From: Desulfitobacterium dehalogenans ATCC 51507
GTDB lineage: Bacteria; Bacillota; Desulfitobacteriia; Desulfitobacteriales; Desulfitobacteriaceae
Reading direction: 5' to 3'
NCBI RefSeq assembly: GCF_000243155.2
Contig: NC_018017.1
Location: forward strand, 1,426,001 to 1,490,000
DNA: 64,000 nt
Shown: piece by piece, positions 1-64,000 of the stretch
How the letters are laid out: each line of letters starts with the position of its first letter
Position numbering within the stretch: position 1 is the first letter of the stretch
Position numbers and translations under genes: made by a program
Notes under the pieces: model-generated
Database searches by the model: none
What the model saw: the letters and a program-made list of their open reading frames with translations, nothing else
What the model was told of the DNA's origin: nothing

Positions 1-30
1 CGTAAAGCTACCTGACCCGGATCTCCTTAG

Positions 31-2037
<2,007 letters not shown>

Positions 2038-2154
2038 GACGTTAATTCCAATTCAAAAAATGGTTGTTTATCCACAAAAATGTTGTAATATACACTTTGG
2101 GGTTATACTATAAGCTCTCATATTTCATTATTTGTACATGGGATGGTGAACGAA

Positions 2155-2439
2155 ATGAAAATCTCTCGCGAAGAAGTAGAACATGTGGCCTTGCTTGCTC
2201 GATTGGAATTGACGGAGGAAGAATTAATGACCAATACAGAGCAATTGAACTCTATTCTGGACTATGCAGTTATGCTGGAAAAGTTGAATACGGACGATAT
2301 CAGACCTACGGCTCACGCAGTTCCTTTGCATAATGTGCTGCGGGAGGATCTGGTTAAGCCCTCCATGGACCGTGAAAAAGTACTCGCCAATGCGCCTGAT
2401 GCAAAAGAGGGTTTCTTTAAAGTCCCACGGATTGTTTAA
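2155..2439 (+). CDS. gatC: Asp-tRNA(Asn)/Glu-tRNA(Gln) amidotransferase subunit C
   Basis: Small subunit that stabilises the GatA-GatB heterodimer of the tRNA-dependent amidotransferase. 94 residues from this ATG, beginning MKISREEVEHVALLARLEL, a typical GatC start. An in-frame ATG 12 bases upstream (2143) would add four residues; I prefer the inner start because GGTGA lies just before it and the family begins there. First gene of gatCAB. Confidence 0.93.
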   Translation: MKISREEVEHVALLARLELTEEELMTNTEQLNSILDYAVMLEKLNTDDIRPTAHAVPLHNVLREDLVKPSMDREKVLANAPDAKEGFFKVPRIV

Positions 2440-2476
2440 TATTGAAATTTAGTGTAGCAAAGGAGAAAGGAACTTC

Positions 2477-3952
2477 ATGGAAATGACAGGGCTAACCATT
2501 GGCGAACTGCATGAGCTATTAGAAAGCAGGGCAATCAGTACAACTGAGCTTACCCAAGGTTTTTTGGATAGAATTGAAGCTGTAGATCCTGATATTAGAG
2601 CATTTATCACGGTTACTAAAAAAGAGGCACTTTCCCAAGCGAAGACTGTGGATGAAAAATTAGCCCGGGGAGAGAAGCTTGGAGTTTTAGAGGGAATTCC
2701 GATGGCTCTGAAAGATAATCTTTGCACAGATGGAATTCGCACAACCTGTTCCTCTAAAATCCTGGAGAACTTTATTCCGCCCTATAATGCTGCCGTGGCT
2801 GAGAAGCTGAATGATTCTGGAGCCATTCTCTTAGGAAAGCTCAATATGGATGAGTTTGCCATGGGCTCTTCTACTGAGAACTCCGGATTTTTCGCCACCC
2901 GTAATCCCTGGGATTTGGAACGGGTACCTGGAGGTTCTTCGGGAGGCTCTGTGGCTTCTGTAGCCGCAGACCAAGCAGTCTACTCCTTAGGCTCGGACAC
3001 AGGGGGATCGATTCGTCAACCGGCAGCTTTCTGCGGTGTCGTGGGCTTAAAGCCTACCTATGGGGTAGTGTCTCGCTACGGGCTTATTGCCTATGCTTCT
3101 TCCCTGGATCAAATCGGACCGGTGACGAAAACTGTCCGCGATAATGCTTTAGTGCTCAATGCTATTGCAGGGCATGATCCTAAAGATTCCACTTCAGTGC
3201 CATTTGAGAAACCAGATTATACTCAATTTTTAACCGAAGATATTCGGGGCTTAAGAATCGGTGTGCCTAAGGAGTACTTTGGGCAGGGGATGGATCCCCA
3301 TGTCGAAGAGGTCATTCGGGAAGCCCTTCGCACCTATGAAAGTCTGGGAGCTATCGTTGAAGAATGCTCCTTACCGCATACAGAATATGCTATGCCGGCT
3401 TATTATTTGATTGCTACGGCAGAAGCCAGCTCCAACTTAGCCCGTTATGATGGGGTTCGCTATGGACATCGGGCCGAATCGGCGGAAGATGTCATAGGGA
3501 TGTTCTGCAAAACCCGGGCAGAAGGTTTCGGATCAGAAGTTAAGCGCCGGATCATGCTGGGCACCTATGCCTTAAGTGCCGGGTATTATGACGCCTATTA
3601 TCTGAAGGCTCAAAAGGTAAGGACCCTAATCGTTCAGGACTTTCAACAGGCTTTTGATAAGTTTGATGTGCTCCTTTCACCTACAGCGCCTACTCCAGCT
3701 TTCCGCATCGGGGAGAAATCCGGAGATCCTCTCACCATGTATCTATCCGATGTATGTACTGTCCCCATTAATTTAGCCGGAATCCCGGCCCTATCCATTC
3801 CGGCAGGCTTTGTGGATGGATTGCCGGTGGGTATGCAGCTGATGGGGAAACATTTTGCTGAAGGAATTCTTTATAAGACAGCCTACGCCTACGAGAAAAA
3901 CACCGCCTTCCATACCAGGAAACCAAGCTTAAGCAAAGGAGGGGCGCGGTAA
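2477..3952 (+). CDS. gatA: Asp-tRNA(Asn)/Glu-tRNA(Gln) amidotransferase subunit A
   Basis: Amidase subunit that releases ammonia from glutamine for transamidation of mischarged Glu-tRNA(Gln) or Asp-tRNA(Asn). 491 residues with the amidase signature: catalytic Lys in ALKDNL (about residue 78), and the Gly/Ser-rich stretch GGSSGGS and [12 protein letters not shown] carrying the cis-Ser and nucleophile Ser. AAAGGAG lies 11 bases before the ATG. The stop overlaps the gatB start (TAATG), implying translational coupling. Confidence 0.97.
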
Positions 3953-5406
3953 TGAGTATCTTTGAACGTTATGAAATGGTCTGCGGAGTGGAAGTCCATG
4001 TTGAGCTGGCTACTAAGACCAAGATCTTTTGCAACTGCTCCACCGAGTTTGGGGGAGAGCAAAATACCCATGTCTGTCCCGTTTGTCTGGGGTTGCCTGG
4101 GGTACTGCCGGTCCTCAATCGTGAAGTGGTCAATCTGGCCATCAAAGCTGGTCTGGCTTTACATTGCGAGATTGCCGACTTTTCTAAATTCGATCGTAAA
4201 AATTACTTTTATCCAGATGCACCGAAGAATTTTCAGACATCCCAGTATGATCTGCCTATCTGCAAAAAGGGCTGGTTGGAATTCGAAGTGGGCGGAGAAA
4301 AAAAACAGGTGGGAATAACCCGCGCCCATATGGAAGATGATGCCGGAAAGCTGGTTCATAGCGGTGCCACCATTTCCACCTCCGATGAGTCGTTTGTTGA
4401 TTACAACCGGACCGGAGTGCCTCTCTTGGAGATTGTATCGGAACCGGATATGCGTTCTATTTCCGAAGTGGTGAGCTTCTTGGAAGAATTGGTGCGGACC
4501 ATTCAATACACCGAAGTCTCCGACTGCCGGATGGAACAAGGTTCGGTCCGCTTTGATATTAATGTGTCCTTGCGTCCGCACGGGCAGAAGGAGTTTGGCA
4601 TCCGGACCGAAACGAAGAATCTCAATTCCTTCAGCTCTGTACGGCGCTGCCTGGAATATGAGACTGAGCGCCAAGCCCGACTTTTAGATCAGGGGAAAAG
4701 CATCATTCAGGAAACCCGGACATGGGATGAGGGAAAAGGAGTCACCCTTTCCTTGCGTTCAAAAGAGGAGGCCCATGATTACCGCTATTTCCCTGAGCCG
4801 GATCTGGTGCCCCTGGTTATCGAGAGGGAGTGGGTGGAGGAAATTCGCCAGACCCTTCCGGAAATGCCCGCTGCACGTCGGGAACGTTATAAGTCTTTAG
4901 GATTGACGGAGTATGATGCAGGAGTACTTACTTTGTCTAAGGCGATATCGGACTTTTTTGATGAAGCTCTGAAGAATTATGAAGATGCCAAGACCTTGGC
5001 GAATTGGGTCATGGTGGAGTTCGCCCGCCTCCTCAATGCGAAACAAATCAGTGTGGAAGAATCCCCCGTTCGGCCATCTCAACTGGCTGAGCTCCTGACT
5101 CTGATTGAGAAAGGAGCTATCAGCGGTAAGATCGGCAAAACTGTGATTGAAGAAATGTTTGAATCTGGGAAGGATCCGCAAGTCATTGTTCAAGAGAAGG
5201 GCTTGGCACAAATCAGCGATACAGATGCCTTACTGAAACTGGTAGATGAAGTGATTGCCGCTCATCCTCAATCGGTGGAAGACTATAAAGCCGGTAAGGA
5301 GAGAGCCATGGGCTTCCTTGTCGGTCAGATGATGAAAGCCACCAAAGGCCAGGCTAACCCCGGTGTGGTCAATACCCTGCTCAAGGAACAGCTAGCGAAG
5401 GTTTAA
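3952..5406 (+). CDS. gatB: Asp-tRNA(Asn)/Glu-tRNA(Gln) amidotransferase subunit B
   Basis: Subunit that binds the mischarged tRNA, phosphorylates the glutamyl or aspartyl group and receives ammonia from GatA. 484 residues; begins with the GatB core (CGVEVHVEL), has the zinc-type cysteines CNCS...[12 protein letters not shown], the [13 protein letters not shown] motif, and the YqeY-like tail domain at the C terminus. AAAGGAGGGG precedes the start inside gatA. Followed by a clear intrinsic terminator. Confidence 0.97.
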
Positions 5407-5434
5407 GAGTAGAATTTAGAGAATTGTTGATCGA

Positions 5435-5476
5435 TAAAGCTTTCTTTCCAGACATTTGGGAAGAAAGCTTTTTTAT
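5435..5476 (+). terminator. Intrinsic terminator of gatCAB
   Basis: An inverted repeat AAAGCTTTCTT / AAGAAAGCTTT with a short loop, followed by a T run. It lies 30 bases after the gatB stop, as expected for the end of the operon. Confidence 0.85.
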
Positions 5477-5526
5477 GCAAGAAGTTATTTAATTTGAAGT
5501 TTCAAAATAATTAATCAATGAGAAGA

Positions 5527-5555
5527 TTGTTTCCTTTGTAAAACCATAGTAAAAT
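5527..5555 (+). promoter_or_regulatory. Candidate sigma-A promoter of the soluble chemoreceptor gene
   Basis: TTGTTT at 5527-5532 and TAAAAT at 5550-5555 are separated by 17 bases and lie upstream of the next gene, in a 255-base gap. Sequence match only. Confidence 0.5.
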
Positions 5556-5661
5556 GGTGGTGATTTTAAATAGTACTTGGTAATTGATCTAAGATTGCAA
5601 AGGCCTATTATGACGTCAAAGCTGTCGAAGTGGTTCACTTTCGAAGTCTGGAGGAAAGAAG

Positions 5662-6483
5662 ATGGAAGTATTGAAAGGGCAGGAAGCGCTGCAGGCTCTG
5701 ATTGGCGTTTTGCCTCATATCGTTAAGTCTCTACCTGAAGATATGGCGTTATATGTCACGGATGGCGAAAACTACTTACAAGTTGCGGAAGGTCCCGATT
5801 TACAGATTGGCATCACTGTGGGGAGCAAGGTATGGGGAAAAGCCACGGAAAAGTGCATGAAGGAGAAAAGAAAAACATCCTTTAATGTTCGTGACGGCAT
5901 GCCATTTAAAGGGGTGAACATCCCGATTCTCGATGAAAATAAAAATCCCGTAGGTACCATATTATGTGCTACAGGCCGAAAAAAGCAGCAGGATGTCTAT
6001 CAAGTGGCTGAGCAATTAGCAGATACTTTGGACCAAATGGCTGAGGCGATGAATGAGATTGCCAGTGGGGCAGCAAGGCTGGCAGAAGTCGGGCAAGCAC
6101 TTACAGAAAAGGCACAATTATCCGATAAGAAAATTAGCGAAACAGAAGTCATCATCAATTCGATCAAATCCATATCCAATCAGACCAATTTGCTGGGATT
6201 AAATGCGGCGATCGAGTCCGCGAGGGCCGGAGAGTATGGACGCGGGTTTGGTGTAGTCGCACAGGAAATCCGCAAATTAGCTGATGAGAGTAAACATTCA
6301 ACAGAGCAGGTCAGGGTCATCATTGAGGCGATTTCATCTGCAGTAAAGAATATGATCCTATCCGCCGAGGAGTCTGGAGCGATCTCCCAGCAGCAAGCGG
6401 CTGCGATTCAGGAAAATACAGCAACGATCGATGAGCTGCGCAATGTAGGGTTAAAATTAAAGGACTTCGCAGCAAAGTTATAA
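5662..6483 (+). CDS. Soluble methyl-accepting-chemotaxis-type signalling protein
   Basis: 273 residues, no membrane segment. The first 110 residues form a small sensor-like domain with alternating strands ([14 protein letters not shown]...), and the C-terminal 150 residues are a short MCP signalling hairpin with the diagnostic tip ([19 protein letters not shown]) that contacts CheA/CheW. The methylation helices are short compared with a full receptor. It stands alone between two terminators. GGAGGAAAG precedes the ATG by 3 to 4 bases. Inferred role: cytoplasmic chemosensory or signalling input; ligand unknown. Confidence 0.85.
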
Positions 6484-6492
6484 GCAATCGGG

Positions 6493-6534
6493 CTTCCTTT
6501 CTGGAGTATAATCTGAAAGGAAGTTTTGTTTTAG
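6493..6534 (+). terminator. Intrinsic terminator after soluble chemoreceptor gene
   Basis: Stem CTTCCTTTC / GAAAGGAAG with a 13-base loop followed by TTTTGTTTT, starting 10 bases after the stop codon. Confidence 0.85.
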
Positions 6535-6647
6535 TTATTCGACAAAGTATACAGTATTTGTTGGGGTAAATAGTTCACAAATTTCTAGATTGTGTTAGTA
6601 TTAAGGTCGATGAATATTTGCTAAAAATGCAAGGAGCTGAAATAGTC

Positions 6648-7790
6648 GTGGAAGAAAGAACATTAACCATCGTGGACACGACATTGCGGGATGGAGAACA
6701 GACTGCAGGAGTAGTATTTTCTAATCAGGAAAAACTGATGATTGCCCGGATGCTGAATGATCTCGGTGTCCATCAGATTGAAGCTGGGGTTCCGGTCATG
6801 GGTGGAGATGAGCAAAAGGCCATCCGTGATATTGTTAAGATGAACTTGAAGGCCAGTATTATGGGATGGAACCGGGCTGTGATAGCGGACATTGAAAAAT
6901 CTATGGATTGTGGATGCGATGCTGTTGCTATATCGATTTCTACTTCGGACATTCATATCGAACATAAGCTGATGACCACGCGGGAAGATGTGCTGGCAAG
7001 AATGGTTAAGGCCACCGAATTTGCCAAGAAAAATGGGCTTTATATATCAGTGAATGCTGAGGATGCCTCCCGTTCCGATATGGATTTTCTCCTGGAATTT
7101 GCCCGTCTGGCCAAAGAGGCGGGGGCAGACCGGCTCCGCTATTGTGATACGGTGGGGATTCTTGAGCCTTTCACGACGTTTGAACGAATTACAAAGATAA
7201 AAGAAACCATCGATATTGATATAGAGATGCATACTCACAATGACTTTGGTATGGCAACCGCCAACGCTCTAGCCGGGGTAAAAGCGGGGGCCAGCCATAT
7301 TGGGGTAACTGTCAACGGTTTGGGAGAGCGGGCCGGCAATGCAGCCCTAGAGGAAGTTGTCATGGCGCTGAAGTATTTGGCAGGAGTCGATCTGAAGTTT
7401 GCCACAGGGCGTTTTGTAGAGGTCTCAGAATTTGTGGCGAGAGCATCAGGACGTTCTGTTCCTGCTTGGAAGGCCATCGTGGGCAGTAACATGTTTGCTC
7501 ATGAGTCAGGGATCCACGCGGATGGAGCGTTGAAGAACCCCCTCACCTACGAAGTGTTTAAACCGGAGGAAGTAGGCTTAGAGCGTCAGATTGTTATTGG
7601 TAAACACTCGGGAACTGCCGCCATCAAAGCTAAGTTCCGGAATGAATACGGTAAAGAGATTACGGATGAAGAAGCCGATGAGCTTCTTGCCCGGGTAAGA
7701 GCTTTTGCTGTGGATATGAAGCGCTCCCTCTTTGATAAGGAGCTTATGTATATTTACGAAGATTTGCTTAGGGAAAAAGGAGATCATTAA
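6648..7790 (+). CDS. Homocitrate synthase-family enzyme (NifV-like; candidate Re-citrate synthase)
   Basis: 380 residues of the DRE-TIM metallolyase fold: DTTLRDGEQ at the N terminus, HTHNDFGMA metal-binding motif near residue 200, and VNGLGERAGNAALEEV. Family members condense acetyl-CoA with a 2-oxoacid (homocitrate, isopropylmalate or, for Re-citrate synthase, citrate). It is directly followed by NADP isocitrate dehydrogenase, which fits citrate formation in an oxidative 2-oxoglutarate branch better than nitrogenase cofactor synthesis; that is inference. I chose GTG 6648 since AAGGAG (6631-6636) precedes it; a TTG 30 bases upstream also keeps the frame. Confidence 0.88.
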   Translation: MEERTLTIVDTTLRDGEQTAGVVFSNQEKLMIARMLNDLGVHQIEAGVPVMGGDEQKAIRDIVKMNLKASIMGWNRAVIADIEKSMDCGCDAVAISISTSDIHIEHKLMTTREDVLARMVKATEFAKKNGLYISVNAEDASRSDMDFLLEFARLAKEAGADRLRYCDTVGILEPFTTFERITKIKETIDIDIEMHTHNDFGMATANALAGVKAGASHIGVTVNGLGERAGNAALEEVVMALKYLAGVDLKFATGRFVEVSEFVARASGRSVPAWKAIVGSNMFAHESGIHADGALKNPLTYEVFKPEEVGLERQIVIGKHSGTAAIKAKFRNEYGKEITDEEADELLARVRAFAVDMKRSLFDKELMYIYEDLLREKGDH

Positions 7791-7827
7791 CCTAACCCAT
7801 AAGTAATTTTAATATAAGGAGGAAGCC

Positions 7828-9039
7828 ATGACTAAAATTCAAATGAATGTCCCCTTGGTGGAGATGGACGGAGATGAAATGACCCGGATTATCTGGGACT
7901 ATATCAAGGAAATCCTGCTTCATCCCTACATTGAATTGAAGACTGAGTATTATGATCTGGGACTGCAGAAACGGGACGAAACCGATGACCAGATCACCAT
8001 TGATGCAGCTTTGGCCACCAAGAAATATGGGGTAGCGGTTAAATGTGCTACGATTACACCCAATGCACAGCGGGTGGAAGAATACAATCTAAAGCAAATG
8101 TGGAAGAGTCCCAACGGAACCATCCGGGCCCTTCTCGATGGAACGGTCTTTCGTGCTCCCGTTCTTGTGGAAGGCATCAAGCCCTTAGTCACCACTTGGA
8201 AGAAACCCATTACCATCGCTCGTCATGCCTATGGAGATATCTATAGAAATGTGGAGTATCGGGTAGGTGGTCCAGGCAAGGCTGAGCTTGTTTTCTCAGG
8301 TGAACATGGGGAAGAATCGCGTCAGACCATCTATGACTTTGAAGGTAAGGGAATCCTGATGGGAATGCATAACCTTGATCATTCCATTGAGAGTTTTGCC
8401 CGGGCTTGTTTTAATTACGCACTGGATGTCAATCAGGATCTTTGGTTTTCTACCAAAGACACCATCTCCAAGCAATACGATCATACCTTTAAGGATATCT
8501 TCCAGGAAATCTATGACAAGGAATATAAGGAACGCTTTGACGAGGCTCAATTGGAATATTTCTACACCCTCATTGACGATGCCGTCGCCCGAGTCATCCG
8601 CTCAGAAGGCGGGTACATCTGGGCTTGTAAGAATTATGATGGGGATGTGATGTCGGACATGGTGGCCACGGCCTTTGGAAGTCTGGCCATGATGACCTCC
8701 GTCCTGGTTTCCCCGGAGGGATATTTCGAATATGAAGCGGCCCATGGTACCGTCACTCGTCACTATTACAAGCATCTCCAAGGGGAAGAGACATCAACGA
8801 ATCCCATCGCCACTATTTTTGCCTGGACGGGCGCCCTTAAAAAGCGTGGAGAGTTGGATGATTTGAAGGATTTGGTTGATTTTGCCAGACAATTAGAGGA
8901 AGCCTCCTTAAAGACCATAGAAGCTGGAATTATGACCAAAGATCTGGCACTGATCTCTGAGTTGCCCAATATAAAAACTGTAAACACAAAAAGTTTCCTC
9001 GAAGAGATTAAGAAAACTCTTGATACTATCCGCTCATAG
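7828..9039 (+). CDS. icd: NADP-dependent isocitrate dehydrogenase, eukaryotic-type
   Basis: Oxidative decarboxylation of isocitrate to 2-oxoglutarate. 403 residues, matching the homodimeric type found in eukaryotes and some clostridia: [13 protein letters not shown] at the N terminus, [17 protein letters not shown] substrate motif, and [10 protein letters not shown] with the NADP-binding loop near the C terminus. AGGAGGAAG lies just before the ATG. The gene follows the homocitrate-synthase-family gene by 37 bases, so both are probably one transcript supplying 2-oxoglutarate for glutamate. Confidence 0.96.
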
Positions 9040-9046
9040 GAAAAGA

Positions 9047-9087
9047 GGGAAGGTTCCCATATCTCACCGAGATATGGGGCCTTTCCC
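9047..9087 (+). terminator. Long hairpin between icd and the LarA-like gene
   Basis: Arms 9047-9065 and 9069-9087 pair almost throughout (GGGAAGG...CCCATATCTC against GAGATATGGG...CCTTTCCC) with a three-base loop. There is no long T run after it, so it may be a weak terminator, a processing site or an mRNA-stabilising element. Confidence 0.6.
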
Positions 9088-9136
9088 TTATCGCGGCTTA
9101 TTTGAATCAGTATATGGTGCATAGGGAGGGAAACTT

Positions 9137-10417
9137 ATGAAAAAGGAATATCGGTTTAAATACGGTGAAGGGTATCAGGAGTTTCTACTCAATCCGCAGA
9201 ATGTCATCCAGGAGCTCCAGGCCAAAGATATTCAGCCTTTAGAGGATGTGGTGAAGGAAATCGAGAGGGTTCTCGATACTCCCATCGCCTCTCCGTCTTT
9301 CAATACCTTGTTTAAGGCAGGGGATCAGGTTACGATTGTCGTCAGTGATATCACACGTCTGGTAAAGCTTCATGAATATCTGCCCACGGTTGTGAATCGA
9401 TTGAATACCTTAGGCATTCCGGATAAGGATATCCTTATCCTAACGGCTACCGGAACTCACCGGGGACAAACTCCTGAGGAGAAAAAGAAGATTGTCGGAG
9501 AGGAGGTGTATTCACGAATTGAGGTGGTGGATCATGACTGCGACCATTCCGAAATGGTACATGTGGGAACAACTCCTCGGGGCACGGAAGTGGTTGTCAA
9601 CCGCTTCGTTGTGGACCGGAAGGTGATTCTCACCGGAGGAATTGTTCATCACCTGATGGCCGGCTTCGGCGGTGGGCGCAAGTCCATTCTTCCAGGGGTA
9701 GCAAGCCGGAAGACCATTGCTCAAAACCATTTGCATTCCTTGGATCCCAATGCAGAGCAGTCCAATCCATTGATCGGGGTAGGAGCACTTATCGATAACC
9801 CTTTGCATGAAGATATGGTCGATGCGACACGCTTTGTCAATCCTGAATTCCTCATTAATACCATTATCCATACGGATGGCCGGATTGCTAAATTTGTGGC
9901 CGGACACTGGCTAAAAGCTTGGGAAGAAGGCTGTACATGGGCTGATGAGAATTATGGAGTACCGATTGAGAAGAAGGCTGATCTCGTCATTGCCAGCTGT
10001 GGGGGTTTCCCTAAAGATATTTCTCTCTATCAGAGTACCAAAACCTTATTTAATGCGGCTCTTGCCGTCAAGCCCGGCGGTACGATTCTTATTCTGGCTG
10101 AGTGCCGGGAAGGGGCCGGCGCAGATGAGTTTTTCGGATGGAATGAGCCCCTTAAGGAAAAAGTCCTTGATCCAGAGCTGCGCAAGAACTTTACCATTCC
10201 TGGATATATCTTCTATGCCGCAGTGGAATCAGCCCGTAAGGCAAAAGTCATTCTCTACTCGGAGATTGAGCCGAAGTTGGTCAAACCCATGGGAGTAATC
10301 GGGGTCAATTCATTTCAAGAGGCCATACAATTGGCTCAAATTGATCAGGAAAAACAAGATGTAATTTTAATGCCCTATGGGGGGGCAACCATACCTTTGT
10401 ACCAAAAGGGTAACTAA
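9137..10417 (+). CDS. LarA-family nickel-pincer racemase/epimerase homologue
   Basis: 426 residues of the lactate racemase LarA family. The key positions match well: SDITR at 70-74, GTHRG with His108, HHLMAGFGGGRKS with His171/172 and Lys182 (the residue that carries the pyridinium thioamide pincer cofactor), and NHLH near 197-200. Members interconvert 2-hydroxyacid stereoisomers using nickel; substrates differ among homologues, so lactate is only one possibility. AGGGAGGG precedes the start. The following symporter gene suggests uptake and racemisation of a hydroxyacid. The larB/C/E cofactor genes are not in this window. Confidence 0.85.
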   Translation: MKKEYRFKYGEGYQEFLLNPQNVIQELQAKDIQPLEDVVKEIERVLDTPIASPSFNTLFKAGDQVTIVVSDITRLVKLHEYLPTVVNRLNTLGIPDKDILILTATGTHRGQTPEEKKKIVGEEVYSRIEVVDHDCDHSEMVHVGTTPRGTEVVVNRFVVDRKVILTGGIVHHLMAGFGGGRKSILPGVASRKTIAQNHLHSLDPNAEQSNPLIGVGALIDNPLHEDMVDATRFVNPEFLINTIIHTDGRIAKFVAGHWLKAWEEGCTWADENYGVPIEKKADLVIASCGGFPKDISLYQSTKTLFNAALAVKPGGTILILAECREGAGADEFFGWNEPLKEKVLDPELRKNFTIPGYIFYAAVESARKAKVILYSEIEPKLVKPMGVIGVNSFQEAIQLAQIDQEKQDVILMPYGGATIPLYQKGN

Positions 10418-10511
10418 TTGTAGTATAAAAAGTGAAGTACAGAAGTTCAGTAGGACTTTGAAGAAAATTAAATCTTAACTTTCAAATTAACTTTAGTAGG
10501 ATGGTGGCGAG

Positions 10512-11939
10512 ATGTTCAATATACCTTTGCTGATTGTAATTCTTTATATTATTGCGTTATTTGGAATTAGTGTTTATGCCTCTAAACGCGCCAAGGGAAC
10601 GGAAGGATTCCTCCTTGCCGGTCGTCAGATGACGACTCCTCTCATTGCCGTATTGATTACAGGTTTAGCCATCGGCGGGGCTTCGACCATTGGTGTGGCG
10701 GAACAGGCCTATAATGTGGGACTTGCTGCCGGCTGGTATAATGTGGCCTGGGGTGCAGGGGCGATCTGTATGGGAATGTTGGCTGCCGCCAAATACCGTA
10801 GTATGAATATCACTACAGTTCCCGAGATGTTTGAGAAGTTCTATGATGTTAAAGGCCGGGTGATCTGTGTACTCAGTCAAATTACCATTCAACTGGTCAT
10901 AACATCCCTGCAATACCTTGCCGGCGGAGCGATCCTGGCCTCCTTGCTCCCTTCCGTGTTTACGCTGCAGTCGGGAATCATTATAAGTGCCATTGTTTTT
11001 ATTGGAATTACCTTCGTCGGAGGAATGTGGTCCGCCGGTATTTCGAATATCTTAAATGTAGTTTTGATCTATCTGGGAATTGCTGTGGCGACCATTTCCA
11101 CTCTCATGAACCAAGGTGGGATTGCACAGATCGCTGTGAAGCTTCCCCAAGAGGTCCCGTATTTTCATTGGGTGGATGGTCTGGGCTGGATTGTCATTGC
11201 CGGCTGGTTTGCCGTGATGATCACGCAAACCATGTCCATTCAAGGTACAGTACAGATTTCCTTAAGTGCCAAGGATGCGAAGACAGCACGGAATGGATTT
11301 GTCATTGGGGGGCTTTTGATGCTGCCCATAGGTTTTCTCGCCGCCTTGATGGGAATTGCTGCCAAGGGAATGTATCCGGATATGAGTGCAACCCTGGCGC
11401 TGCCCCAAATGATTATGTCGCAGCCTCCGATACTTGCCGGAATCACCCTTGCCGCTCTTTGGGCTGCGGATGTATCTACAGCAGGAAGTTTATTATTAGG
11501 TTCCGCCACCTTATTTTCCCAGGATATCTATAAACGCTTTTTACGTCCGGATAGCGATGAGAAGCATTTAATGTGGGTGACAAAGTTTTCGGTGATCGCT
11601 TTAGGTGTACTGACCTTTACTTTAGCTTTGACGATCAGTGGGATTCTGAAGACGATTATGATCGGACTTAGCCTGACCACAGCTTTTACCGTTGTATTCC
11701 TGTTTACTGTTTTTGCGCCGGGGCTTGCCCGGAGGAGTTCAGCTTTTTATACGAATCTCGTGGGGATTGCGGCAATTATTTTATGGCAATTTATCCCGGT
11801 CATAAGGGTGTTCCCTCATGTGATTTATCTGGAGTGGATTGTCTGTTTAATTACGTTTTTATTGGTGCCTATTTTTGATCGACAGCCCATTCAAACAGGA
11901 AATAAAGAGGCTTCTGTATTAGGACAAATTGCAAAGTAG
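10512..11939 (+). CDS. Sodium:solute symporter (SSS family)
   Basis: 475 residues with about 12-13 hydrophobic membrane segments and the SSS-type N terminus (YASKRAKGTEGFLLAGRQM, then AGGASTIG). It imports an organic solute with sodium. Substrate cannot be read from sequence; location 94 bases after a LarA-type gene makes a hydroxy- or monocarboxylate plausible. GGTGGCG lies just before the ATG and a terminator follows the gene. Confidence 0.9.
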   Translation: MFNIPLLIVILYIIALFGISVYASKRAKGTEGFLLAGRQMTTPLIAVLITGLAIGGASTIGVAEQAYNVGLAAGWYNVAWGAGAICMGMLAAAKYRSMNITTVPEMFEKFYDVKGRVICVLSQITIQLVITSLQYLAGGAILASLLPSVFTLQSGIIISAIVFIGITFVGGMWSAGISNILNVVLIYLGIAVATISTLMNQGGIAQIAVKLPQEVPYFHWVDGLGWIVIAGWFAVMITQTMSIQGTVQISLSAKDAKTARNGFVIGGLLMLPIGFLAALMGIAAKGMYPDMSATLALPQMIMSQPPILAGITLAALWAADVSTAGSLLLGSATLFSQDIYKRFLRPDSDEKHLMWVTKFSVIALGVLTFTLALTISGILKTIMIGLSLTTAFTVVFLFTVFAPGLARRSSAFYTNLVGIAAIILWQFIPVIRVFPHVIYLEWIVCLITFLLVPIFDRQPIQTGNKEASVLGQIAK

Positions 11940-11961
11940 AGCTGGATCGTTGTATGTGTAT

Positions 11962-11989
11962 AAAGCCGGGGCTATGCCTCGGTTTTATT
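11962..11989 (+). terminator. Intrinsic terminator after the symporter gene
   Basis: AAAGCCGGGGC / GCCTCGGTTTT hairpin with a three-base loop, ending in a T run, 22 bases past the stop. Confidence 0.85.
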
Positions 11990-12075
11990 ATTAGGAGATC
12001 CAGAGTGACAGGCTAGTGACAAAAGGGAGTTATGGGATTAAAATAAACTTCTAGGGTACATAGGAGGGGATTTAG

Positions 12076-12360
12076 ATGAGTTTTCAGGGTGTGATCATAG
12101 GAATCATGGTTTTTATCATAATCGGTGTCTTTCATCCCATCGTTATCAAGGGAGAGTACTATTTCGGAAAAAGGATCTGGCCCTTATTCTTGGTCGCAGG
12201 GGTGGTACTGATCGGCGCTTCTCTATTCATCACGAATAATATGCTTTCCGCAATCGTCAGTGTGACAGGCTTCTCCTGTCTCTGGAGTATCCATGAAATT
12301 CTTGAGCAGGAAAAACGGGTGAAAAAAGGCTGGTTTCCAAGCAATCCGAACAGAAAGTGA
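12076..12360 (+). CDS. Small membrane protein, DUF4491-like
   Basis: 94 residues with three hydrophobic helices (about residues 5-21, 36-52 and 56-70) and a basic C terminus (KKGWFPSNPNRK). The pattern GxFHPxVIKGEYYFGKRIWP resembles the DUF4491 family, from memory. Function unknown; probably an inner-membrane protein. Strong AGGAGGGG site before the ATG. Monocistronic by appearance. Confidence 0.7.
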   Translation: MSFQGVIIGIMVFIIIGVFHPIVIKGEYYFGKRIWPLFLVAGVVLIGASLFITNNMLSAIVSVTGFSCLWSIHEILEQEKRVKKGWFPSNPNRK

Positions 12361-12372
12361 AGGAAAAGAGGT

Positions 12373-12398
12373 CAAATTATGCATCGATGCATAATTTG
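12373..12398. repeat. Perfect 26-base palindrome
   Basis: The 13-base arms CAAATTATGCATC and GATGCATAATTTG are exact reverse complements with no loop. It lies 13 bases after the DUF4491-like gene. With no loop and no T run, a DNA operator-like site is more likely than a terminator, but no regulator is known. Confidence 0.75.
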
Positions 12399-12492
12399 GG
12401 CTGCTGGATTTTCCTATTTATAGGGGATGCTTTTATTGTGGGCAAAATATTTTTAAATCGATAGAACTTCTGTGAAATGTCAAAATATTCTG

Positions 12493-12519
12493 TTGACTTA
12501 CGGGGGTACTTGTTATAAT
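12493..12519 (+). promoter_or_regulatory. Candidate promoter of the cobalamin riboswitch transcript
   Basis: TTGACT (12493-12498) and TATAAT (12514-12519) with a TG extension before the -10; the spacer is short at 15 bases. It lies about 40 bases before the riboswitch P1 stem. Confidence 0.5.
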
Positions 12520-12554
12520 CTGGTTATAAGGGAAAGTTAAGGAAAACAGCTAAA

Positions 12555-12722
12555 TACGATGCGGAATAGGGTTGCTTAATGGCATTAATAGTGAACTCCG
12601 GTGCGAAGCCGGGACAGCCCCGCTACTGTATGAAGGACGAGTCCCTTAGAGGATCCACTGGTCGAAGCCGGGAAGGCAAGGGATGAGGATGAGTTCAAGT
12701 CAGGATACCTGCCCTATTCCAG
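12555..12722 (+). promoter_or_regulatory. Cobalamin (AdoCbl) riboswitch
   Basis: Contains the core GGTGCGAAGCCGGGACAG-like segment, AGCCCCGCTACTGT, and the B12 box AGTCAGGATACCTGCC. The closing stem GGAATAGGG (12563-12571) pairs with CCCTATTCC (12712-12720). Such elements sense adenosylcobalamin and shut off B12 or cobalt uptake genes. Here no such gene follows: after a GGGGAGGG site the frame stops within eight codons, and a terminator comes at 12811. Confidence 0.93.
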
Positions 12723-12810
12723 AAGCACAAGTTTTCGGGGAGGGAACAAGTGTGGCGAATTTAAGGGTAGTATGATATTACATCTTTGCCTTTTTACATG
12801 ATGTTTGCCG

Positions 12811-12842
12811 GAGCCGAATTCATCGGCTCTTTTTTATTATTT
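12811..12842 (+). terminator. Intrinsic terminator behind the cobalamin riboswitch
   Basis: GAGCCGA / TCGGCTC with a five-base loop, then TTTTTTATTATTT. It would stop riboswitch transcripts before the next gene and could be the expression platform or the leftover end of a lost target gene. Confidence 0.85.
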
Positions 12843-12872
12843 AAGAAGCTTAACTTATAGGGAGCACCAGAA

Positions 12873-13568
12873 ATGGTTGATGTCCATAAAGTATATATTG
12901 AAGGTGATGAGATGCGATATTATTGTTTAGAAATTGATGAAGGAAACAAGAAAAAATACGCCTATGGGTTAAGTGTAACCGAATGGCCAAGAAAATGGAT
13001 TCTTTGCTCCAAATGCCAGAGAGAATGGAAAAAAAGCGTAATGCATGACTTTGGAACAGATACCCCTATTGTTTTGTCTAATGATAATTATCCTGATTTT
13101 CTCTGGTTTTATATTAATCATATTTCAGAGAAAGCTAAAGACGTTCTGGAAAGAGAAAAGATTACGGGCTATAGACTAGAGAAAGCCCCTGTGTTATCCT
13201 TCAATGATTTAACTGATATGCAACTTAAGGAGCTCCGGCGCCATGGTACCCGGGTCAATAAAATACCCACAGTCCCGCCTGCCTATTACAAACTTCATGT
13301 TGATGTGTGCGCCGAACTTTATAGAAAATCAAACATTATTCTGCTCGATAGTTGCTCGGAATGCGGCTATGAAACATACCTTGCCGAGAGCAAGGAGCGG
13401 ATTGAATCGAGAGATAGCCTTTTTTTGAGGGGGGAGTCTCTCAATGGAATAGATCTGTTCAGGGCCAAGGGCTACGGTGTTAATATCTATTGCTCTGAAA
13501 GATTTGTTGAAGCCTATCAAAGACACGAGCTGACAGGATTGATGTTTACTGAGATTGTAGTGCTTTGA
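12873..13568 (+). CDS. Unrecognised protein with two CxxC pairs (double-CXXCG-like)
   Basis: 231 residues, cytoplasmic. Cysteine pairs at CSKC (about residue 47) and CSECG (about residue 161) are the obvious feature and could bind one zinc. The spacing recalls the Myxococcus double-CXXCG family that includes Sit immunity proteins; this is a memory-based suggestion, not established. GGGAGC precedes the ATG. It stands alone between the cobalamin riboswitch terminator and the Moco-type leader, and is AT-richer than its neighbours. Confidence 0.55.
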   Translation: MVDVHKVYIEGDEMRYYCLEIDEGNKKKYAYGLSVTEWPRKWILCSKCQREWKKSVMHDFGTDTPIVLSNDNYPDFLWFYINHISEKAKDVLEREKITGYRLEKAPVLSFNDLTDMQLKELRRHGTRVNKIPTVPPAYYKLHVDVCAELYRKSNIILLDSCSECGYETYLAESKERIESRDSLFLRGESLNGIDLFRAKGYGVNIYCSERFVEAYQRHELTGLMFTEIVVL

Positions 13569-13734
13569 GGCTGCTGCATAACTGGGCGGAAGATAACCTA
13601 ACATAACTAGATATAATGTAAAATAAAATCAAGATGTTTATTTTTCTGTTGATTTATGTTATTTATGTTTGTGGGAAGAAACATCGGGAATTAAAATTTC
13701 GGATTGTCCGATTATTAGCATAAAGACAAAACTG

Positions 13735-13865
13735 AATAGTTTCCGAGCTCATTCGTCTAAAAGAATCTCTCATGACGGAAGAGCCTGAGCAAACCGCTCA
13801 CGGGGTCAGTTAGGAAACCAGCTGGCCTTCACTTATGAAAAGGAAGCAGAAAGGACAAATTTGAC
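13735..13865 (+). promoter_or_regulatory. Moco/Tuco-type riboswitch (molybdenum cofactor RNA motif)
   Basis: The leader carries segments I recognise from the Moco RNA motif: TTCCGAGC, CTCATGACGGAA, a TGAGC/GCTCA hairpin, and a GGAAACC tetraloop-like stretch before CAGCTGGCC. It sits in front of a terminator and an operon with MoeA-like and nitrogenase-like genes, which fits sensing of molybdenum or tungsten cofactor. The exact edges are approximate. Confidence 0.65.
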
Positions 13866-13901
13866 AGAGTCGGCTCTGGCTTTTGTTGTTTTCGCTATCG
13901 G

Positions 13902-13937
13902 GCGGTTTGCTTTTAGAAAGGCAAGCCGCTTTTTTCT
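13902..13937 (+). terminator. Terminator in the leader of the nitrogenase-like operon
   Basis: GCGGTTTGC / GCAAGCCGC stem, ten-base loop, then TTTTTT. Position between the Moco-type motif and the first gene suggests transcription control by the riboswitch. The 130 bases from here to the NifH-like gene hold no gene except a possible 11-codon reading frame at 13953-13988 preceded by AGGAG. Confidence 0.8.
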
Positions 13938-14068
13938 TTATAGGAGAAAACTATGGCGAACAGATCAGGCAGCGTAGTCGCCAACTGATTTGACTGCTGT
14001 CAAATTTGAACCAAAATAACGGCAGGAATGTGCGGGAGAAATTCCACCGGATAAGGAGTGCATAAAAA

Positions 14069-14827
14069 ATGATCAGAGCAGCTATTTACGGCAAAGGAGG
14101 GATTGGCAAATCCACTACCACATCCAATTTGGCGGTAGCCTTGAGTGAGATGGGTTATAAAGTGATGCAGATCGGCTGCGATCCCAAGGCGGATTCCACA
14201 AGAATGTTGACCGGAGGGAGGCCCATTCAAACCGTATTGGAGCTGGTGCGCAGCAAACGGGATGACCTGCAGGTGGGGGACTTTGTGCAAGAGGGATATA
14301 ACGGAGTTCTTTGTGTGGAAGCCGGCGGTCCCATGCCGGGTATCGGCTGTGCCGGACGGGGAATTATCACCGCCTTTGATACCTTGGCAGAAATGAAGGC
14401 ATATGAAGTCTACCAACCGGATATTGTGCTTTACGATGTGCTGGGGGATGTGGTCTGCGGCGGGTTCGCCATGCCTTTGCGGGGAGAATATACGGATGTG
14501 GTTTTTATAATTACCTCGGGAGAGATGATGTCCATGTACGCAGCGTCCAATATCGCCGCAGCTTTGGCCAATTTCCGCAACCGGGATTATGCCCGTTACG
14601 GGGGGCTGATTCTGAACCGGCGCAATGTGGACAAGGAGATGGAGCTGGTGCAGCAGCTATCGGCGGAAACCCAGGGTGAGCTCATTTCCGTTATCCCCCG
14701 GGCGGCTGAGATACAGAGAGGGGAAGAGCAGGGCAAGACAGTCATGGAGTTATTTCCCGAAACGGAGATCGCTCAAAGTTACCGCACTTTGGCCCGGCAT
14801 TTCATTGAGGTATGCGGTCATGAGTAA
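14069..14827 (+). CDS. NifH-like nitrogenase reductase-family ATPase (intact)
   Basis: 252 residues. P-loop GKGGIGKST at 8-16 and the two cysteines that hold the 4Fe-4S cluster at the dimer interface, Cys94 (GIGCAGRG) and Cys130 ([10 protein letters not shown]), are all present. Known relatives deliver electrons to a NifDK-like partner with ATP hydrolysis. It is slightly shorter than NifH and heads an operon with D-like, K-like, MoeA-like and iron-type ABC transporter genes, so it is more likely a nitrogenase-like reductase than nitrogenase. AAGGAG precedes the ATG. It overlaps the D-like start (ATGAGTAA). No lesion is visible although most of its operon is broken. Confidence 0.88.
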
Positions 14828-15751
14828 GGGGGTGCAAAATAATCTTCTCAATTATATTCCCAACCGGAGCAGACCTAAGACTATTCTGCGCATTCCGGAG
14901 AGCCATAGTCTCCATATATGCCCCACGGCCTGCGGCCGCCGCAACGCTATACGTGCCCTGCAAAACGGGGAAAAAGAGTTTCTCTCCTTTTTATATATCG
15001 GGGAAGAGGATGCGGTTTCCGGACAATATGTTGAGAATATCGGCTGCGGTGGAAGAGCTTCTGGAGGTGCTTGAGCCGGCGCCTAAGGCCTTTGTGCTTT
15101 ACTTTAATTGTATCGATGATTTCCTGGGTACCGATGAAAAAGCACTTTTGCGAGAGCTCAAAAGCCGTTTTCTCGGACATCATTTCACAGTCTGCCATAT
15201 CAATCCCGTGGCGGCCGATGAAAAAATATCCCAGGGCATGCGCAAGCATAATCAGATGTATGAGCTGCTGGAATACACCGAGGAAAAGGACGAAGGTATT
15301 AATCTAATCGGCAATTATGTTTCTCTTGATCAGGAGAGCGAGCTCTTTGACCTTTTGGCGGACTGGGGGATTAAGAGAGTACGGGAGCTTTTTGCTTGTC
15401 GGACGTTTGAGGAATATCAAAAGATGGCGGCCAGTCGGCTGAACCTGGTACTAGTGCCCATGGGCTTGGTTGCTGCTCAAAGCATGGCGGAAAAGCTGGA
15501 CATTCCTTATTATTTCAATCCCCCTTCCTATTTATGGTTTGGACCAGGAGTACATGGCTATCGGTTATGATGGAGCCTTTTTGCTGAAGGCCAGGTATTT
15601 TGTGGATGTGTTTAATGATGAGTCCTTTTATGGGTTTCACGGTATTCGCAAGCTGATGAAGCTTATGGGAGAAGCTGTCGCCAGGGCAGCGGATTGGGGA
15701 GACCTGAAGGTGAACAGAGATGAGGGGAGCGAGCGTCCATGGAACGGTTAG
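14820..15751 (+). pseudogene. NifD-like component 1 protein, frameshifted
   Basis: Starts at ATG 14820 inside the NifH-like gene ([17 protein letters not shown]...). Homology-like protein runs through three frames: frame one to about 15040 (SGQYVENI), a second from there to about 15535 (AAVEELLEVLEPAPK ... DIPYYFNPPSYL), and a third to the stop (LDQEYMAIGYDGAFLLKAR...). So at least two frameshifts. The motif FVLYFNCIDDFLGTD fits nitrogenase component 1-type oxidoreductases. Cysteines in HICPTACGRR could be metal ligands. Probably non-functional. Confidence 0.8.
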
Positions 15752-16923
15752 CCATCTATCTCCCGCCTTTTTCCAGTGATTATTCCGGAGCCTGTTCCAC
15801 GCTCTTGAACTGAACTGTTTGATCATCATTGATGACGCCTCATGCTGTACCCGCAATTATGTCACCTAAGATGAACCCCGCTGGACGGAAAGCACGCGCA
15901 GTACCTTTGGCTCGAATCTGAGAACCATTGAAGCTGTGCTCGGGGATGAAGAACGGCTGATCAGCCAGACCATTGAAGCGGCGCAGAAGCTCAAGCCGGA
16001 ATTCATTGCCGGGCAGCCCCGTGCCGGCGATCATCGGCAGGGATATGAACGGGATCGCCCGGGAAATTGAGGCGCGCAGTGGTTTTGCGGCACTAGGCTT
16101 TGCTACCACGGGATTTTCCTATTACAACAAGGGAATTTCTGCCGCCCATTTAAAACTGCTCAAACGATTCGCCGTTTCCGGAATCTCAACAGCTTCCAAA
16201 CATGTAAATATTCTGGGCCTGACTCCGCTGGATTTCTCGGCCAACGATAACGGTAGGGATCTGATTCGTCTTCTGGAAGATAACGGCTTCCGGATTAACG
16301 GCAGTTTTTGGATGCAGACGGAGCTGGATCAGGTTCGGCGTGCCGCTTCTGCGGAGGTCAATCTGGTGGTATCCCAGTCTGGTTGGGCGGCTGCCCGGTA
16401 TCTCTACACAAACTATGGTATTCCCTATGTAGCTGCAGCTCCTTTGGGGATGAAGCACAGCCGGGTTGTATTGGAGGCTTTACGTCAGACGGCGGCGGAT
16501 AAGCAAAATCGTGTTATCAAGGGCGCCGTGGCAGAAGCCGGCGGAGATTTGCCGGTGGCCGATAAAGCGGGAGCCTTGTTGATCATCGGAGATCAGATCG
16601 TGGCCAATTCCCTTCGGGCCGCTCTCCGGCAAGCCGGTTGTGGGCAGAGCATTACCGTAGCCAGTTTTTTTGGCCTGGAGCCGGAATTGGCATTGCCTGG
16701 GGATCTCCTCCTGAAAAGCGAGAAACAGCTGATTAAGCTTCTCAGAAGCGGCATTTATACCAGGATGATCGCCGATCCCTTGATTCTCGGCCTTCCTGCC
16801 GCAGCCGGGCTTAAGGGTTATAGCCTTCCCCATCCGGCGATATCCAGCCTCCTTCATTGGCAGGATATGCCCCTTTTCATCGGCGAGGAATTTGAAAAGA
16901 CCATATTAAGTTGGAGCGATTAA
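15739..16923 (+). pseudogene. NifK-like component 1 protein, broken by two frameshifts and a stop
   Basis: Begins MERLAIYLPPFSSDYSGACS at 15739, shifts frame near 15800, then reads ELNCLIIIDDASCCTRNYVT to a TAA at 15867-15869 followed in frame by DEPRWTESTRSTFGSNLR, shifts again near 16010, then is open to 16923 (from VPAIIGRDMNGIAREIEARS). The open C-terminal part is 300 residues with a Rossmann-like component 1 fold. Conserved Cys in ACS and SCCTRNY resemble P-cluster-type positions. Overlaps the D-like end by 13 bases as in an intact operon. Confidence 0.8.
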
Positions 16924-16959
16924 ATGAAAAATAAAGCTAAGCGAAAAGGAGATACAGAT

Positions 16960-18044
16960 ATGAGTGAAAAAAAGCATTTACCTGTCACCCGAGCAGAGGC
17001 TTTGGAGCTGTATTCGGTGCCTGGAATCGCGGTCCGCTCCAATGATTTTAGCAACGGCCTGCCGGATACTTCAGGCTGGGTGAAAGGTGTTGACTATGTT
17101 CAGGCGGATACCGGGGATGATTTTCCTGATGAGTACGATACGGTCATCCCGGTGGAGGAGATTTACTATGACAGCGAGGGCCGACTGGCATTGGCTAAGG
17201 GTCTTACCTTTAAAAAAGGGGATTGTGTAGGAGCGGCAGGGACAGCGATTCGTCAGGGGGACCCGATTGTGGAAGCTCATGTCAGGCTGACCCCTTTGCA
17301 TCTGACTATGCTGGCTCTGGGCGGAATTTATCACCTGGAAGTTATCAGAAAGCCTCAAGTCATTTATATACCCACCGGGAGTGAGCTGATCCATGCAGGA
17401 ATCAAACCGGAGCGCGGTCAAACCATCGAGAGCAAAAGTCTGATGGTAAGTGCCTTGCTGCGGCAATGGTGAGCGGAGGTGACCTGTTATCCGATCATCA
17501 AGGATAAACCTGAGGAATTGGCGGAAGCCCTGGATAAGGCATTGAACGTTGCGGATTTAGTTTTGATCAATGGCGGATCCTCCAAAGGCGCTGAGGATTT
17601 CAATACCGCTCTCCTTGAGAAAAAGGCCGATCTTTTCCGGCACGGTATCAGGGCTATTCCCGGCAGGCCGGTGGGTATTGCTATGATCGGTGGGAAACCG
17701 GTGATCAATATGCCCGGACCTACTTTTGCCACCTTTCTAGCCATGGACTGGTGTGTATCCGGTCTGATCCATCATAATTATGGGCTGACGGCCCCCCGGC
17801 GGCCGAAGCTTAAAGTCCGTTTAACTGAGCCCCTTCATAAGCGGCCGGATTATGAATTTTATTTCAGGTTGATTTTGGATAGGAAAGAAGGGGGCTATGA
17901 AGCAACTCCCATGGCTGGGACCGAAACCTACCCGATTCTCTGCTGCAAATGGACGCTCTTTTGATCGCACCCATCGGTATTTCCGAATATCAAGCCGGGG
18001 AAGAGGTTGAAGTGGAGCTGATTTGCGGGTCTGAGCATCTTTGA
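16960..18044 (+). pseudogene. MoeA-like molybdopterin molybdotransferase-family protein, broken
   Basis: AAAAGGAG precedes ATG 16960 (MSEKKHLPVTRAEALELY). The reading frame resembles MoeA, which inserts molybdate into adenylated molybdopterin, but its N terminus is shortened. It is interrupted by TGA at 17470-17472, where MoeA has a Gly-like position (LLRQW-stop-AEVT, consistent with GGA changed to TGA), continues in the same frame, and shifts frame near 17930 before the last domain (SLLQMDALLIAPIGISEYQ). Motifs INGGSSKG and GPTFATF in the middle are family-like. Confidence 0.75.
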
Positions 18045-18079
18045 ACGAGACTTCATTCAGTGATAGAGGAGAATCAATC

Positions 18080-19101
18080 TTGAAGCACACAAACAGTGAG
18101 TATTTCGCAGTGAAAATCATGGTGCTGGTCGCTTTGACGGTGGTACTTTTTTTCGCCTCATTTCTAGTCGGGCGGTATCCGTTCCCCCCCAGACGGTTCT
18201 GGATATTATCCTCTCCAAATTCCTGCCGATCCCCCAGTATTGGGATAGCACCCTGGAAACCGTCGTCCTCCAGGTGCGCCTGCCCAGGATTGCCCTCGGT
18301 ATTCTGGTGGGAGGGGCCCTGTCCGTTTCCGGTGCTTCTTACCAGACCCTGTTTAAAAATCCCATGGTCTCTCCGGACCTTTTGGGAGTGTCGGCAGGGG
18401 CAGGTTTCGGGGCGGCCTTGGCCATGATCAACGATGGATCATGGTGGCAGATTCAGACCCCGGCATTTACCTTTGGGATGATTGCCGTGGTGGCCGCTTA
18501 TGTGATCGCTTATGTCTTTGAGAAGCAGACGATTACGATCCTGATCCTGGGCGGGATTGTTGTCTCCAGTCTATTCCAGTCCCTGCTTTCGATTGTCAAG
18601 ACTTTAGCCGATACGGAGAACCAATTGCCGGCCATTACGTTCTGGCTGATGGGGGGACTGGGCAAAGGGGCCAATCAGGATGTTCTCCTCATGCTGCCGG
18701 CTATGCTGCTCTCCATGGCCCTCATCTTCCTGTTCCGTCATCAGATCAATGCTCTGGCTGTCGGAGAAGATGAAGCGGCCACTATGGGTGTCAATGTACC
18801 CCTGGTCAAGCTGGTGGTGGTCTGTAGCTCCACCCTGATGACCGTCTGTTCGGTCAGCATCTGCGGGATTATCGGCTGGGTGGCCATGGTCGTACCCCAT
18901 ATTGCCCGGATGCTCACCGGTGCCAACTACTCCAAATTGGTTACCGCTTCCTTTTTTATCGGGGGAATCTTCCTGCTGATCATTGATAATATTATCCGCG
19001 GTGTGGAGGGAGTTGAACTCCCCCTTGGCGTACTGACTGCTTTGGTGGGGACTCCCGTCTTTGTCCTGCTCCTGTCCAGAGTGAAAAAGGGGTGGTCTTG
19101 A
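18080..19101 (+). pseudogene. FecCD-type ABC transporter permease, frameshifted
   Basis: TTG start with GAGGAG before it. The first frame encodes a membrane segment and FASFLVGRYP; near 18180, beside a run of seven Cs, the frame shifts and homology goes on as PPQTVLDIILSKFLPIPQYW, then ILVGGALSVSGASYQTLFKN, the FecCD hallmark, through eight or so membrane segments. One missing G would restore GRYPVPPQTV. Relatives import iron-siderophore, B12 or molybdate. The open part from 18274 (275 residues) lacks the first segments. Confidence 0.82.
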
Positions 19102-19895
19102 TGCTGAGCGTCAAAGAACTAAGCTTTTATTACCAGCCTGAGCGAATCATCCTTAGAGATATTTCCTTTGAGCTGAACAGTCATGACATCCTCTGTCTGC
19201 TGGGGCCTAACGGAACCGGGAAAACAACGCTGCTCAGGTGCATCCTTTCTCTCCATAAAATGAAAAGGGGCAGGATTACCCTGAACGGACTGGATTTAAA
19301 TAAAATTCCCCCTAAAAAGCGGGCGGAGCTGATGGCTTATGTTCCCCAGGCTACCACTGTAGCTTTTCCATATGAAGCGGCAGAGATCGTGCAGATGGGA
19401 AGGGTGGCGAATCTGGCCCTGGGGGCCCGGCCCTCAAGCCGGGACCGAAAACTGGCTGAAGAAGCCATGGAGAAGATGGGAATTCTGCATATGCGAAGCT
19501 ATCCCTTTAATGAGATGAGCGGCGGGGAAAAGCAGATGGTGCTGATCGCCAGGGCTATTGCCCAGCAGGCCGGAATCCTGGTCATGGACGAGCCCACCGC
19601 CAATCTGGATTATTACAACCAGGTCAAAATGCTCAAGGTCATTAAAACCTTAGCCGAGCAGGGCTATGCCATCTTAATGACTTCCCATTTTCCGGATCAT
19701 GCCTTTCTGGCCTGCAGCAAAGCAGTCCTCATGCGGGATGGAGTGATCATGGCTCAAGGGCATCCTGACGATGTCGTAACCACCGGGAATCTGACCAGGC
19801 TTTACTCCACGCCGGTCTGCGTGGCTGAAGCAAGGCTGGATTCTACGGATACCACCATGAAAGTGTGTATCCCGGTTATGAATAATGAACAATAA
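19101..19895 (+). CDS. ABC transporter ATPase, iron/cobalamin/molybdate type (intact)
   Basis: 264 residues with Walker A GPNGTGKTT, signature MSGGEKQ, Walker B ILVMDEPTANLD and H-loop TSHFPDH. It overlaps the permease stop by one base (TGATG). Belongs to the FecE/BtuD-like group that pairs with FecCD permeases. The molybdate-linked context makes Mo/W or a metal complex the likely cargo (inference). Appears intact, though its permease partner is broken. Confidence 0.9.
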   Translation: MLSVKELSFYYQPERIILRDISFELNSHDILCLLGPNGTGKTTLLRCILSLHKMKRGRITLNGLDLNKIPPKKRAELMAYVPQATTVAFPYEAAEIVQMGRVANLALGARPSSRDRKLAEEAMEKMGILHMRSYPFNEMSGGEKQMVLIARAIAQQAGILVMDEPTANLDYYNQVKMLKVIKTLAEQGYAILMTSHFPDHAFLACSKAVLMRDGVIMAQGHPDDVVTTGNLTRLYSTPVCVAEARLDSTDTTMKVCIPVMNNEQ

Positions 19896-19910
19896 AAAAG
19901 GAGAGGTATC

Positions 19911-20489
19911 ATGAAACTGAAAACAAAACTTTTTGCATTGCTCATGGCCGCTATGCTTGCCGTGAGCCTGGTCGGCTGCGGACAAAGCACTCCGGCCTCC
20001 TCAAATCCGCCGGCGGCAGGAGGCGAAGCTGCTCCAACGGAACGCACCGTCACCGATATGGCAGGACGCACCGTCACTCTGCCTGCGGAAGTTAAAACGG
20101 TGGGGACCATCGGTTCCATCGGTGTCCTTAACGCTTTTGTGGAAACCCTGAGCGCTGGGGAAAGAATCGCTAACGAAGGTTCCCCTTCCTTTGTCAAAAG
20201 CCCCAGCTGGGAAAAATATCAGTACAAGTTCACACCGCAGATTAAAGATCTGAAACCATTCCAAGGCGCGGACAGCGAACTGCTCATGGAAAATATCCTG
20301 GCAGCCAATCCCGATATCTGTCTGACCATGAGTTCCGACCTGACGGAACAACTTGAAAAACATGGGGAAGGGGCTTATGTGGTCGATAAGCGCAAACAGG
20401 TGACCAGGGTACTGGAAGGAATGAATCTGGAGGTTACTTGTGAAATGCCGGATTATCAGCGGGTTGAATCATGTCATACACAATTTTGA
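19911..20489 (+). pseudogene. Substrate-binding lipoprotein of the ABC transporter, 3' truncated
   Basis: Signal peptide with lipobox (VSLVGCGQ) then a low-complexity linker and a PF01497-type binding domain (TVTDMAGRTVTLPAEVKTV, IVLNAF-like, EN ILAANPDI). Only 192 residues, about half the normal length. The frame runs past the convergent tyrS stop codon and ends inside it, so the 3' half has been removed by a deletion or rearrangement that joined this operon to tyrS. AAAGGAGAGG precedes the ATG. Confidence 0.85.
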
Positions 20490-21675
20490 CAAAGCGTTTT
20501 TTACCGATTTTTAAGACATCGCCGTCGGCTAGAACTCTATCCAAATCCTCAATCTTCTCCTGATTAAGCTGTACTCCCCCTTGCTGAACCAAGCGTCTGA
20601 ATTCTCCGTTGCTGGTGGCAAAACCCTTTTGTACAAGCAGGGGGATAAGCTCAATCAGCCGGCTTTGGGCCTTCACTCCAAGCTCAGGGAGCTGATCGGG
20701 AATAGCCTTTTTGCTGAAGGCAGCATCATAGAATGCCTTGGCCTGGATAACCTCCTGCTCAGTATGATACAGCCGGGTAATGATCTCCGCTAAAGCATAT
20801 TTGACATCACGAGGATTTTTGCCCTGAGCCAGCTCTCTTCGGAAAGCTTCGATGCGGTCCGGGTGTTCATCCGTTGCCAGCTCAAAGTATTTCAGAATTA
20901 ATTCATCGGGAACTTCCATGACTTTTTTGAACATCACTTGGGCGGGCTCATAGACCCCGATATAGTTCCCGAGGCTCTTGCTCATTTTCTCCACGCCGTC
21001 CAATCCTTCCAGAAGGGGCATAAACATGGCGATCTGTTGAGGCTGTCCCATGGCTTTCTGCAGAGTTCTGCCCATCAGGATGTTAAAGGTCTGGTCCGTG
21101 CCCCCCAGCTCCATATCTGCTTTCAGAGCCACCGAATCGTAGGCCTGCATTAAAGGATAGAAGAATTCATGGATGCCGATAGGGACATTATTGCTGAACC
21201 GCTTTTGGAAATCATCCCGTTCCATCATTCTGGCCACTGTGGTTGTGGCAGCAAGCTTAAGAACATCCTCAAAATTCAGTTGACTAAGCCATTCGCTATT
21301 ATAGCGGACTGTGGTTTTCTTCTTGTCCAGTACTTTGAAAATCTGCTCGAAATAGGTCTTGGCATTTTCCTTTACTTGTTCATCAGATAGGGCATTGCGG
21401 CCTTTCGCTTTGCCGGATGGGTCGCCGATCTTTCCGGTAAAATCACCGATAATGATCACGGCTTCGTGACCAAGGTCCTGCATCTGTTTGATTTTGCGCA
21501 GTACCACGGCATGACCCAGGTGAATATCCGGTGCGCTTGGGTCGAGCCCCAGTTTGATGATTAAGGGACGGTTGTTTTTGAGGGACTCCGCCAGTTTGTT
21601 TTTCAGCTCTTCCTCATTGACCAGCATACTGACCCCTTTGGTGATGATCCGAAATTGTTCTTCTACAGTTTTCAT
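20434..21675 (-). CDS. tyrS: Tyrosyl-tRNA synthetase
   Basis: Charges tRNA-Tyr. 413 residues: HLGH at 52-55 (HIGH motif), KMSKS at 230-234, GGTDQTFN substrate loop, and a C-terminal S4 RNA-binding domain. The KMSKS form is that of the TyrZ-like group. AAGGAG lies before the ATG; a longer frame adds 15 residues without a ribosome site. Preceded on the minus strand by a tyrosine T-box leader, so expression responds to uncharged tRNA-Tyr. Its end overlaps the truncated binding-protein gene on the other strand. Confidence 0.96.
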   Translation of the reverse strand: MKTVEEQFRIITKGVSMLVNEEELKNKLAESLKNNRPLIIKLGLDPSAPDIHLGHAVVLRKIKQMQDLGHEAVIIIGDFTGKIGDPSGKAKGRNALSDEQVKENAKTYFEQIFKVLDKKKTTVRYNSEWLSQLNFEDVLKLAATTTVARMMERDDFQKRFSNNVPIGIHEFFYPLMQAYDSVALKADMELGGTDQTFNILMGRTLQKAMGQPQQIAMFMPLLEGLDGVEKMSKSLGNYIGVYEPAQVMFKKVMEVPDELILKYFELATDEHPDRIEAFRRELAQGKNPRDVKYALAEIITRLYHTEQEVIQAKAFYDAAFSKKAIPDQLPELGVKAQSRLIELIPLLVQKGFATSNGEFRRLVQQGGVQLNQEKIEDLDRVLADGDVLKIGKKRFVKIVYDMIQPADNPAFHK

Positions 21676-21740
21676 TGGCTGACTCTCCTTGAAGATTAAA
21701 ATATTATTTAATACAAGCAAGGTCTATAAGATTGGGAAAT

Positions 21741-22085
21741 AAAAAAACTCCCGCCCTTCATTTCCAGAAGGACGAGAGTGTGCTCCCGTGTTACCACCTT
21801 ACATTTACGAACAACTCGCATTGTCCGCCTTTTCGAGTACGCCATAAATATGGGTGATACTCTAGCACTATAACGTGTGCAGGAAACCGTCACAGCCTAC
21901 TAAAAACGTTCGGTGTGAAGCTCAAAGAGGTATTCATAACCAGCCTGCCAAGCGCCTCTCATCATCCGGCAACTTTCTGTTTGCGGTACAGGTTACTACT
22001 TATTCTTATCACAGCTTTTGCTCTTATACTCCGAAATGCAGGAAGTCCTGCAAGTCTTTGTTATGCAGATATTAAATTAGGATAT
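21741..22085 (-). promoter_or_regulatory. T-box leader of tyrS
   Basis: Reading the minus strand: stem I with GAATACCTC, whose TAC (21930-21932) is the tyrosine specifier codon; then the T-box AAGGTGGTAACACGGGAGCA (21781-21800); then the terminator CTCTCGTCCTTC / GAAGGGCGGGAG (21748-21778) followed by seven Ts. Uncharged tRNA-Tyr is expected to stabilise the antiterminator and allow tyrS expression. Confidence 0.92.
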
Positions 22086-22114
22086 ATTGTAGTAAAGCAA
22101 GGGGAAATTGTCAA
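22086..22114 (-). promoter_or_regulatory. Sigma-A promoter of tyrS T-box transcript
   Basis: On the minus strand TTGACA (22109-22114), 17 bases, TACAAT (22086-22091): a near-consensus vegetative promoter immediately upstream of the T-box. Confidence 0.88.
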
Positions 22115-22189
22115 GGGTTAATCAGTAATAATTTTGATTTGCACAAACAGCTGGGCAAGGAGATAAAAGTGGATAAAAAACTTATATAA

Positions 22190-22228
22190 TAAAAAACAGC
22201 TCTGTTCTAATAGAACAGGGCTGTTTCA
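22190..22228 (-). terminator. Terminator of the SASP gene
   Basis: A hairpin of AACAGCTCTGTTCTA / AACAGGGCTGTT type; on the minus strand it is followed by TTTTTTATTATAT, so it serves the gene on that strand. Confidence 0.8.
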
Positions 22229-22290
22229 TGTAACAAGGCTCTTTTTAACAAATGTAAAACTTAAATGTTAACTTTTATATGCAACAATGA

Positions 22291-22437
22291 TTATCTTTTA
22301 CCAAAACTTTCAAATGTACGGCGAACCATTTCTCCTCCGACGGAACCATTTTGACGGGAAGTGGCCTCTGGACCTAAGTTAACATTGAATTGAGATGCTA
22401 CCGTGTTTTTGTCTACTGGTAAATTGTACTTTGCCAT
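22291..22437 (-). CDS. Small acid-soluble spore protein, alpha/beta type
   Basis: 48 residues beginning MAKYNLPVDKNTVASQFN and ending RRTFESFGKR. The core GPEATSRQNGSVGGEMVRR matches the alpha/beta SASP signature; these proteins coat spore DNA and are cleaved by GPR protease on germination. GGGAGGT precedes the ATG by eight bases. Monocistronic with its own terminator; family genes are transcribed in the forespore, though I do not assign its promoter. It supports a spore-forming host. Confidence 0.9.
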   Translation of the reverse strand: MAKYNLPVDKNTVASQFNVNLGPEATSRQNGSVGGEMVRRTFESFGKR

Positions 22438-22645
22438 GATTGATTACCTCCCAAGATGTTTTGTAGTTTAGATTTTTGAGGCTTGAACCAGTAATTCTAA
22501 TTTGCCCGATTTCAGGACAAATAATCAGGAAATTTATGGAGTGCAAATAGGAATAACATTGAAAAACGGAGAGGGAAGGCCTTACATTAGAGGATAAAAA
22601 GCATAAAATAAAATGGGGATCATTAAGGAAAATCCTTATTAAAAT

Positions 22646-23566
22646 ATGGCTGAAAGGATTTTGAGAATGGAGAATCTTATTCGTTTGCTTGAAGTTCATG
22701 GACCTCTAACAGGCAAAGAAATCCATGAAAAAACCGCGATAACTATTTTTGATCTCTGGGAGGAGTGTAATCAGTGTGCCGATATTATTTTAAGCACGAT
22801 TGGAACAAGGTATCTAAGGCTGGATAAACATGTGGAAGGTTTTGCCCGGCTTTCCCCCTCCATAATCAGAGAATTTTATAACTATACGGTTGTCAGTTTG
22901 AAGGAACAGTCTGAGGAAGCTCATGCAAAGGCGGACCATATCCATCAATCCATCAAGAAGATCAGTAAAAATAAATTTGAAGTTGCGAAGGATATCATGG
23001 AAAAAATCATAGCATCCCAACAGGACTCTCAAAGTATTCAGGAAAAAACATGTTTTATTATTTCGGGGGATGTGGCATATGATATGGCCCATCTTGAACC
23101 AAGACCTGAATTTTCTACAGGGAAAATGGTCAAGGGGTCAGATCTCGATATTGTAATTATTTATAAAGATTTGTCTGAAGAAATTATTAAAGATATTGAT
23201 TCTACCATCTATGAGTGGAAGTTTTATTTACTTAAACATCCCAGTTATAAAGAAGAAATAGATTATGTTATCAAAGATCTTTCCGTAGTGGAGAGACAAT
23301 TGGCATTTGAAGGATTTGAATCCATGATCGCGGCAAAGGTTCTGGAGGAAGGGAAATTTTTATGTGGGAACCATGCACTGTTTGCTGAGGTCAAAAATAG
23401 GGTTGCCGATCGCGGGATACCTGAGAAATTAGCGGTTTTGAAGGAGAGGGCTTGTATAGATAGAGAAAATGCCAGGAAGCGGCTCCTGGCATACAGAGAT
23501 TCAATCAACGATAAAGAAATGAAGCAACTTTTTTATACAACCGATGAGAGAGAAGAGTTCTTTTAA
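22646..23566 (+). CDS. Nucleotidyltransferase-fold protein with N-terminal winged-helix-like region
   Basis: 306 residues, not a known named enzyme. The first 60 residues (LLEVHGPLTGKEIHEKTAI) look like a winged helix; a coiled helix follows, then a polymerase-beta-type nucleotidyltransferase core with KGSDLDIVIIY near residue 165 supplying the two metal-binding Asp. A third acid may lie in EIDYVI. Could be a minimal or antitoxin-linked nucleotidyltransferase; no partner is adjacent. A start at ATG 22667 (AAAGGA before it) is equally likely. Confidence 0.6.
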   Translation: MAERILRMENLIRLLEVHGPLTGKEIHEKTAITIFDLWEECNQCADIILSTIGTRYLRLDKHVEGFARLSPSIIREFYNYTVVSLKEQSEEAHAKADHIHQSIKKISKNKFEVAKDIMEKIIASQQDSQSIQEKTCFIISGDVAYDMAHLEPRPEFSTGKMVKGSDLDIVIIYKDLSEEIIKDIDSTIYEWKFYLLKHPSYKEEIDYVIKDLSVVERQLAFEGFESMIAAKVLEEGKFLCGNHALFAEVKNRVADRGIPEKLAVLKERACIDRENARKRLLAYRDSINDKEMKQLFYTTDEREEFF

Positions 23567-23577
23567 AAATTAAGGCT

Positions 23578-24393
23578 TTACAGTCCATATTGACGCTTAA
23601 TGCTTTCTACATGGCGGTAATGATCAGTGTGCAATAATTTCGAAGCCGCCCCTTCATCAAGCACAACGGAGATCTCGCCGCCATGCAGTTGTATAGCCGA
23701 TGCAGTGATCTGGGATGTAATGGGACCTTCCAGACATTTGGCAACCATATCAGCTTTTCTGGCGCCATTGACGATCATTAAAATATTCCTTGCTTCCAAT
23801 ATGGTTCCGATGCCCATGGTAATGGCAAAATGAGGCATCTCACTGCGTTCGATATTGGCTTTTTTGTAGAACGCTTCATAGTTATCATCCAGAGTCTGTT
23901 GTGTTAATACCACGACCCTCGTTCTGGAACCAAGGGATGACCCAGGTTCATTAAAGCCCCAATGCCCGTCACCACCAAGTCCCAAAAGCTGCAGGTCAAT
24001 ACCGCCGGCCTTTTTAATTTCTTCTTCATACCATATACAAAACTTTTTCGGGTCTTTGGTTCGGCCATCGGGTATGTGTATATTTTCCTTTTTAATATTA
24101 ATATTCTTCAATAGCTCCTCGTGCATGAATCGGGCATAGCTTTGATCCATAGGGTAGGGCTTTTCCAGATCAATTCCTGCCCCAAGGTACTCATCAAGAT
24201 TAAAGGTTTTGACTTGAGAAAAATCAAGACCCTCTTCCCTGTGCATTCTGACCAGCTCCTGATAGGTGCCGATGGGGGTACTTCCTGTTGCCAGTCCAAG
24301 CACACAATCCGGCTTGGATCGAACATAACCCGCAATGATTTCTGCGGCATATTTGCTCATTAGTTTATAATTTTCCCTGATAATAATATCCAT
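23578..24393 (-). CDS. nagB: Glucosamine-6-phosphate deaminase
   Basis: Converts glucosamine 6-phosphate to fructose 6-phosphate and ammonia. 271 residues beginning MDIIIRENYKLMSK, with LGLATGSTPIGTY, the FNLDEY catalytic Asp region and GLGGDGHWGFNEPG. The family usually has GDGHIGFNEP, so Trp in place of Ile next to the motif is a small oddity. The inner ATG is used because GGGAGA precedes it. No nagA is adjacent. Confidence 0.94.
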   Translation of the reverse strand: MDIIIRENYKLMSKYAAEIIAGYVRSKPDCVLGLATGSTPIGTYQELVRMHREEGLDFSQVKTFNLDEYLGAGIDLEKPYPMDQSYARFMHEELLKNINIKKENIHIPDGRTKDPKKFCIWYEEEIKKAGGIDLQLLGLGGDGHWGFNEPGSSLGSRTRVVVLTQQTLDDNYEAFYKKANIERSEMPHFAITMGIGTILEARNILMIVNGARKADMVAKCLEGPITSQITASAIQLHGGEISVVLDEGAASKLLHTDHYRHVESIKRQYGL

Positions 24394-24616
24394 GTTTTTC
24401 TCCCAGCTCATTCTTAATATAGGATTGATGGTAAATATCTATTTATTTATTCTACTAAAAGTCTATGCAAAGATAAATAGGTCTAGATATTAAATTAGTT
24501 TTGAGAAGGCAAAACTCTTAGGAAATAATAGGAAAACAGCGGATTTTTAGAAATACTCTTTTTAAAACTAATAAAAAATTAATAGTTTCTTTATAAGTTT
24601 ATTAGGAATTACTTGC

Positions 24617-24622
24617 TATAAT
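24617..24622 (+). promoter_or_regulatory. Extended -10 element of the exporter operon
   Basis: TGCTATAAT with no good -35; 55 bases upstream of the exporter operon start in an otherwise AT-rich 280-base gap. Confidence 0.45.
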
Positions 24623-24676
24623 GGACATATTGATACCTTGGTAAATTATAGAAAGGTAAGATATCAGGAGGAGAGT

Positions 24677-25948
24677 ATGCAACCAGATACCAGTATTCCA
24701 AACAATGTTCATTCAGATCCCAGTGCCCAAAGGTTTAGTGGCAAAAAAGGTTCATTTTTTCGGAGGCACCGCAAGAAATTAATAGCAGCCCTTATCTTAC
24801 TTGGCGGGCTAGTGATTGCCTCGCAGTTCTTGAGTCGGCAAGGCGGCTTGATTCCTGTTAATACTGCCGAGGCTGTTCAAAAAAGCTTCGAGCAGAATGT
24901 TTTTGCCAACGGCAAACTGGAAGTCAAAGATCTGGCTGAATTTAAGGCCGAAAGCAAAACTAAGGTTCAAGAAGTCCTGGTCAAGCATGGGGACAAAGTA
25001 AGCAAAAGTCAGGCTATTTTAGTGATGGATACCAGCACTCTGAGTGTGGAAGCATCTCAAAAAGGGCTGGAATGCAAGGAGCTCAAGGCTAAAATAATCA
25101 ATAGTGAATCGAATATCAGACTGCTTCAACAAGCCTATGATTTGGCGCAAAAGGATTATGACAATACGAAAATTCTTATGGAAAGCGGAGCGGCCAGCCT
25201 TAAGGAATTAGAGGAGGCTGAGCAAAAGGTGACTGAGGCCGAAGAGAAATTAGTAGTAGAACAAGAGGCTAATCTACCCCTGCTCAAAGCCCAGCTGGAG
25301 CAAGCCGAAGTGCTCTATCGGAAAGCCCAGGAGAAATTGCAGAAAGCTACTATACTTAGCCCTTATGATGGAACTGTCTTGAATTTAGCGGTCAAGGAGG
25401 GCCAGGAAGTTGAATCTGGAACCCTACTGACTCAAATCGGTAATCCAGCTGATCTTCTCATCGAAACAGGTATTAATGAGGTGGATGCCGCCCAACTTAC
25501 AATAGGGGATAGGGTGGAAATAACCAATAGCGGCCTGCTGAGTGAGCCCTTGATCGGCAGTGTTGAAACCATTGCGCCTACGGCTGAGGTGGTGTCAACG
25601 GCTCAAGGTGAACAAACTCAAGTGAAAATCAAAATAAGTGTCCCTGCTACTGAAGGGGAAAGTCCATTAAAACCTGGCTTTAATGTTAATCTTAAATTTA
25701 TACTGCATCAAAAAGAGCAAGCTTTGCTGGTTCCTTTAGAAGCGGTGGTTGAAGACGATGGACGAGAACTAGTCTATGTCGTCGGACAGGATGGAATAGT
25801 TACAGAAAGAGAAGTGCAGACAGGCTTAAGCAATGAACTGTTCATGGAGATTGTCTCCGGTCTCGAAGTGGGAGAAAAGGTCATCCTGAACCCCGATGAG
25901 AAAATCAAGGACGGAGTGCAGGTGATCGTTAATGCTCAAAGCAACTAA
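24677..25948 (+). CDS. Membrane-fusion/periplasmic adaptor protein of a MacAB-like exporter
   Basis: 423 residues: a basic N terminus, one membrane helix (about 26-45), a biotinyl-lipoyl-like half motif, a coiled coil (about 110-220), the second lipoyl half (ILSPYDGTVLNLAVKEGQEV), a beta-barrel and a membrane-proximal domain. In Gram-positives such proteins pair with MacB-type permeases to export peptides or drugs. AGGAGGAG precedes ATG 24677; the upstream ATG lacks a ribosome site. Overlaps the ATPase gene by 17 bases. Confidence 0.87.
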   Translation: MQPDTSIPNNVHSDPSAQRFSGKKGSFFRRHRKKLIAALILLGGLVIASQFLSRQGGLIPVNTAEAVQKSFEQNVFANGKLEVKDLAEFKAESKTKVQEVLVKHGDKVSKSQAILVMDTSTLSVEASQKGLECKELKAKIINSESNIRLLQQAYDLAQKDYDNTKILMESGAASLKELEEAEQKVTEAEEKLVVEQEANLPLLKAQLEQAEVLYRKAQEKLQKATILSPYDGTVLNLAVKEGQEVESGTLLTQIGNPADLLIETGINEVDAAQLTIGDRVEITNSGLLSEPLIGSVETIAPTAEVVSTAQGEQTQVKIKISVPATEGESPLKPGFNVNLKFILHQKEQALLVPLEAVVEDDGRELVYVVGQDGIVTEREVQTGLSNELFMEIVSGLEVGEKVILNPDEKIKDGVQVIVNAQSN

Positions 25949-26669
25949 CTTAGTTAAAGTTTACCATACAGAGAAAATTGCCGTTACGGCCTTGAAAGGG
26001 GTTACCTTCCATATATCTGCCGGTAGTTTTGTAGCAATTATGGGCCCTTCGGGTTCAGGAAAATCTACATTAATGAATATCTTAGGCTGCCTGGACACGC
26101 CCACCGAAGGGCAATATATTCTGGATGGCCTTGATGTTTCCCATATGGAGGAGAATGACTTGGCCGGGGTCCGCAATCTTAAGATTGGGTTTGTCTTTCA
26201 GACGTTTAATCTTTTACCGAGAATATCCTGCTTGCGCAATGTTGAGCTGCCGATGATTTATGCCGGAATTGGGGAAAAGGAAAGAAAAGACAAGGCTTTC
26301 GAGGCGCTGACAAAAGTCGGTCTGGCCAAATGGGCTGCTCATCGCCCCACAGAAATATCCGGAGGACAGAGACAACGGGTAGCCATTGCCCGGGCTTTGG
26401 TGAACAATCCGGCCATTATTATGGCGGATGAACCCACCGGCAATCTCGACACCCGTTCGGGAGAAGAAGTGATGGCTATTTTTCAGGAGCTCAATCAGCA
26501 GGGAGTGACCATTGTCCTGGTCACCCACGAACCTGAAATCGCCCAGCATACCCAGAGAATTCTTAAATTCCGGGATGGCCTGCTCATGGAAGATGAATCG
26601 GTGGAAGAACCGGTTCAGGCCAGGGATATTCTGGCCGGGCTCCCTGCTATGGAGGAGGGGCCGGTATGA
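25932..26669 (+). CDS. ABC transporter ATPase, LolD/MacB type
   Basis: 245 residues with Walker [10 protein letters not shown], signature SGGQRQR, Walker [17 protein letters not shown] and H-loop THEPE. The GNLD motif is characteristic of the MacB/LolD/FtsE group. It powers the exporter formed with the adaptor and the permease on either side. Coupled at both ends: 17-base overlap upstream, ATGA overlap downstream. Confidence 0.93.
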
Positions 26670-27859
26670 ATTTTAAAGAATGCATCCAGGTAGCTTTCGA
26701 AGGGATCAGAGCCAATAAAATGCGCTCAGCCTTGACTATGCTGGGTATTATTATCGGGGTGGCGGCTGTCATTACGGTCGTGGCCATTGGGCAGGTGGGT
26801 CAGGCAGCTATTATGTCTTCTCTGGAAAAGATCGGCACCAATTTGTTTACTGTTTATCCCCGCAGCGATGAACAATCCCCTCTTACCCAAAGCGATATGA
26901 TAACGGTTCAGGATTTAGAAGTAATCAAGAATGTAGCGACCGATATTCAATATGTTTCCCCGGCGGATTCCTGGTCTTTTGCCGCCCAGTATGAAAGAAA
27001 AAGCAAACGGGTCTATACTTATGGGGTTTGGCCTGAGTATAAGCATATTAGAAATATTAAGCTGGATAAAGGCCGGTTTCTCTCCGAAGAGGATGAAAAA
27101 GGTGGGAGAAGGGTAGTCGTCATTGACAGCAAACTGGCCGAAGACCTTTTTGGCAGGGGAGAAGCTCTGAAAAAACAAATCAATATCTTTGGTACCTCCT
27201 ATACGGTCATCGGAATAACTCAGCGGGATGAAAGCTTCTTGATGGGAGGACCCAATCAGCCTTCTTCTGTGTATATCCCTTATTCCGCTTTGCAAAACAT
27301 GGTTAATATCGATTATGTTCCTTATATAGAAGCCAGTGCCGTGAGTAAAGATAAAACTGAAAGTGCTATGAACCAGGCTAAAAAGATCCTGAACAGCCGT
27401 CACCATACGGAGAATAGCTATCAAGCTTACAGTCTGCAGCAAGATGTGGAACAGATTGATACCATCATGACCATTTTGCAGCTGGTGATTGGTTCCATCG
27501 CTGCCATCTCCCTTTTGGTAGGAGGGATCGGGGTAATGAATATCATGCTGGTCTCAGTGACTGAGCGGACAAGAGAAATCGGCATTCGCAAGGCTTTAGG
27601 GGCCAAATATAAGGATATTATGATCCAATTTCTCATTGAAGCAGTCGTCATTTGTTCTATAGGCGGGGCGATCGGTGCTTTGCTCGGTATCGGCGGCGGT
27701 GTCCTTGCCGCTGGGCTGGCTAAGATTCCACCGGCAATATCCCCCATGACCATTGTCATTGCTTTTGCCTTTTCCACTACGATTGGGCTCTTTTTCGGTC
27801 TTTACCCGGCGCGCAAAGCGGCTAAGATGAGTCCTGTTGAAGCTTTGCGTTATGAGTGA
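26666..27859 (+). CDS. MacB/FtsX-type ABC permease
   Basis: 397 residues: an N-terminal membrane helix (LTMLGIIIGVAAVITVVAIG), a 230-residue extracellular MacB-PCD-like domain, and three C-terminal helices with the FtsX hallmark (ERTREIGIRKALGAK, PARKAAKMSPVEALRYE). Mechanotransmission exporters of this type act on peptides, lipoproteins or antibiotics; substrate unknown here. Last gene of a three-gene operon. Confidence 0.92.
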   Translation: MNFKECIQVAFEGIRANKMRSALTMLGIIIGVAAVITVVAIGQVGQAAIMSSLEKIGTNLFTVYPRSDEQSPLTQSDMITVQDLEVIKNVATDIQYVSPADSWSFAAQYERKSKRVYTYGVWPEYKHIRNIKLDKGRFLSEEDEKGGRRVVVIDSKLAEDLFGRGEALKKQINIFGTSYTVIGITQRDESFLMGGPNQPSSVYIPYSALQNMVNIDYVPYIEASAVSKDKTESAMNQAKKILNSRHHTENSYQAYSLQQDVEQIDTIMTILQLVIGSIAAISLLVGGIGVMNIMLVSVTERTREIGIRKALGAKYKDIMIQFLIEAVVICSIGGAIGALLGIGGGVLAAGLAKIPPAISPMTIVIAFAFSTTIGLFFGLYPARKAAKMSPVEALRYE

Positions 27860-27973
27860 TGTGGATGCCTCAGAAGAGTGGGCAAAAAACCTAAAGATTT
27901 TTCTCAGCCCCGTCGATATATAAAGTAAGTACGGTATTAATAGGAAAGTACAGAAAGATTTGGAGGGTGCCTT

Positions 27974-28579
27974 ATGGAAGTGAACCGACTATCATCGGCA
28001 GGGGCTTATTATAATAATGCAGACTATTCCTCAAGGTCAGAGAAAAGCCCTACTCAACCCGGCCAAGAAGCAGGTAAGCTCCCTGTGGATTCCGCGGCTG
28101 CTGTATATGAACCTGGCAATTCGGGGACAGATAATACTCTTGGGAAGACCTATTCCCAAGATACGGAGACCATCGCCCGGCTAAAAGCTGAAGTGGATCG
28201 GCGTACTGAGAATTTAAGAAGTCTTGTGGAGCAGCTCCTCTTAAAGCAAGGTTATAAATTTAACGATGCGACAGATATTTACCAACTTCTGCGTGAAGGG
28301 AAAGTAGAGGTAGATCCTGAAACGGCGGCCAAAGCCCGGGAAGAGATTTCTGAGGATGGATATTGGGGAGTAAAACAGACCTCAGAGAGGGTGTTTTCCT
28401 TTGCTATAGCCTTAACAGGTGGAGATCCCAGCAAGGCCCAAGCGATGAAGGATGCTGTAATCGAAGGCTACGAACAGGCGAAGAAGATTTGGGGAGGAGA
28501 ACTCCCTGAGATTTGTCAAAAGACTTATGAAGAGACTCTCAAGAAATTTGATGAGTGGATAGAGAATAATGTAAAGTAA
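27974..28579 (+). CDS. Conserved hypothetical protein, DUF5610-like
   Basis: 201 residues. The first 60 are Ser/Gly/Pro-rich and probably disordered; then a helical segment (IARLKAEVDRRTENLRSLVEQLL) and a conserved tail (EDGYWGVKQTSERVFSFAIALTGGDPSKAQ...) with acidic residues. I associate the tail with the DUF5610 family from memory. No signal peptide. Strong GGAGGG site. Flanked by a terminator, so a single-gene unit; function unknown. Confidence 0.6.
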   Translation: MEVNRLSSAGAYYNNADYSSRSEKSPTQPGQEAGKLPVDSAAAVYEPGNSGTDNTLGKTYSQDTETIARLKAEVDRRTENLRSLVEQLLLKQGYKFNDATDIYQLLREGKVEVDPETAAKAREEISEDGYWGVKQTSERVFSFAIALTGGDPSKAQAMKDAVIEGYEQAKKIWGGELPEICQKTYEETLKKFDEWIENNVK

Positions 28580-28587
28580 CTATCGAG

Positions 28588-28625
28588 ATCCTCTGCTGAA
28601 ATTAAACCGGCAGAGGATTTTTGTT
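28588..28625 (+). terminator. Intrinsic terminator after the DUF5610-like gene
   Basis: ATCCTCTGC / GCAGAGGAT arms, 13-base loop, then TTTTGTTGTTT. Confidence 0.85.
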
Positions 28626-28724
28626 GTTTGTGTGAAAAATAGTGTTGTGGTACACTTTTGGGAGGGACATTCTATCGATGTTAACGACATGCAATGTTAA
28701 AGAATCACAGAAAGGTGAACACTA

Positions 28725-29543
28725 ATGACGAATCGTTTTTTAGTTCAAAATCTATTTGGGATCGAAGGACTGGACATTGCTTGGTATGGAGCAATTATCG
28801 CCTTTGGTATCATCATTGGAGTATGGTTAGCCGGTCGGGAAGCAGAGCGGCAGGGAATAAAAGGGGAGATGATTTTTGACTTTTTGATTATTGTTTTGCC
28901 CTTGGCCATCATTGGTGCCAGGGCCTATTATGTCATTTTTGAATGGGCGAACTATGTGGATAATCCTATGCGAATCTTTGCTATTCGCGAAGGTGGGCTG
29001 GCAATTTACGGTGGGGTTATAGGCGGTTTTATCGGTGCTCTGATCTTTGCGAAAATAAACCGCTTTCCGTTACTCAGGTTGACTGATATTGTAGTGCCCA
29101 GTTTAATCTTAGGACAAGCCATTGGGCGCTGGGGTAATTTTGTTAACCAAGAGGCTTTTGGTAACCTTGTCACAAATCCTAACCTGCAGTTTTTTCCCTA
29201 TGCTGTGTTTATTGAAAGGTTAGGAGAATGGCATCAAGCCACTTTTTTCTACGAGAGCATGTGGAATCTATGTATTTTTGCCGTCCTCATCTATTTTCGA
29301 AAGAGAACAAAATTCACAGGGCAGCTTTTAGCCACCTATTTCATGGGGTATGGGTTGGGGAGATTTTGGATAGAAGGACTGCGCACAGATAGTCTCTACC
29401 TGATTCCGGGATTGCGGGTATCTCAAGTCTTTTCTTTGATCCTCATTATTATAGGCATCCTTATGTTTGTGTTTCGGAAAAAGTTGTTTAAAGAACATTT
29501 GGAATATGAGGGGAAATATCGGATGGATAGAAGCCCTAAGTGA
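28725..29543 (+). CDS. lgt: Prolipoprotein diacylglyceryl transferase
   Basis: Adds diacylglycerol from phosphatidylglycerol to the lipobox Cys of prolipoproteins in the membrane. 272 residues with seven predicted helices and the Lgt signature (GQAIGRWGNFVNQEAFG), plus YGLGRFWIEGLRTDSL near the C terminus. AGAAAGGTGA precedes the ATG. Monocistronic by appearance. Confidence 0.96.
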   Translation: MTNRFLVQNLFGIEGLDIAWYGAIIAFGIIIGVWLAGREAERQGIKGEMIFDFLIIVLPLAIIGARAYYVIFEWANYVDNPMRIFAIREGGLAIYGGVIGGFIGALIFAKINRFPLLRLTDIVVPSLILGQAIGRWGNFVNQEAFGNLVTNPNLQFFPYAVFIERLGEWHQATFFYESMWNLCIFAVLIYFRKRTKFTGQLLATYFMGYGLGRFWIEGLRTDSLYLIPGLRVSQVFSLILIIIGILMFVFRKKLFKEHLEYEGKYRMDRSPK

Positions 29544-29619
29544 TATTAAATCTTGTTGATAATATCTTCGACATTCTTTATAATCATCTTTGTGAATTTA
29601 TTTAATGGGAGGTCTTAAC

Positions 29620-30825
29620 ATGGGAAAAGCCTTGATTATTGGGGCCGGTGGTGTGGCCAATGTGGTCGCACATAAATGCTGTCAAGTTCCTGAAGTGTTT
29701 GAGGAAATTTGCATTGCGAGCCGGACGCTGAAAAAATGCGAGGATATACGAGATAAATTAACCGGCAGCCGGACTAAAGTCAGGGTCGCTCAGGTTGATG
29801 CCGATCATACAGAAGAAGTCATCCGGCTCATTAAGGAGTTTCAACCGGAGCTGGTGATCAATGTAGCCCTTCCTTATCAGGACCTGACCATTATGGATGC
29901 CTGCCTGGCCACCGGCGTTCATTATGTGGACACGGCCAACTATGAACCCCCCGATGTCCCGAAGTTCGAATACAAATGGCAGTGGGCCTACAGGGAAAGA
30001 TTTGAACAAGCCGGGTTAACGGCTTTATTGGGAAGTGGGTTCGATCCCGGGGTAACGGGTGTTTTCTGTGCCTATGCCCAAAAGCACTATTTTGATGAGA
30101 TTCATACCATCGATATTGTCGATGCCAATGGCGGAGATCATGGCTATCCTTTTGCCACCAATTTTAACCCGGAGATCAATATTCGGGAAATCACCGCCAA
30201 GGGTCGTTACTATAAAGAGGGAGAGTGGATTGAAACCGATCCCCTTTCCGTGAAGAAGGTCTATGATCTTGAGGAGATTGGGCCCAAGAACATCTACCTG
30301 CTCTATCACGAAGAGCTGGAATCTTTAGCTCAAAATATTAAGGGAATCAAACAGATCCGCTTCTGGATGACCTTCTCCGATAATTATCTGAACCATTTAA
30401 AGGTCCTGGAAAATGTGGGCATGACTTCTATCGAGCCTATCGAGTTTGAGGGTCAGCAAATCATTCCCCTCCAATTCCTCAAGGCTGTCCTGCCTGATCC
30501 GGCATCCCTGGGACCGAGAACCAAGGGCAAAACCAATATCGGCTGCATTATCCAAGGAGTTAAAGATGGTCAGCCCCGAACCTATTATGTCTACAATATT
30601 TGCGATCATCAGGAATGCTATGCTGAAGTGGGCTCTCAGGCTATTTCTTATACCACCGGGGTACCGGCCATGATTGGCGCTAAGTTGATTATGGAAGGAA
30701 AATGGAAAAAACCTGGCGTCTATAATATTGAAGAGTTTGATCCCGATCCCTTTATGGAAGACCTGAATAAGTACGGATTGCCTTGGAAAGAGGATTTTGC
30801 CCCCACATTATTGGATGAGGAATAA
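29620..30825 (+). CDS. Carboxynorspermidine/carboxyspermidine synthase (saccharopine dehydrogenase family)
   Basis: 401 residues, N-terminal Rossmann fold (IIGAGGVANVVAHKC), then the saccharopine-dehydrogenase-type catalytic domain (LLGSGFDPGVTGVFC). With the next gene it fits the aspartate-semialdehyde route in which putrescine or diaminopropane is reductively coupled to the semialdehyde and then decarboxylated. The ATG at 29620 is used because GGGAGG lies before it. Four bases separate it from the decarboxylase start. Confidence 0.88.
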   Translation: MGKALIIGAGGVANVVAHKCCQVPEVFEEICIASRTLKKCEDIRDKLTGSRTKVRVAQVDADHTEEVIRLIKEFQPELVINVALPYQDLTIMDACLATGVHYVDTANYEPPDVPKFEYKWQWAYRERFEQAGLTALLGSGFDPGVTGVFCAYAQKHYFDEIHTIDIVDANGGDHGYPFATNFNPEINIREITAKGRYYKEGEWIETDPLSVKKVYDLEEIGPKNIYLLYHEELESLAQNIKGIKQIRFWMTFSDNYLNHLKVLENVGMTSIEPIEFEGQQIIPLQFLKAVLPDPASLGPRTKGKTNIGCIIQGVKDGQPRTYYVYNICDHQECYAEVGSQAISYTTGVPAMIGAKLIMEGKWKKPGVYNIEEFDPDPFMEDLNKYGLPWKEDFAPTLLDEE

Positions 30826-30829
30826 AGTC

Positions 30830-31960
30830 ATGAATATAAAAGAACTTCCCACACCCAGTTATGTTGTGGATGAAAAGCTGCTGAGGAGAAATCTGGAGAT
30901 TTTACAATCCGTTCAAGACCGGACAGGGTGCAATATTCTGTTGGCCTTGAAAGGATTCTCCATGCATGCCGTGTTTCCTTTGGTAGGACAATATCTAAAG
31001 GGCATCGCTGCCAGCTCCTTGTTTGAGGCGCGACTTGGCTTTGAAGAGATGGGCAAGGAAGTTCATGTCTACTCACCGGCCTATATCGAAGAGGAGTTTG
31101 ACGAGCTTCTGGGGTATTGTGATCATATGGTGTTTAACTCCTTTGATCAGTGGCGCAAATTCAGGGATAAGGTAAAAAAACATCCCAGAAAAATTGAATG
31201 CGGAATTCGGGTTAATCCGGAGTACTCGGAGATTGCCACGGACATCTATAACCCCTGCTATCGGAATTCCAGGCTGGGAGTGACTCTGGCCAATTTTAAG
31301 CCCGAAGAGCTTGAGGGAATAGATGGATTGCATTTCCATACTCTCTGCGAGCAGAACTCGGACACTCTTGAACGCACGATCAAAGTGGTGGAAGAAAAGT
31401 TCGGTGAACATCTCAAGAGGATGAAATGGCTGAATCTGGGCGGAGGTCATCATATTACTCGTCCTGATTATGATCTTGAGACCCTTGTGCGCTGCATTCT
31501 TTATTTGAAGGAAAAGTACGGGGTGGAGATCTATCTGGAGCCTGGAGAGGCCATTGCCTTAAATACGGGGTTCTTAGTCTCCAAGGTTCTGGATATTGTG
31601 GATAATGGGATGAAGATTGCTATCCTCGATGCTTCCGCTGCCTGCCATATGCCTGATGTCCTGGAGATGCCCTATCGTCCGGCTATTATCAATGGGGGAG
31701 AACCGGGGGAATACCCCTATACTTATCGGTTTGGGGGCAATACTTGTCTGGCCGGAGATGTGATCGGGGACTATTCCTTTGCCGAACCCTTAAAGCCTGG
31801 GGACAAGCTCATCTTCTGCGATATGGCCCATTACACTATGGTCAAGAACAATATGTTCAATGGAGTGAACTTGCCTAATATTATGCTCTACAATGAAGAA
31901 GAAGGTTTTAAAATGATTCGCCGTTTTGGCTATGAAGATTTTAAGAATCGGTTGTCTTAG
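30830..31960 (+). CDS. nspC: Carboxynorspermidine decarboxylase
   Basis: 376 residues of the PLP-dependent alanine racemase/ornithine-decarboxylase fold type III. Lys of LLALKGFSMHAVF is the expected cofactor lysine; GLHFHTLCEQ, LNLGGGHHITRPDYD and the C-terminal FCDMAHYTMVKNNMFNG are family-like. Decarboxylates carboxynorspermidine or carboxyspermidine to the polyamine. Follows its synthase within one operon and is ended by a terminator. Confidence 0.9.
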   Translation: MNIKELPTPSYVVDEKLLRRNLEILQSVQDRTGCNILLALKGFSMHAVFPLVGQYLKGIAASSLFEARLGFEEMGKEVHVYSPAYIEEEFDELLGYCDHMVFNSFDQWRKFRDKVKKHPRKIECGIRVNPEYSEIATDIYNPCYRNSRLGVTLANFKPEELEGIDGLHFHTLCEQNSDTLERTIKVVEEKFGEHLKRMKWLNLGGGHHITRPDYDLETLVRCILYLKEKYGVEIYLEPGEAIALNTGFLVSKVLDIVDNGMKIAILDASAACHMPDVLEMPYRPAIINGGEPGEYPYTYRFGGNTCLAGDVIGDYSFAEPLKPGDKLIFCDMAHYTMVKNNMFNGVNLPNIMLYNEEEGFKMIRRFGYEDFKNRLS

Positions 31961-31970
31961 AGGAAGATGA

Positions 31971-32015
31971 AGGGCCTGTCGCCAGGACGTTTGAAAACGT
32001 GGGGCGGCAGGTCCT
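31971..32015 (+). terminator. Terminator after nspC
   Basis: GGGCCTGTCGCC / GGCGGCAGGTCC arms with an inner ACGTTTGAAAACGT hairpin, then TTTGCTATT. Tail is weak but the stem is long. Confidence 0.7.
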
Positions 32016-32395
32016 TTGCTATTAGATTTTCATGATTTTGGACGGTGTGCCGGCAGAGGATAAAAAAGATGTCCGGGTCGCGTAGCTTTACGCACAACAC
32101 TCACTCAATAGCTCTATGGTTGGCCAAATCGCTTTCTTAACAGCATCAGCGGCGGATGAGTATGCTTTGGGGAGTGCCGCCTTGAGCGAAACTGTCCACC
32201 GGACACCCGACGCAGCGGAGGTCTTGAGCGATTAGATTGCTCCGCGTAGCTTATAGAGTGAACGCCGAAAGCAAAATCCTGGAGACCTGCTTTCCGGCCT
32301 TTTTAAATTGGGAGGGTGAATTAGAAAGGAGAGACGCTAAGGTGAGTCGAATTAAAGAGGGGAAGAGTTTACAGGTGTAACAACGGAGGTAAATA
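32016..32395. other. Non-coding stretch with short internal duplications
   Basis: No credible gene. The 10-mer CGCGTAGCTT occurs at 32079 and 32243, and CTTGAGCGA at 32181 and 32223; hairpins such as GCGTA/TACGC are present. Locally more GC-rich than its flanks. A GTG frame of 12 codons at 32342 follows AAAGGAG but has no recognisable product. May be a decayed repeat element. Confidence 0.45.
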
Positions 32396-33307
32396 ATGAA
32401 AAGAAACATAATCCCTATTATAATTTCGCTGCTCATCCTTTTGCAGGTGGTGACCCTGGCTCGGATAGGAAATTTACAGGACGAACTTCAAAATACCCGG
32501 GATCAATTTATGAATATGACATCTCTCCAGTCGAACCAGATTGATAGTATTTACTCGAATATTGATTCGATGCTGAAGCGTCAATCAAGTATCATCGATA
32601 GCTATGATTATTCATTGGGTACGTTTAATCGGGAGAGTCTCACTGTTCCCGTAACATTTAACATCACACCTAAGGAGACGAAGGCGGATACCCTTGCCAC
32701 ATTATATGTATCAGGTCAAAGCACTGGGATGACTCGAAGCGGGACCAGTTTTTCTGCAACTCTTCCGGTAAATATTTTTGATGTAATTGAAGCTAAGGTT
32801 GTTATAGCAGATGACGGCACTGAGCGAACTGAAAAACTGGAAACGTGGGAGAATCTGCGTACAAGGGTACTGCCGGATATCTATGCAAGATTGGAACGTG
32901 AAAGCGGAACGATCTATAGAAAGACACCTGGTGAACTATCTGGTGAGTATCGCTGCAAAGGGAATTTGAGTTTGGAGGTAAAGCCGGTACAGAATAATAC
33001 GATAGAGAACGCACGCTTTGTTATGGATGTGGATGGTAATATTGTGTCAGAAAAGTCTTTGAATACTAGCGGTCTGTGGGCTGAGATTAACGAAAGCACT
33101 ACCCTTTCCGCAGGTCAAACCTTAACCACGTCGGTGTTGGCAACGGATAGCCTTGGCTTGATTCATAAGGTAATCTTAGATAAATTCACATTGGATGAAA
33201 ATGCTGAACCTGTTCGTGGAAATGAATGGATATGGATGGGCGAGGTCGTTATCATGGACGGTGAGGGAAAGATTCTCTATTCACCTCAGTATGATAAAGT
33301 GAACTAA
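32396..33307 (+). CDS. Membrane-anchored extracytoplasmic protein of unknown function
   Basis: 303 residues. One N-terminal hydrophobic helix (IIPIIISLLILLQVVTLA) likely anchors it outward; then a coiled-coil stretch to about residue 65 and a beta-rich remainder (VTFNITPKETKADTLATLYV ...), like immunoglobulin-type or adhesin-like domains. No enzyme motif. CGGAGG lies before the ATG. Not recognised. Confidence 0.6.
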   Translation: MKRNIIPIIISLLILLQVVTLARIGNLQDELQNTRDQFMNMTSLQSNQIDSIYSNIDSMLKRQSSIIDSYDYSLGTFNRESLTVPVTFNITPKETKADTLATLYVSGQSTGMTRSGTSFSATLPVNIFDVIEAKVVIADDGTERTEKLETWENLRTRVLPDIYARLERESGTIYRKTPGELSGEYRCKGNLSLEVKPVQNNTIENARFVMDVDGNIVSEKSLNTSGLWAEINESTTLSAGQTLTTSVLATDSLGLIHKVILDKFTLDENAEPVRGNEWIWMGEVVIMDGEGKILYSPQYDKVN

Positions 33308-33440
33308 GCTTTAAAAATTGAAATTAAGCAATTCTTCATGGGAAAATGTCACCTTGTCCTCGTGACATGCATAGATTATATTAGGTCCGGTTTTTCTGCT
33401 TTAATCCTGAAACGTATTAATGTTCCTTCTTTTCCATTTA

Positions 33441-33472
33441 AAGCGGCTAGGTAAAACATTAACTAGCCGCTT
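33441..33472 (+). terminator. First of two tandem hairpins downstream of the membrane protein gene
   Basis: AAGCGGCTAG / CTAGCCGCTT with a 12-base loop. Located 134 bases past the stop. Confidence 0.55.
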
Positions 33473-33482
33473 ATGACAACAA

Positions 33483-33519
33483 AAAGGCCAGGGCAATTCG
33501 CCTGGCCTTTCTTTTTTTA
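33483..33519 (+). terminator. Strong intrinsic terminator
   Basis: AAAGGCCAGG / CCTGGCCTTT with an 8-base loop and a run of seven Ts. Confidence 0.85.
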
Positions 33520-33698
33520 TGGCGGTGATGCAGCTGTCCAGATTATATGATCCTATAGACAAGGCGGCTAAGGTTAACTGGGCGAACTGTCGCAGACGGA
33601 CAGGGAAGAGATGCGGGAATGAGGCGGAGTTGCTTCTTGAGGAGCAAAAGAGGTACGGGCTGATGGATAGGATGATGAGTGGGAATAGGGGGATATAA
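33519..33698 (+). CDS. Possible 59-residue protein, low confidence
   Basis: A frame with charged, protein-like composition (YDPIDKAAKVNWANCRRR near the start, ELLLEEQKRYGLMDRMMSG at the end), but it starts in the T run of a terminator and lacks a ribosome site; an inner ATG at 33528 is possible. It may be the tail of a lost gene. Confidence 0.25.
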   Translation: MAVMQLSRLYDPIDKAAKVNWANCRRRTGKRCGNEAELLLEEQKRYGLMDRMMSGNRGI

Positions 33699-33720
33699 AA
33701 AAGCAGCCCATTACGGCTGC
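33697..33720 (-). terminator. Terminator of the PH-domain gene
   Basis: GCAGCC / GGCTGC arms; on the minus strand they are followed by TTTTTT, ten bases past the stop of the minus-strand gene. Confidence 0.8.
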
Positions 33721-33729
33721 AGAAGAAAA

Positions 33730-34107
33730 CTATCTGGGAATAGAATTAGCCAATGCCTTTTGAACTTCGAATATGTTCTTATCCTTTTTAAATTCTTTGG
33801 TGATAGGTAATGGATTTCCAGAAATCCAGATTTTTAATTCGGCGTCAAGGTCGAGATGACCAGCCGTCTCGACAGCAAAGTGTGTAATGCTCTTAAAGGG
33901 GATTGAATGATACTCAATCTTTTTGCCGGTGATACCTTGTTTATCGACTAGAATCAGTCTGCTGTTAGTAAACACGATTAAGTCTCTGATGAGTTTGAAA
34001 GCCTTATTTATTTGTTCAGAGTCATAAAGCAAAGGGCCTATTTCATTCTCGATTTCTTTGGTGTCAATCTCAGAGGCATTACCCATAATCCCGCTAAATA
34101 TTCCCAC
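33730..34107 (-). CDS. PH-domain (bPH_1, YvbH-like) protein
   Basis: 125 residues. Pattern IRDLIVFTNSRLILVDKQG and KKIEYHSIPFKSITHFAVET is that of small bacterial pleckstrin-homology-like proteins, with SGNPLPITKEFKK before the last helix. The GTG start is chosen because GGGAGGG lies seven bases before it and because the family starts at GIFSGIMGNA; the ATG upstream lies within the ribosome site. Role unknown, probably cytoplasmic or stress-linked. Stands alone. Confidence 0.82.
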   Translation of the reverse strand: MGIFSGIMGNASEIDTKEIENEIGPLLYDSEQINKAFKLIRDLIVFTNSRLILVDKQGITGKKIEYHSIPFKSITHFAVETAGHLDLDAELKIWISGNPLPITKEFKKDKNIFEVQKALANSIPR

Positions 34108-34361
34108 AATATTCCCTCCCATACTGTAATATTTAAGAATTCGAGAGGGAAAGTGTATGTCCTTCTTTTGCCCGTCAATGGTGGGTTACTACTTTTTCAG
34201 TTGTATGGTATACGCGCAATACACAAAAATTAGGACTCAAGCCCTGATATACCAGCAAGTAAAATTAATCATTTTTTAAGACTTTATTTAGGAGTTCTTT
34301 AAATCTATATGTCATAATGAGCATGTTATTTAATTTTAAATTCATGGAGGAAGAACTCATT

Positions 34362-34955
34362 ATGCAAACATATTATCTATATATCGTTTTGACTCGAACC
34401 AACACAGTCCTATCAAAGCTTATCCACATGTTTAAACAAGACGAATATACCCATGCGGCCCTATCCCTGGACAGCGATCTGAATCATATGTACAGTTTTG
34501 GAAGAAGGAATCCTTATAATCCTTTTATCGGACGGTTCAGAAGGGAAGATATCCATGAAGGGGTTTATGGCTTCTGTGAGAATTTACCCGGTGCAATTAT
34601 TGAAGTCGAGGTAACTCAGCAGCAATACGATAAGGTGAAAGAGTTACTGAACCACTTTATCGTCCATAGTGATCGTTATAGATATAATTATCGGGGTCTT
34701 TTTTATAGTTTACTGGACAAGCCCCTGTCTAATGAAAATCGCTTTTTGTGTTCGGAGTTTGTGTACTTTGTCTTAAAAGAAAGCGGTATTACAGACTTAA
34801 AGATGCCGAGAAATTTGGTAAGACCGCAAAACTTGCTTCATGCTGAAGGCAGGATAATTTATCAAGGGGATCTTAAGGCCGTGAAACCGCAAACTGCCAT
34901 CGATTTGTATGCACAGGAGATTAGAAGGAGAAGGCTTAAGATTAATGCATTATGA
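34362..34955 (+). CDS. NlpC/P60-superfamily permuted papain-like protein
   Basis: 197 residues. Conserved His in DEYTHAALSLDSDLNHMYSF and Cys in NRFLCSEFVYFVLKESG fit the permuted YiiX/YaeF-type papain-like fold, whose members act on lipids, peptides or amide bonds. No signal peptide, so cytoplasmic. GGAGGAAG precedes the ATG by 11 bases; the longer frame starts without a ribosome site. Overlaps nothing known; the ABC-F gene follows 68 bases later. Confidence 0.72.
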   Translation: MQTYYLYIVLTRTNTVLSKLIHMFKQDEYTHAALSLDSDLNHMYSFGRRNPYNPFIGRFRREDIHEGVYGFCENLPGAIIEVEVTQQQYDKVKELLNHFIVHSDRYRYNYRGLFYSLLDKPLSNENRFLCSEFVYFVLKESGITDLKMPRNLVRPQNLLHAEGRIIYQGDLKAVKPQTAIDLYAQEIRRRRLKINAL

Positions 34956-35023
34956 TCTTATTTGTGCTATACTCTTATGATGTATGCATATACAAAAATA
35001 TAGATCATAAAGGCGGGCATAAA

Positions 35024-36616
35024 TTGATTAGTGTTAACAACGTGAGCTTAAGATATGGTGGACGGAAACTCTTTGAAGATGTAACGCTAAAATTCACTCC
35101 AGGTAATTGTTATGGAGTTATTGGCGCTAATGGTGCCGGTAAAAGTACCTTTCTTAAAATTCTGTCGGGGGAGATTGAACCGAACTCTGGAGATGTTACG
35201 ATCGCACCAGGAGTTAGGTTGTCCATGCTCAAGCAGGATCATTATCAGTATGATGACTATACGGTTTTAGACACAGTGATTATGGGAAACCAACGGCTTT
35301 ATGAAATCATGAAAGAAAAGGAAGTCCTCTACTCGAAAGCTGATTTTACGGATGAGGATGGGATTAAGGCAGCTGAACTGGAGCATGAATTCGGGGAGAT
35401 GAACGGATGGGAAGCGGAATCCGAAGCATCCACCCTTTTGCAAGGTTTAGGAATAGGTACGGAATTGCATGATAAGAAAATGTCTGAGCTTTCCGGTGTG
35501 GAAAAGATTAAAGTCCTTTTGGCTCAGGCTCTTTTCGGTAATCCAGGTATACTTGTTTTGGATGAGCCGACCAACCATCTGGATATTCAATCTATCCGCT
35601 GGCTGGAGGAATTCTTGATTGAATTTGAGGGGACGGTCATCGTCGTATCCCATGACAGGCATTTTCTCAATAAGATCTGTACCCATATGGCGGATGTGGA
35701 CTTTGGCAAGATTAAGCTGTATGTGGGCAATTATGATTTTTGGTATGAATCCAGTCAGTTAGCCCTGCAAATGACTCGGGACCTTAATAAAAAGAAAGAA
35801 GAAAAAGCAAAACAGCTCAAGGAGTTTATCGCTCGTTTCAGCGCCAATGCTTCAAAATCCAAGCAGGCTACTTCTCGGAAAAAGATGCTGGAGAAGCTGA
35901 ATATCGAGGATATCGAACCCTCCAACCGTAAATATCCTTATGTAGCCTTTAAGCCTGAGCGGGAAGTGGGTAATGATATCCTAACGGTAGAAGGTTTGAC
36001 CAAGACCATCGATGGGGTCAAGGTTTTGGATAATATCAGCTTTATCTTGTCCAAAGGAGATAAAGTTGCTTTAGTAGGAACCAACGAAGTGGCCTATACC
36101 ACTTTGCTGCAGATATTAGCCGGTGAAATGGAGCCGGACAGCGGAAGTTATAAATGGGGCGTAACCATTACCAAAGCTTATTTTCCTAAAGATAATACGG
36201 AGTATTTTGAAGATGTGGATTTGAGCCTGGTGGATTGGCTGCGGCAGTTTTCTACGGATAAAACCGATACCTATGTCCGTGGCTTCCTTGGCAAGATGCT
36301 CTTTTCCGGGGAAGAAGCACTGAAATCCCTCAAGGTCCTCTCCGGCGGAGAGCGGGTCAGGTGCATGCTGGCCAAAATGATGCTTAATCAGGCCAATGTA
36401 CTCCTTTTGGACCAGCCAACCAACCACTTGGATCTGGAATCCATTACAGCCCTAAACAATGGTTTGACGGATTATAAAAGCAATATTATTTTCACCTCTC
36501 ATGACCACCAGTTTATCCAGACCATTGCCAACCGCATTATTCAGATCACTCCTACAGAGATGATCGATGTCCGGCTGACCTATGATGAGTTTCTGGATAG
36601 TATGGCTATAGGATAA
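35024..36616 (+). CDS. ABC-F family ATPase (YkpA/YbiT-like)
   Basis: 530 residues with two ATPase halves and no membrane segment, as in ribosome-acting ABC-F proteins. First half: Walker A GANGAGKST, ALFGNPGILVLDEPTNHLD. Linker helices 250-320. Second half: Walker A position reads GTNEVAYTT, lacking the Lys, while signature LSGGERVR and Walker B VLLLDQPTNHLD remain. Second-site ATP hydrolysis may be impaired, a feature I recall in some YkpA-like proteins. The TTG start fits MISVNNVSLRYGG; upstream residues have no similarity. Confidence 0.88.
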   Translation: MISVNNVSLRYGGRKLFEDVTLKFTPGNCYGVIGANGAGKSTFLKILSGEIEPNSGDVTIAPGVRLSMLKQDHYQYDDYTVLDTVIMGNQRLYEIMKEKEVLYSKADFTDEDGIKAAELEHEFGEMNGWEAESEASTLLQGLGIGTELHDKKMSELSGVEKIKVLLAQALFGNPGILVLDEPTNHLDIQSIRWLEEFLIEFEGTVIVVSHDRHFLNKICTHMADVDFGKIKLYVGNYDFWYESSQLALQMTRDLNKKKEEKAKQLKEFIARFSANASKSKQATSRKKMLEKLNIEDIEPSNRKYPYVAFKPEREVGNDILTVEGLTKTIDGVKVLDNISFILSKGDKVALVGTNEVAYTTLLQILAGEMEPDSGSYKWGVTITKAYFPKDNTEYFEDVDLSLVDWLRQFSTDKTDTYVRGFLGKMLFSGEEALKSLKVLSGGERVRCMLAKMMLNQANVLLLDQPTNHLDLESITALNNGLTDYKSNIIFTSHDHQFIQTIANRIIQITPTEMIDVRLTYDEFLDSMAIG

Positions 36617-36778
36617 TAAAAATTAGGAATGCAGTTGCATTCCTTTTTGCTTTCCGAAAATTAATCGGTCTTCCCCGGAAATTGAGAGGTGATTCCTAAA
36701 ATATATCGAATTATCAAGATACTGGGATTAGATAGAGCCTTCATAAGCTTCATGAGTGCTTGATAGGAGATGCATAGT

Positions 36779-38146
36779 ATGGAAGAATTTGATATGAGGG
36801 ATTTTCTGGAAACGATAAAGGATATGATCTTCATTGTTAATCGGGAAGGAAAATTATTATATACAAATACTGCATTGATCGAGAAGTTGGGCTATTCTCA
36901 TGAAGAATTGACGGAAATGCATATCTTGGCTATGACTGTTCCAGATAAGATGGATGAGGCAGAAAAGGCCTTTGGTGATATGTTTGTAGGGAAAAGAGAA
37001 AGCGCCACTTTATCCCTGGTCAGAAAGGATGGAACCCTCCTGCCTGGAAAAACACGAGTCTGGCATGGGAAGTGGAATAACGAACCTTGTATTTTCGGTA
37101 TCGTTAAAGACTTGTCGAAAGAACATAGAATTTTCCCAAGCCCATCTCTGGATACCCCTAGAATTCATCCCGAAGGGAGCGGGATGAATTGGCGGGAAAA
37201 GCCCGGTTCCCCAAAAGATACATCCTGCGAACTGAGGGGTAAGGACATCTCCAAACCGAGAGTGTTGATTGTGGATGACCAACTTTTCAATTTAAAGCTT
37301 CTAGAGAATGCTCTCAAAGAGGATTATATCGTTATGACAGCCGCAAACGGAGTTGAAGCCCTGGAACAGGCCACAGGAAAAAGCCAGCCCGATATTATCT
37401 TGTTGGATGTTATTATGCCGGTAATGAATGGCTATGAAGTGTGCATTCGCCTGAGAGAAATGCCGGAAACGAGAGATATTCCCGTAATTCTTCTGACAGC
37501 TCTCAAAAATGAGAAGAATGAGGAATATGCTCTTCAATTGGGTGTGGTGGATTACATCACAAAGCCTTTCAGCTTACCCATTATCAAAGGCCGGATTAAA
37601 AATCATGTGGAGCAAAAAAAATATAGGGACCGGCAAAGGGAAAACAGCTATATGGATGAATTGACTCAAATCGCCAATCGTAGGAAATTCAATGAAAGTG
37701 TGGCTATTGAGTGGAATCGTGCCCGGCGTAACGGGAGTTATTTGTCTGTGCTGATGATCGATGCAGATTTATTCAAAAAGTACAATGATTTTTATGGACA
37801 TTTAGAGGGTGATAATTGTCTATATAAAATTGCCCAAACCTTAAAGTTGAATTTAAAGCGTTCTTCAGATTTAGTGGCAAGATGGGGTGGCGAAGAATTT
37901 GCCTGTATTCTTACAGATACGGATCGGATTGGTGCAATCCTGGTGGGAGAACGTCTACGCAAGGCCATCGTAAACCTGAATATTCCTTCCCAAGTTTCTG
38001 ATGTGGATCGAGTTGTGACGGTTAGTGTTGGGGCAGCGACTATGTTGCCTTCAGATGATAACTCCTTGGAGGAACTGTTGCAAAAGGCCGATCTGGCATT
38101 ATATAAAGCAAAAAAAAGCGGAAGAAATCGTGTGTGTTCAGCATAA
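36779..38146 (+). CDS. PAS-receiver-GGDEF protein (diguanylate cyclase)
   Basis: 455 residues: PAS sensor (about 5-118), response-regulator receiver (RVLIVDDQLFN to about 285; phospho-Asp in ILLDVIMP), then a GGDEF domain with DELTQIANRR and active-site RWGGEEFACIL. Makes cyclic-di-GMP from two GTP, presumably controlled by phosphorylation and PAS ligand. The inhibitory RxxD motif is not obvious. ATG 36779 is used: AGGAG is nine bases before it but abuts the ATG at 36770. Confidence 0.92.
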   Translation: MEEFDMRDFLETIKDMIFIVNREGKLLYTNTALIEKLGYSHEELTEMHILAMTVPDKMDEAEKAFGDMFVGKRESATLSLVRKDGTLLPGKTRVWHGKWNNEPCIFGIVKDLSKEHRIFPSPSLDTPRIHPEGSGMNWREKPGSPKDTSCELRGKDISKPRVLIVDDQLFNLKLLENALKEDYIVMTAANGVEALEQATGKSQPDIILLDVIMPVMNGYEVCIRLREMPETRDIPVILLTALKNEKNEEYALQLGVVDYITKPFSLPIIKGRIKNHVEQKKYRDRQRENSYMDELTQIANRRKFNESVAIEWNRARRNGSYLSVLMIDADLFKKYNDFYGHLEGDNCLYKIAQTLKLNLKRSSDLVARWGGEEFACILTDTDRIGAILVGERLRKAIVNLNIPSQVSDVDRVVTVSVGAATMLPSDDNSLEELLQKADLALYKAKKSGRNRVCSA

Positions 38147-38243
38147 TCTATTAGATAACCTGTAGCACCTATTATTTGCCCTTCATATAGTGTACAAGGG
38201 GACAGGTGTAGCTTTTTGTCTTCTTAAAGAATGGAGGGTAATT

Positions 38244-38705
38244 ATGACAAATGTTATAGCCAACCTTTTGAATGCCCTGACCGACGTACTGGATACAGCC
38301 TCGGATAGTCACTCTAATATTACCGGCCCGATAGACCGCCCAGTCACTATTAACATTGGGCAGGGGAGTGAAAGCAGTCGAAGTGTTCAATTTGTGATTG
38401 ATAAGAATACGACCTTAACTTCCCCTAATGTTCTGGGACCTATAGCTTTTGCGCTTATTTCAAGAGTTACGAATCTGCGCAAAGGTCAGGATGGCTCGGT
38501 ACAGATTGATGTTCTTTCCGGGAGTGCGGAAAGCCAAGCTCCCCGCAGGACAACATTCTCCCTGCAAAGAAGTACTATACCCCAATTGAAAATTGTGGAA
38601 ATGGATACAGCGCTGGCCCCATCCGAGGGCAGAGCCCCGACTAATTCAGGGGTGCGTGGTAGCGTAAGGCGGCTGATACAAGGTTTAAGAAAACATGTTG
38701 AATAG
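38244..38705 (+). CDS. Hypothetical protein, beta-rich
   Basis: 153 residues: a short N-terminal helix, then strand-rich segments (PVTINIGQGSESSRSVQFVI, SVQIDVLSGSAE, TFSLQRSTIPQLKIVEMD) and a basic tail (RGSVRRLIQGLRKHVE). No signal or membrane segment and no motif I recognise. Strong GGAGGG site. Ends at a terminator. Confidence 0.6.
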   Translation: MTNVIANLLNALTDVLDTASDSHSNITGPIDRPVTINIGQGSESSRSVQFVIDKNTTLTSPNVLGPIAFALISRVTNLRKGQDGSVQIDVLSGSAESQAPRRTTFSLQRSTIPQLKIVEMDTALAPSEGRAPTNSGVRGSVRRLIQGLRKHVE

Positions 38706-38711
38706 GGAAAA

Positions 38712-38742
38712 GAGAAAAGGGCTGGTGAGGCCCTTTTCTCAG
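38712..38742 (+). terminator. Terminator after the beta-rich protein gene
   Basis: GAGAAAAGGGC / GCCCTTTTCTC with a 7-base loop; T-rich right arm. Confidence 0.7.
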
Positions 38743-38857
38743 GCTATGGCGGAGCTGTCATGCTTTGTGGACAGTTTTACCCCTTTCGTTTACAATATAA
38801 AATGAGGTTTGCCTGACATAATGAGTTTACATAGAGAAAGTTAGGAAGAATTTATAT

Positions 38858-39631
38858 ATGGACAATAAAACATACCGAAAAGCGCATAAAAGAAATAAGA
38901 AAAGTCAAGATCGAGATATAAAAGAAACTATGAATAAAGAAGATAATAGAATTCCTCCACGTCGTCCTGTATGGAATGTTTGGCAAGGACTTTTTTTGCT
39001 GCTCATTATCTACGGAATTGAATTCTTTTTCGGTTGGCTTAGAACTCCTAAGGATTTAGATCAATTAGAGGGGTTCTTTCGCTTTTTAACCGTGGGTATG
39101 GGAGAGGCTTTGCTTTATCTCGTTATTATTTTATGCTTTTTTAAGCTCATTCATCGTCCCCTTAGGGAATTAGGTCTGGTCAGACCGCATGGTCGCTTTG
39201 TAGTACTGGGACTCATGATGGGTGTTTTTCTCCTGGTGGTCGTGGGGATGATAGGGAATTTCCTGGCCAATAAATTAGGGACACCTGCTCCCCAAAGCTT
39301 CACTCTCGTACTTATGGGCGCTCAATACGATTGGCAGCTGATTTTGCTTATTATCCTCGGGGGATTGATTGCCCCGATCAAGGAAGAGGTTTTCTTCCGG
39401 GGGATTTTTTACCCACCCTTCCGCCAGGAATATGGCAGGGGGAAAGGGATTCTTTTTACTGCAGGGCTTTTTGCTTTACTGCATTTTGATGTTCTCCGCT
39501 TTATTCCATTACTCGTAGGGGGAGTGGTTTTAACTTGGCTCTACGAAAAAACAGGCAGCTTATGGCCTTCGATTATCGCCCACGGAACGTGGAACACACT
39601 CATGGCTTTAATGGTGTGGATACAACGGTAA
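38858..39631 (+). CDS. CPBP-family intramembrane metalloprotease
   Basis: 257 residues with a charged 35-residue N terminus and about seven helices. CPBP/Abi motifs are clear: EEVFFRGIFYPPFR (Glu-Glu-x3-Arg), FALLHFD and SIIAHGTWNT. Family members cleave within the membrane in peptide processing, stress or bacteriocin immunity; substrate unknown. Followed 12 bases later by the RNA methyltransferase gene, possibly cotranscribed. Confidence 0.88.
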   Translation: MDNKTYRKAHKRNKKSQDRDIKETMNKEDNRIPPRRPVWNVWQGLFLLLIIYGIEFFFGWLRTPKDLDQLEGFFRFLTVGMGEALLYLVIILCFFKLIHRPLRELGLVRPHGRFVVLGLMMGVFLLVVVGMIGNFLANKLGTPAPQSFTLVLMGAQYDWQLILLIILGGLIAPIKEEVFFRGIFYPPFRQEYGRGKGILFTAGLFALLHFDVLRFIPLLVGGVVLTWLYEKTGSLWPSIIAHGTWNTLMALMVWIQR

Positions 39632-39643
39632 GGAGGAATCACA

Positions 39644-40966
39644 GTGAATTCAAAAGATCGCCTAAGGAGAGATGCCCTCTCTTCCAGGGAGCTAATTGAG
39701 CTGGAATGTCTACGTTTATCTTCCGATGGGTCCGGAGTGGGTTATCATAAAGGGAAAGCCACTTTTGTAACCGGACTCTTGCCAGGGGAAAGGGCCCAGG
39801 TTCAGATCCTGGAGGAGAAAAAGAACTGGCAGCGCGGAAAGCTTTTATCCATAGTCAAAGAAACAGAGTCCCGCCATCGAGTGAATCCTCCCTGTACAGT
39901 CTACGGGGTGTGTGGCGGATGCCAGCTGCAACATCTAAGCTATGAGGAGACTTTAGTGTGGAAGAAGCGCTGGGTGGAGGATAACCTTGCCAGAATAGGC
40001 AAGATTGATATGGAAAAGGTCAGGATTCATCCCACGATAGGCATGGCTGAGCCCTGGCGTTATCGCAATAAAGCCCGGCTTCACCGGGGAGAAGAGGGCA
40101 GGCTGGGCTATTATCAGGAAAGAAGCAACGCAACCGTGCCCTTTACCGATTGCTTATTAATCAGTGAATCCATGAATCATTGGGTTAAGGATATAGAGAA
40201 ATCTCTGCAAGAGTTCGCACCTGAAGTCAAGACCCTCACCTTTCGTGAAAATTCCCAAGGGAAAGGGATGCTGATCTTTGACCCGATCTCCGATCTACAA
40301 GAGATTCGGGAGTTCCTGGCAAGAAATACCCCATGTTCAGGTAAGGGAAGGGCTGTCTGGGGCATCTTCGAGGGAAAGCCGGAACTTCTCTGGGGAAAAG
40401 ACGATTTTACTGAGGAAATTCTGGGAAGGGAATTTAAAATTTCACCTCTGGCTTTTCTCCAAGTCAATCCGATACAGACACGAAACCTGTATACTAAGGC
40501 CCTTCAGTACGCAGAACTGACACCGGATAAAGTGGTCTGGGATCTCTACTCTGGTATCGGAACCATTACCTTGGCCTTAGGGGCAATAGCTAAAAGAGTT
40601 TGGGGAATCGAAGAAAACCCCTATGCCGTTCATGACGCAAAACTCAATGCTGAGCTTAATGGTATGGACAATGTTAAGTTCCTTGCCGGTAAAGTAGAGG
40701 ATACCTTGAGTCAAATCAGTGATTCCCCGGATATTGTCGTCCTCGACCCACCCCGTGCCGGTGCTCATCTCAGGGTACTTAAGGAGCTAATAGAATTACA
40801 GCCGCCACGGATAGTCTATGTCTCCTGTGATCCGGGGACGCTGGCCAGGGACTTGGGGATACTCCAAAATGGCGGATATCAAGTGCGGGAAGCACAGCCG
40901 GTGGATATGTTTCCGTGGACGAGCCATGTGGAGACCACAATCCTGTTGCAACGTCAAAACGCTTGA
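39644..40966 (+). CDS. RNA (uracil-5-)-methyltransferase, RumA/RlmCD family
   Basis: 440 residues: TRAM domain (LECLRLSSDGSGVGYHKG), cysteines CTVYGVCGGCQLQH for a 4Fe-4S cluster, and the SAM-binding fold WDLYSGIGTITLALG, VVLDPPRAG and catalytic YVSCDPGT. Makes 5-methyluridine in rRNA, probably one or both of the 23S sites. GTG start after AAGGAGG. Target position not resolvable from sequence. Last core gene before the accessory island. Confidence 0.93.
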   Translation: MNSKDRLRRDALSSRELIELECLRLSSDGSGVGYHKGKATFVTGLLPGERAQVQILEEKKNWQRGKLLSIVKETESRHRVNPPCTVYGVCGGCQLQHLSYEETLVWKKRWVEDNLARIGKIDMEKVRIHPTIGMAEPWRYRNKARLHRGEEGRLGYYQERSNATVPFTDCLLISESMNHWVKDIEKSLQEFAPEVKTLTFRENSQGKGMLIFDPISDLQEIREFLARNTPCSGKGRAVWGIFEGKPELLWGKDDFTEEILGREFKISPLAFLQVNPIQTRNLYTKALQYAELTPDKVVWDLYSGIGTITLALGAIAKRVWGIEENPYAVHDAKLNAELNGMDNVKFLAGKVEDTLSQISDSPDIVVLDPPRAGAHLRVLKELIELQPPRIVYVSCDPGTLARDLGILQNGGYQVREAQPVDMFPWTSHVETTILLQRQNA

Positions 40967-41005
40967 TAAAAGCGGGTTCGCGGGGTTGTTGTTGAAATAT
41001 GCTTT

Positions 41006-41043
41006 GACGTGAAAGGACGATGCTTTCACGTCTTTTCTTTTTG
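41006..41043 (+). terminator. Terminator after the RNA methyltransferase gene
   Basis: GACGTGAAAG / CTTTCACGTC, 7-base loop, then TTTTCTTTTT. Confidence 0.85.
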
Positions 41044-41095
41044 CAAAATATTCATGAGGTTGCCCTATTTTACATTAGATGATGAAGGAATGTAG

Positions 41096-42355
41096 ATGAA
41101 AACTGTCAGGATTATTCCCGCTATACCTAAAGAGAATATAAAGCTTAGGGTTGCCGCCTATTGCCGGGTGAGCACGTATGGACCGGCGCAGCTTCGCAGC
41201 CTGGAGCTTCAGATAAAAACTTATACCAGGATGATACAAAGTCATCCTGACTGGATTTTTGCCGGCGTATTTTTTGACGTGGGTAAAAGCGGACTGCGGC
41301 GAAGCGGAAGGAGTGGACTGGATAAAATGCTAAAGAAAGCGGCGAAAGGCAAAATCGATTACATTATCACCAAGTCAATCAGCAGGGTATCGAGGGACAC
41401 TCTGGAGGTATTGAAAATTATAAGATTTTTAAGAGAGCGAGGGATCAATATGCATTTTGAAAACGAGGGTCTGGATTCAATCGAAATAGGTAAGGAATTT
41501 GAGATTACATTGAGAGGAATGCTGGCTCAGGACGAGAGCCGGAATACCAGCGAGAATATCCAGTGGGGATTCCAACGCAAGTTTGAGAAGGGCGATATTT
41601 TTACGAAGTATAAAAGTTTTATGGGGTATACCTGCATAGACGATGAAATTGTCATTGTCCCGGAGCAGGCAGAGGTTGTCAGAAAAATGTTTGACTTGTA
41701 TTTGCAGGGTCTGTCATTTGGACAAATAAAGGCTTATTTGGAGTCTCAGGGGATTAAAACTGTAACGGGTAAAGAGGTTTGGGATAAGAAAACGATTCAG
41801 AAGATGCTGAAGAACGAAAAGTACAAGGGCGATACGATGTTACAAAAGACTTTTACCGAGGATTTTATGACCGGTAAGAAAAGAAAAAATATTGGCCAAC
41901 GCTATCGGTATTACGTAAAGGACAGCCATCCGGCGATTGTTTCTGCCGAAGTGTTTAATAAAGTGCAGGAAGAAATGGCAAGGCGTGGAGGATTAGTTCA
42001 CAAAGAGGATGGCACGGTAGAATCCAGTGGAAGCAAATACAACGGTAAATATCTTTTGGGGAATTTGCTCATGTGTGGTAATTGCGGAGCATCTTATCGG
42101 AGAAGAACAGAAAGAGGCAAGGTGGTTTGGAGATGTGCTACGAGGGTGGAGAAAGGAACAGCAGCATGTTTCAATTCACCTACATTGGATGAAGAGTGGA
42201 TCAAAAGCTGTCTCGGTGAAGCGGTTTGTGAACATGGTATTTATGAGGAAACTTTCGTCAGGAATACCATTGAAAATATACGGGTTTTTGAAGAGCATAT
42301 TTTAATTTGCTATAAAGATAAGTTGTGTATCAATATCAAATTAAATGGTAGATGA
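41096..42355 (+). CDS. Large serine recombinase
   Basis: 419 residues. Resolvase domain with nucleophile Ser26 in YCRVST, ISRVSRDTLE, a recombinase domain (about 180-290), a zinc-ribbon (CGNCGASY ... C ... C, about 330-370) and a C-terminal helix. Such enzymes integrate and excise phages and conjugative elements without cofactors. It lies right after the methyltransferase terminator and marks the left part of an accessory island. Short for the family (450-550), so the tail may be reduced. AAGGA precedes the ATG. Confidence 0.92.
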   Translation: MKTVRIIPAIPKENIKLRVAAYCRVSTYGPAQLRSLELQIKTYTRMIQSHPDWIFAGVFFDVGKSGLRRSGRSGLDKMLKKAAKGKIDYIITKSISRVSRDTLEVLKIIRFLRERGINMHFENEGLDSIEIGKEFEITLRGMLAQDESRNTSENIQWGFQRKFEKGDIFTKYKSFMGYTCIDDEIVIVPEQAEVVRKMFDLYLQGLSFGQIKAYLESQGIKTVTGKEVWDKKTIQKMLKNEKYKGDTMLQKTFTEDFMTGKKRKNIGQRYRYYVKDSHPAIVSAEVFNKVQEEMARRGGLVHKEDGTVESSGSKYNGKYLLGNLLMCGNCGASYRRRTERGKVVWRCATRVEKGTAACFNSPTLDEEWIKSCLGEAVCEHGIYEETFVRNTIENIRVFEEHILICYKDKLCINIKLNGR

Positions 42356-42410
42356 AAGATTTGTAAGGGGCAGCGAGACGGCAATAATGAAGTGTTGTAC
42401 CGGATAGGCA

Positions 42411-42475
42411 GCCAAAATAAAACTGATGTGAAGCGTAGCAGATTGATACACTCCACTCGGTTTTTATTTTGGCCA
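42411..42475 (+). terminator. Imperfect hairpin downstream of the recombinase
   Basis: GCCAAAATAAAA pairs with TTTTTATTTTGGC across a 36-base loop; likely a terminator. The gap to the next gene (42356-42873) also holds a stop-interrupted short frame. Confidence 0.5.
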
Positions 42476-42575
42476 GAAGGGAAAAGTTAATTGGGAATAA
42501 TGAATAATAATGTATTATCTTCTCCGGAATGGTAAGATGTGTATATAAAATTAACTCTAGGGAGTGATTCTTCTT

Positions 42576-42782
42576 ATGTACATTTTGTAAAACACGGACC
42601 ATTTTGATGAGGAAATCGATTCAAAATTCAACAAGATCATAGCAGAAAGTCAAGGTAATTTCGTTTATAGTGTGATGAGTATACAGCTGAGCAGACTAGA
42701 GCAGAGAAAGCAATGCTTGTCGTCAATAAGTGCGGAAAAGATAAGAGCTTATTCTTTTAATAAAAAAAGGGGTAGGGTTTAA
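42576..42782 (+). pseudogene. Short frame interrupted by a stop after four codons
   Basis: AGGGAGTG precedes ATG TAC ATT TTG TAA; the same frame then continues to 42782 (HFDEEIDSKFNKIIAESQGN near the start). The in-frame TAA leaves 63 codons that look like a helical protein. Either a dead gene or translation starts inside it. Product not recognised. Confidence 0.4.
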
Positions 42783-42873
42783 ACTCCACCGACTTAACGA
42801 AAAAACAACCCCATTTTAGGTAGATATGAGAAATTTTTAGTTTAAACAAAAACCAAAGGAGATGTCAAGAAAA

Positions 42874-43404
42874 ATGCCAGAAGATAATAATGCTCTATCA
42901 GATACAGTAAAAGTGATTTCAATGCTTAAACTGGATAATGGTGTGGTGATTGACTCACAAGAACTCAGCCCTGAACAACGTCAAGCATATATTGAGTTTG
43001 CTATTCATTTGGCCGCCCCAAAACTCGCAAAATTGCTTTCCGAGGGATTGTCGACCTCAGCGGAATCAAAAGAGGAAATATCTTCAGCCCATGTAGCAAA
43101 TGAAGCATTTTTTAACTATCCGCCAATGATGACTGTTAAGCAAGCAGCTGAATTTCTCAATGTGGGAGAGTCAACAGTACGAGAAATGGAACGTCGTTGG
43201 CAAGGCAAATTCTTTCCGGCAGTTCGAATGGGAAGCAGCATTCGTATACCAAGAGATGAGTTGATTCAATGGGTGAAAAGTGGTGGAATTAATAAGTATA
43301 AAGAAGAGATTGCTAGAGCGGACGCGGAGTATGAACAACAAAGAAAAGGACAGTATTATGCCTCAAGTAGCCGCAAAAGAAGCCTTACTCCGAAGACGAA
43401 ATGA
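42874..43404 (+). CDS. Excisionase-like helix-turn-helix protein
   Basis: 176 residues. An MerR/Xis-type helix-turn-helix lies near 88-140 (MTVKQAAEFLNVGESTVREM ... IRIPRDELIQWVKSGG), preceded by 85 residues of unknown structure. Excisionase-family domains bind DNA and direct recombination by an integrase; here it lies near a serine recombinase. The ATG is that 12 bases after AAAGGAG; an upstream ATG abuts the site. May instead regulate transcription. Confidence 0.72.
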   Translation: MPEDNNALSDTVKVISMLKLDNGVVIDSQELSPEQRQAYIEFAIHLAAPKLAKLLSEGLSTSAESKEEISSAHVANEAFFNYPPMMTVKQAAEFLNVGESTVREMERRWQGKFFPAVRMGSSIRIPRDELIQWVKSGGINKYKEEIARADAEYEQQRKGQYYASSSRKRSLTPKTK

Positions 43405-43456
43405 AAAATATAGGCAAGTTTGTTAACCTTGAAAGATGCTTTTAGAAGGTGATTCA

Positions 43457-44686
43457 ATGGATTTTCGTAATATAACGCAGGATGAGAGAGAGGCAATATA
43501 TAACGAAGTGTGGACAGACCCTGTAACCATAGTTGCAAAAAGGTATAATATGTCCGATAACGGCTTAAGGAAACATTGCAGGAGACTTTGGATTCCATTG
43601 CCTCCAAACGGCTATTGGGCAAGAGTTAAAGCAGGGCAAAAGGTGCCAAAGCCGGAATTGCCAAAAGTCAGGGGAGAACTAAAAAGGCATGTTAGTAATT
43701 ATTTTATTAAATTCAGAGGAGATATTGATCAAATAACAGATGCTGAGTTAATGTCTGAAGAAGAATTAAGCTTATTAACCGAAGAAACCAGGACTCTTAT
43801 TCGCGAAACATGCTCTCAAATCCAAGTTAAAAGTCAACTCAGAAATCCTCATGATTTAATAACAAAACATAAAGAAGAAATAGCATATAGAAAAAAGAGA
43901 GACAGGGATTTACAACAGGCTAGTTTTAATTCGGATTATCATGAAATAGTAAAAAGAAAATACCGCGATAACGTGGGAATTCTTCCTATCCATGTTTCTG
44001 ATGCCAATATAAATAGGGCTTATAGAATATTGGATACGTTAATTCATGCCATTGAGGATATGGAAGGGTATATTCAGGTTGGACAAGATTCGGGCAAGGA
44101 TAAAGCCAATTTTACGGTAATGCATTCAAACTTATGTTTTGAATTGAAAGAAGAGAAAAGCAAGAAGAGATCCTCGCCAGAAAGTACTGAAATACTGCCC
44201 AACATGGAATTATCATTTTTAGCAAAAAGCTGGTTTGATCATGAATTTAAATATAGCCTGGAATATAAAGACAAGAATAACGAACCTTTGGAAGACCAAG
44301 TAGGAAATATCATCTACGATATATTTGCCGTTGCAAATAAATTGTTAGCCTTAGAAAAAATGGAGGAAAGAGAAGCACATAGAAAAGAAGAAGAATGGAA
44401 AAGGCAGCGACGGCTGGAAAAGATGAGAAACGGCGAATTGGAAGAGGTGAAACTGCTGCAACAGGCTGCTTCTGATTGGGACAATGCTCAAAAAATAAGA
44501 AGGTTTACTGACGCTATGGAGTCAATAATCAGCCAGGTTGCTGACGAGAAGCAACAAGCAAAGCTTGTTAGGTGGCTGAAATGGGCAAGGGATAAGGCAG
44601 ATTGGCTTGATCCTCTGACTGAAAACGAAGATGAATTGTTAGGAAAGAGCCGACATCTGTTTGATTTAATAAATAATCTGGATTGA
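43457..44686 (+). CDS. Helical protein of mobile elements, unrecognised
   Basis: 409 residues. The N-terminal 60 residues look like a helix-turn-helix (WTDPVTIVAKRYNMSDNGLR, CRRLWIPLPPNGYWARV), a family of which I have seen members in mobile elements, function unknown. The rest is largely helical and charged, with a coiled segment near 310-350. AAGGTGA precedes the ATG. Only 52 bases from the excisionase-like gene, so possibly one operon. Confidence 0.55.
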   Translation: MDFRNITQDEREAIYNEVWTDPVTIVAKRYNMSDNGLRKHCRRLWIPLPPNGYWARVKAGQKVPKPELPKVRGELKRHVSNYFIKFRGDIDQITDAELMSEEELSLLTEETRTLIRETCSQIQVKSQLRNPHDLITKHKEEIAYRKKRDRDLQQASFNSDYHEIVKRKYRDNVGILPIHVSDANINRAYRILDTLIHAIEDMEGYIQVGQDSGKDKANFTVMHSNLCFELKEEKSKKRSSPESTEILPNMELSFLAKSWFDHEFKYSLEYKDKNNEPLEDQVGNIIYDIFAVANKLLALEKMEEREAHRKEEEWKRQRRLEKMRNGELEEVKLLQQAASDWDNAQKIRRFTDAMESIISQVADEKQQAKLVRWLKWARDKADWLDPLTENEDELLGKSRHLFDLINNLD

Positions 44687-44830
44687 TAATGCAAATAGCC
44701 TAAGTCAAAATAATGCTGCCAAATAAGTTGTTTTCTATAGGGGGCTGTAATGAACTTTGTGCTTTTAGAATCAACCATCAGGGTAATATTGAGTTAACCC
44801 AATCCGGAAAAAAGATAGGCAGCTTCTACC

Positions 44831-44992
44831 GGCATCATTTTTGTATTCTCAAAGCATGTGGAAGCGATAATTCTGATGACGCGTAGTGGTTCGAGCGAGA
44901 AAAAGTAGAGGTTGACCACAACATATAGTGGTTTTGGGTCGATTTCAGGGCCGAAAAACAGCAAAAAATGACGTTTTTTGACCTCGGAAAAA
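44831..44992. repeat. Intergenic repeat, copy A
   Basis: Part of the 415-base gap between two genes. It shares with copy B (55665-55827) the order GGCATC..TTTTTGTATYCTCAA, TGATGACG, TAGTGGT, TATATAG, TTTTGGG, GCAAAAAA and a final T-rich hairpin. It contains TTGACC and TATAGT elements that could be a promoter. Precedes the coiled-coil protein gene. Confidence 0.6.
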
Positions 44993-45101
44993 GGGCGAAA
45001 ATATAGATGACATTATAAATTCATAGGAAAATGAGTGATTCAGAGACTTCAATAGTTGAAAAAGCAATTTGTGAAAGTTCAAGTAGGGAAAGGGTGAAAT
45101 A

Positions 45102-45635
45102 ATGACGAATGATAAATTTGGTGGTATAAAATTACCTGATAATTTTAATCTTGATTTGACTAAAACTATTAATTTGGCTTCAGGTGTACAGGCTCAAATT
45201 GATGAAAGTAATAGACGAACCATGCAACTTGCCGTGGAAGCATATAATAATCGTCAAAGAGAGTTAAAAGCCATTGAGCAAACCGCAATGAATACAGCAG
45301 AAACAAATCTTAAATTACAGAAAGTAGTGGATAATCAAAATGCATATATTGATATATTGAAAGAGCAGTTGGCTACGCAGAAGAAGCAAATGGAACTGAA
45401 TGAAGAGCAATTGGGAATTCTTAATAATATCTTTGCATCAGGAGAAGATGGAGTTATTGTTGAAAAGGAAATCATGAAACTTATTCAAGATCAAATAGAT
45501 ACAAGCCATCCACTATGGGATTATGTTAAAGATAAAGGCGGAGATGTTGCAGTAGCTGGAGTTACCGCTGGGGCACCTGTTATATATGCTTCGATAAAGA
45601 TGTATTTAGCATCAAAAGGAATAATGCTGCCGTAA
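45102..45635 (+). CDS. Coiled-coil protein of unknown function
   Basis: 177 residues. A central coiled coil (about 30-110) is followed by a helical tail with a weak hydrophobic stretch (VAVAGVTAGAPVIYASIKMYLA). No cysteines or catalytic motif. GGGAAAGGGTG precedes the ATG. Located between an intergenic repeat copy and a terminator; possibly a small conflict or element-borne protein. Not recognised. Confidence 0.55.
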   Translation: MTNDKFGGIKLPDNFNLDLTKTINLASGVQAQIDESNRRTMQLAVEAYNNRQRELKAIEQTAMNTAETNLKLQKVVDNQNAYIDILKEQLATQKKQMELNEEQLGILNNIFASGEDGVIVEKEIMKLIQDQIDTSHPLWDYVKDKGGDVAVAGVTAGAPVIYASIKMYLASKGIMLP

Positions 45636-45676
45636 CAGACATTGCGGGTAATAGAATTGAATAAGTGAAAAAATAT

Positions 45677-45731
45677 GAGGCGGAGTTTTTAGATCAACTT
45701 AAATGATCTATAGACTCCGCCTCTTTTTTTA
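45677..45731 (+). terminator. Terminator after the coiled-coil protein gene
   Basis: Arms GAGGCGGAGT / ACTCCGCCTC with further pairing (AGATCA/TGATCT) inside and seven Ts after. Confidence 0.85.
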
Positions 45732-46112
45732 TACCCAAAATCAGAAAGAGAGGAAGACAAGTATGTCGAAATTTTTTATGTATGGCTCAGAGCTTCAAGA
45801 AATTGAATAGCTAATGGTGCTTGTACCGAATTTTTTACCAAGAAGAAGTGGGGTGATTGTTGTGCAGAGATTTAGAAGTGAGGAAGGGTCAACAAGATTT
45901 GAAAGAGACTATGAACACATCACAGCGTATTGTAGCTCGAATGCATCCGGTAGAGTCTCAAATCAAATTGCTGGTGGAGTCATTAATTATGAAGAGATTG
46001 TCAGCAACTGCTTCGAGAAATGTGAATCTCATCATCTGAACGTGCGGCTCGGGGATTTAATCAGGAACCACGATGGAGAGCTCTTCTTAAGTCCAAAGCA
46101 TCGTTCCAGATT

Positions 46113-46121
46113 CCAAACGGT
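46113..46121. repeat. Target-site duplication, left copy
   Basis: CCAAACGGT, identical to 47474-47482 on the other side of the insertion sequence. Confidence 0.9.
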
Positions 46122-47473
46122 GAGAGTGTAAAATAAATTGTGCTTTTAGCGATCCTCTCTATATAATTTAAAGCATGAGGAGAGGTTAAAAGAATGGCTA
46201 AAAAAGACAAGACTCCCAAAATCATGACCAGTGAACAGATGAAGGAATTTATCAAAGAAAACAACATCCAGACGGTTGAGGATATCCAAAGTGTCCTTAA
46301 GAATCTCTTTGCTGAAACGCTGCAGGGCATGCTGGAAGGCGAATTGGATACCCAGCTGGGCTATACCAAGCATGATGATACCAACAAAGCTACCGACAAT
46401 CGGAGAAATGGACATAGTTCCAAGTCGGTTCGCAGCGATTATGGTGAAGTGGAACTCGAGGTTCCGAGAGATCGTAAAGGCGAATTTGAGCCGCTGATCG
46501 TGAAGAAAAACCAGCGTAATGTCACCGGAATTGAAGATCAGATCATCGCTCTGTATTCTAAGGGGGTTAGCACCCGAGACATTCAGAGCCACCTGGAACA
46601 GCTCTATGGGATCGGTGTATCCCCCACTCTGATTTCGAATGTAACGAACAAAATCATGCCGACCATCAAAGAATGGCAAAGCCGTCCTCTCCAGAAGACC
46701 TATGCGATTGTCTTTCTGGATGCGATCCACTACAAGGTAAAACAGGAGGGCATGATTGTCAATAAAGCCTCCTACATGGTCATCGGCATCGACATGGATG
46801 GGCGCAAGGATGTTTTAGGAATCTGGATCGGGGAAAATGAAACCGCGAAGTTCTGGCTGGTCGTATTGAACGAGCTTAAGAACCGAGGTGTTGAAGATAT
46901 TCTGATCATCAGCGTCGATAACCTAAAAGGCTTTAATGAAGCGATTCAAGCGTGCTATCCCAAGACCGAAATCCAAAAGTGCATCGTTCATCAAATCAGG
47001 AACAGTGTACGATTTGTTAATTATAAAGATCTGAAAAAAGTAACCGGGGCCTTGAAGCCCATTTATTCCGCTGCCTCAGAACAAGCGGGATTAGAGGCAT
47101 TGGAAGATTTCAATCAAGCCTGGGGAGGCAAATATCCCCTGATTATGAATTCTTGGCGAAACAACTGGCCTGAACTCTCAACCTTCTTCAAGTATCCCCC
47201 TGAAATTCGGAAAATCATCTATACGACGAATATCATTGAGAGCTACCATCGCCAACTCAGGAAAGTAACCAAAGGGAAGACGATTTTTCCAACCGACGAT
47301 GCTTTACTCAAAATGCTCTACCTGGTCACCCAGGACGTGATGAAAAAATGGACTGGGCGTGTACATAATTGGGGACAAATCCTGTTGCAGATGTCTGTAT
47401 TTTTCCCAGATCGGGTTGCTCAATATTTACCATGATAGGTTGGATACTAAAAGCACAAAGTTCTTTACAGACC
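46122..47473 (+). mobile_element. IS256-family insertion sequence, complete
   Basis: 1352 bases bounded by imperfect inverted repeats (left GAGAGTGTAAAATAAATTGTGC, right GGTCTGTAAAGAACTTTGTGC read inward; the shared core ends TTGTGCTTTTAG) and by 9-base duplications. Carries one intact transposase. Looks recent and probably mobile. Confidence 0.92.
46194..47435 (+). CDS. IS256-family transposase
   Basis: 413 residues, intact. Begins MAKKDKTPKIMTSEQMKEF; carries the Mutator/IS256 motifs, with DDE residues in VFLDAIHYK (about 176), VIGIDMDGRKDVLGIWIGENE, ISVDNLKGFNEAI, and YTTNIIESYHRQLRK. Catalyses transposition of the surrounding element. GGAGAGG before the start. Confidence 0.96.
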   Translation: MAKKDKTPKIMTSEQMKEFIKENNIQTVEDIQSVLKNLFAETLQGMLEGELDTQLGYTKHDDTNKATDNRRNGHSSKSVRSDYGEVELEVPRDRKGEFEPLIVKKNQRNVTGIEDQIIALYSKGVSTRDIQSHLEQLYGIGVSPTLISNVTNKIMPTIKEWQSRPLQKTYAIVFLDAIHYKVKQEGMIVNKASYMVIGIDMDGRKDVLGIWIGENETAKFWLVVLNELKNRGVEDILIISVDNLKGFNEAIQACYPKTEIQKCIVHQIRNSVRFVNYKDLKKVTGALKPIYSAASEQAGLEALEDFNQAWGGKYPLIMNSWRNNWPELSTFFKYPPEIRKIIYTTNIIESYHRQLRKVTKGKTIFPTDDALLKMLYLVTQDVMKKWTGRVHNWGQILLQMSVFFPDRVAQYLP

Positions 47474-47482
47474 CCAAACGGT
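47474..47482. repeat. Target-site duplication, right copy
   Basis: CCAAACGGT, matching 46113-46121. Confidence 0.9.
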
Positions 47483-47683
47483 CTGTCGAATACAAAATGA
47501 AGCCACTGAAAATCGAAGCCCAGCCTATCTGGCAACATTGTTTTTACTGACTGCAGATGATAACTTGTGGTGTACTGCAAAGGATCACATCTACCTGGAC
47601 CGCTTTGATTTCAAGAAGATGCATCTGAACGGAATCAACACCGATGGCTATGCTATCTATCAAATGGTTAAAACTATGAGCTA

Positions 47684-48046
47684 ATGGAAGACGGTAACCT
47701 TGGATATGCCTGTGTTTTTAAAAGAGAAAATCAAGGAATGCATACCGATTATATGTTCAAGATGACGGCAGAAAACATTGCTAATTTTATTGGAAAGAAC
47801 GCATATATAGCAGACAAGATTATTATGACAGATATTTGTGATAGATTGATTTGTGAATCAGTTTTTGGTGGATTTCTAATGAATTGCCCAGATCAGGATT
47901 TATGTCATGATATTATTCCACACCTAGCTCCAATCCAGATGGGAGAAGCAGAATCTATAGACTTTCCGGTGGCAACCAGAGAAGAAATGGAAGAACTTTG
48001 GTCTGAAGAAGAGGCAGTGATGCAGGCAGAATTTTGGATGTTTTAA
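47684..48046 (+). CDS. Small acidic protein of an integrative element, unrecognised
   Basis: 120 residues; acidic C terminus (EEMEELWSEEEAVMQAEFWMF). The region KIIMTDICDRLICESVFGGFLMN then CPDQD resembles small accessory proteins seen on Firmicute conjugative elements; I cannot name a function. Its start overlaps the stop of the IS-split gene, so it once was its operon partner, and the insertion may now limit its expression. Confidence 0.5.
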   Translation: MEDGNLGYACVFKRENQGMHTDYMFKMTAENIANFIGKNAYIADKIIMTDICDRLICESVFGGFLMNCPDQDLCHDIIPHLAPIQMGEAESIDFPVATREEMEELWSEEEAVMQAEFWMF

Positions 48047-48157
48047 ATGGGATAGTTACCAAATATTTGGTCGAATCTTCTTGTTGAAAACTTCTCACGG
48101 GAGTAAAATTGATATAACAATGTTGTTGATGATGTTATTCCTTTGGGAGGTAAGAAA

Positions 48158-48400
48158 ATGCCAACTGTGAATGAATTATTAGATAAAGTAAAGACTGAAT
48201 TATCAAATCTATTATCTGGAGAAGTGTTCCTTTTACGAGATCTGTTCAAGGGATACGAATGGAACCGGATTTCTAGAAGTGATCGATTGCTCCTTGGCAC
48301 CTTATTTCTCAACTATATAAAGACAGATGATATAGGGGTTGTACCGATAGAAAAGACTTCGTCGGGGCAGCAGAGATATAAGAAGGGAGAAAGCGAATGA
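48158..48400 (+). CDS. DUF1413-like small protein coupled to the ABC-3C operon
   Basis: 80 residues (MPTVNELLDKVKTELSNLLSG, then EVFLLRDLFKGYEWNRISRSD, RLLLGTLFLNYI). The LKDLF..YEW.R pattern recalls DUF1413. GGGAGG precedes the ATG. Its TGA overlaps the ATG of the nuclease-like gene (ATGA), so both are probably translated together. Role unknown; as the first, coupled gene of a conflict operon it could be a regulator, antitoxin-like partner or fourth component. Might alternatively be a left-over of the conjugative element. Confidence 0.65.
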   Translation: MPTVNELLDKVKTELSNLLSGEVFLLRDLFKGYEWNRISRSDRLLLGTLFLNYIKTDDIGVVPIEKTSSGQQRYKKGESE

Positions 48401-49977
48401 TAATAGCACCTATTAGTGCCATTCCGTCTTGGGAGGGGTTTGAGTACCAACGGCATATAGCCTTATTTATAGCCTTGAAACATATATGGGATGAATTTGA
48501 AAAAGATAATGAGGGGGAAATCAATCTATATAAATTGGGAATTGAAGGTGCAGAGGACTTTTCAATTATAAAAGACGATCATTACATCAGTTTGCATCAA
48601 GTAAAAGAGGGTGCAGTAGTTAATCTAGATGATAATGATAAAATGTGTTTTATTTTATCTGCTTTGCAGTATGAGGTTGAAAGTGCCTATTTTCATATTG
48701 TCCCAGAAGCTAATATTTCGTCTGATTTTATAGAAAAAACTATAAAGAGCATTGATTATCTTATATCTGAACTAAATAAAGAAGTTAAGACAAAGGAAGA
48801 ATTTGGTGGGGAGATAACACTTTTAGAAACTGCTCATGGGGAAAAAATAAAAAAAGGCGATGCTCTATATAAACAAACTGAAGAAAGATTTATCGTAATT
48901 AGTCATATTACTTCCAATACGACTAAGGGTTCTGTGTATAAAATATTAGATTTTGTTTGTGCAGATAATAAAGAAAAAACGAATGTGGTTAATAAAATAA
49001 ATGAAGTTATATCAGAGTTATCTTCATACAGAGAGAAATTGAATGGTAAATCTGATTCAGATATATGGGAGGTATTCAGCGAGAGATTTGCTGCACCCAC
49101 AAACGTCATTCAAAATTCGTGTGAGATTATTGAGAAGATATTAAAAAAGACAAAACCCGAGGGAAGTATATTCTATAATGAAACGTATTATCAATTCATA
49201 TATGACAAGTTAGTCTTGCTCTCAAAAGAAGTGATACGTTCTCATAATACTCGCAGTAAAAAGAATTCTTGTAAAGTGGAGTTTTCCGAAATGCTTGATC
49301 TGATAATAAAAGATCATAAGGCAGAGAGTAATACAACAGAATATCAGTATTATGAGTTGCTTCAGTTGATCAACGATACATTTAAAAAATATCCTAATAG
49401 CAGCCGAACGGATTGTGTTTGTAGTGACTGCGAGAGTTGCACCACTTTTGATGAGTGTAATTTATATCATCAGATGATAGAAATTTGCAATAAGAGCTAC
49501 GAAGATAAAAAGGATTTTTTATATAAGCTGCTCTTAAGAACTCCTAAGAATAATTTGCCAAGAGAAGCGGTTATTAACAATTTATTCATTACATTATTGA
49601 AAGAAATTGAATGTTTGAAGTGTTATGATTCCAATGTTATTTTGGCTGAAAAAAACAAAGAAATATATCGATTAACATTGGATGAAAATGAGTATATTGA
49701 AGATTTTGAAGCCCAATTGCGTAAAGAATTAAGCTTAAACAATGCAGATAAATTTCTTATTTATGAAAGTGATGTCTTAATTACCGACAGATTAGATAAG
49801 CTTGATTATAGATACAATCAAAATAACTTTAATGTTATGGGGGCGAATGAATTAGATGAAATTGTGGATATAACTTCTGATTCTGTTGAACGGCAAAAAA
49901 TTAATTACAACAAATCAAAAGTCATGAGAATAATAAGCAAAGATATTGCAAAGGGGGAACTGATAGATAATGGATGA
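48397..49977 (+). CDS. ABC-3C system effector/C-terminal-domain protein with nuclease-like N terminus
   Basis: 526 residues. N-terminal 80 residues (GFEYQRHIALFIAL, GIEGAEDFSIIK, ISLHQVKEG) show the E..D..QxK layout of restriction-endonuclease-fold domains of the DUF4297/Cap4 type. Near 338-352 is CVCSDCESCTTFDEC, five cysteines that may bind zinc. The C-terminal region is helical, the expected place for the conserved CTD that defines ABC-3C. Such systems couple an effector to an ABC ATPase through a middle component (established); function in DNA cleavage is inferred. Overlaps the next gene by eight bases. Confidence 0.72.
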   Translation: MIIAPISAIPSWEGFEYQRHIALFIALKHIWDEFEKDNEGEINLYKLGIEGAEDFSIIKDDHYISLHQVKEGAVVNLDDNDKMCFILSALQYEVESAYFHIVPEANISSDFIEKTIKSIDYLISELNKEVKTKEEFGGEITLLETAHGEKIKKGDALYKQTEERFIVISHITSNTTKGSVYKILDFVCADNKEKTNVVNKINEVISELSSYREKLNGKSDSDIWEVFSERFAAPTNVIQNSCEIIEKILKKTKPEGSIFYNETYYQFIYDKLVLLSKEVIRSHNTRSKKNSCKVEFSEMLDLIIKDHKAESNTTEYQYYELLQLINDTFKKYPNSSRTDCVCSDCESCTTFDECNLYHQMIEICNKSYEDKKDFLYKLLLRTPKNNLPREAVINNLFITLLKEIECLKCYDSNVILAEKNKEIYRLTLDENEYIEDFEAQLRKELSLNNADKFLIYESDVLITDRLDKLDYRYNQNNFNVMGANELDEIVDITSDSVERQKINYNKSKVMRIISKDIAKGELIDNG

Positions 49978-50767
49978 TTTGATTAATAAAATCTTTAACT
50001 CATACAATTATATTAAGGTAACCGGTGTTGGCAGAACAAATATAAAATTCTACAAGCATGAACACACGGAAATAGCAAATTATTTCATCATTAACTCTAT
50101 AGATTGTAGGGCAATTGAAAAAGATGAGGCAGAAGTAATTAATGCATTAGAACAGCTTGAAAATGAATACTCAAAAGGCATCCATTCGGACAACATTTCG
50201 TTTAAGCAACAAATAATAGAATCCTTTGGTAACGTAAAAGAAGCCAGCCAGATAGATAAGAATACATCGGCAATCTATCTATTATTATTTGAAAACATAG
50301 AAAATATGAGCAATTATAGAAATGCTGTTTATTCAATAGAAGAATCACCCAATTATTTCAAAAGGTATGTTTTGCCTTATACACAAAAACAACTAGAGCA
50401 ATTGAAAAATTCGCTATCCCAATTTAGTGACAGATCATTAGTAGATGCATTGTGTCAAATTGCAGATGATGAGGATAATTATTTTAAGTTGGTTGAAGGT
50501 AAAGATTTAGATAGTACATATGGCTTGGTAATTCGAATGTTCTCTAAACTTCCATTTTTGCAGTATAAGTTTAAAACTGAATTAGCACCTGAGCCTATTG
50601 AAAAACAGGTTGAACGTGGTTTAATAGACAAGCAAATCAAGTACCATAAAATTTTGAATAATGTTGAATCTAACATTGAGGAGATACTTCTATTAGAAGA
50701 TGACCTTAAAGTTGATGAGGATGATTTGGAAAAAGAAATCAAAAAATTGTTGAAAGGGGTAAAATAG
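49970..50767 (+). CDS. ABC-3C system middle component-like protein
   Basis: 265 residues, mostly helical and acidic with a KKLLKGVK tail; no catalytic motif. Its place between the nuclease-like gene and the Rad50-like ATPase, with overlaps of 8 and 1 bases, is that of the middle component in ABC-3C operons. N-terminal 100 residues contain mixed strands (NIKFYKHEHTEIANYFIINS). Call rests on context more than sequence. Confidence 0.65.
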   Translation: MDDLINKIFNSYNYIKVTGVGRTNIKFYKHEHTEIANYFIINSIDCRAIEKDEAEVINALEQLENEYSKGIHSDNISFKQQIIESFGNVKEASQIDKNTSAIYLLLFENIENMSNYRNAVYSIEESPNYFKRYVLPYTQKQLEQLKNSLSQFSDRSLVDALCQIADDEDNYFKLVEGKDLDSTYGLVIRMFSKLPFLQYKFKTELAPEPIEKQVERGLIDKQIKYHKILNNVESNIEEILLLEDDLKVDEDDLEKEIKKLLKGVK

Positions 50768-53175
50768 TGAGTTATAAAATTGAAAGTCTAAAAGTACGCA
50801 ATTTTAAGTGTTTTGACTATAAGAAATTCTATGAATTTTATTTTGTACATGATACAAATCCTACTATTTTATCGGGACCTAATGGATTTGGAAAAACAAC
50901 ATTTTTTGATGCCATTGAGCTGATTTTTACTAAAAGAATCACACGTTTAAATTCGGAGATCGAAGATGGAAGAACCAACCTTGGTAAAAATATTCTGTTA
51001 AATACATCAAGTGAATGCGGATATTTAATATTAACATTGATAAATGAAAGACATGAAAAGATAACTATTATTGCAAAGATAGATAATAGTCTTACGAAGC
51101 TTACCATTGATACTGCTATCAAATTCACTTGTATTGAAGGAGAAGTTGATACAAATAAATTTGATGAATTTTTAAGTAGTGATATAAATTGGAAGGACGA
51201 TATTTTAGGTTTCAAGAATTTAAATTACATAAAAGAGCATTTCAATATTTACTATTACGTTTCTCAAGCTGAATCCGTTCATTTTCTTAAAAATAGTATA
51301 TCCAGTAGAAAAGACAGCATGACAAGACTTCTTCAAACAGAAACTATACAAGGAAAGATCGATAAAATAGAGAAAAATTTAATTGGAGCAACAAAGGCAA
51401 AAAATGGAGTTTTGATTAATGATGAAATAAAAGCTACAAAAGCTGAGTTAGAGAATAAGATAGCTAATTTAAAAATGAAATTAGATGATGCCGGGGGAGT
51501 ATATAAAGAAACGAGTTATACTCCGTTACTTGTTTATCCTCAAAATTATGAAATGAAAAAATGGGATGTTGAGAATCTAGAATTAAAGGATATTTCAGAG
51601 AAACAACTCTTAGCATATATTGATGAAATAAATGGCATCTATAACCTATATCATGATTTACCTGACTATAGGAAACACCTGAAAAATAATGAAATAATGA
51701 TGTTCTCAAATGACAATGAAGCAATCTCAAATTACACAAAATTTAATGTATTTATGGATGGTAATAAGTTTAATCTTAAACAAGTTGAAGATGAAATTGA
51801 AAAATCTAACCGATTACTGGATGTGTTTAAATACAGTACTTTCTTCCGTAGTGGATTGGATATTTCAAAATATAAAAAAGAAGACATGATTTCTTTGCAA
51901 GAATTAGGAATGATTCAGGAGACGTTAGTAATTGATGACGTAGATATTATTGTTAGCGAAATAAAAGTGCTAAATTCCCAACTCGGAGAGAACCAAAAGA
52001 AGACAAATGAACTGATACAAGCTAGAGAGAAACTTCATTCAGTTAGAGAAAACAATGCAAACGCAAGTCGCTGTCCTTATTGCGATAGCACTTTTGATAA
52101 ACCTGAGTTATTGGAAGAAGCATATAGCGCTTTAAGTACTCAGTTGAAAAGCTCACAAGATAATATTTCTGCTGAAATAAAAAGCAAGAAAGAAAAACTA
52201 TCTATTTATTCCAAATCAACAGTTAATTCAATAGGAGAATTACTTGCGAACATAGATGACAACCAAATTGAAAAAATTCGTACCGTTGCAAGTGAGTATT
52301 CTATACTTCTTAAGTCAGAAAAGAAAATAGATGATATTTCAAAAATTCATGAATTTGTTGGAGCCGTTAATTCGTGGAGAGAACTAGATGAGACAAACAA
52401 AATTATTGAACTGAAAAGAATTATCGAGTCTAAGCTTTCTGACTATGAAAACAAGACTTTCTCAGAGAATTTAAGGCTCTATAATTATGACAATATATTT
52501 AAGGAAAATGCTGATCTATTATCAATGGAACAATCAAATTTAAATGACAAAACTGCCACAGATAATAAAATTATGTTTGTAAGATATCAAAATAGTCTTC
52601 TGAGAAATAATGAGATCGATCAGATTAAAAATCATATCAAGACATTAATCATCAAATTGAAGAAACTTGAAAAAGTCAGAAATAACTTCGATGATTTAAA
52701 GACTTTGTATAATGTTGCAATTGATGAATACAAGAACTTAGTTCTGAAGAAGTTGCGCGTACCACTCCTAATATACACAGGGAAAATATTGCAGGATTAT
52801 CAAAATGGTCTTGGTGTATTTATTAATAAAGACGAAATGAGATTTGTTTCGAATGGTGATGCAAAACATGACATACTCAACACATTCAGCTCAGGGCAGT
52901 TATCTGGGTTTGTACTATCCTTTTTGTTTGCAATGAATAAGCGGTATATTTCAGAACAAACAGATGACATAGGATTTATTCTAATTGATGACCCGGTACA
53001 AACTATGGATGATATTAATATAGCATCATTCATAGAAGTGCTAAGGAATGATTTTCCAAACAAACAGATTATTTTATCTACACATGAGACTGACAAAGAA
53101 AACTATATACTCTACAAATTTTTAAAATATAACCTAAAAGGCCAATCATTCAATGTTAAAGATGAAATGTACTAA
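50767..53175 (+). CDS. Rad50/SMC-like ABC ATPase of the ABC-3C system
   Basis: 802 residues: Walker A GPNGFGKTT at 37-45, long coiled coil, a zinc-hook-like CPYC at about 435 with no second CxxC in the coil, signature FSSGQLSG near 706, Walker B GFILIDDPVQTMDD near 735 and H-switch LSTHETD near 770. The family recognises DNA or acts as sensor and drives effector activation. GTG start overlaps the preceding stop by one base (TAGTGAG). Codon use is AT-rich compared with the core genes. Confidence 0.85.
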   Translation: MSYKIESLKVRNFKCFDYKKFYEFYFVHDTNPTILSGPNGFGKTTFFDAIELIFTKRITRLNSEIEDGRTNLGKNILLNTSSECGYLILTLINERHEKITIIAKIDNSLTKLTIDTAIKFTCIEGEVDTNKFDEFLSSDINWKDDILGFKNLNYIKEHFNIYYYVSQAESVHFLKNSISSRKDSMTRLLQTETIQGKIDKIEKNLIGATKAKNGVLINDEIKATKAELENKIANLKMKLDDAGGVYKETSYTPLLVYPQNYEMKKWDVENLELKDISEKQLLAYIDEINGIYNLYHDLPDYRKHLKNNEIMMFSNDNEAISNYTKFNVFMDGNKFNLKQVEDEIEKSNRLLDVFKYSTFFRSGLDISKYKKEDMISLQELGMIQETLVIDDVDIIVSEIKVLNSQLGENQKKTNELIQAREKLHSVRENNANASRCPYCDSTFDKPELLEEAYSALSTQLKSSQDNISAEIKSKKEKLSIYSKSTVNSIGELLANIDDNQIEKIRTVASEYSILLKSEKKIDDISKIHEFVGAVNSWRELDETNKIIELKRIIESKLSDYENKTFSENLRLYNYDNIFKENADLLSMEQSNLNDKTATDNKIMFVRYQNSLLRNNEIDQIKNHIKTLIIKLKKLEKVRNNFDDLKTLYNVAIDEYKNLVLKKLRVPLLIYTGKILQDYQNGLGVFINKDEMRFVSNGDAKHDILNTFSSGQLSGFVLSFLFAMNKRYISEQTDDIGFILIDDPVQTMDDINIASFIEVLRNDFPNKQIILSTHETDKENYILYKFLKYNLKGQSFNVKDEMY

Positions 53176-53282
53176 TTTATCATTATGAATCGATTTGGGT
53201 TTTTATCTTTAAGTAAAAGGACAATCTCATAGATGAGGCACGTACAGTTGAAATTAGGAGACTGAGAACTGTCATTCCAATC

Positions 53283-53456
53283 ATGGCAATTGAAGAATGT
53301 ACACAAATGTATGGTAGGCCTATGTTGCTCAACGAAAAGGAAGATGCTGTTGTATTCCGTATATTTGGTGGACATGCAATTGTTATGAAGGAAATCTGTG
53401 AGTGCTACCTACCAGAATTTCTAGAAGATTTTATAAGCGATAAGCCCGAAAGGTAA
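53283..53456 (+). pseudogene. Fragment of an unrecognised gene
   Basis: A frame open from about 53220 to TAA 53454-53456 with the first ATG at 53283 (MAIEECTQMYGRPMLLNEKE). Protein-like but no ribosome site; the N terminus appears lost. The rest of the 53176-53628 gap shows only AT-rich sequence. Confidence 0.35.
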
Positions 53457-53628
53457 CTATTTATCGTTAAATGGTTTATTAAAATTTGTGTTTTTGAGTT
53501 TGCTAAGCTAGTTCGGCTTGGTGAAAACACAGCATGAATACTAAAGAAAATCTCCTCAAGGTATACAAAAATAGTTTGCATATTTAAACGGCAATAGGTG
53601 TGAAGTTCAATTACGTCGAGGTGATCTT

Positions 53629-54249
53629 ATGTTACAAGCACTTGAATATAAAGATATTTTATCTGATATCGAAGAAAACGATCTATCGAATGATATCATA
53701 GGTATTTTACTGGCACGGCCTAAATCTGATGCGGGTAGAACTATTGTTGACAGCCTTCCATATTATCATCATCGCTCTGGTAAAAATGTTAATTTCTATT
53801 TGCCCGGATATGGAGCTTACTGGCATAATGCATACCCTGACGAAGAACATATTGTGTCTATTGAGGGGACTAGATGGTCATTTAGCAATACAATGTATGC
53901 CAAGTTCATTGAGGATTTTGAGAAAGAGTCCACATGGAAATATTCGGGTGAGAGCGAACTGATACTTTTGGATTGCCACAACCAAAAGCTTGACTATTCT
54001 AAAATACTTGTATTTCATTTGGATGCAATGTTACAGGATAAAACAATATCTTCTGTTAACAGCTTTTTTGAAAAACTCTTTAGATTTTTTGCACAGAATT
54101 CAACTATTGTGCAGTTTAGTAATAGAATGGGCTCTGAAACTTTAGGTCAAGTTACCCTATCCACTATTTTAGAAAAATTACCGTTAAACTTAGGAGCCTT
54201 GTTTGTAAAAGCTAAACATTACGCAATAATAGATAAAACAAAGAGTTGA
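53629..54249 (+). CDS. Unrecognised protein in the defence island
   Basis: 206 residues, cytoplasmic, mixed alpha/beta (DIIGILLARPKSDAGRTIVD, NVNFYLPGYGAYWHNAYPDEE). Residues such as LARPKSDAGR and FYLPGYGAYW look conserved-type and I have a vague memory of similar proteins beside defence genes, but no function is known to me. GAGGTGAT precedes the ATG. Not fused to a recognisable domain; next gene 154 bases downstream. Confidence 0.6.
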   Translation: MLQALEYKDILSDIEENDLSNDIIGILLARPKSDAGRTIVDSLPYYHHRSGKNVNFYLPGYGAYWHNAYPDEEHIVSIEGTRWSFSNTMYAKFIEDFEKESTWKYSGESELILLDCHNQKLDYSKILVFHLDAMLQDKTISSVNSFFEKLFRFFAQNSTIVQFSNRMGSETLGQVTLSTILEKLPLNLGALFVKAKHYAIIDKTKS

Positions 54250-54301
54250 GTAAGTATTTGTGAGATATCTACCTTTTCCCCTAAGGTCCACCAGTTTTGA
54301 G

Positions 54302-54350
54302 TGCCATTTTTTGATCCTCAGGCATGTGGCGTGTAGACTATAATTCTCTG
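54302..54350. repeat. Intergenic repeat, copy C (partial)
   Basis: TGCCATTTTTTGATCCTCAG, then GCATGTGG and TATAATTCT aligns with the first 50 bases of copies A and B. Lies 54 bases before the next gene. Confidence 0.5.
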
Positions 54351-54403
54351 AAAAAATAAATTAAGGAAATTAAATATAGAAGTTAGTTAGGGAGGAGAAT
54401 TAT

Positions 54404-55594
54404 ATGTTTATACCTAGTTATGAAGATCAATGTCAGATGAAAAGTGAACGCTCAGGAATTTTTTTCTCCAAAATTGGTGAGCCAGAGCATCCATATATGT
54501 TGATCAAATTACCTCAAGTAGTTTTAAAGTCAGTATATGCGGGTTGCTCGCTTGCTATTGCATTTTCTGCGTTAAACGTAAGGAATCAGACATATTTGGC
54601 GTGTGGCTTAATAATTTGGGATGATATAGCCAGCCCTATGATCACTTATCAATTAATAAGGTCAGAAAATGAGTTTAATTCAATACGAGAAGGGATATCG
54701 AAGAAGTTACTCCCGATACATTTCTTTGATGAACTTGTAAGACCCATAGTTTCAGCTACATCAAGGTTTAACTCGAGTGAGTTTTATTCTTATATGAATA
54801 ATATTTATGATTTTATTGATGTTGAGAATGATGATGATTTGTATGAAGAATATAAAATGCAGGTTGAAGCTCGTATGGCAGGAAGAGACGCTGACTGTAT
54901 TATTTGTAAATTAGAAGTTCAGTTTGGCGAACCGAATGAGATTTTTATTCCATTAGTCGGTAGATTTTCGATTGATGATAAAGATGAAGGGGGCTGCTTA
55001 GAAGACTCGGTATTTCATTTAGTTGAGGCATTTTATGCCATTGGAAATTCCGTGAAATCACCACAGCTAGACACTGAAAATCGAAGGGAATTAACCGACA
55101 TTTTAGCATGGGACGAGTACCATACTTGTTTTATTGAATCCAAATGCTTATCAATATTAGATAGACCAATTATTGATAAGGATAAAAGAATCAAAAATAT
55201 TACAAAACATTTGGATAAAGCACTTAATCAACTTGAGGGTGCTGTAAAAAAATATCGTAGAAATGAAATGATATTAAATGAAAAATTAGAGATTATTAAT
55301 ATTCCACATAAAAGAGAAAATGGAATTATTGACTGTATTGTTCTTATATCAGAGATGTATCCATTCCTTGATTGGGAAAGTATCGGGAAAGAGTTATTAA
55401 CTAGGTCAAAGAATGCTGGTGCATTTTTTCATGTTTTCGATTTGTCTGAGTTGCAACAATTGATAGGAGTAAGTAAAACTACTACAGTATGGAATGCTAA
55501 TTTATTCAAAAGATGGGAGAAGATAAAAGAAACTGAAAATGCTTTTGTGAGATCTAAAATCGTGTTTATTGATGAAACGTCGGAAAATCTATAG
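54404..55594 (+). CDS. Unrecognised protein, 396 residues, defence-island neighbour
   Basis: No motif, signal peptide or membrane helix that I recognise; N-terminal half strand-rich (YLACGLIIWDDIASPMITYQ), helical middle (DDLYEEYKMQVEARM), then DCIICKLEVQFGE with two Cys. C-terminal third helical with possible coiled coil. GGGAGGAG precedes the ATG. Located between repeat copies, possibly a single-gene cassette; function unknown. Confidence 0.55.
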   Translation: MFIPSYEDQCQMKSERSGIFFSKIGEPEHPYMLIKLPQVVLKSVYAGCSLAIAFSALNVRNQTYLACGLIIWDDIASPMITYQLIRSENEFNSIREGISKKLLPIHFFDELVRPIVSATSRFNSSEFYSYMNNIYDFIDVENDDDLYEEYKMQVEARMAGRDADCIICKLEVQFGEPNEIFIPLVGRFSIDDKDEGGCLEDSVFHLVEAFYAIGNSVKSPQLDTENRRELTDILAWDEYHTCFIESKCLSILDRPIIDKDKRIKNITKHLDKALNQLEGAVKKYRRNEMILNEKLEIINIPHKRENGIIDCIVLISEMYPFLDWESIGKELLTRSKNAGAFFHVFDLSELQQLIGVSKTTTVWNANLFKRWEKIKETENAFVRSKIVFIDETSENL

Positions 55595-55664
55595 CACTGT
55601 TGGCTACTATTTTTCTTGCGTATCTGTAATATAACTTTACACTAAGGGGATACCAGGTAGATAC

Positions 55665-55827
55665 GGCATCTTTTTTGTATCCTCAAGGCACGTTGAGAGT
55701 ATAGTAATGATGACGTTTAGTGGTCAAAAGGAAAAATAGGAGGGTTTAAACACCATATATAGCGTTTTGGGAGCAAAAAAAGAGCAAAAAACGGGTCGAA
55801 AAAAGCATTTTTTGACCCGTTTTTTTG
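55665..55827. repeat. Intergenic repeat, copy B
   Basis: Part of a 1 kb gap (55595-56611) with no intact gene. It aligns with copy A over about 160 bases and ends in the hairpin AAAAACGGGTC..AAAAA / TTTTT.GACCCGTTTTTT (about 55786-55827), a bidirectional-looking terminator. May encode a small RNA or be an element end. Confidence 0.6.
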
Positions 55828-56132
55828 CACATTCTATAAATGGCATCAGCTATAACCCTGAGTATTAGCAAATCTTTGTAAAGATTGACAGGAATCTGAA
55901 GATAAAGAAGGCGGGTTTCCGGAACAAGATGCGAAGATTGACAATCTGAAGGAAGTTAACTGACGAAAGATTTTATAAGACTGATGTAGCTGATATAGAG
56001 TGACTTTTGCGATAATTCAGTCGATTACATCGCTAAAAGCATACATGTTTAATAACTCTTCTCCTATGATACTATTAATGGTAACATTAAATTGCAATTG
56101 TTTGGTAGTATTTACTAGAGGAAGTATGTAGT

Positions 56133-56200
56133 AGCGTCAAGCGAAAAGTTGACCACTGTGATAGCCAAAAAATTGACCACCCCAAGGCGGTTACTTTCGA
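56133..56200. repeat. Relic of an insertion-sequence end (IS21-like multiple terminal repeat)
   Basis: GTTGACCAC and ATTGACCAC occur 25 bases apart, a layout like IS21-family ends. The following hairpin AACCGTG/CACGGTT and a 35-codon frame at 56359-56466 after GGAAGGAG (MGRKINGLNSF...) end quickly, consistent with a deleted transposase. Low confidence on family. Confidence 0.35.
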
Positions 56201-56559
56201 TTAAATGTTTTATGTTATCGAGGGCTAATTTAAGGGGTTAATGGAACCGTGGCGACTTGTCACGGTTTCATTATTTGTAGTTTTTTTTTGTGAGGATTAG
56301 TTTTATATTGTTAACAGAACGTATGTTTTGTATAATGTTTATGGAAGGAGATGGTAGTATGGGAAGAAAGATAAACGGGCTCAACAGTTTCATATTAACC
56401 CCAAAACAGTGGATCGAACAAACCAATGCTGTCGGCATAATATCAGAACAAGGTCGTTATGGCTGAACTTATGCACTCAGGATATGCTTTCGGATTTGCC
56501 ACATGGATTTCAGTTAATAATGATGGCGAAAAGTGCAGGAAGGTGAAATGAGAAAGTCT

Positions 56560-56601
56560 ACCACAATAGTAGTGGTTTTTGGAGCAAAAAAGGGCAAAAG
56601 G
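56560..56601. repeat. Intergenic repeat, copy D (partial)
   Basis: CCACAATAGTAGTGG, TTTTTGGAGCAAAAAAGGGC resembles the ends of copies A and B (TTTTGGGAGCAAAAAAAGAGC). Lies directly before the SIR2/AbiH-like gene. Confidence 0.5.
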
Positions 56602-56611
56602 AGGTGTTGTT

Positions 56612-57670
56612 TTGAAAAAAGCTATTATTATAGGAAATGGTTTCTCTTCTCAAATAATTGAGTATTACAAAAGTAAAAATCTTATGGCCGAACTAAAAAA
56701 TCGTTTACCTGACGAATTGCAACAGGTAGAAAATTTCTTCTCCAAATTTCGGTTGCATAATAAGTTTGAAAATGTAGAGCCAGTGCAAGTTCTATATAGT
56801 CATGGAATCTATGAATCTTTAGATGATGGCAGTTTAGAAGGGGTACAACCTTGGCCTACTGGCTTGTATATAGAACCTAACATAGAGATGCATATTATCA
56901 ATGTATTAAAAGAATATGGATTTACTCAGGCTGAAAGTGTCTGCCGAGAATATTTTTATGATGCTGGACTAGTTTATGAGATATATAAAAGTAATATTTC
57001 AGGTATTGAGTCACCTTTGAAAATTATTGATATGGCAAGAAAAATAGAAATGATTCCTGATTCTTTATATGAAAAGTTTTCATCTGAAATAAATATGATT
57101 TTATATAATAACGGCGATTTTCATTTAAAGTATAGTGATGATGAAAAACAATTTGATCATACAGATAAAATAAATAAAAAGAAACTGGAAGGGTATTTTC
57201 GGAAGTTTAAAACCATATATACAACAAATTATGATTTAATATTGGATGATATATTTCATAATAAAGTTAAGCATCTTCATGGTGGGTTTTGTTGTAAATC
57301 ATTTAATCAAGTTGATTATTCATCATCAAATAAGTCTGAATACATAATAGTACTTGGCGTTAATGGAACACAAAAACTGGGCTTAATGAAACATAAAAAG
57401 AGTAATCAAACTCTATTTATGTCGTATTTGAATAACTTAGCCTCAGAAGATCTGGATGAACTTCATATTTTGGGATATAGTGGTGAGAATGATCAACATA
57501 TTAATGAAGCTATACGAAATAATCATTTAATAAAAAAAGTTATATATTATTGCGAGCCGGATAAAGTTAGTAACGCTTCATTTCATTATTTAGTTTCAAC
57601 ACGCTTTGCCGAACAGAAAAAGGAATGTAATTTAGAATCTTGGAATGTAATTTGGGAAAAAATCAAATAA
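56612..57670 (+). CDS. SIR2/AbiH-like protein, candidate abortive-infection NADase
   Basis: 352 residues. A Rossmann start (KKAIIIGNGFSSQIIEYYK), FKTIYTTNYDLILDDIF, VKHLHGGF and LHILGYSGENDQHI recall SIR2-like and AbiH/DUF4917 proteins, whose members deplete NAD+ or abort phage infection. No fused sensor domain seen, so standalone. TTG start with AGGAGGTG seven to eight bases before it; the upstream frame includes repeat copy D. The NAD-binding role is inferred from motif resemblance. Confidence 0.65.
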   Translation: MKKAIIIGNGFSSQIIEYYKSKNLMAELKNRLPDELQQVENFFSKFRLHNKFENVEPVQVLYSHGIYESLDDGSLEGVQPWPTGLYIEPNIEMHIINVLKEYGFTQAESVCREYFYDAGLVYEIYKSNISGIESPLKIIDMARKIEMIPDSLYEKFSSEINMILYNNGDFHLKYSDDEKQFDHTDKINKKKLEGYFRKFKTIYTTNYDLILDDIFHNKVKHLHGGFCCKSFNQVDYSSSNKSEYIIVLGVNGTQKLGLMKHKKSNQTLFMSYLNNLASEDLDELHILGYSGENDQHINEAIRNNHLIKKVIYYCEPDKVSNASFHYLVSTRFAEQKKECNLESWNVIWEKIK

Positions 57671-57856
57671 CACGGTAAGGGAAATGTTCCTTTGGGCGGA
57701 TAGTTCAGGGAAATTTTTGTTAGGGGGCGTACTTTTTACTCAGAAATAGGCAAATAGATGCTGTGTCAGAATTGAGAAGGTGAAATGTAGGTAAAAATAA
57801 AGGGTTTTGGGCTTTATAAAGCTGATGGGATTAGATATAACAGGAGGATTTATTTT

Positions 57857-58567
57857 ATGGAGTTGAGGCAGCTTACAGATTGTGTTTTTTATAGTATGTA
57901 TAATAAAGAGGCTGATAGGCCGATTCTTGAATATATAAACGGGCAGAAGTATTCTTTAATGGTGGACTCAGGTAATTCTAAAAAACATGTTGAATTATTT
58001 AATGAAGCTATAAGTAATTTTGGATTAAGAAAACCGAACCTTATTGCTATTACTCATTGGCATTGGGATCATACTTTTGGCATGAATGCAGTGGAAGGGG
58101 TTACAATTGCTCACAAAAAAACGAATAATAAACTAGCGGAAATGGCAAAGTGGAAATGGACAGATTCTGAAATGAAAAAGAGATTGGAAGCAAAGGTTGA
58201 GATTAAATTTGCTGATACTTGTATCCGGAAAGAATATCCGCTACTTTCGGAGATACGGGTAACGACTTCCGATATCTCTTTCAATGGAAATATGGAAATT
58301 GATCTAGGAGATGTTGTTGTAGAATTACATCATATAGAATCTCCTCACAGTGAAGATTGTACATGCATATTTATACCTCAAGAAAGAGTGTTATTTATTG
58401 GTGATGCTGTTGGAGTGGATTATTATAATAATTGTTATTTAGATAAAGATAAATTATGTTCTTTAATTACAGCAATTGAAGAATTTGATTTCTGTGTAAT
58501 GGGACATGCCGAACCAGTAAGTAAACTGGATATTCTTAATATCATGGGTTCTCTTCTGGAACGTTAG
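57857..58567 (+). CDS. MBL-fold metallohydrolase
   Basis: 236 residues: THWHWDHTFG zinc motif (residues about 70), ESPHSEDC for the next His, FIGDAVG for the bridging Asp and MGHAEP for the last His. Acts on an unknown ester, thioester or phosphodiester; small soluble enzyme. AGGAGG precedes the ATG. It may be an accessory gene or a simple housekeeping hydrolase; its neighbour on the left is SIR2-like. Confidence 0.85.
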   Translation: MELRQLTDCVFYSMYNKEADRPILEYINGQKYSLMVDSGNSKKHVELFNEAISNFGLRKPNLIAITHWHWDHTFGMNAVEGVTIAHKKTNNKLAEMAKWKWTDSEMKKRLEAKVEIKFADTCIRKEYPLLSEIRVTTSDISFNGNMEIDLGDVVVELHHIESPHSEDCTCIFIPQERVLFIGDAVGVDYYNNCYLDKDKLCSLITAIEEFDFCVMGHAEPVSKLDILNIMGSLLER

Positions 58568-58705
58568 GAAAATATGATAGTGTAAAAGTAGCATATGAAA
58601 AATGTGAGTTAATTCTATCGGAAAAAACGGAAGCATGTGGAGACTGTCTGTCTGCTATATAAACGAGAAACACCAAGTTGATCTTGATACTAGGAAGGTG
58701 AATCC

Positions 58706-59983
58706 ATGGGACATATTACAAGTAAGGATGCCTATAAGAATTTAGAAGAAAGAATCAATTGGTTTACACAAGGGGCTCCGCCATCGGAGAGTCTGTATAA
58801 TATTTTGCAGGTTCTCTATACAGAATCTGAAGCCAAATGGGTGGCCCTATTGCCGGTTCGTCCATTTACGGCCAAAAAAGCGGCAAAGATCTGGAATGTC
58901 AGTGAAGGGAAAGCAGAAGCTTTTTTGGAGCAACTTTGCCAGAAGGCGTTACTTGTGGATTCATTTTATAACGGGGTGCGTCAATTTGTAATGCCACCAC
59001 CCATGGCAGGGTTTATTGAATTTGCCTTGATGCGTACCCGAGGGGACATTGATCAAAAGTATTTAAGTGAATTGTACTATCAATATATGAATGTGGAAGA
59101 AGATTTTGTTAAGGACTTATTTTTCGCAACAGAGACCCGTCTTGGGCGGGTTTATGTGCAGGAGCCAGTTCTGACCAGTGAGAATACCATTCATATTTTG
59201 GATTATGAAAGAGCAAGCCATATTATCGAAGAAGCCACTCATATTGGCCTTGGCCTGTGTTATTGCAGGCATAAGATGTCCCATAAAGACCAACCCTGCG
59301 AAATAAATGCCCCCTGGGATGTTTGCCTCACCTTGGGAGATGTGGCCCGTTCCCTTGCCGAACATGGGCAGCACGTGAGGTTAATTGACAAACAAGAGGC
59401 GATGGATGTATTAGAACGTTCTTATGCGGCTAATCTGGTGCAAATGGGCGAAAATGTTCGTGAGTCCCCAGCGTTTATATGCAATTGTTGTGGTTGTTGT
59501 TGTGAAGCCTTGCAAGCAGCGAGAAAATTTAGCCCCATGCAGCCGGTGGCTACGACAAACTATATCCCTAAGATTTCGCAAGAATGCATAGGATGTGGTA
59601 AATGTGAAAAGGTATGCCCGGTCTTAGCCATTTCCATGTCAAAAAACACAGAGGGTAAGAAGGTAGCTCTAGTAGATCATGAGGTATGCCTTGGTTGCGG
59701 TGTATGTGTGCGTAACTGCCCCAAAAAGGCCATTGAATTAGTGCGAAGAGAGGTTCAAATCATTACACCGGTGAATAGTACCCATCGATTTGTACTGCAA
59801 GCCATCGAAAAAGGAACCCTCCAAAATCTTATCTTTGATAACCAGGCCTTTGCTAATCATCGTGCCATGGCGGCAGTACTCGGAGTTATTCTTAAGTTAC
59901 CGCCGTTAAAGCAGATGCTGGCCAGCAAACAGTTCAAATCCATCTATTTGGATAAATTGTTGTCCACTAAAAGTGATTTGTAA
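58706..59983 (+). CDS. 4Fe-4S ferredoxin-domain protein with winged-helix-like N terminus
   Basis: 425 residues. N-terminal 110 residues resemble a helix-turn-helix (AAKIWNVSEGKAEAFLEQL); a middle region contains GLCYCRHKMSHKDQPC and CNCCGCCC (about 253-260), a cysteine cluster perhaps holding Fe-S or Zn; then two classic ferredoxin motifs CIGCGKCEKVCP and CLGCGVCVRNCP; C-terminal helical tail. A family I associate with Desulfitobacterium and related anaerobes; role in electron transfer is inferred. GGAAGGTGA precedes the ATG. Confidence 0.8.
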   Translation: MGHITSKDAYKNLEERINWFTQGAPPSESLYNILQVLYTESEAKWVALLPVRPFTAKKAAKIWNVSEGKAEAFLEQLCQKALLVDSFYNGVRQFVMPPPMAGFIEFALMRTRGDIDQKYLSELYYQYMNVEEDFVKDLFFATETRLGRVYVQEPVLTSENTIHILDYERASHIIEEATHIGLGLCYCRHKMSHKDQPCEINAPWDVCLTLGDVARSLAEHGQHVRLIDKQEAMDVLERSYAANLVQMGENVRESPAFICNCCGCCCEALQAARKFSPMQPVATTNYIPKISQECIGCGKCEKVCPVLAISMSKNTEGKKVALVDHEVCLGCGVCVRNCPKKAIELVRREVQIITPVNSTHRFVLQAIEKGTLQNLIFDNQAFANHRAMAAVLGVILKLPPLKQMLASKQFKSIYLDKLLSTKSDL

Positions 59984-60013
59984 TTTTAGTCCAGGACTAA
60001 AATCAGGGATTGC

Positions 60014-60040
60014 TTAGCCGTCACAGGGGTGACGGCTTAT
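60014..60040 (+). terminator. Hairpin after the Fe-S protein gene
   Basis: AGCCGTCAC / GTGACGGCT with a 4-base loop, then TTATTC; weak tail. Confidence 0.6.
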
Positions 60041-60063
60041 TCAATATCTGAGTACTCCGATTG

Positions 60064-60099
60064 CATAAAAATAACACCAACCCTTTAATGAATTGGTGT
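60064..60099 (-). terminator. Terminator of the chemoreceptor gene (minus strand)
   Basis: ACACCAA / TTGGTGT with a 12-base loop; the minus-strand tail is TATTTTTATG. Confidence 0.75.
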
Positions 60100-60131
60100 C
60101 AGTGATTAGTATTTCCACCGCCTGTTTTTGT

Positions 60132-61850
60132 CTAGACGCTGAACTTGCTCACAGCAATCTGAAGATCCTGAGCCATTTTCGCTAAGCTCTGGCTGGAAGA
60201 AGAGATCTGCTCCACGGAAGCACTTTGTTCTTCGGTGGCCGCTGAAACGGTTTGGCTTTGGCTGAGATTTTGTTTGCTGATCGTGTCGATCTGGTTGATG
60301 GAATTGACGATCTGTTGGCTTCCCCTGGCCATTTCCTCCACACTGGCGGATACTTCCTGGATGTTGCTGACGGATTCGTTGACTGAGCCGGCAATTTGCT
60401 CAAAAGTCGCACCGACAGAAGAGACCATTTCAATTCCATTCTTCACATCCTGATTTCCAGCCTGCATGGCAGTTACAGCGTTATTGATATTGGCTTGATT
60501 TTCGTTGATTAACTCGGCGATTTGGTTCGCTGCCTTGGAAGATTGCTCGGCCAGCTTTCTTACTTCTTCAGCAACAACCGCAAAACCGCGGCCTTGCTCA
60601 CCGGCACGGGCAGCCTCAATTGCGGCATTAAGAGCCAGTAAATTAGTCTGAGAGGCAATGTCGGAGATCACATCCGTTATCTCGCCGATCATTCGTGAGC
60701 CCAGGGCCAGTTTGTCAACGGCTCCTTGGGTGACGTCTGTAGCATGACCGATTTTATTCATTTGTTTTATCGCTTGGTCAATTATTTTTTGACCATCTTT
60801 GGCGGACAGGGAAGTATTGCTGGCTTGCTCTGCCACCTCGCTGCTGGTTGCGGCTACTTGTTGAATCGCTGCAGATATCTGTTCAATGGCCGTGGAAGTT
60901 TCATCAATGGCCATGGATTGCTTTTCCGTACCGGTAGCCACATCCGTAATGGCTGCAGCGACCTGGCTTGTGGCAAGTGCCTGCTGCTCAGAGCTTGCCG
61001 AGAGTTCTTCTGAGGAAGAAGCCACTTGTTCCGCCGAGACACTGACATGTTGGATCAGGTTCTTAAGATTGGCAGCCATTTGGTTTACCGCCTTGGCCAA
61101 GATCCCGATTTCATCTTTCGTATCCAGCCTTACCTCTTCAACGGTAAGATTGCCCCGGGCAATTTCATTGACATTGGCCACAACCTTGTTTAAGGGTACT
61201 GAAACAAGTCTTCCTATAAACGTGCCAACGGCGATTGCCAACAATACCGCTGCGGCTAAGACGATGATTATGGTCCGAGTAGAACTTTTAAAATCTTCAT
61301 TGGCCTGATCCATCATTTCTTTGGATGTCTGATCGTTGTAATCGGATATTTCCAGCAGGATGGAGTTAACCTTCTCCATATGGGGGGTGACTTCGCTTGT
61401 AAAATACCTGAATCCTTCCTCTCCATTCCCTGCTGAGGCAATGGCCAGCGCCTTTTCCCGCTCGGCCCGATATTGCTCCAACGCTGTTTCAAAGGTTGGG
61501 AATCTATCCTGTTCATAAGTATCCGGATTGGTCTGCTTATAATTAGTCCAGTTTTCATTGAATTGATTGATTTGAGTCTCCATCTCAGTTTTCAGTTCAA
61601 GGTATTCAGCTTGAGTGAGAGGAGCGGTCAGCAGCCGGTAAAACATGCCTTGAACGTTACGGTTAACTGCCCGAGCTTCTTTAAGCAAAGATATGGATTT
61701 AAGCTTGTCGGTGTACAGCGTATTGATAATTTCATTGGACTTCAGATTATTGTAATATCCTGTGTAACCCACCACGGAAAGAAAGACTGCCATTAACATC
61801 ACAAGAGTGATTATTTTGGTTCCTACCTTGAGATTGAGTAAAGCTTTCAT
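60132..61850 (-). CDS. Methyl-accepting chemotaxis protein, full length
   Basis: 572 residues: TM1 (about 12-32), a four-helix-bundle sensor (33-190, no recognised ligand motif), TM2 (about 193-213), HAMP (215-267) and the signalling domain with tip [20 protein letters not shown]. Senses an external signal and controls CheA through CheW. The next minus-strand gene upstream encodes CheW, so they form a signalling cluster with the HD-GYP gene. Confidence 0.95.
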
Positions 61851-61899
61851 TATTGTACTCCCTTCTGAAATTCACAGATAAAGGTGGCATGTCAAGAAA

Positions 61900-62325
61900 T
61901 TAAGCGCCTTGAGGTATTCCTCCTAGAATCTCCTCAGGCTTCAAAAGAATCAGCAATCGATCTGCCAGCATTCCAATGCCATAAATGAATTGTTCAACGA
62001 CCAACAGTTCGTCTTCGGGGGCCAGAATATCTTCGTCCTTGAACATTAAGACTTCGGTGACACTATCGACGATAACGCCAACCGTACTTTCGGAAATATT
62101 AAGAATGATGATTCGGGAATGATCGGTAATCGGTTTCTCCTTAAGGCCGAATTTCTCAGATAAGTTAATAATCGGCGTAACCATTCCTCTGAGATTGATA
62201 ATGCCTTTGACATACTCCTGGGCATTTGGAACCTGAGTTATAGTCGTTATTTTAATGATTTCTTTGACCGATTGGATGTTGAAGGCGAACTCCTGATCAT
62301 TGAGTTTAAATACGACAACCTGCAT
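61900..62325 (-). CDS. cheW: CheW-like scaffold protein
   Basis: 141 residues: MQVVVFKLNDQEFAFNIQSV, YVKGIINLRGMVTPIINL and IILNISESTVGVIVDSVTEV are CheW hallmarks. Links receptors to the CheA kinase. AAAGGAGGG precedes the chosen ATG. Lies between the MCP and the HD-GYP protein genes, transcribed the same way. The chemotaxis kinase is not in this window. Confidence 0.93.
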   Translation of the reverse strand: MQVVVFKLNDQEFAFNIQSVKEIIKITTITQVPNAQEYVKGIINLRGMVTPIINLSEKFGLKEKPITDHSRIIILNISESTVGVIVDSVTEVLMFKDEDILAPEDELLVVEQFIYGIGMLADRLLILLKPEEILGGIPQGA

Positions 62326-62403
62326 GTACGGTATCCCTCCTTTGCTCATAAAAGTCATATTTTGAAGTGAATTTGCATCGCGTGCTTTTGAGTCGGCAGA
62401 TAG

Positions 62404-63345
62404 TCAACTGCTGAAACTAAAGTCAAAGTGTTTTTCTTTAAAAAGTCTCACGCAATGCTCAACAACTTCAGAATCATATTTTTTACCCTTAAAACTGCAG
62501 ATTTCCTGAAAGGCAGCCTCGATCCCGAGGGCCGGCCTGTAAGGGCGGTGTGAATTCATAGCTTCGACAACATCTGCCACGGCGAGGATTTTACTTTCAA
62601 GCAAGATTTGTGAGGAGGTCAGGCCCTTGGGATACCCTGAGCCATCCAACCGTTCGTGGTGCTGGCTGACGATTTTAGGGATCTTCCAAGGAAGTTTGAA
62701 ATCTTTAATAATTTCGTAACCGACTTCCACATGGGTTTGGAGCATCTGATACTCAAGTTGGGTCAACGCCCCCGGTTTGTTCAAAATATCGGTGCCGATA
62801 TATATTTTTCCGATATCATGTATCGCAGCAGCCATGGAAAGATTATTGATCGCTTCCACGGAAAGTTTCATCTCCGAGGCAATGGCGCAGGCTAGTTTTT
62901 GCGTCCTTTTTTGGTGTCCTGAAGTATAGGGGTCCCGAAATTCACTGATTTTGGAGATGAGGCTGATGGTTTGAGTCAGCATTTCTTCAAGGGTAAAGTT
63001 GCCGTTCTCGCTCTCCTGCCGGACCAAATCGGATTTGGGTAAATCGGTTTGTTCCTGTAGAACCATAAAGCGAATCGTTTGTTCGTTATGCAATAAATTA
63101 TTTGCTGAAGCCATCCCATAGTTTAAGGAGCCGTTTTTTGTTTTGATGGATATGGGCCAGCTGCCTTCTTTTGATAATAATCCCAGCTCAAAAGCCGTTT
63201 TGCCCATGACTTCATGCTTTGGATAACCCAACAGATCAAGAAAGGCTTGATTGACATCGAAGATCCTTCCTGTGTTGGGATCGGCGAATAACATAGGTGC
63301 CAACGATTTGTTGAAAGCAAGGTAATACATTTCGTACATTTCCAT
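62404..63345 (-). CDS. PAS and HD-GYP domain protein (cyclic-di-GMP phosphodiesterase)
   Basis: 313 residues: PAS-like N-terminal domain (FADPNTGRIFDVNQAFLDLL) and an HD-GYP domain from about 125 with AAIHDIGK, HHERLDGSGYP and LAVADVVEAM. Hydrolyses cyclic-di-GMP (family knowledge). The conserved HHERLDGSGYPKGL is complete. Several ATG codons cluster at the start, so the true start may be 3 to 6 codons further in. Opposes the diguanylate cyclase at 36.8 kb in second-messenger terms. Confidence 0.9.
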   Translation of the reverse strand: MEMYEMYYLAFNKSLAPMLFADPNTGRIFDVNQAFLDLLGYPKHEVMGKTAFELGLLSKEGSWPISIKTKNGSLNYGMASANNLLHNEQTIRFMVLQEQTDLPKSDLVRQESENGNFTLEEMLTQTISLISKISEFRDPYTSGHQKRTQKLACAIASEMKLSVEAINNLSMAAAIHDIGKIYIGTDILNKPGALTQLEYQMLQTHVEVGYEIIKDFKLPWKIPKIVSQHHERLDGSGYPKGLTSSQILLESKILAVADVVEAMNSHRPYRPALGIEAAFQEICSFKGKKYDSEVVEHCVRLFKEKHFDFSFSS

Positions 63346-63554
63346 CACCTTTCCAGAAAAAGCACATACTTTTCCCTAAAAGTTTTCAAAACACACAATT
63401 AGGTTGCATTTATTTGCATTAATAGACAATAAAAGATCTTTTTCGTAACATGATACTATAGCGATCTGATAGAATTATGACAACCCATGTGAAATTGCCT
63501 TAGTACCATGAATTTCGGAAGAATTTTTTTGCGAAGCTTCCTAAAAAAGAGGGA

Positions 63555-63582
63555 AGCCATGAGTCATTAATTGCTCATGGCT
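63555..63582. repeat. Hairpin in the 63346-63668 gap
   Basis: AGCCATGAG / CTCATGGCT with a ten-base loop; a T run appears on the minus strand six bases further. Possible terminator for the minus strand, or an unassigned element. The rest of this 320-base gap shows no gene. Confidence 0.4.
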
Positions 63583-63668
63583 ATGCAAAACCAAAGTGTG
63601 ATGCTACGATATAGTGCAGACATCCTTTTAAACTGTATATTTTTGACAACGTCAGACTGATTTGAGTG

Positions 63669-64000
63669 ATGGATTCCAAAGTTAGATTGGAGTTTGTTTC
63701 AGTGAAATTTCATCAGCCGTTAACCTTGTTTTTTGCGATCGTTACAATAGGGGTAATTATCTATGGGTATAGGATGCAAGATGTCGGAATAGTTGTTTTG
63801 GCCATAGAAACCGTTCTTGACCCTGCCGAAAGAATTCAAATGCTGCCCACTATGTCTATTACAGGCATGGGTGTTTTTTTAGGTATATCCAGGTATCGTT
63901 TGTTTCCATGGCTGCCCATGGCAAGAGCAGCAGCAATCGATGCGATTCAGGAAGGGATAATCATCATCGATGAACAGGGCAGAGTCGTTGATAATAATAT
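63669..64000 (+). CDS. N-terminal part of a sensor-type protein, runs off the window
   Basis: Open from ATG 63669 to the edge (at least 110 residues): a hydrophobic segment (LTLFFAIVTIGVIIYGY), a second (ITGMGVFLGISRY), FPWLPMARAAAIDAIQEGI then IIIIDEQGRVVDNN. The last part matches the junction of a 7TM-His-kinase membrane domain to a PAS domain. There are only two membrane segments before it, so the membrane domain is shortened compared with the family, or the gene is damaged at its 5' end. No clear ribosome site. Confidence 0.6.
   Translation, partial: MDSKVRLEFVSVKFHQPLTLFFAIVTIGVIIYGYRMQDVGIVVLAIETVLDPAERIQMLPTMSITGMGVFLGISRYRLFPWLPMARAAAIDAIQEGIIIIDEQGRVVDNN

Follow-up and report, generated by a model that had tools for sequence, protein, structure and literature searches.

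The window analysed here is a stretch of 64,000 nucleotides of the Desulfitobacterium dehalogenans ATCC 51507 genome (NC_018017.1, positions 1,426,001 to 1,490,000), and the locus of interest within it comprises a Moco riboswitch with a terminator, followed on the same strand by the remains of a nitrogenase-like operon (Table 1). A cmscan of the whole window returned three RNAs above threshold, namely a cobalamin riboswitch, the Moco RNA and a T-box leader. Both here and at the congener locus used as a reference below, the cobalamin riboswitch is placed upstream of the Moco RNA with one gene in between, a double-CXXCG gene that is an odd target for a B12 switch. The T-box leader stands before a tyrosyl-tRNA synthetase gene and is ordinary. 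The LarAH10 racemase gene has as its downstream neighbour a sodium/solute symporter superfamily gene scoring below the cut-off.

Table 1. Features of the riboswitch locus and its surroundings, in positions of the window
Feature	Position	Strand	Basis and remarks
LarAH10 nickel-pincer racemase gene	9137-10417		569.1 vs 540 bits (NCBIfam)
Cobalamin riboswitch	12552-12730		99.5 bits
Double-CXXCG gene	12873-13568		PF09535; weak Imm11 match
Moco riboswitch aptamer RF01055, P3-containing	13729-13861	+	cmscan 82.8 bits, gathering 36
P3 hairpin (UGAGC AAACC GCUCA)	13786-13800	+	13788-13797 is the proposed antiterminator strand
Intrinsic terminator, expression platform	13900-13935	+	Pattern scan and folding
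11-codon frame MANRSGSVVAN, 5' scar of deleted moeA2-like gene	13953-13988	+	blastn vs L113
71 bases in place of 1281 bases (moeA2 body) of L113	13969-14039		blastn
nifH-like gene, intact, 252 aa	14069-14827	+	PF00142 310.6 bits; 94 % identity to L113
nifD/E-like remnant	14838-15727	+	326-base deletion at 15531/15532; further frameshift near 14962-15044
nifK/E-like remnant	15739-16923	+	Frameshifts and stop codons in 5' third (translations, tblastn)
moeA1-like remnant	16960 (start approximate)-18041	+	About 117 bases lost near 5' end; in-frame TGA; frameshift near 17913-17934
FecCD-type permease remnant	18071-19101	+	Frameshift near 18181-18193; PF01032 262.5 bits on 3' part
ABC transporter ATPase gene, intact	19092-19895	+	PF00005 104.1 bits; 90.6 % to L113 over 265 aa
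Truncated binding-protein gene fused to radical SAM gene end	19911-20489	+	About 1.6-kb deletion at 20364-20366
T-box leader	21765-22021	-	100.8 bits

A preliminary description of this locus had proposed a Moco-type riboswitch with a terminator and a NifH-like gene downstream, and had pointed to a covariance search as the means of checking it. That search bears out the riboswitch class: the match to RF01055 is full length (1-135), untruncated and well above the gathering score (E value 1.4e-18), and P1-P3 are intact, the cmscan alignment displaying P1, the P2 stack, P3, P4 and P5. The terminator and the NifH-like gene are also both present. The aptamer is real but begins at position 13729, six bases earlier than the 13735 originally given. 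Five Moco RNAs score above the cut-off in the 4.32-Mb genome, and the window copy scores best. In the scheme given in the available text of PMC2408646, RNAs with P3 form the Moco subclass and are distinguished from the Tuco (tungsten cofactor) subclass; the helices of the window RNA are intact and P3 is present, placing it in the Moco subclass, with Moco as its probable ligand. P3 is kept in all nine cluster-linked Moco RNAs in an alignment read by eye. RNAalifold predicted 19 pairs across these nine RNAs (the window copy included), 11 of them with both sides changed; P3 is absent from this prediction. We regard the identification as a Moco riboswitch as virtually certain.

Of the expression platforms sought for RF01055 (a terminator or sequestration of the ribosome-binding site), the window RNA possesses a terminator, which the pattern scan placed at 13900-13931 with 14 pairs counted. 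Terminator-like sites number seven on both strands of 12300-14100, compared with a shuffled mean of 1.5, and a promoter scan gave two sites where shuffled sequences averaged 3.9. Folding of the leader (13735-13945) gave -73.9 kcal/mol (z -3.6), a stability that none of 200 shuffles equalled; in the minimum-energy fold P3 is retained, and the 12-bp stem of the terminator runs into six U residues. Positions 13788-13797 of P3 are exactly complementary, over 10 bp, to positions 13902-13911 in the 5' arm of the terminator. Constrained folding gave -72.4 kcal/mol for the antiterminator and -73.9 kcal/mol for the terminator, a gap of 1.5 kcal/mol, and for a transcript that has not yet reached the 3' arm of the terminator, the antiterminator pairing is the fold predicted.

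The region therefore contains an aptamer, a terminator and two predicted folds of nearly equal energy. The segment 13729-13935 is likely to be a Moco-sensing OFF riboswitch acting through transcription termination, for which we infer ligand, direction and kinetics. With Moco bound, P3 would stay folded, leaving the terminator 5' arm (13902-13913) free so that the terminator could form; without Moco, the 3' part of P3 would pair with this arm and transcription would continue. Such a platform would predict repression by Moco.

Comparable pairing between P3 and the terminator arm is predicted in the orthologous leader of the congener locus and in a paralogous RNA of the congener (L022). We examined the pairing in 42 Moco RNAs on their correct strands (34 loci from the searches of the genome and its relatives and eight cluster-linked RNAs). 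A terminator was recognised by the script in 24 of the 42, the bulged terminator of the orthologous congener leader being passed over. Among these 24 RNAs, duplexes near -23 kcal/mol were confined to the window RNA and L022, duplexes of about -17 kcal/mol were found in L017 and L029, and the means for cognate and non-cognate pairs hardly differed (-9.5 and -9.3 kcal/mol, respectively). A general rule that Moco RNAs build an antiterminator from P3 was rejected, as the 42-RNA test supports it only for Desulfitobacterium RNAs; the P3-antiterminator platform looks like a Desulfitobacterium variant.

The reference for an intact operon is a congener locus (L113; contig 21 of genome G002), in which a cobalamin riboswitch, a CXXCG gene and a Moco RNA precede, in this order, a nine-gene operon. 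This encodes MoeA2 (436 aa), NifH-like (252 aa), NifD/E-like (407 aa), NifK/E-like (398 aa) and MoeA1 (400 aa) proteins, followed by a FecCD permease, an ATPase (265 aa), a binding protein (360 aa) and an HmdB-like radical SAM protein (337 aa). The window aligns with this locus in five collinear blastn blocks, and in it only the nifH-like and ATPase genes of the operon are open from start to stop, the other seven being broken. The erosion consists of four larger deletions plus frameshifts and stops; tblastn and translations place frameshifts or stops in nifD, nifK, moeA1 and the permease gene, and the loss of about 1.6 kb takes in the last part of the binding-protein gene along with most of the radical SAM one. 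That the first gene after the riboswitch is NifH-like, as initially described, is true of the window, but in the intact operon of the congener a moeA-like gene comes first. Judged from this comparison, the ancestral target of the riboswitch is the nine-gene operon, intact in the congener and eroded here. As seven of the nine genes are broken, the products of the operon are probably no longer all made in this genome.

MoeA1 of the congener carries MoeA_N, MoCF_biosynth and MoeA_C domains above their cut-offs and scores below the cut-off of the E. coli-type MoeA equivalog (173.3 vs 440 bits), while its MoeA2 has no MoeA_C match. Both are closest to PRK14498, which we take to be the MoeA-PBP fusion type. 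Such fusions are linked with tungsten in the accessible text of PMC11733289. Among the nine cluster MoeA1 proteins, eight have Arg in the PG(K/R)P motif and all nine have Ala for Ser; by its description in the portion of PMC13197769 available, the tungstate-preferring MoeA1 of Methylorubrum extorquens also has this Arg and Ala. The Ser-to-Ala signature is weak as a mark of tungsten because the other MoeA of this genome also aligns with Ala at this position. P3 points to Moco and the MoeA1 pocket residues resemble those of a tungstate insertase, so that the metal may be either molybdenum or tungsten. The MoeA2-like proteins have, ahead of the MoeA domain, cysteine-rich N termini (CX4CX2CX3C in L113:4946-6253 and CX3CX2CX3C in L065:14266-15540) and, in both L113 and L065, PGGK instead of PGKP.

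The binding protein of the congener operon belongs to PF01497 and matches HI_1472 (MolA; 3psa, E value 2.2e-11), with iron-complex and unassigned proteins scoring better. MolABC is a molybdate/tungstate importer of the FecCD/BtuCD type. The moeA cluster at L067 adds a DUF364 protein, a family connected with heavy-metal uptake in the available text of PMC2954201. For the radical SAM protein the best family is HmdB, below the TIGR03957 cut-off (112.1 bits in L113 and 119.3 in L065 vs 320.9), and a CX5CX2C motif is found in three of these radical SAM proteins.

We gathered relatives of the NifH-like protein by a scan of genome contigs (48 loci) and by searching 61 related genomes. Nine clusters contain moeA1 (the window, L113, L065-L070 and L097), and a Moco RNA occurs within the fetched stretch in six of them, compared with two of the 20 counted clusters without an adjacent moeA (Fisher p 0.004, rising to 0.009 when the window and L113 are treated as one case; the loci share descent, so p serves as a guide). 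Moco RNAs were found beside clusters of this kind in the window, L113, L065, L066, L068, L070, L071 and L138, the one at L071 being divergent from a cluster that has no adjacent moeA. The moeA clusters L067, L069 and L097 returned neither a Moco RNA nor another family even at an E value of 0.1. The other 18 counted loci without moeA are L095, L116, L086 and L099 and a further fourteen taken from a phylum sample. Of the 398 genomes in that sample, 16 match the K profile at an E value of 1e-90, and the fourteen are those that remain once this genome and G002 are set apart; they yielded no Moco RNA and no MoeA1 match near the K gene. Outside the Fisher table, no Moco RNA was found in the scanned loci L072-L080, L082-L085, L087-L089, L091-L094, L098, L100, L101, L103, L110, L115, L139-L141 and L156-L164, and the Moco scan left out L041-L064, L081, L090, L096, L102, L104-L107, L109, L111, L112 and L117. 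Contig coordinates had suggested Moco RNAs near L085, L098, L101 and L103, which were rejected when cmscan of the loci themselves returned none, the contig numbers having failed to correspond. Approached from the riboswitch side, the 34 Moco RNA loci (about 1.5 kb on each side) gave a NifH-like match only at the window's own, while a FecCD gene directly follows the Moco RNA in three more (L007, L011 and L015).

L138 (contig 60 of G111) has two Moco RNAs, with three more on the same contig, and the gene after its FecCD-ATPase-D-K series starts like a DUF4213 protein (judged by eye); the Sporobacter termitidis genome containing L065 (G061) has 16 matches, eight of them on one contig. Among the NifH-like relatives, one (L100, 55 %) comes from Photobacterium lutimaris (Vibrionaceae), outside the Clostridia-rich set.

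The recurrence of the pairing between Moco RNA and nifH-like cluster in other genera ties the operon to Mo/W cofactor status, as had been suggested from the window alone, and we consider a link to Mo/W cofactor supply very probable. The explanation we favour (probability roughly 0.68) combines a Moco OFF switch with a nine-gene operon serving Mo/W acquisition, cofactor metalation and an ATP-driven reductase, and we infer that in its intact form the operon answers a shortage of Moco. Molybdenum or tungsten species would enter through the importer and the MoeA-like proteins would insert the metal into molybdopterin, while the NifHDK-like complex would reduce an imported metal complex or a cofactor intermediate in an ATP-driven reaction. 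The last step is the least certain, and the assignment of the nitrogenase-like reductase to metal acquisition is put forward only tentatively.

An alternative, which we consider unlikely, is that the riboswitch serves only the moeA genes and the importer, with the nifHDK-like genes as passengers employed, for example, in the reduction of a sulfur compound or a tetrapyrrole. It would account for moeA2 being the first gene after the RNA in the congener, for a Moco RNA standing before a MoeA2-type gene in a 3.1-kb locus without nifH (L026) and for the lack of a Moco RNA in 18 of the 20 counted clusters without moeA. It fits poorly with L065 and L066, where the nifH-like gene directly follows the Moco RNA, and with L138, where the RNA heads FecCD, ATPase, D and K genes and moeA is absent from the fetched stretch. 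The locus L108 of Pelotomaculum terephthalicicum, which lies outside the Fisher table, has two Moco RNAs. One of them heads a same-strand series (L108:4591-11672) of binding protein, FecCD, ATPase and nifH-like genes and two further genes, the last with a cysteine-rich NifK-like start (judged by eye); the other is at 1883-2001 on the opposite strand, and the locus gave no moeA match. The H tree argues in the same direction, as the Moco label (eight rows, L108 included) requires five changes compared with 7.8 in shuffles, only one of 500 being as low; this 83-row tree was built by a quick method with SH-aLRT support only and carries a long-branch warning, and many of its other rows are unscanned for riboswitches. 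L108 is placed in another part of the tree, beside a large nifH group of relatives, and as a case outside the moeA clade it both lowers the passenger reading and favours a more general class of reductase.

Such a class is also suggested by a further clade, in which nifHDK-like and FecBCD genes are accompanied by a different riboswitch. The order-level K search gave eight matches weaker than 245 bits (the window's own second fragment left out), and a cobalamin riboswitch lies upstream on the same strand in seven of these eight loci. It directly precedes the matched H in L156 (two in tandem), L157, L158 and L161 (a partial match); it is separated from H by Nik/Opp-like transporter genes or a remnant in L140 and in L159 (tandem). 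In L160, it stands ahead of an H-fusion gene other than the matched one, the matched K being preceded by a gene that resembles truA by eye, and L162 has no cobalamin riboswitch. L140 and L156-L159 come from close relatives in one genus, so the series amounts to about three or four independent cases. Six cobalamin rows of the H tree fall on one side of a branch with support of 94. One of these loci (L159, contig 3 of G026) has an H split in two and a truncated permease, an independent decay of a related cluster. By clade, then, the Moco RNA accompanies the moeA clade, with L108 elsewhere, and the cobalamin riboswitch the further clade. NifHDK-like proteins with FecBCD might accordingly form a general class of ATP-driven reductases acquiring metals or metal cofactors, the kind being told by the riboswitch, and in the Moco clade scarce Moco may switch on the insertion of another oxyanion, tungstate for instance; we regard this extension as doubtful. 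We found no literature joining nitrogenase-like genes with a cobalamin riboswitch, in a search mostly without subscription papers and supplements.

It appears decidedly unlikely that the locus is no wreck and that the nifH-like gene left in this genome still works with the riboswitch, for a new purpose. The aptamer and terminator are intact, as are the nifH-like and ATPase genes, and the dN/dS of the nifH-like gene relative to the congener is 0.06. The nifD, nifK, moeA1, permease and binding-protein genes are nevertheless broken, moeA2 has been lost together with most of the radical SAM gene, and the genome has no second NifH-like match at an E value of 1e-20. The dN/dS value is similar to those of the other, broken pieces (0.05-0.24) and of the TyrRS control (0.094), so continued use of the nifH-like gene is not decided by it; low values mostly reflect the time before decay.

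We find it hardly credible that the operon encodes a true nitrogenase, with molybdenum status gating nitrogen fixation, although it probably corresponds to what the available text of PMC3306737 calls a putative nif operon (Nif operon III). The NifH-like protein keeps the P-loop and both cluster cysteines. It scores below the NCBIfam nifH equivalog cut-off (330.4 vs 394.35 bits) and also below those of CfbC (321 vs 402), BchL (213.1 vs 345.15) and BchX (169.5 vs 331.2). PF00148 was detected in D and K of the congener (80.6 and 106.6 bits), the D profile matches NifE and NifD chains, and the K profile matches NifE, NifD and BchB chains. AlphaFold models of D and K from L065 (mean pLDDT 84.1 and 76.7, respectively) match nitrogenase component 1 folds with a Foldseek probability of 1.00, K being closest to BchB of DPOR. 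Invariant cysteines number two in D (11 sequences) and one in K (12 sequences), and neither alignment has a Cys where the aligned NifE or NifD has one. That position is the FeMo-co ligand, and the D subunit does not display the ligand cysteine. The Dhaf_1539/1540-type sequences are described in the consulted part of PMC3464626 as a clade without FeMo-co ligands, for which it proposes metal transport coupled to cofactor assembly, and PMC3306737 itself, in its available text, allows other functions for such operons.

The idea that the 11-codon frame is a leader peptide acting in attenuation or translational coupling, suggested originally as an extra layer of control and prompted by its plausible ribosome site (AGGAG) and its place between the terminator and the nifH-like gene, can practically be set aside, as blastn against L113 identifies a deletion scar: the block matching window 12481-13968 to L113 3510-4960 includes the moeA2 start (L113 4946), on which the frame begins, its remainder lies in the replacement stretch, and homology resumes at window 14040 (L113 6242).

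Many anaerobes have orphan nitrogenase-like operons, to which the label nif is frequently given and which at times are read as a sign of nitrogen fixation; a riboswitch is direct evidence of the cofactor served by an operon of this kind. If the link to the Mo/W cofactor is borne out, one clade would shift from nitrogen fixation to Mo/W cofactor supply, and a testable role in metal acquisition would be suggested for nitrogenase-like enzymes. The locus also carries a warning, in that nifH in genomes of the D. dehalogenans type is the leftover of a broken operon.

The riboswitch family itself is already known. Compared with RF01055 as presented in the available text of PMC2408646, the window RNA has the same sequence, helices and, as in some members, terminator platform, and it shares P3 with the Moco subclass; an antiterminator built from P3 was not seen in that text. 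The targets named in its abstract are Moco synthesis, molybdate transport and Moco enzymes, whereas the target here is a nitrogenase-like operon, and in the text at hand the word 'nitrogenase' appears solely within a reference title. Eight Moco RNAs are reported there for D. hafniense, and the orthologous D. hafniense RNA is probably in the supplementary list of that paper. The operon resembles Nif operon III of D. hafniense DCB-2 (Dhaf_1537-1545), described in the accessible text of PMC3306737 as having nine genes, with ABC transporter genes in the operons; two of the nine, Dhaf_1539/1540, appear in the consulted part of PMC3464626 as a pair of NifD/E-like and NifK/N-like proteins. By gene number and description, the operon at L113 is probably Nif operon III. 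PMC3306737 treats Nif operon III as a possible nif operon, and 'riboswitch' has no occurrences in its available text; our literature search, mostly without subscription papers and supplements, found no link of this operon to a riboswitch. The transport genes resemble MolABC (HI1470-1472) in forming a FecCD-type importer and differ in that other PF01497 proteins beat HI_1472. Finally, the operon is reminiscent of the group IV systems CfbCD, MarHDK and IsrHDK and of group V DPOR, which, in the available text of PMC11423573, likewise pair an ATPase reductase with a component 1 fold, with Mar and Isr accompanied by a radical SAM partner as in the operon here. Unlike these group IV and V systems, its D and K proteins are about 400 aa long with few invariant cysteines and are linked to MoeA and FecBCD.
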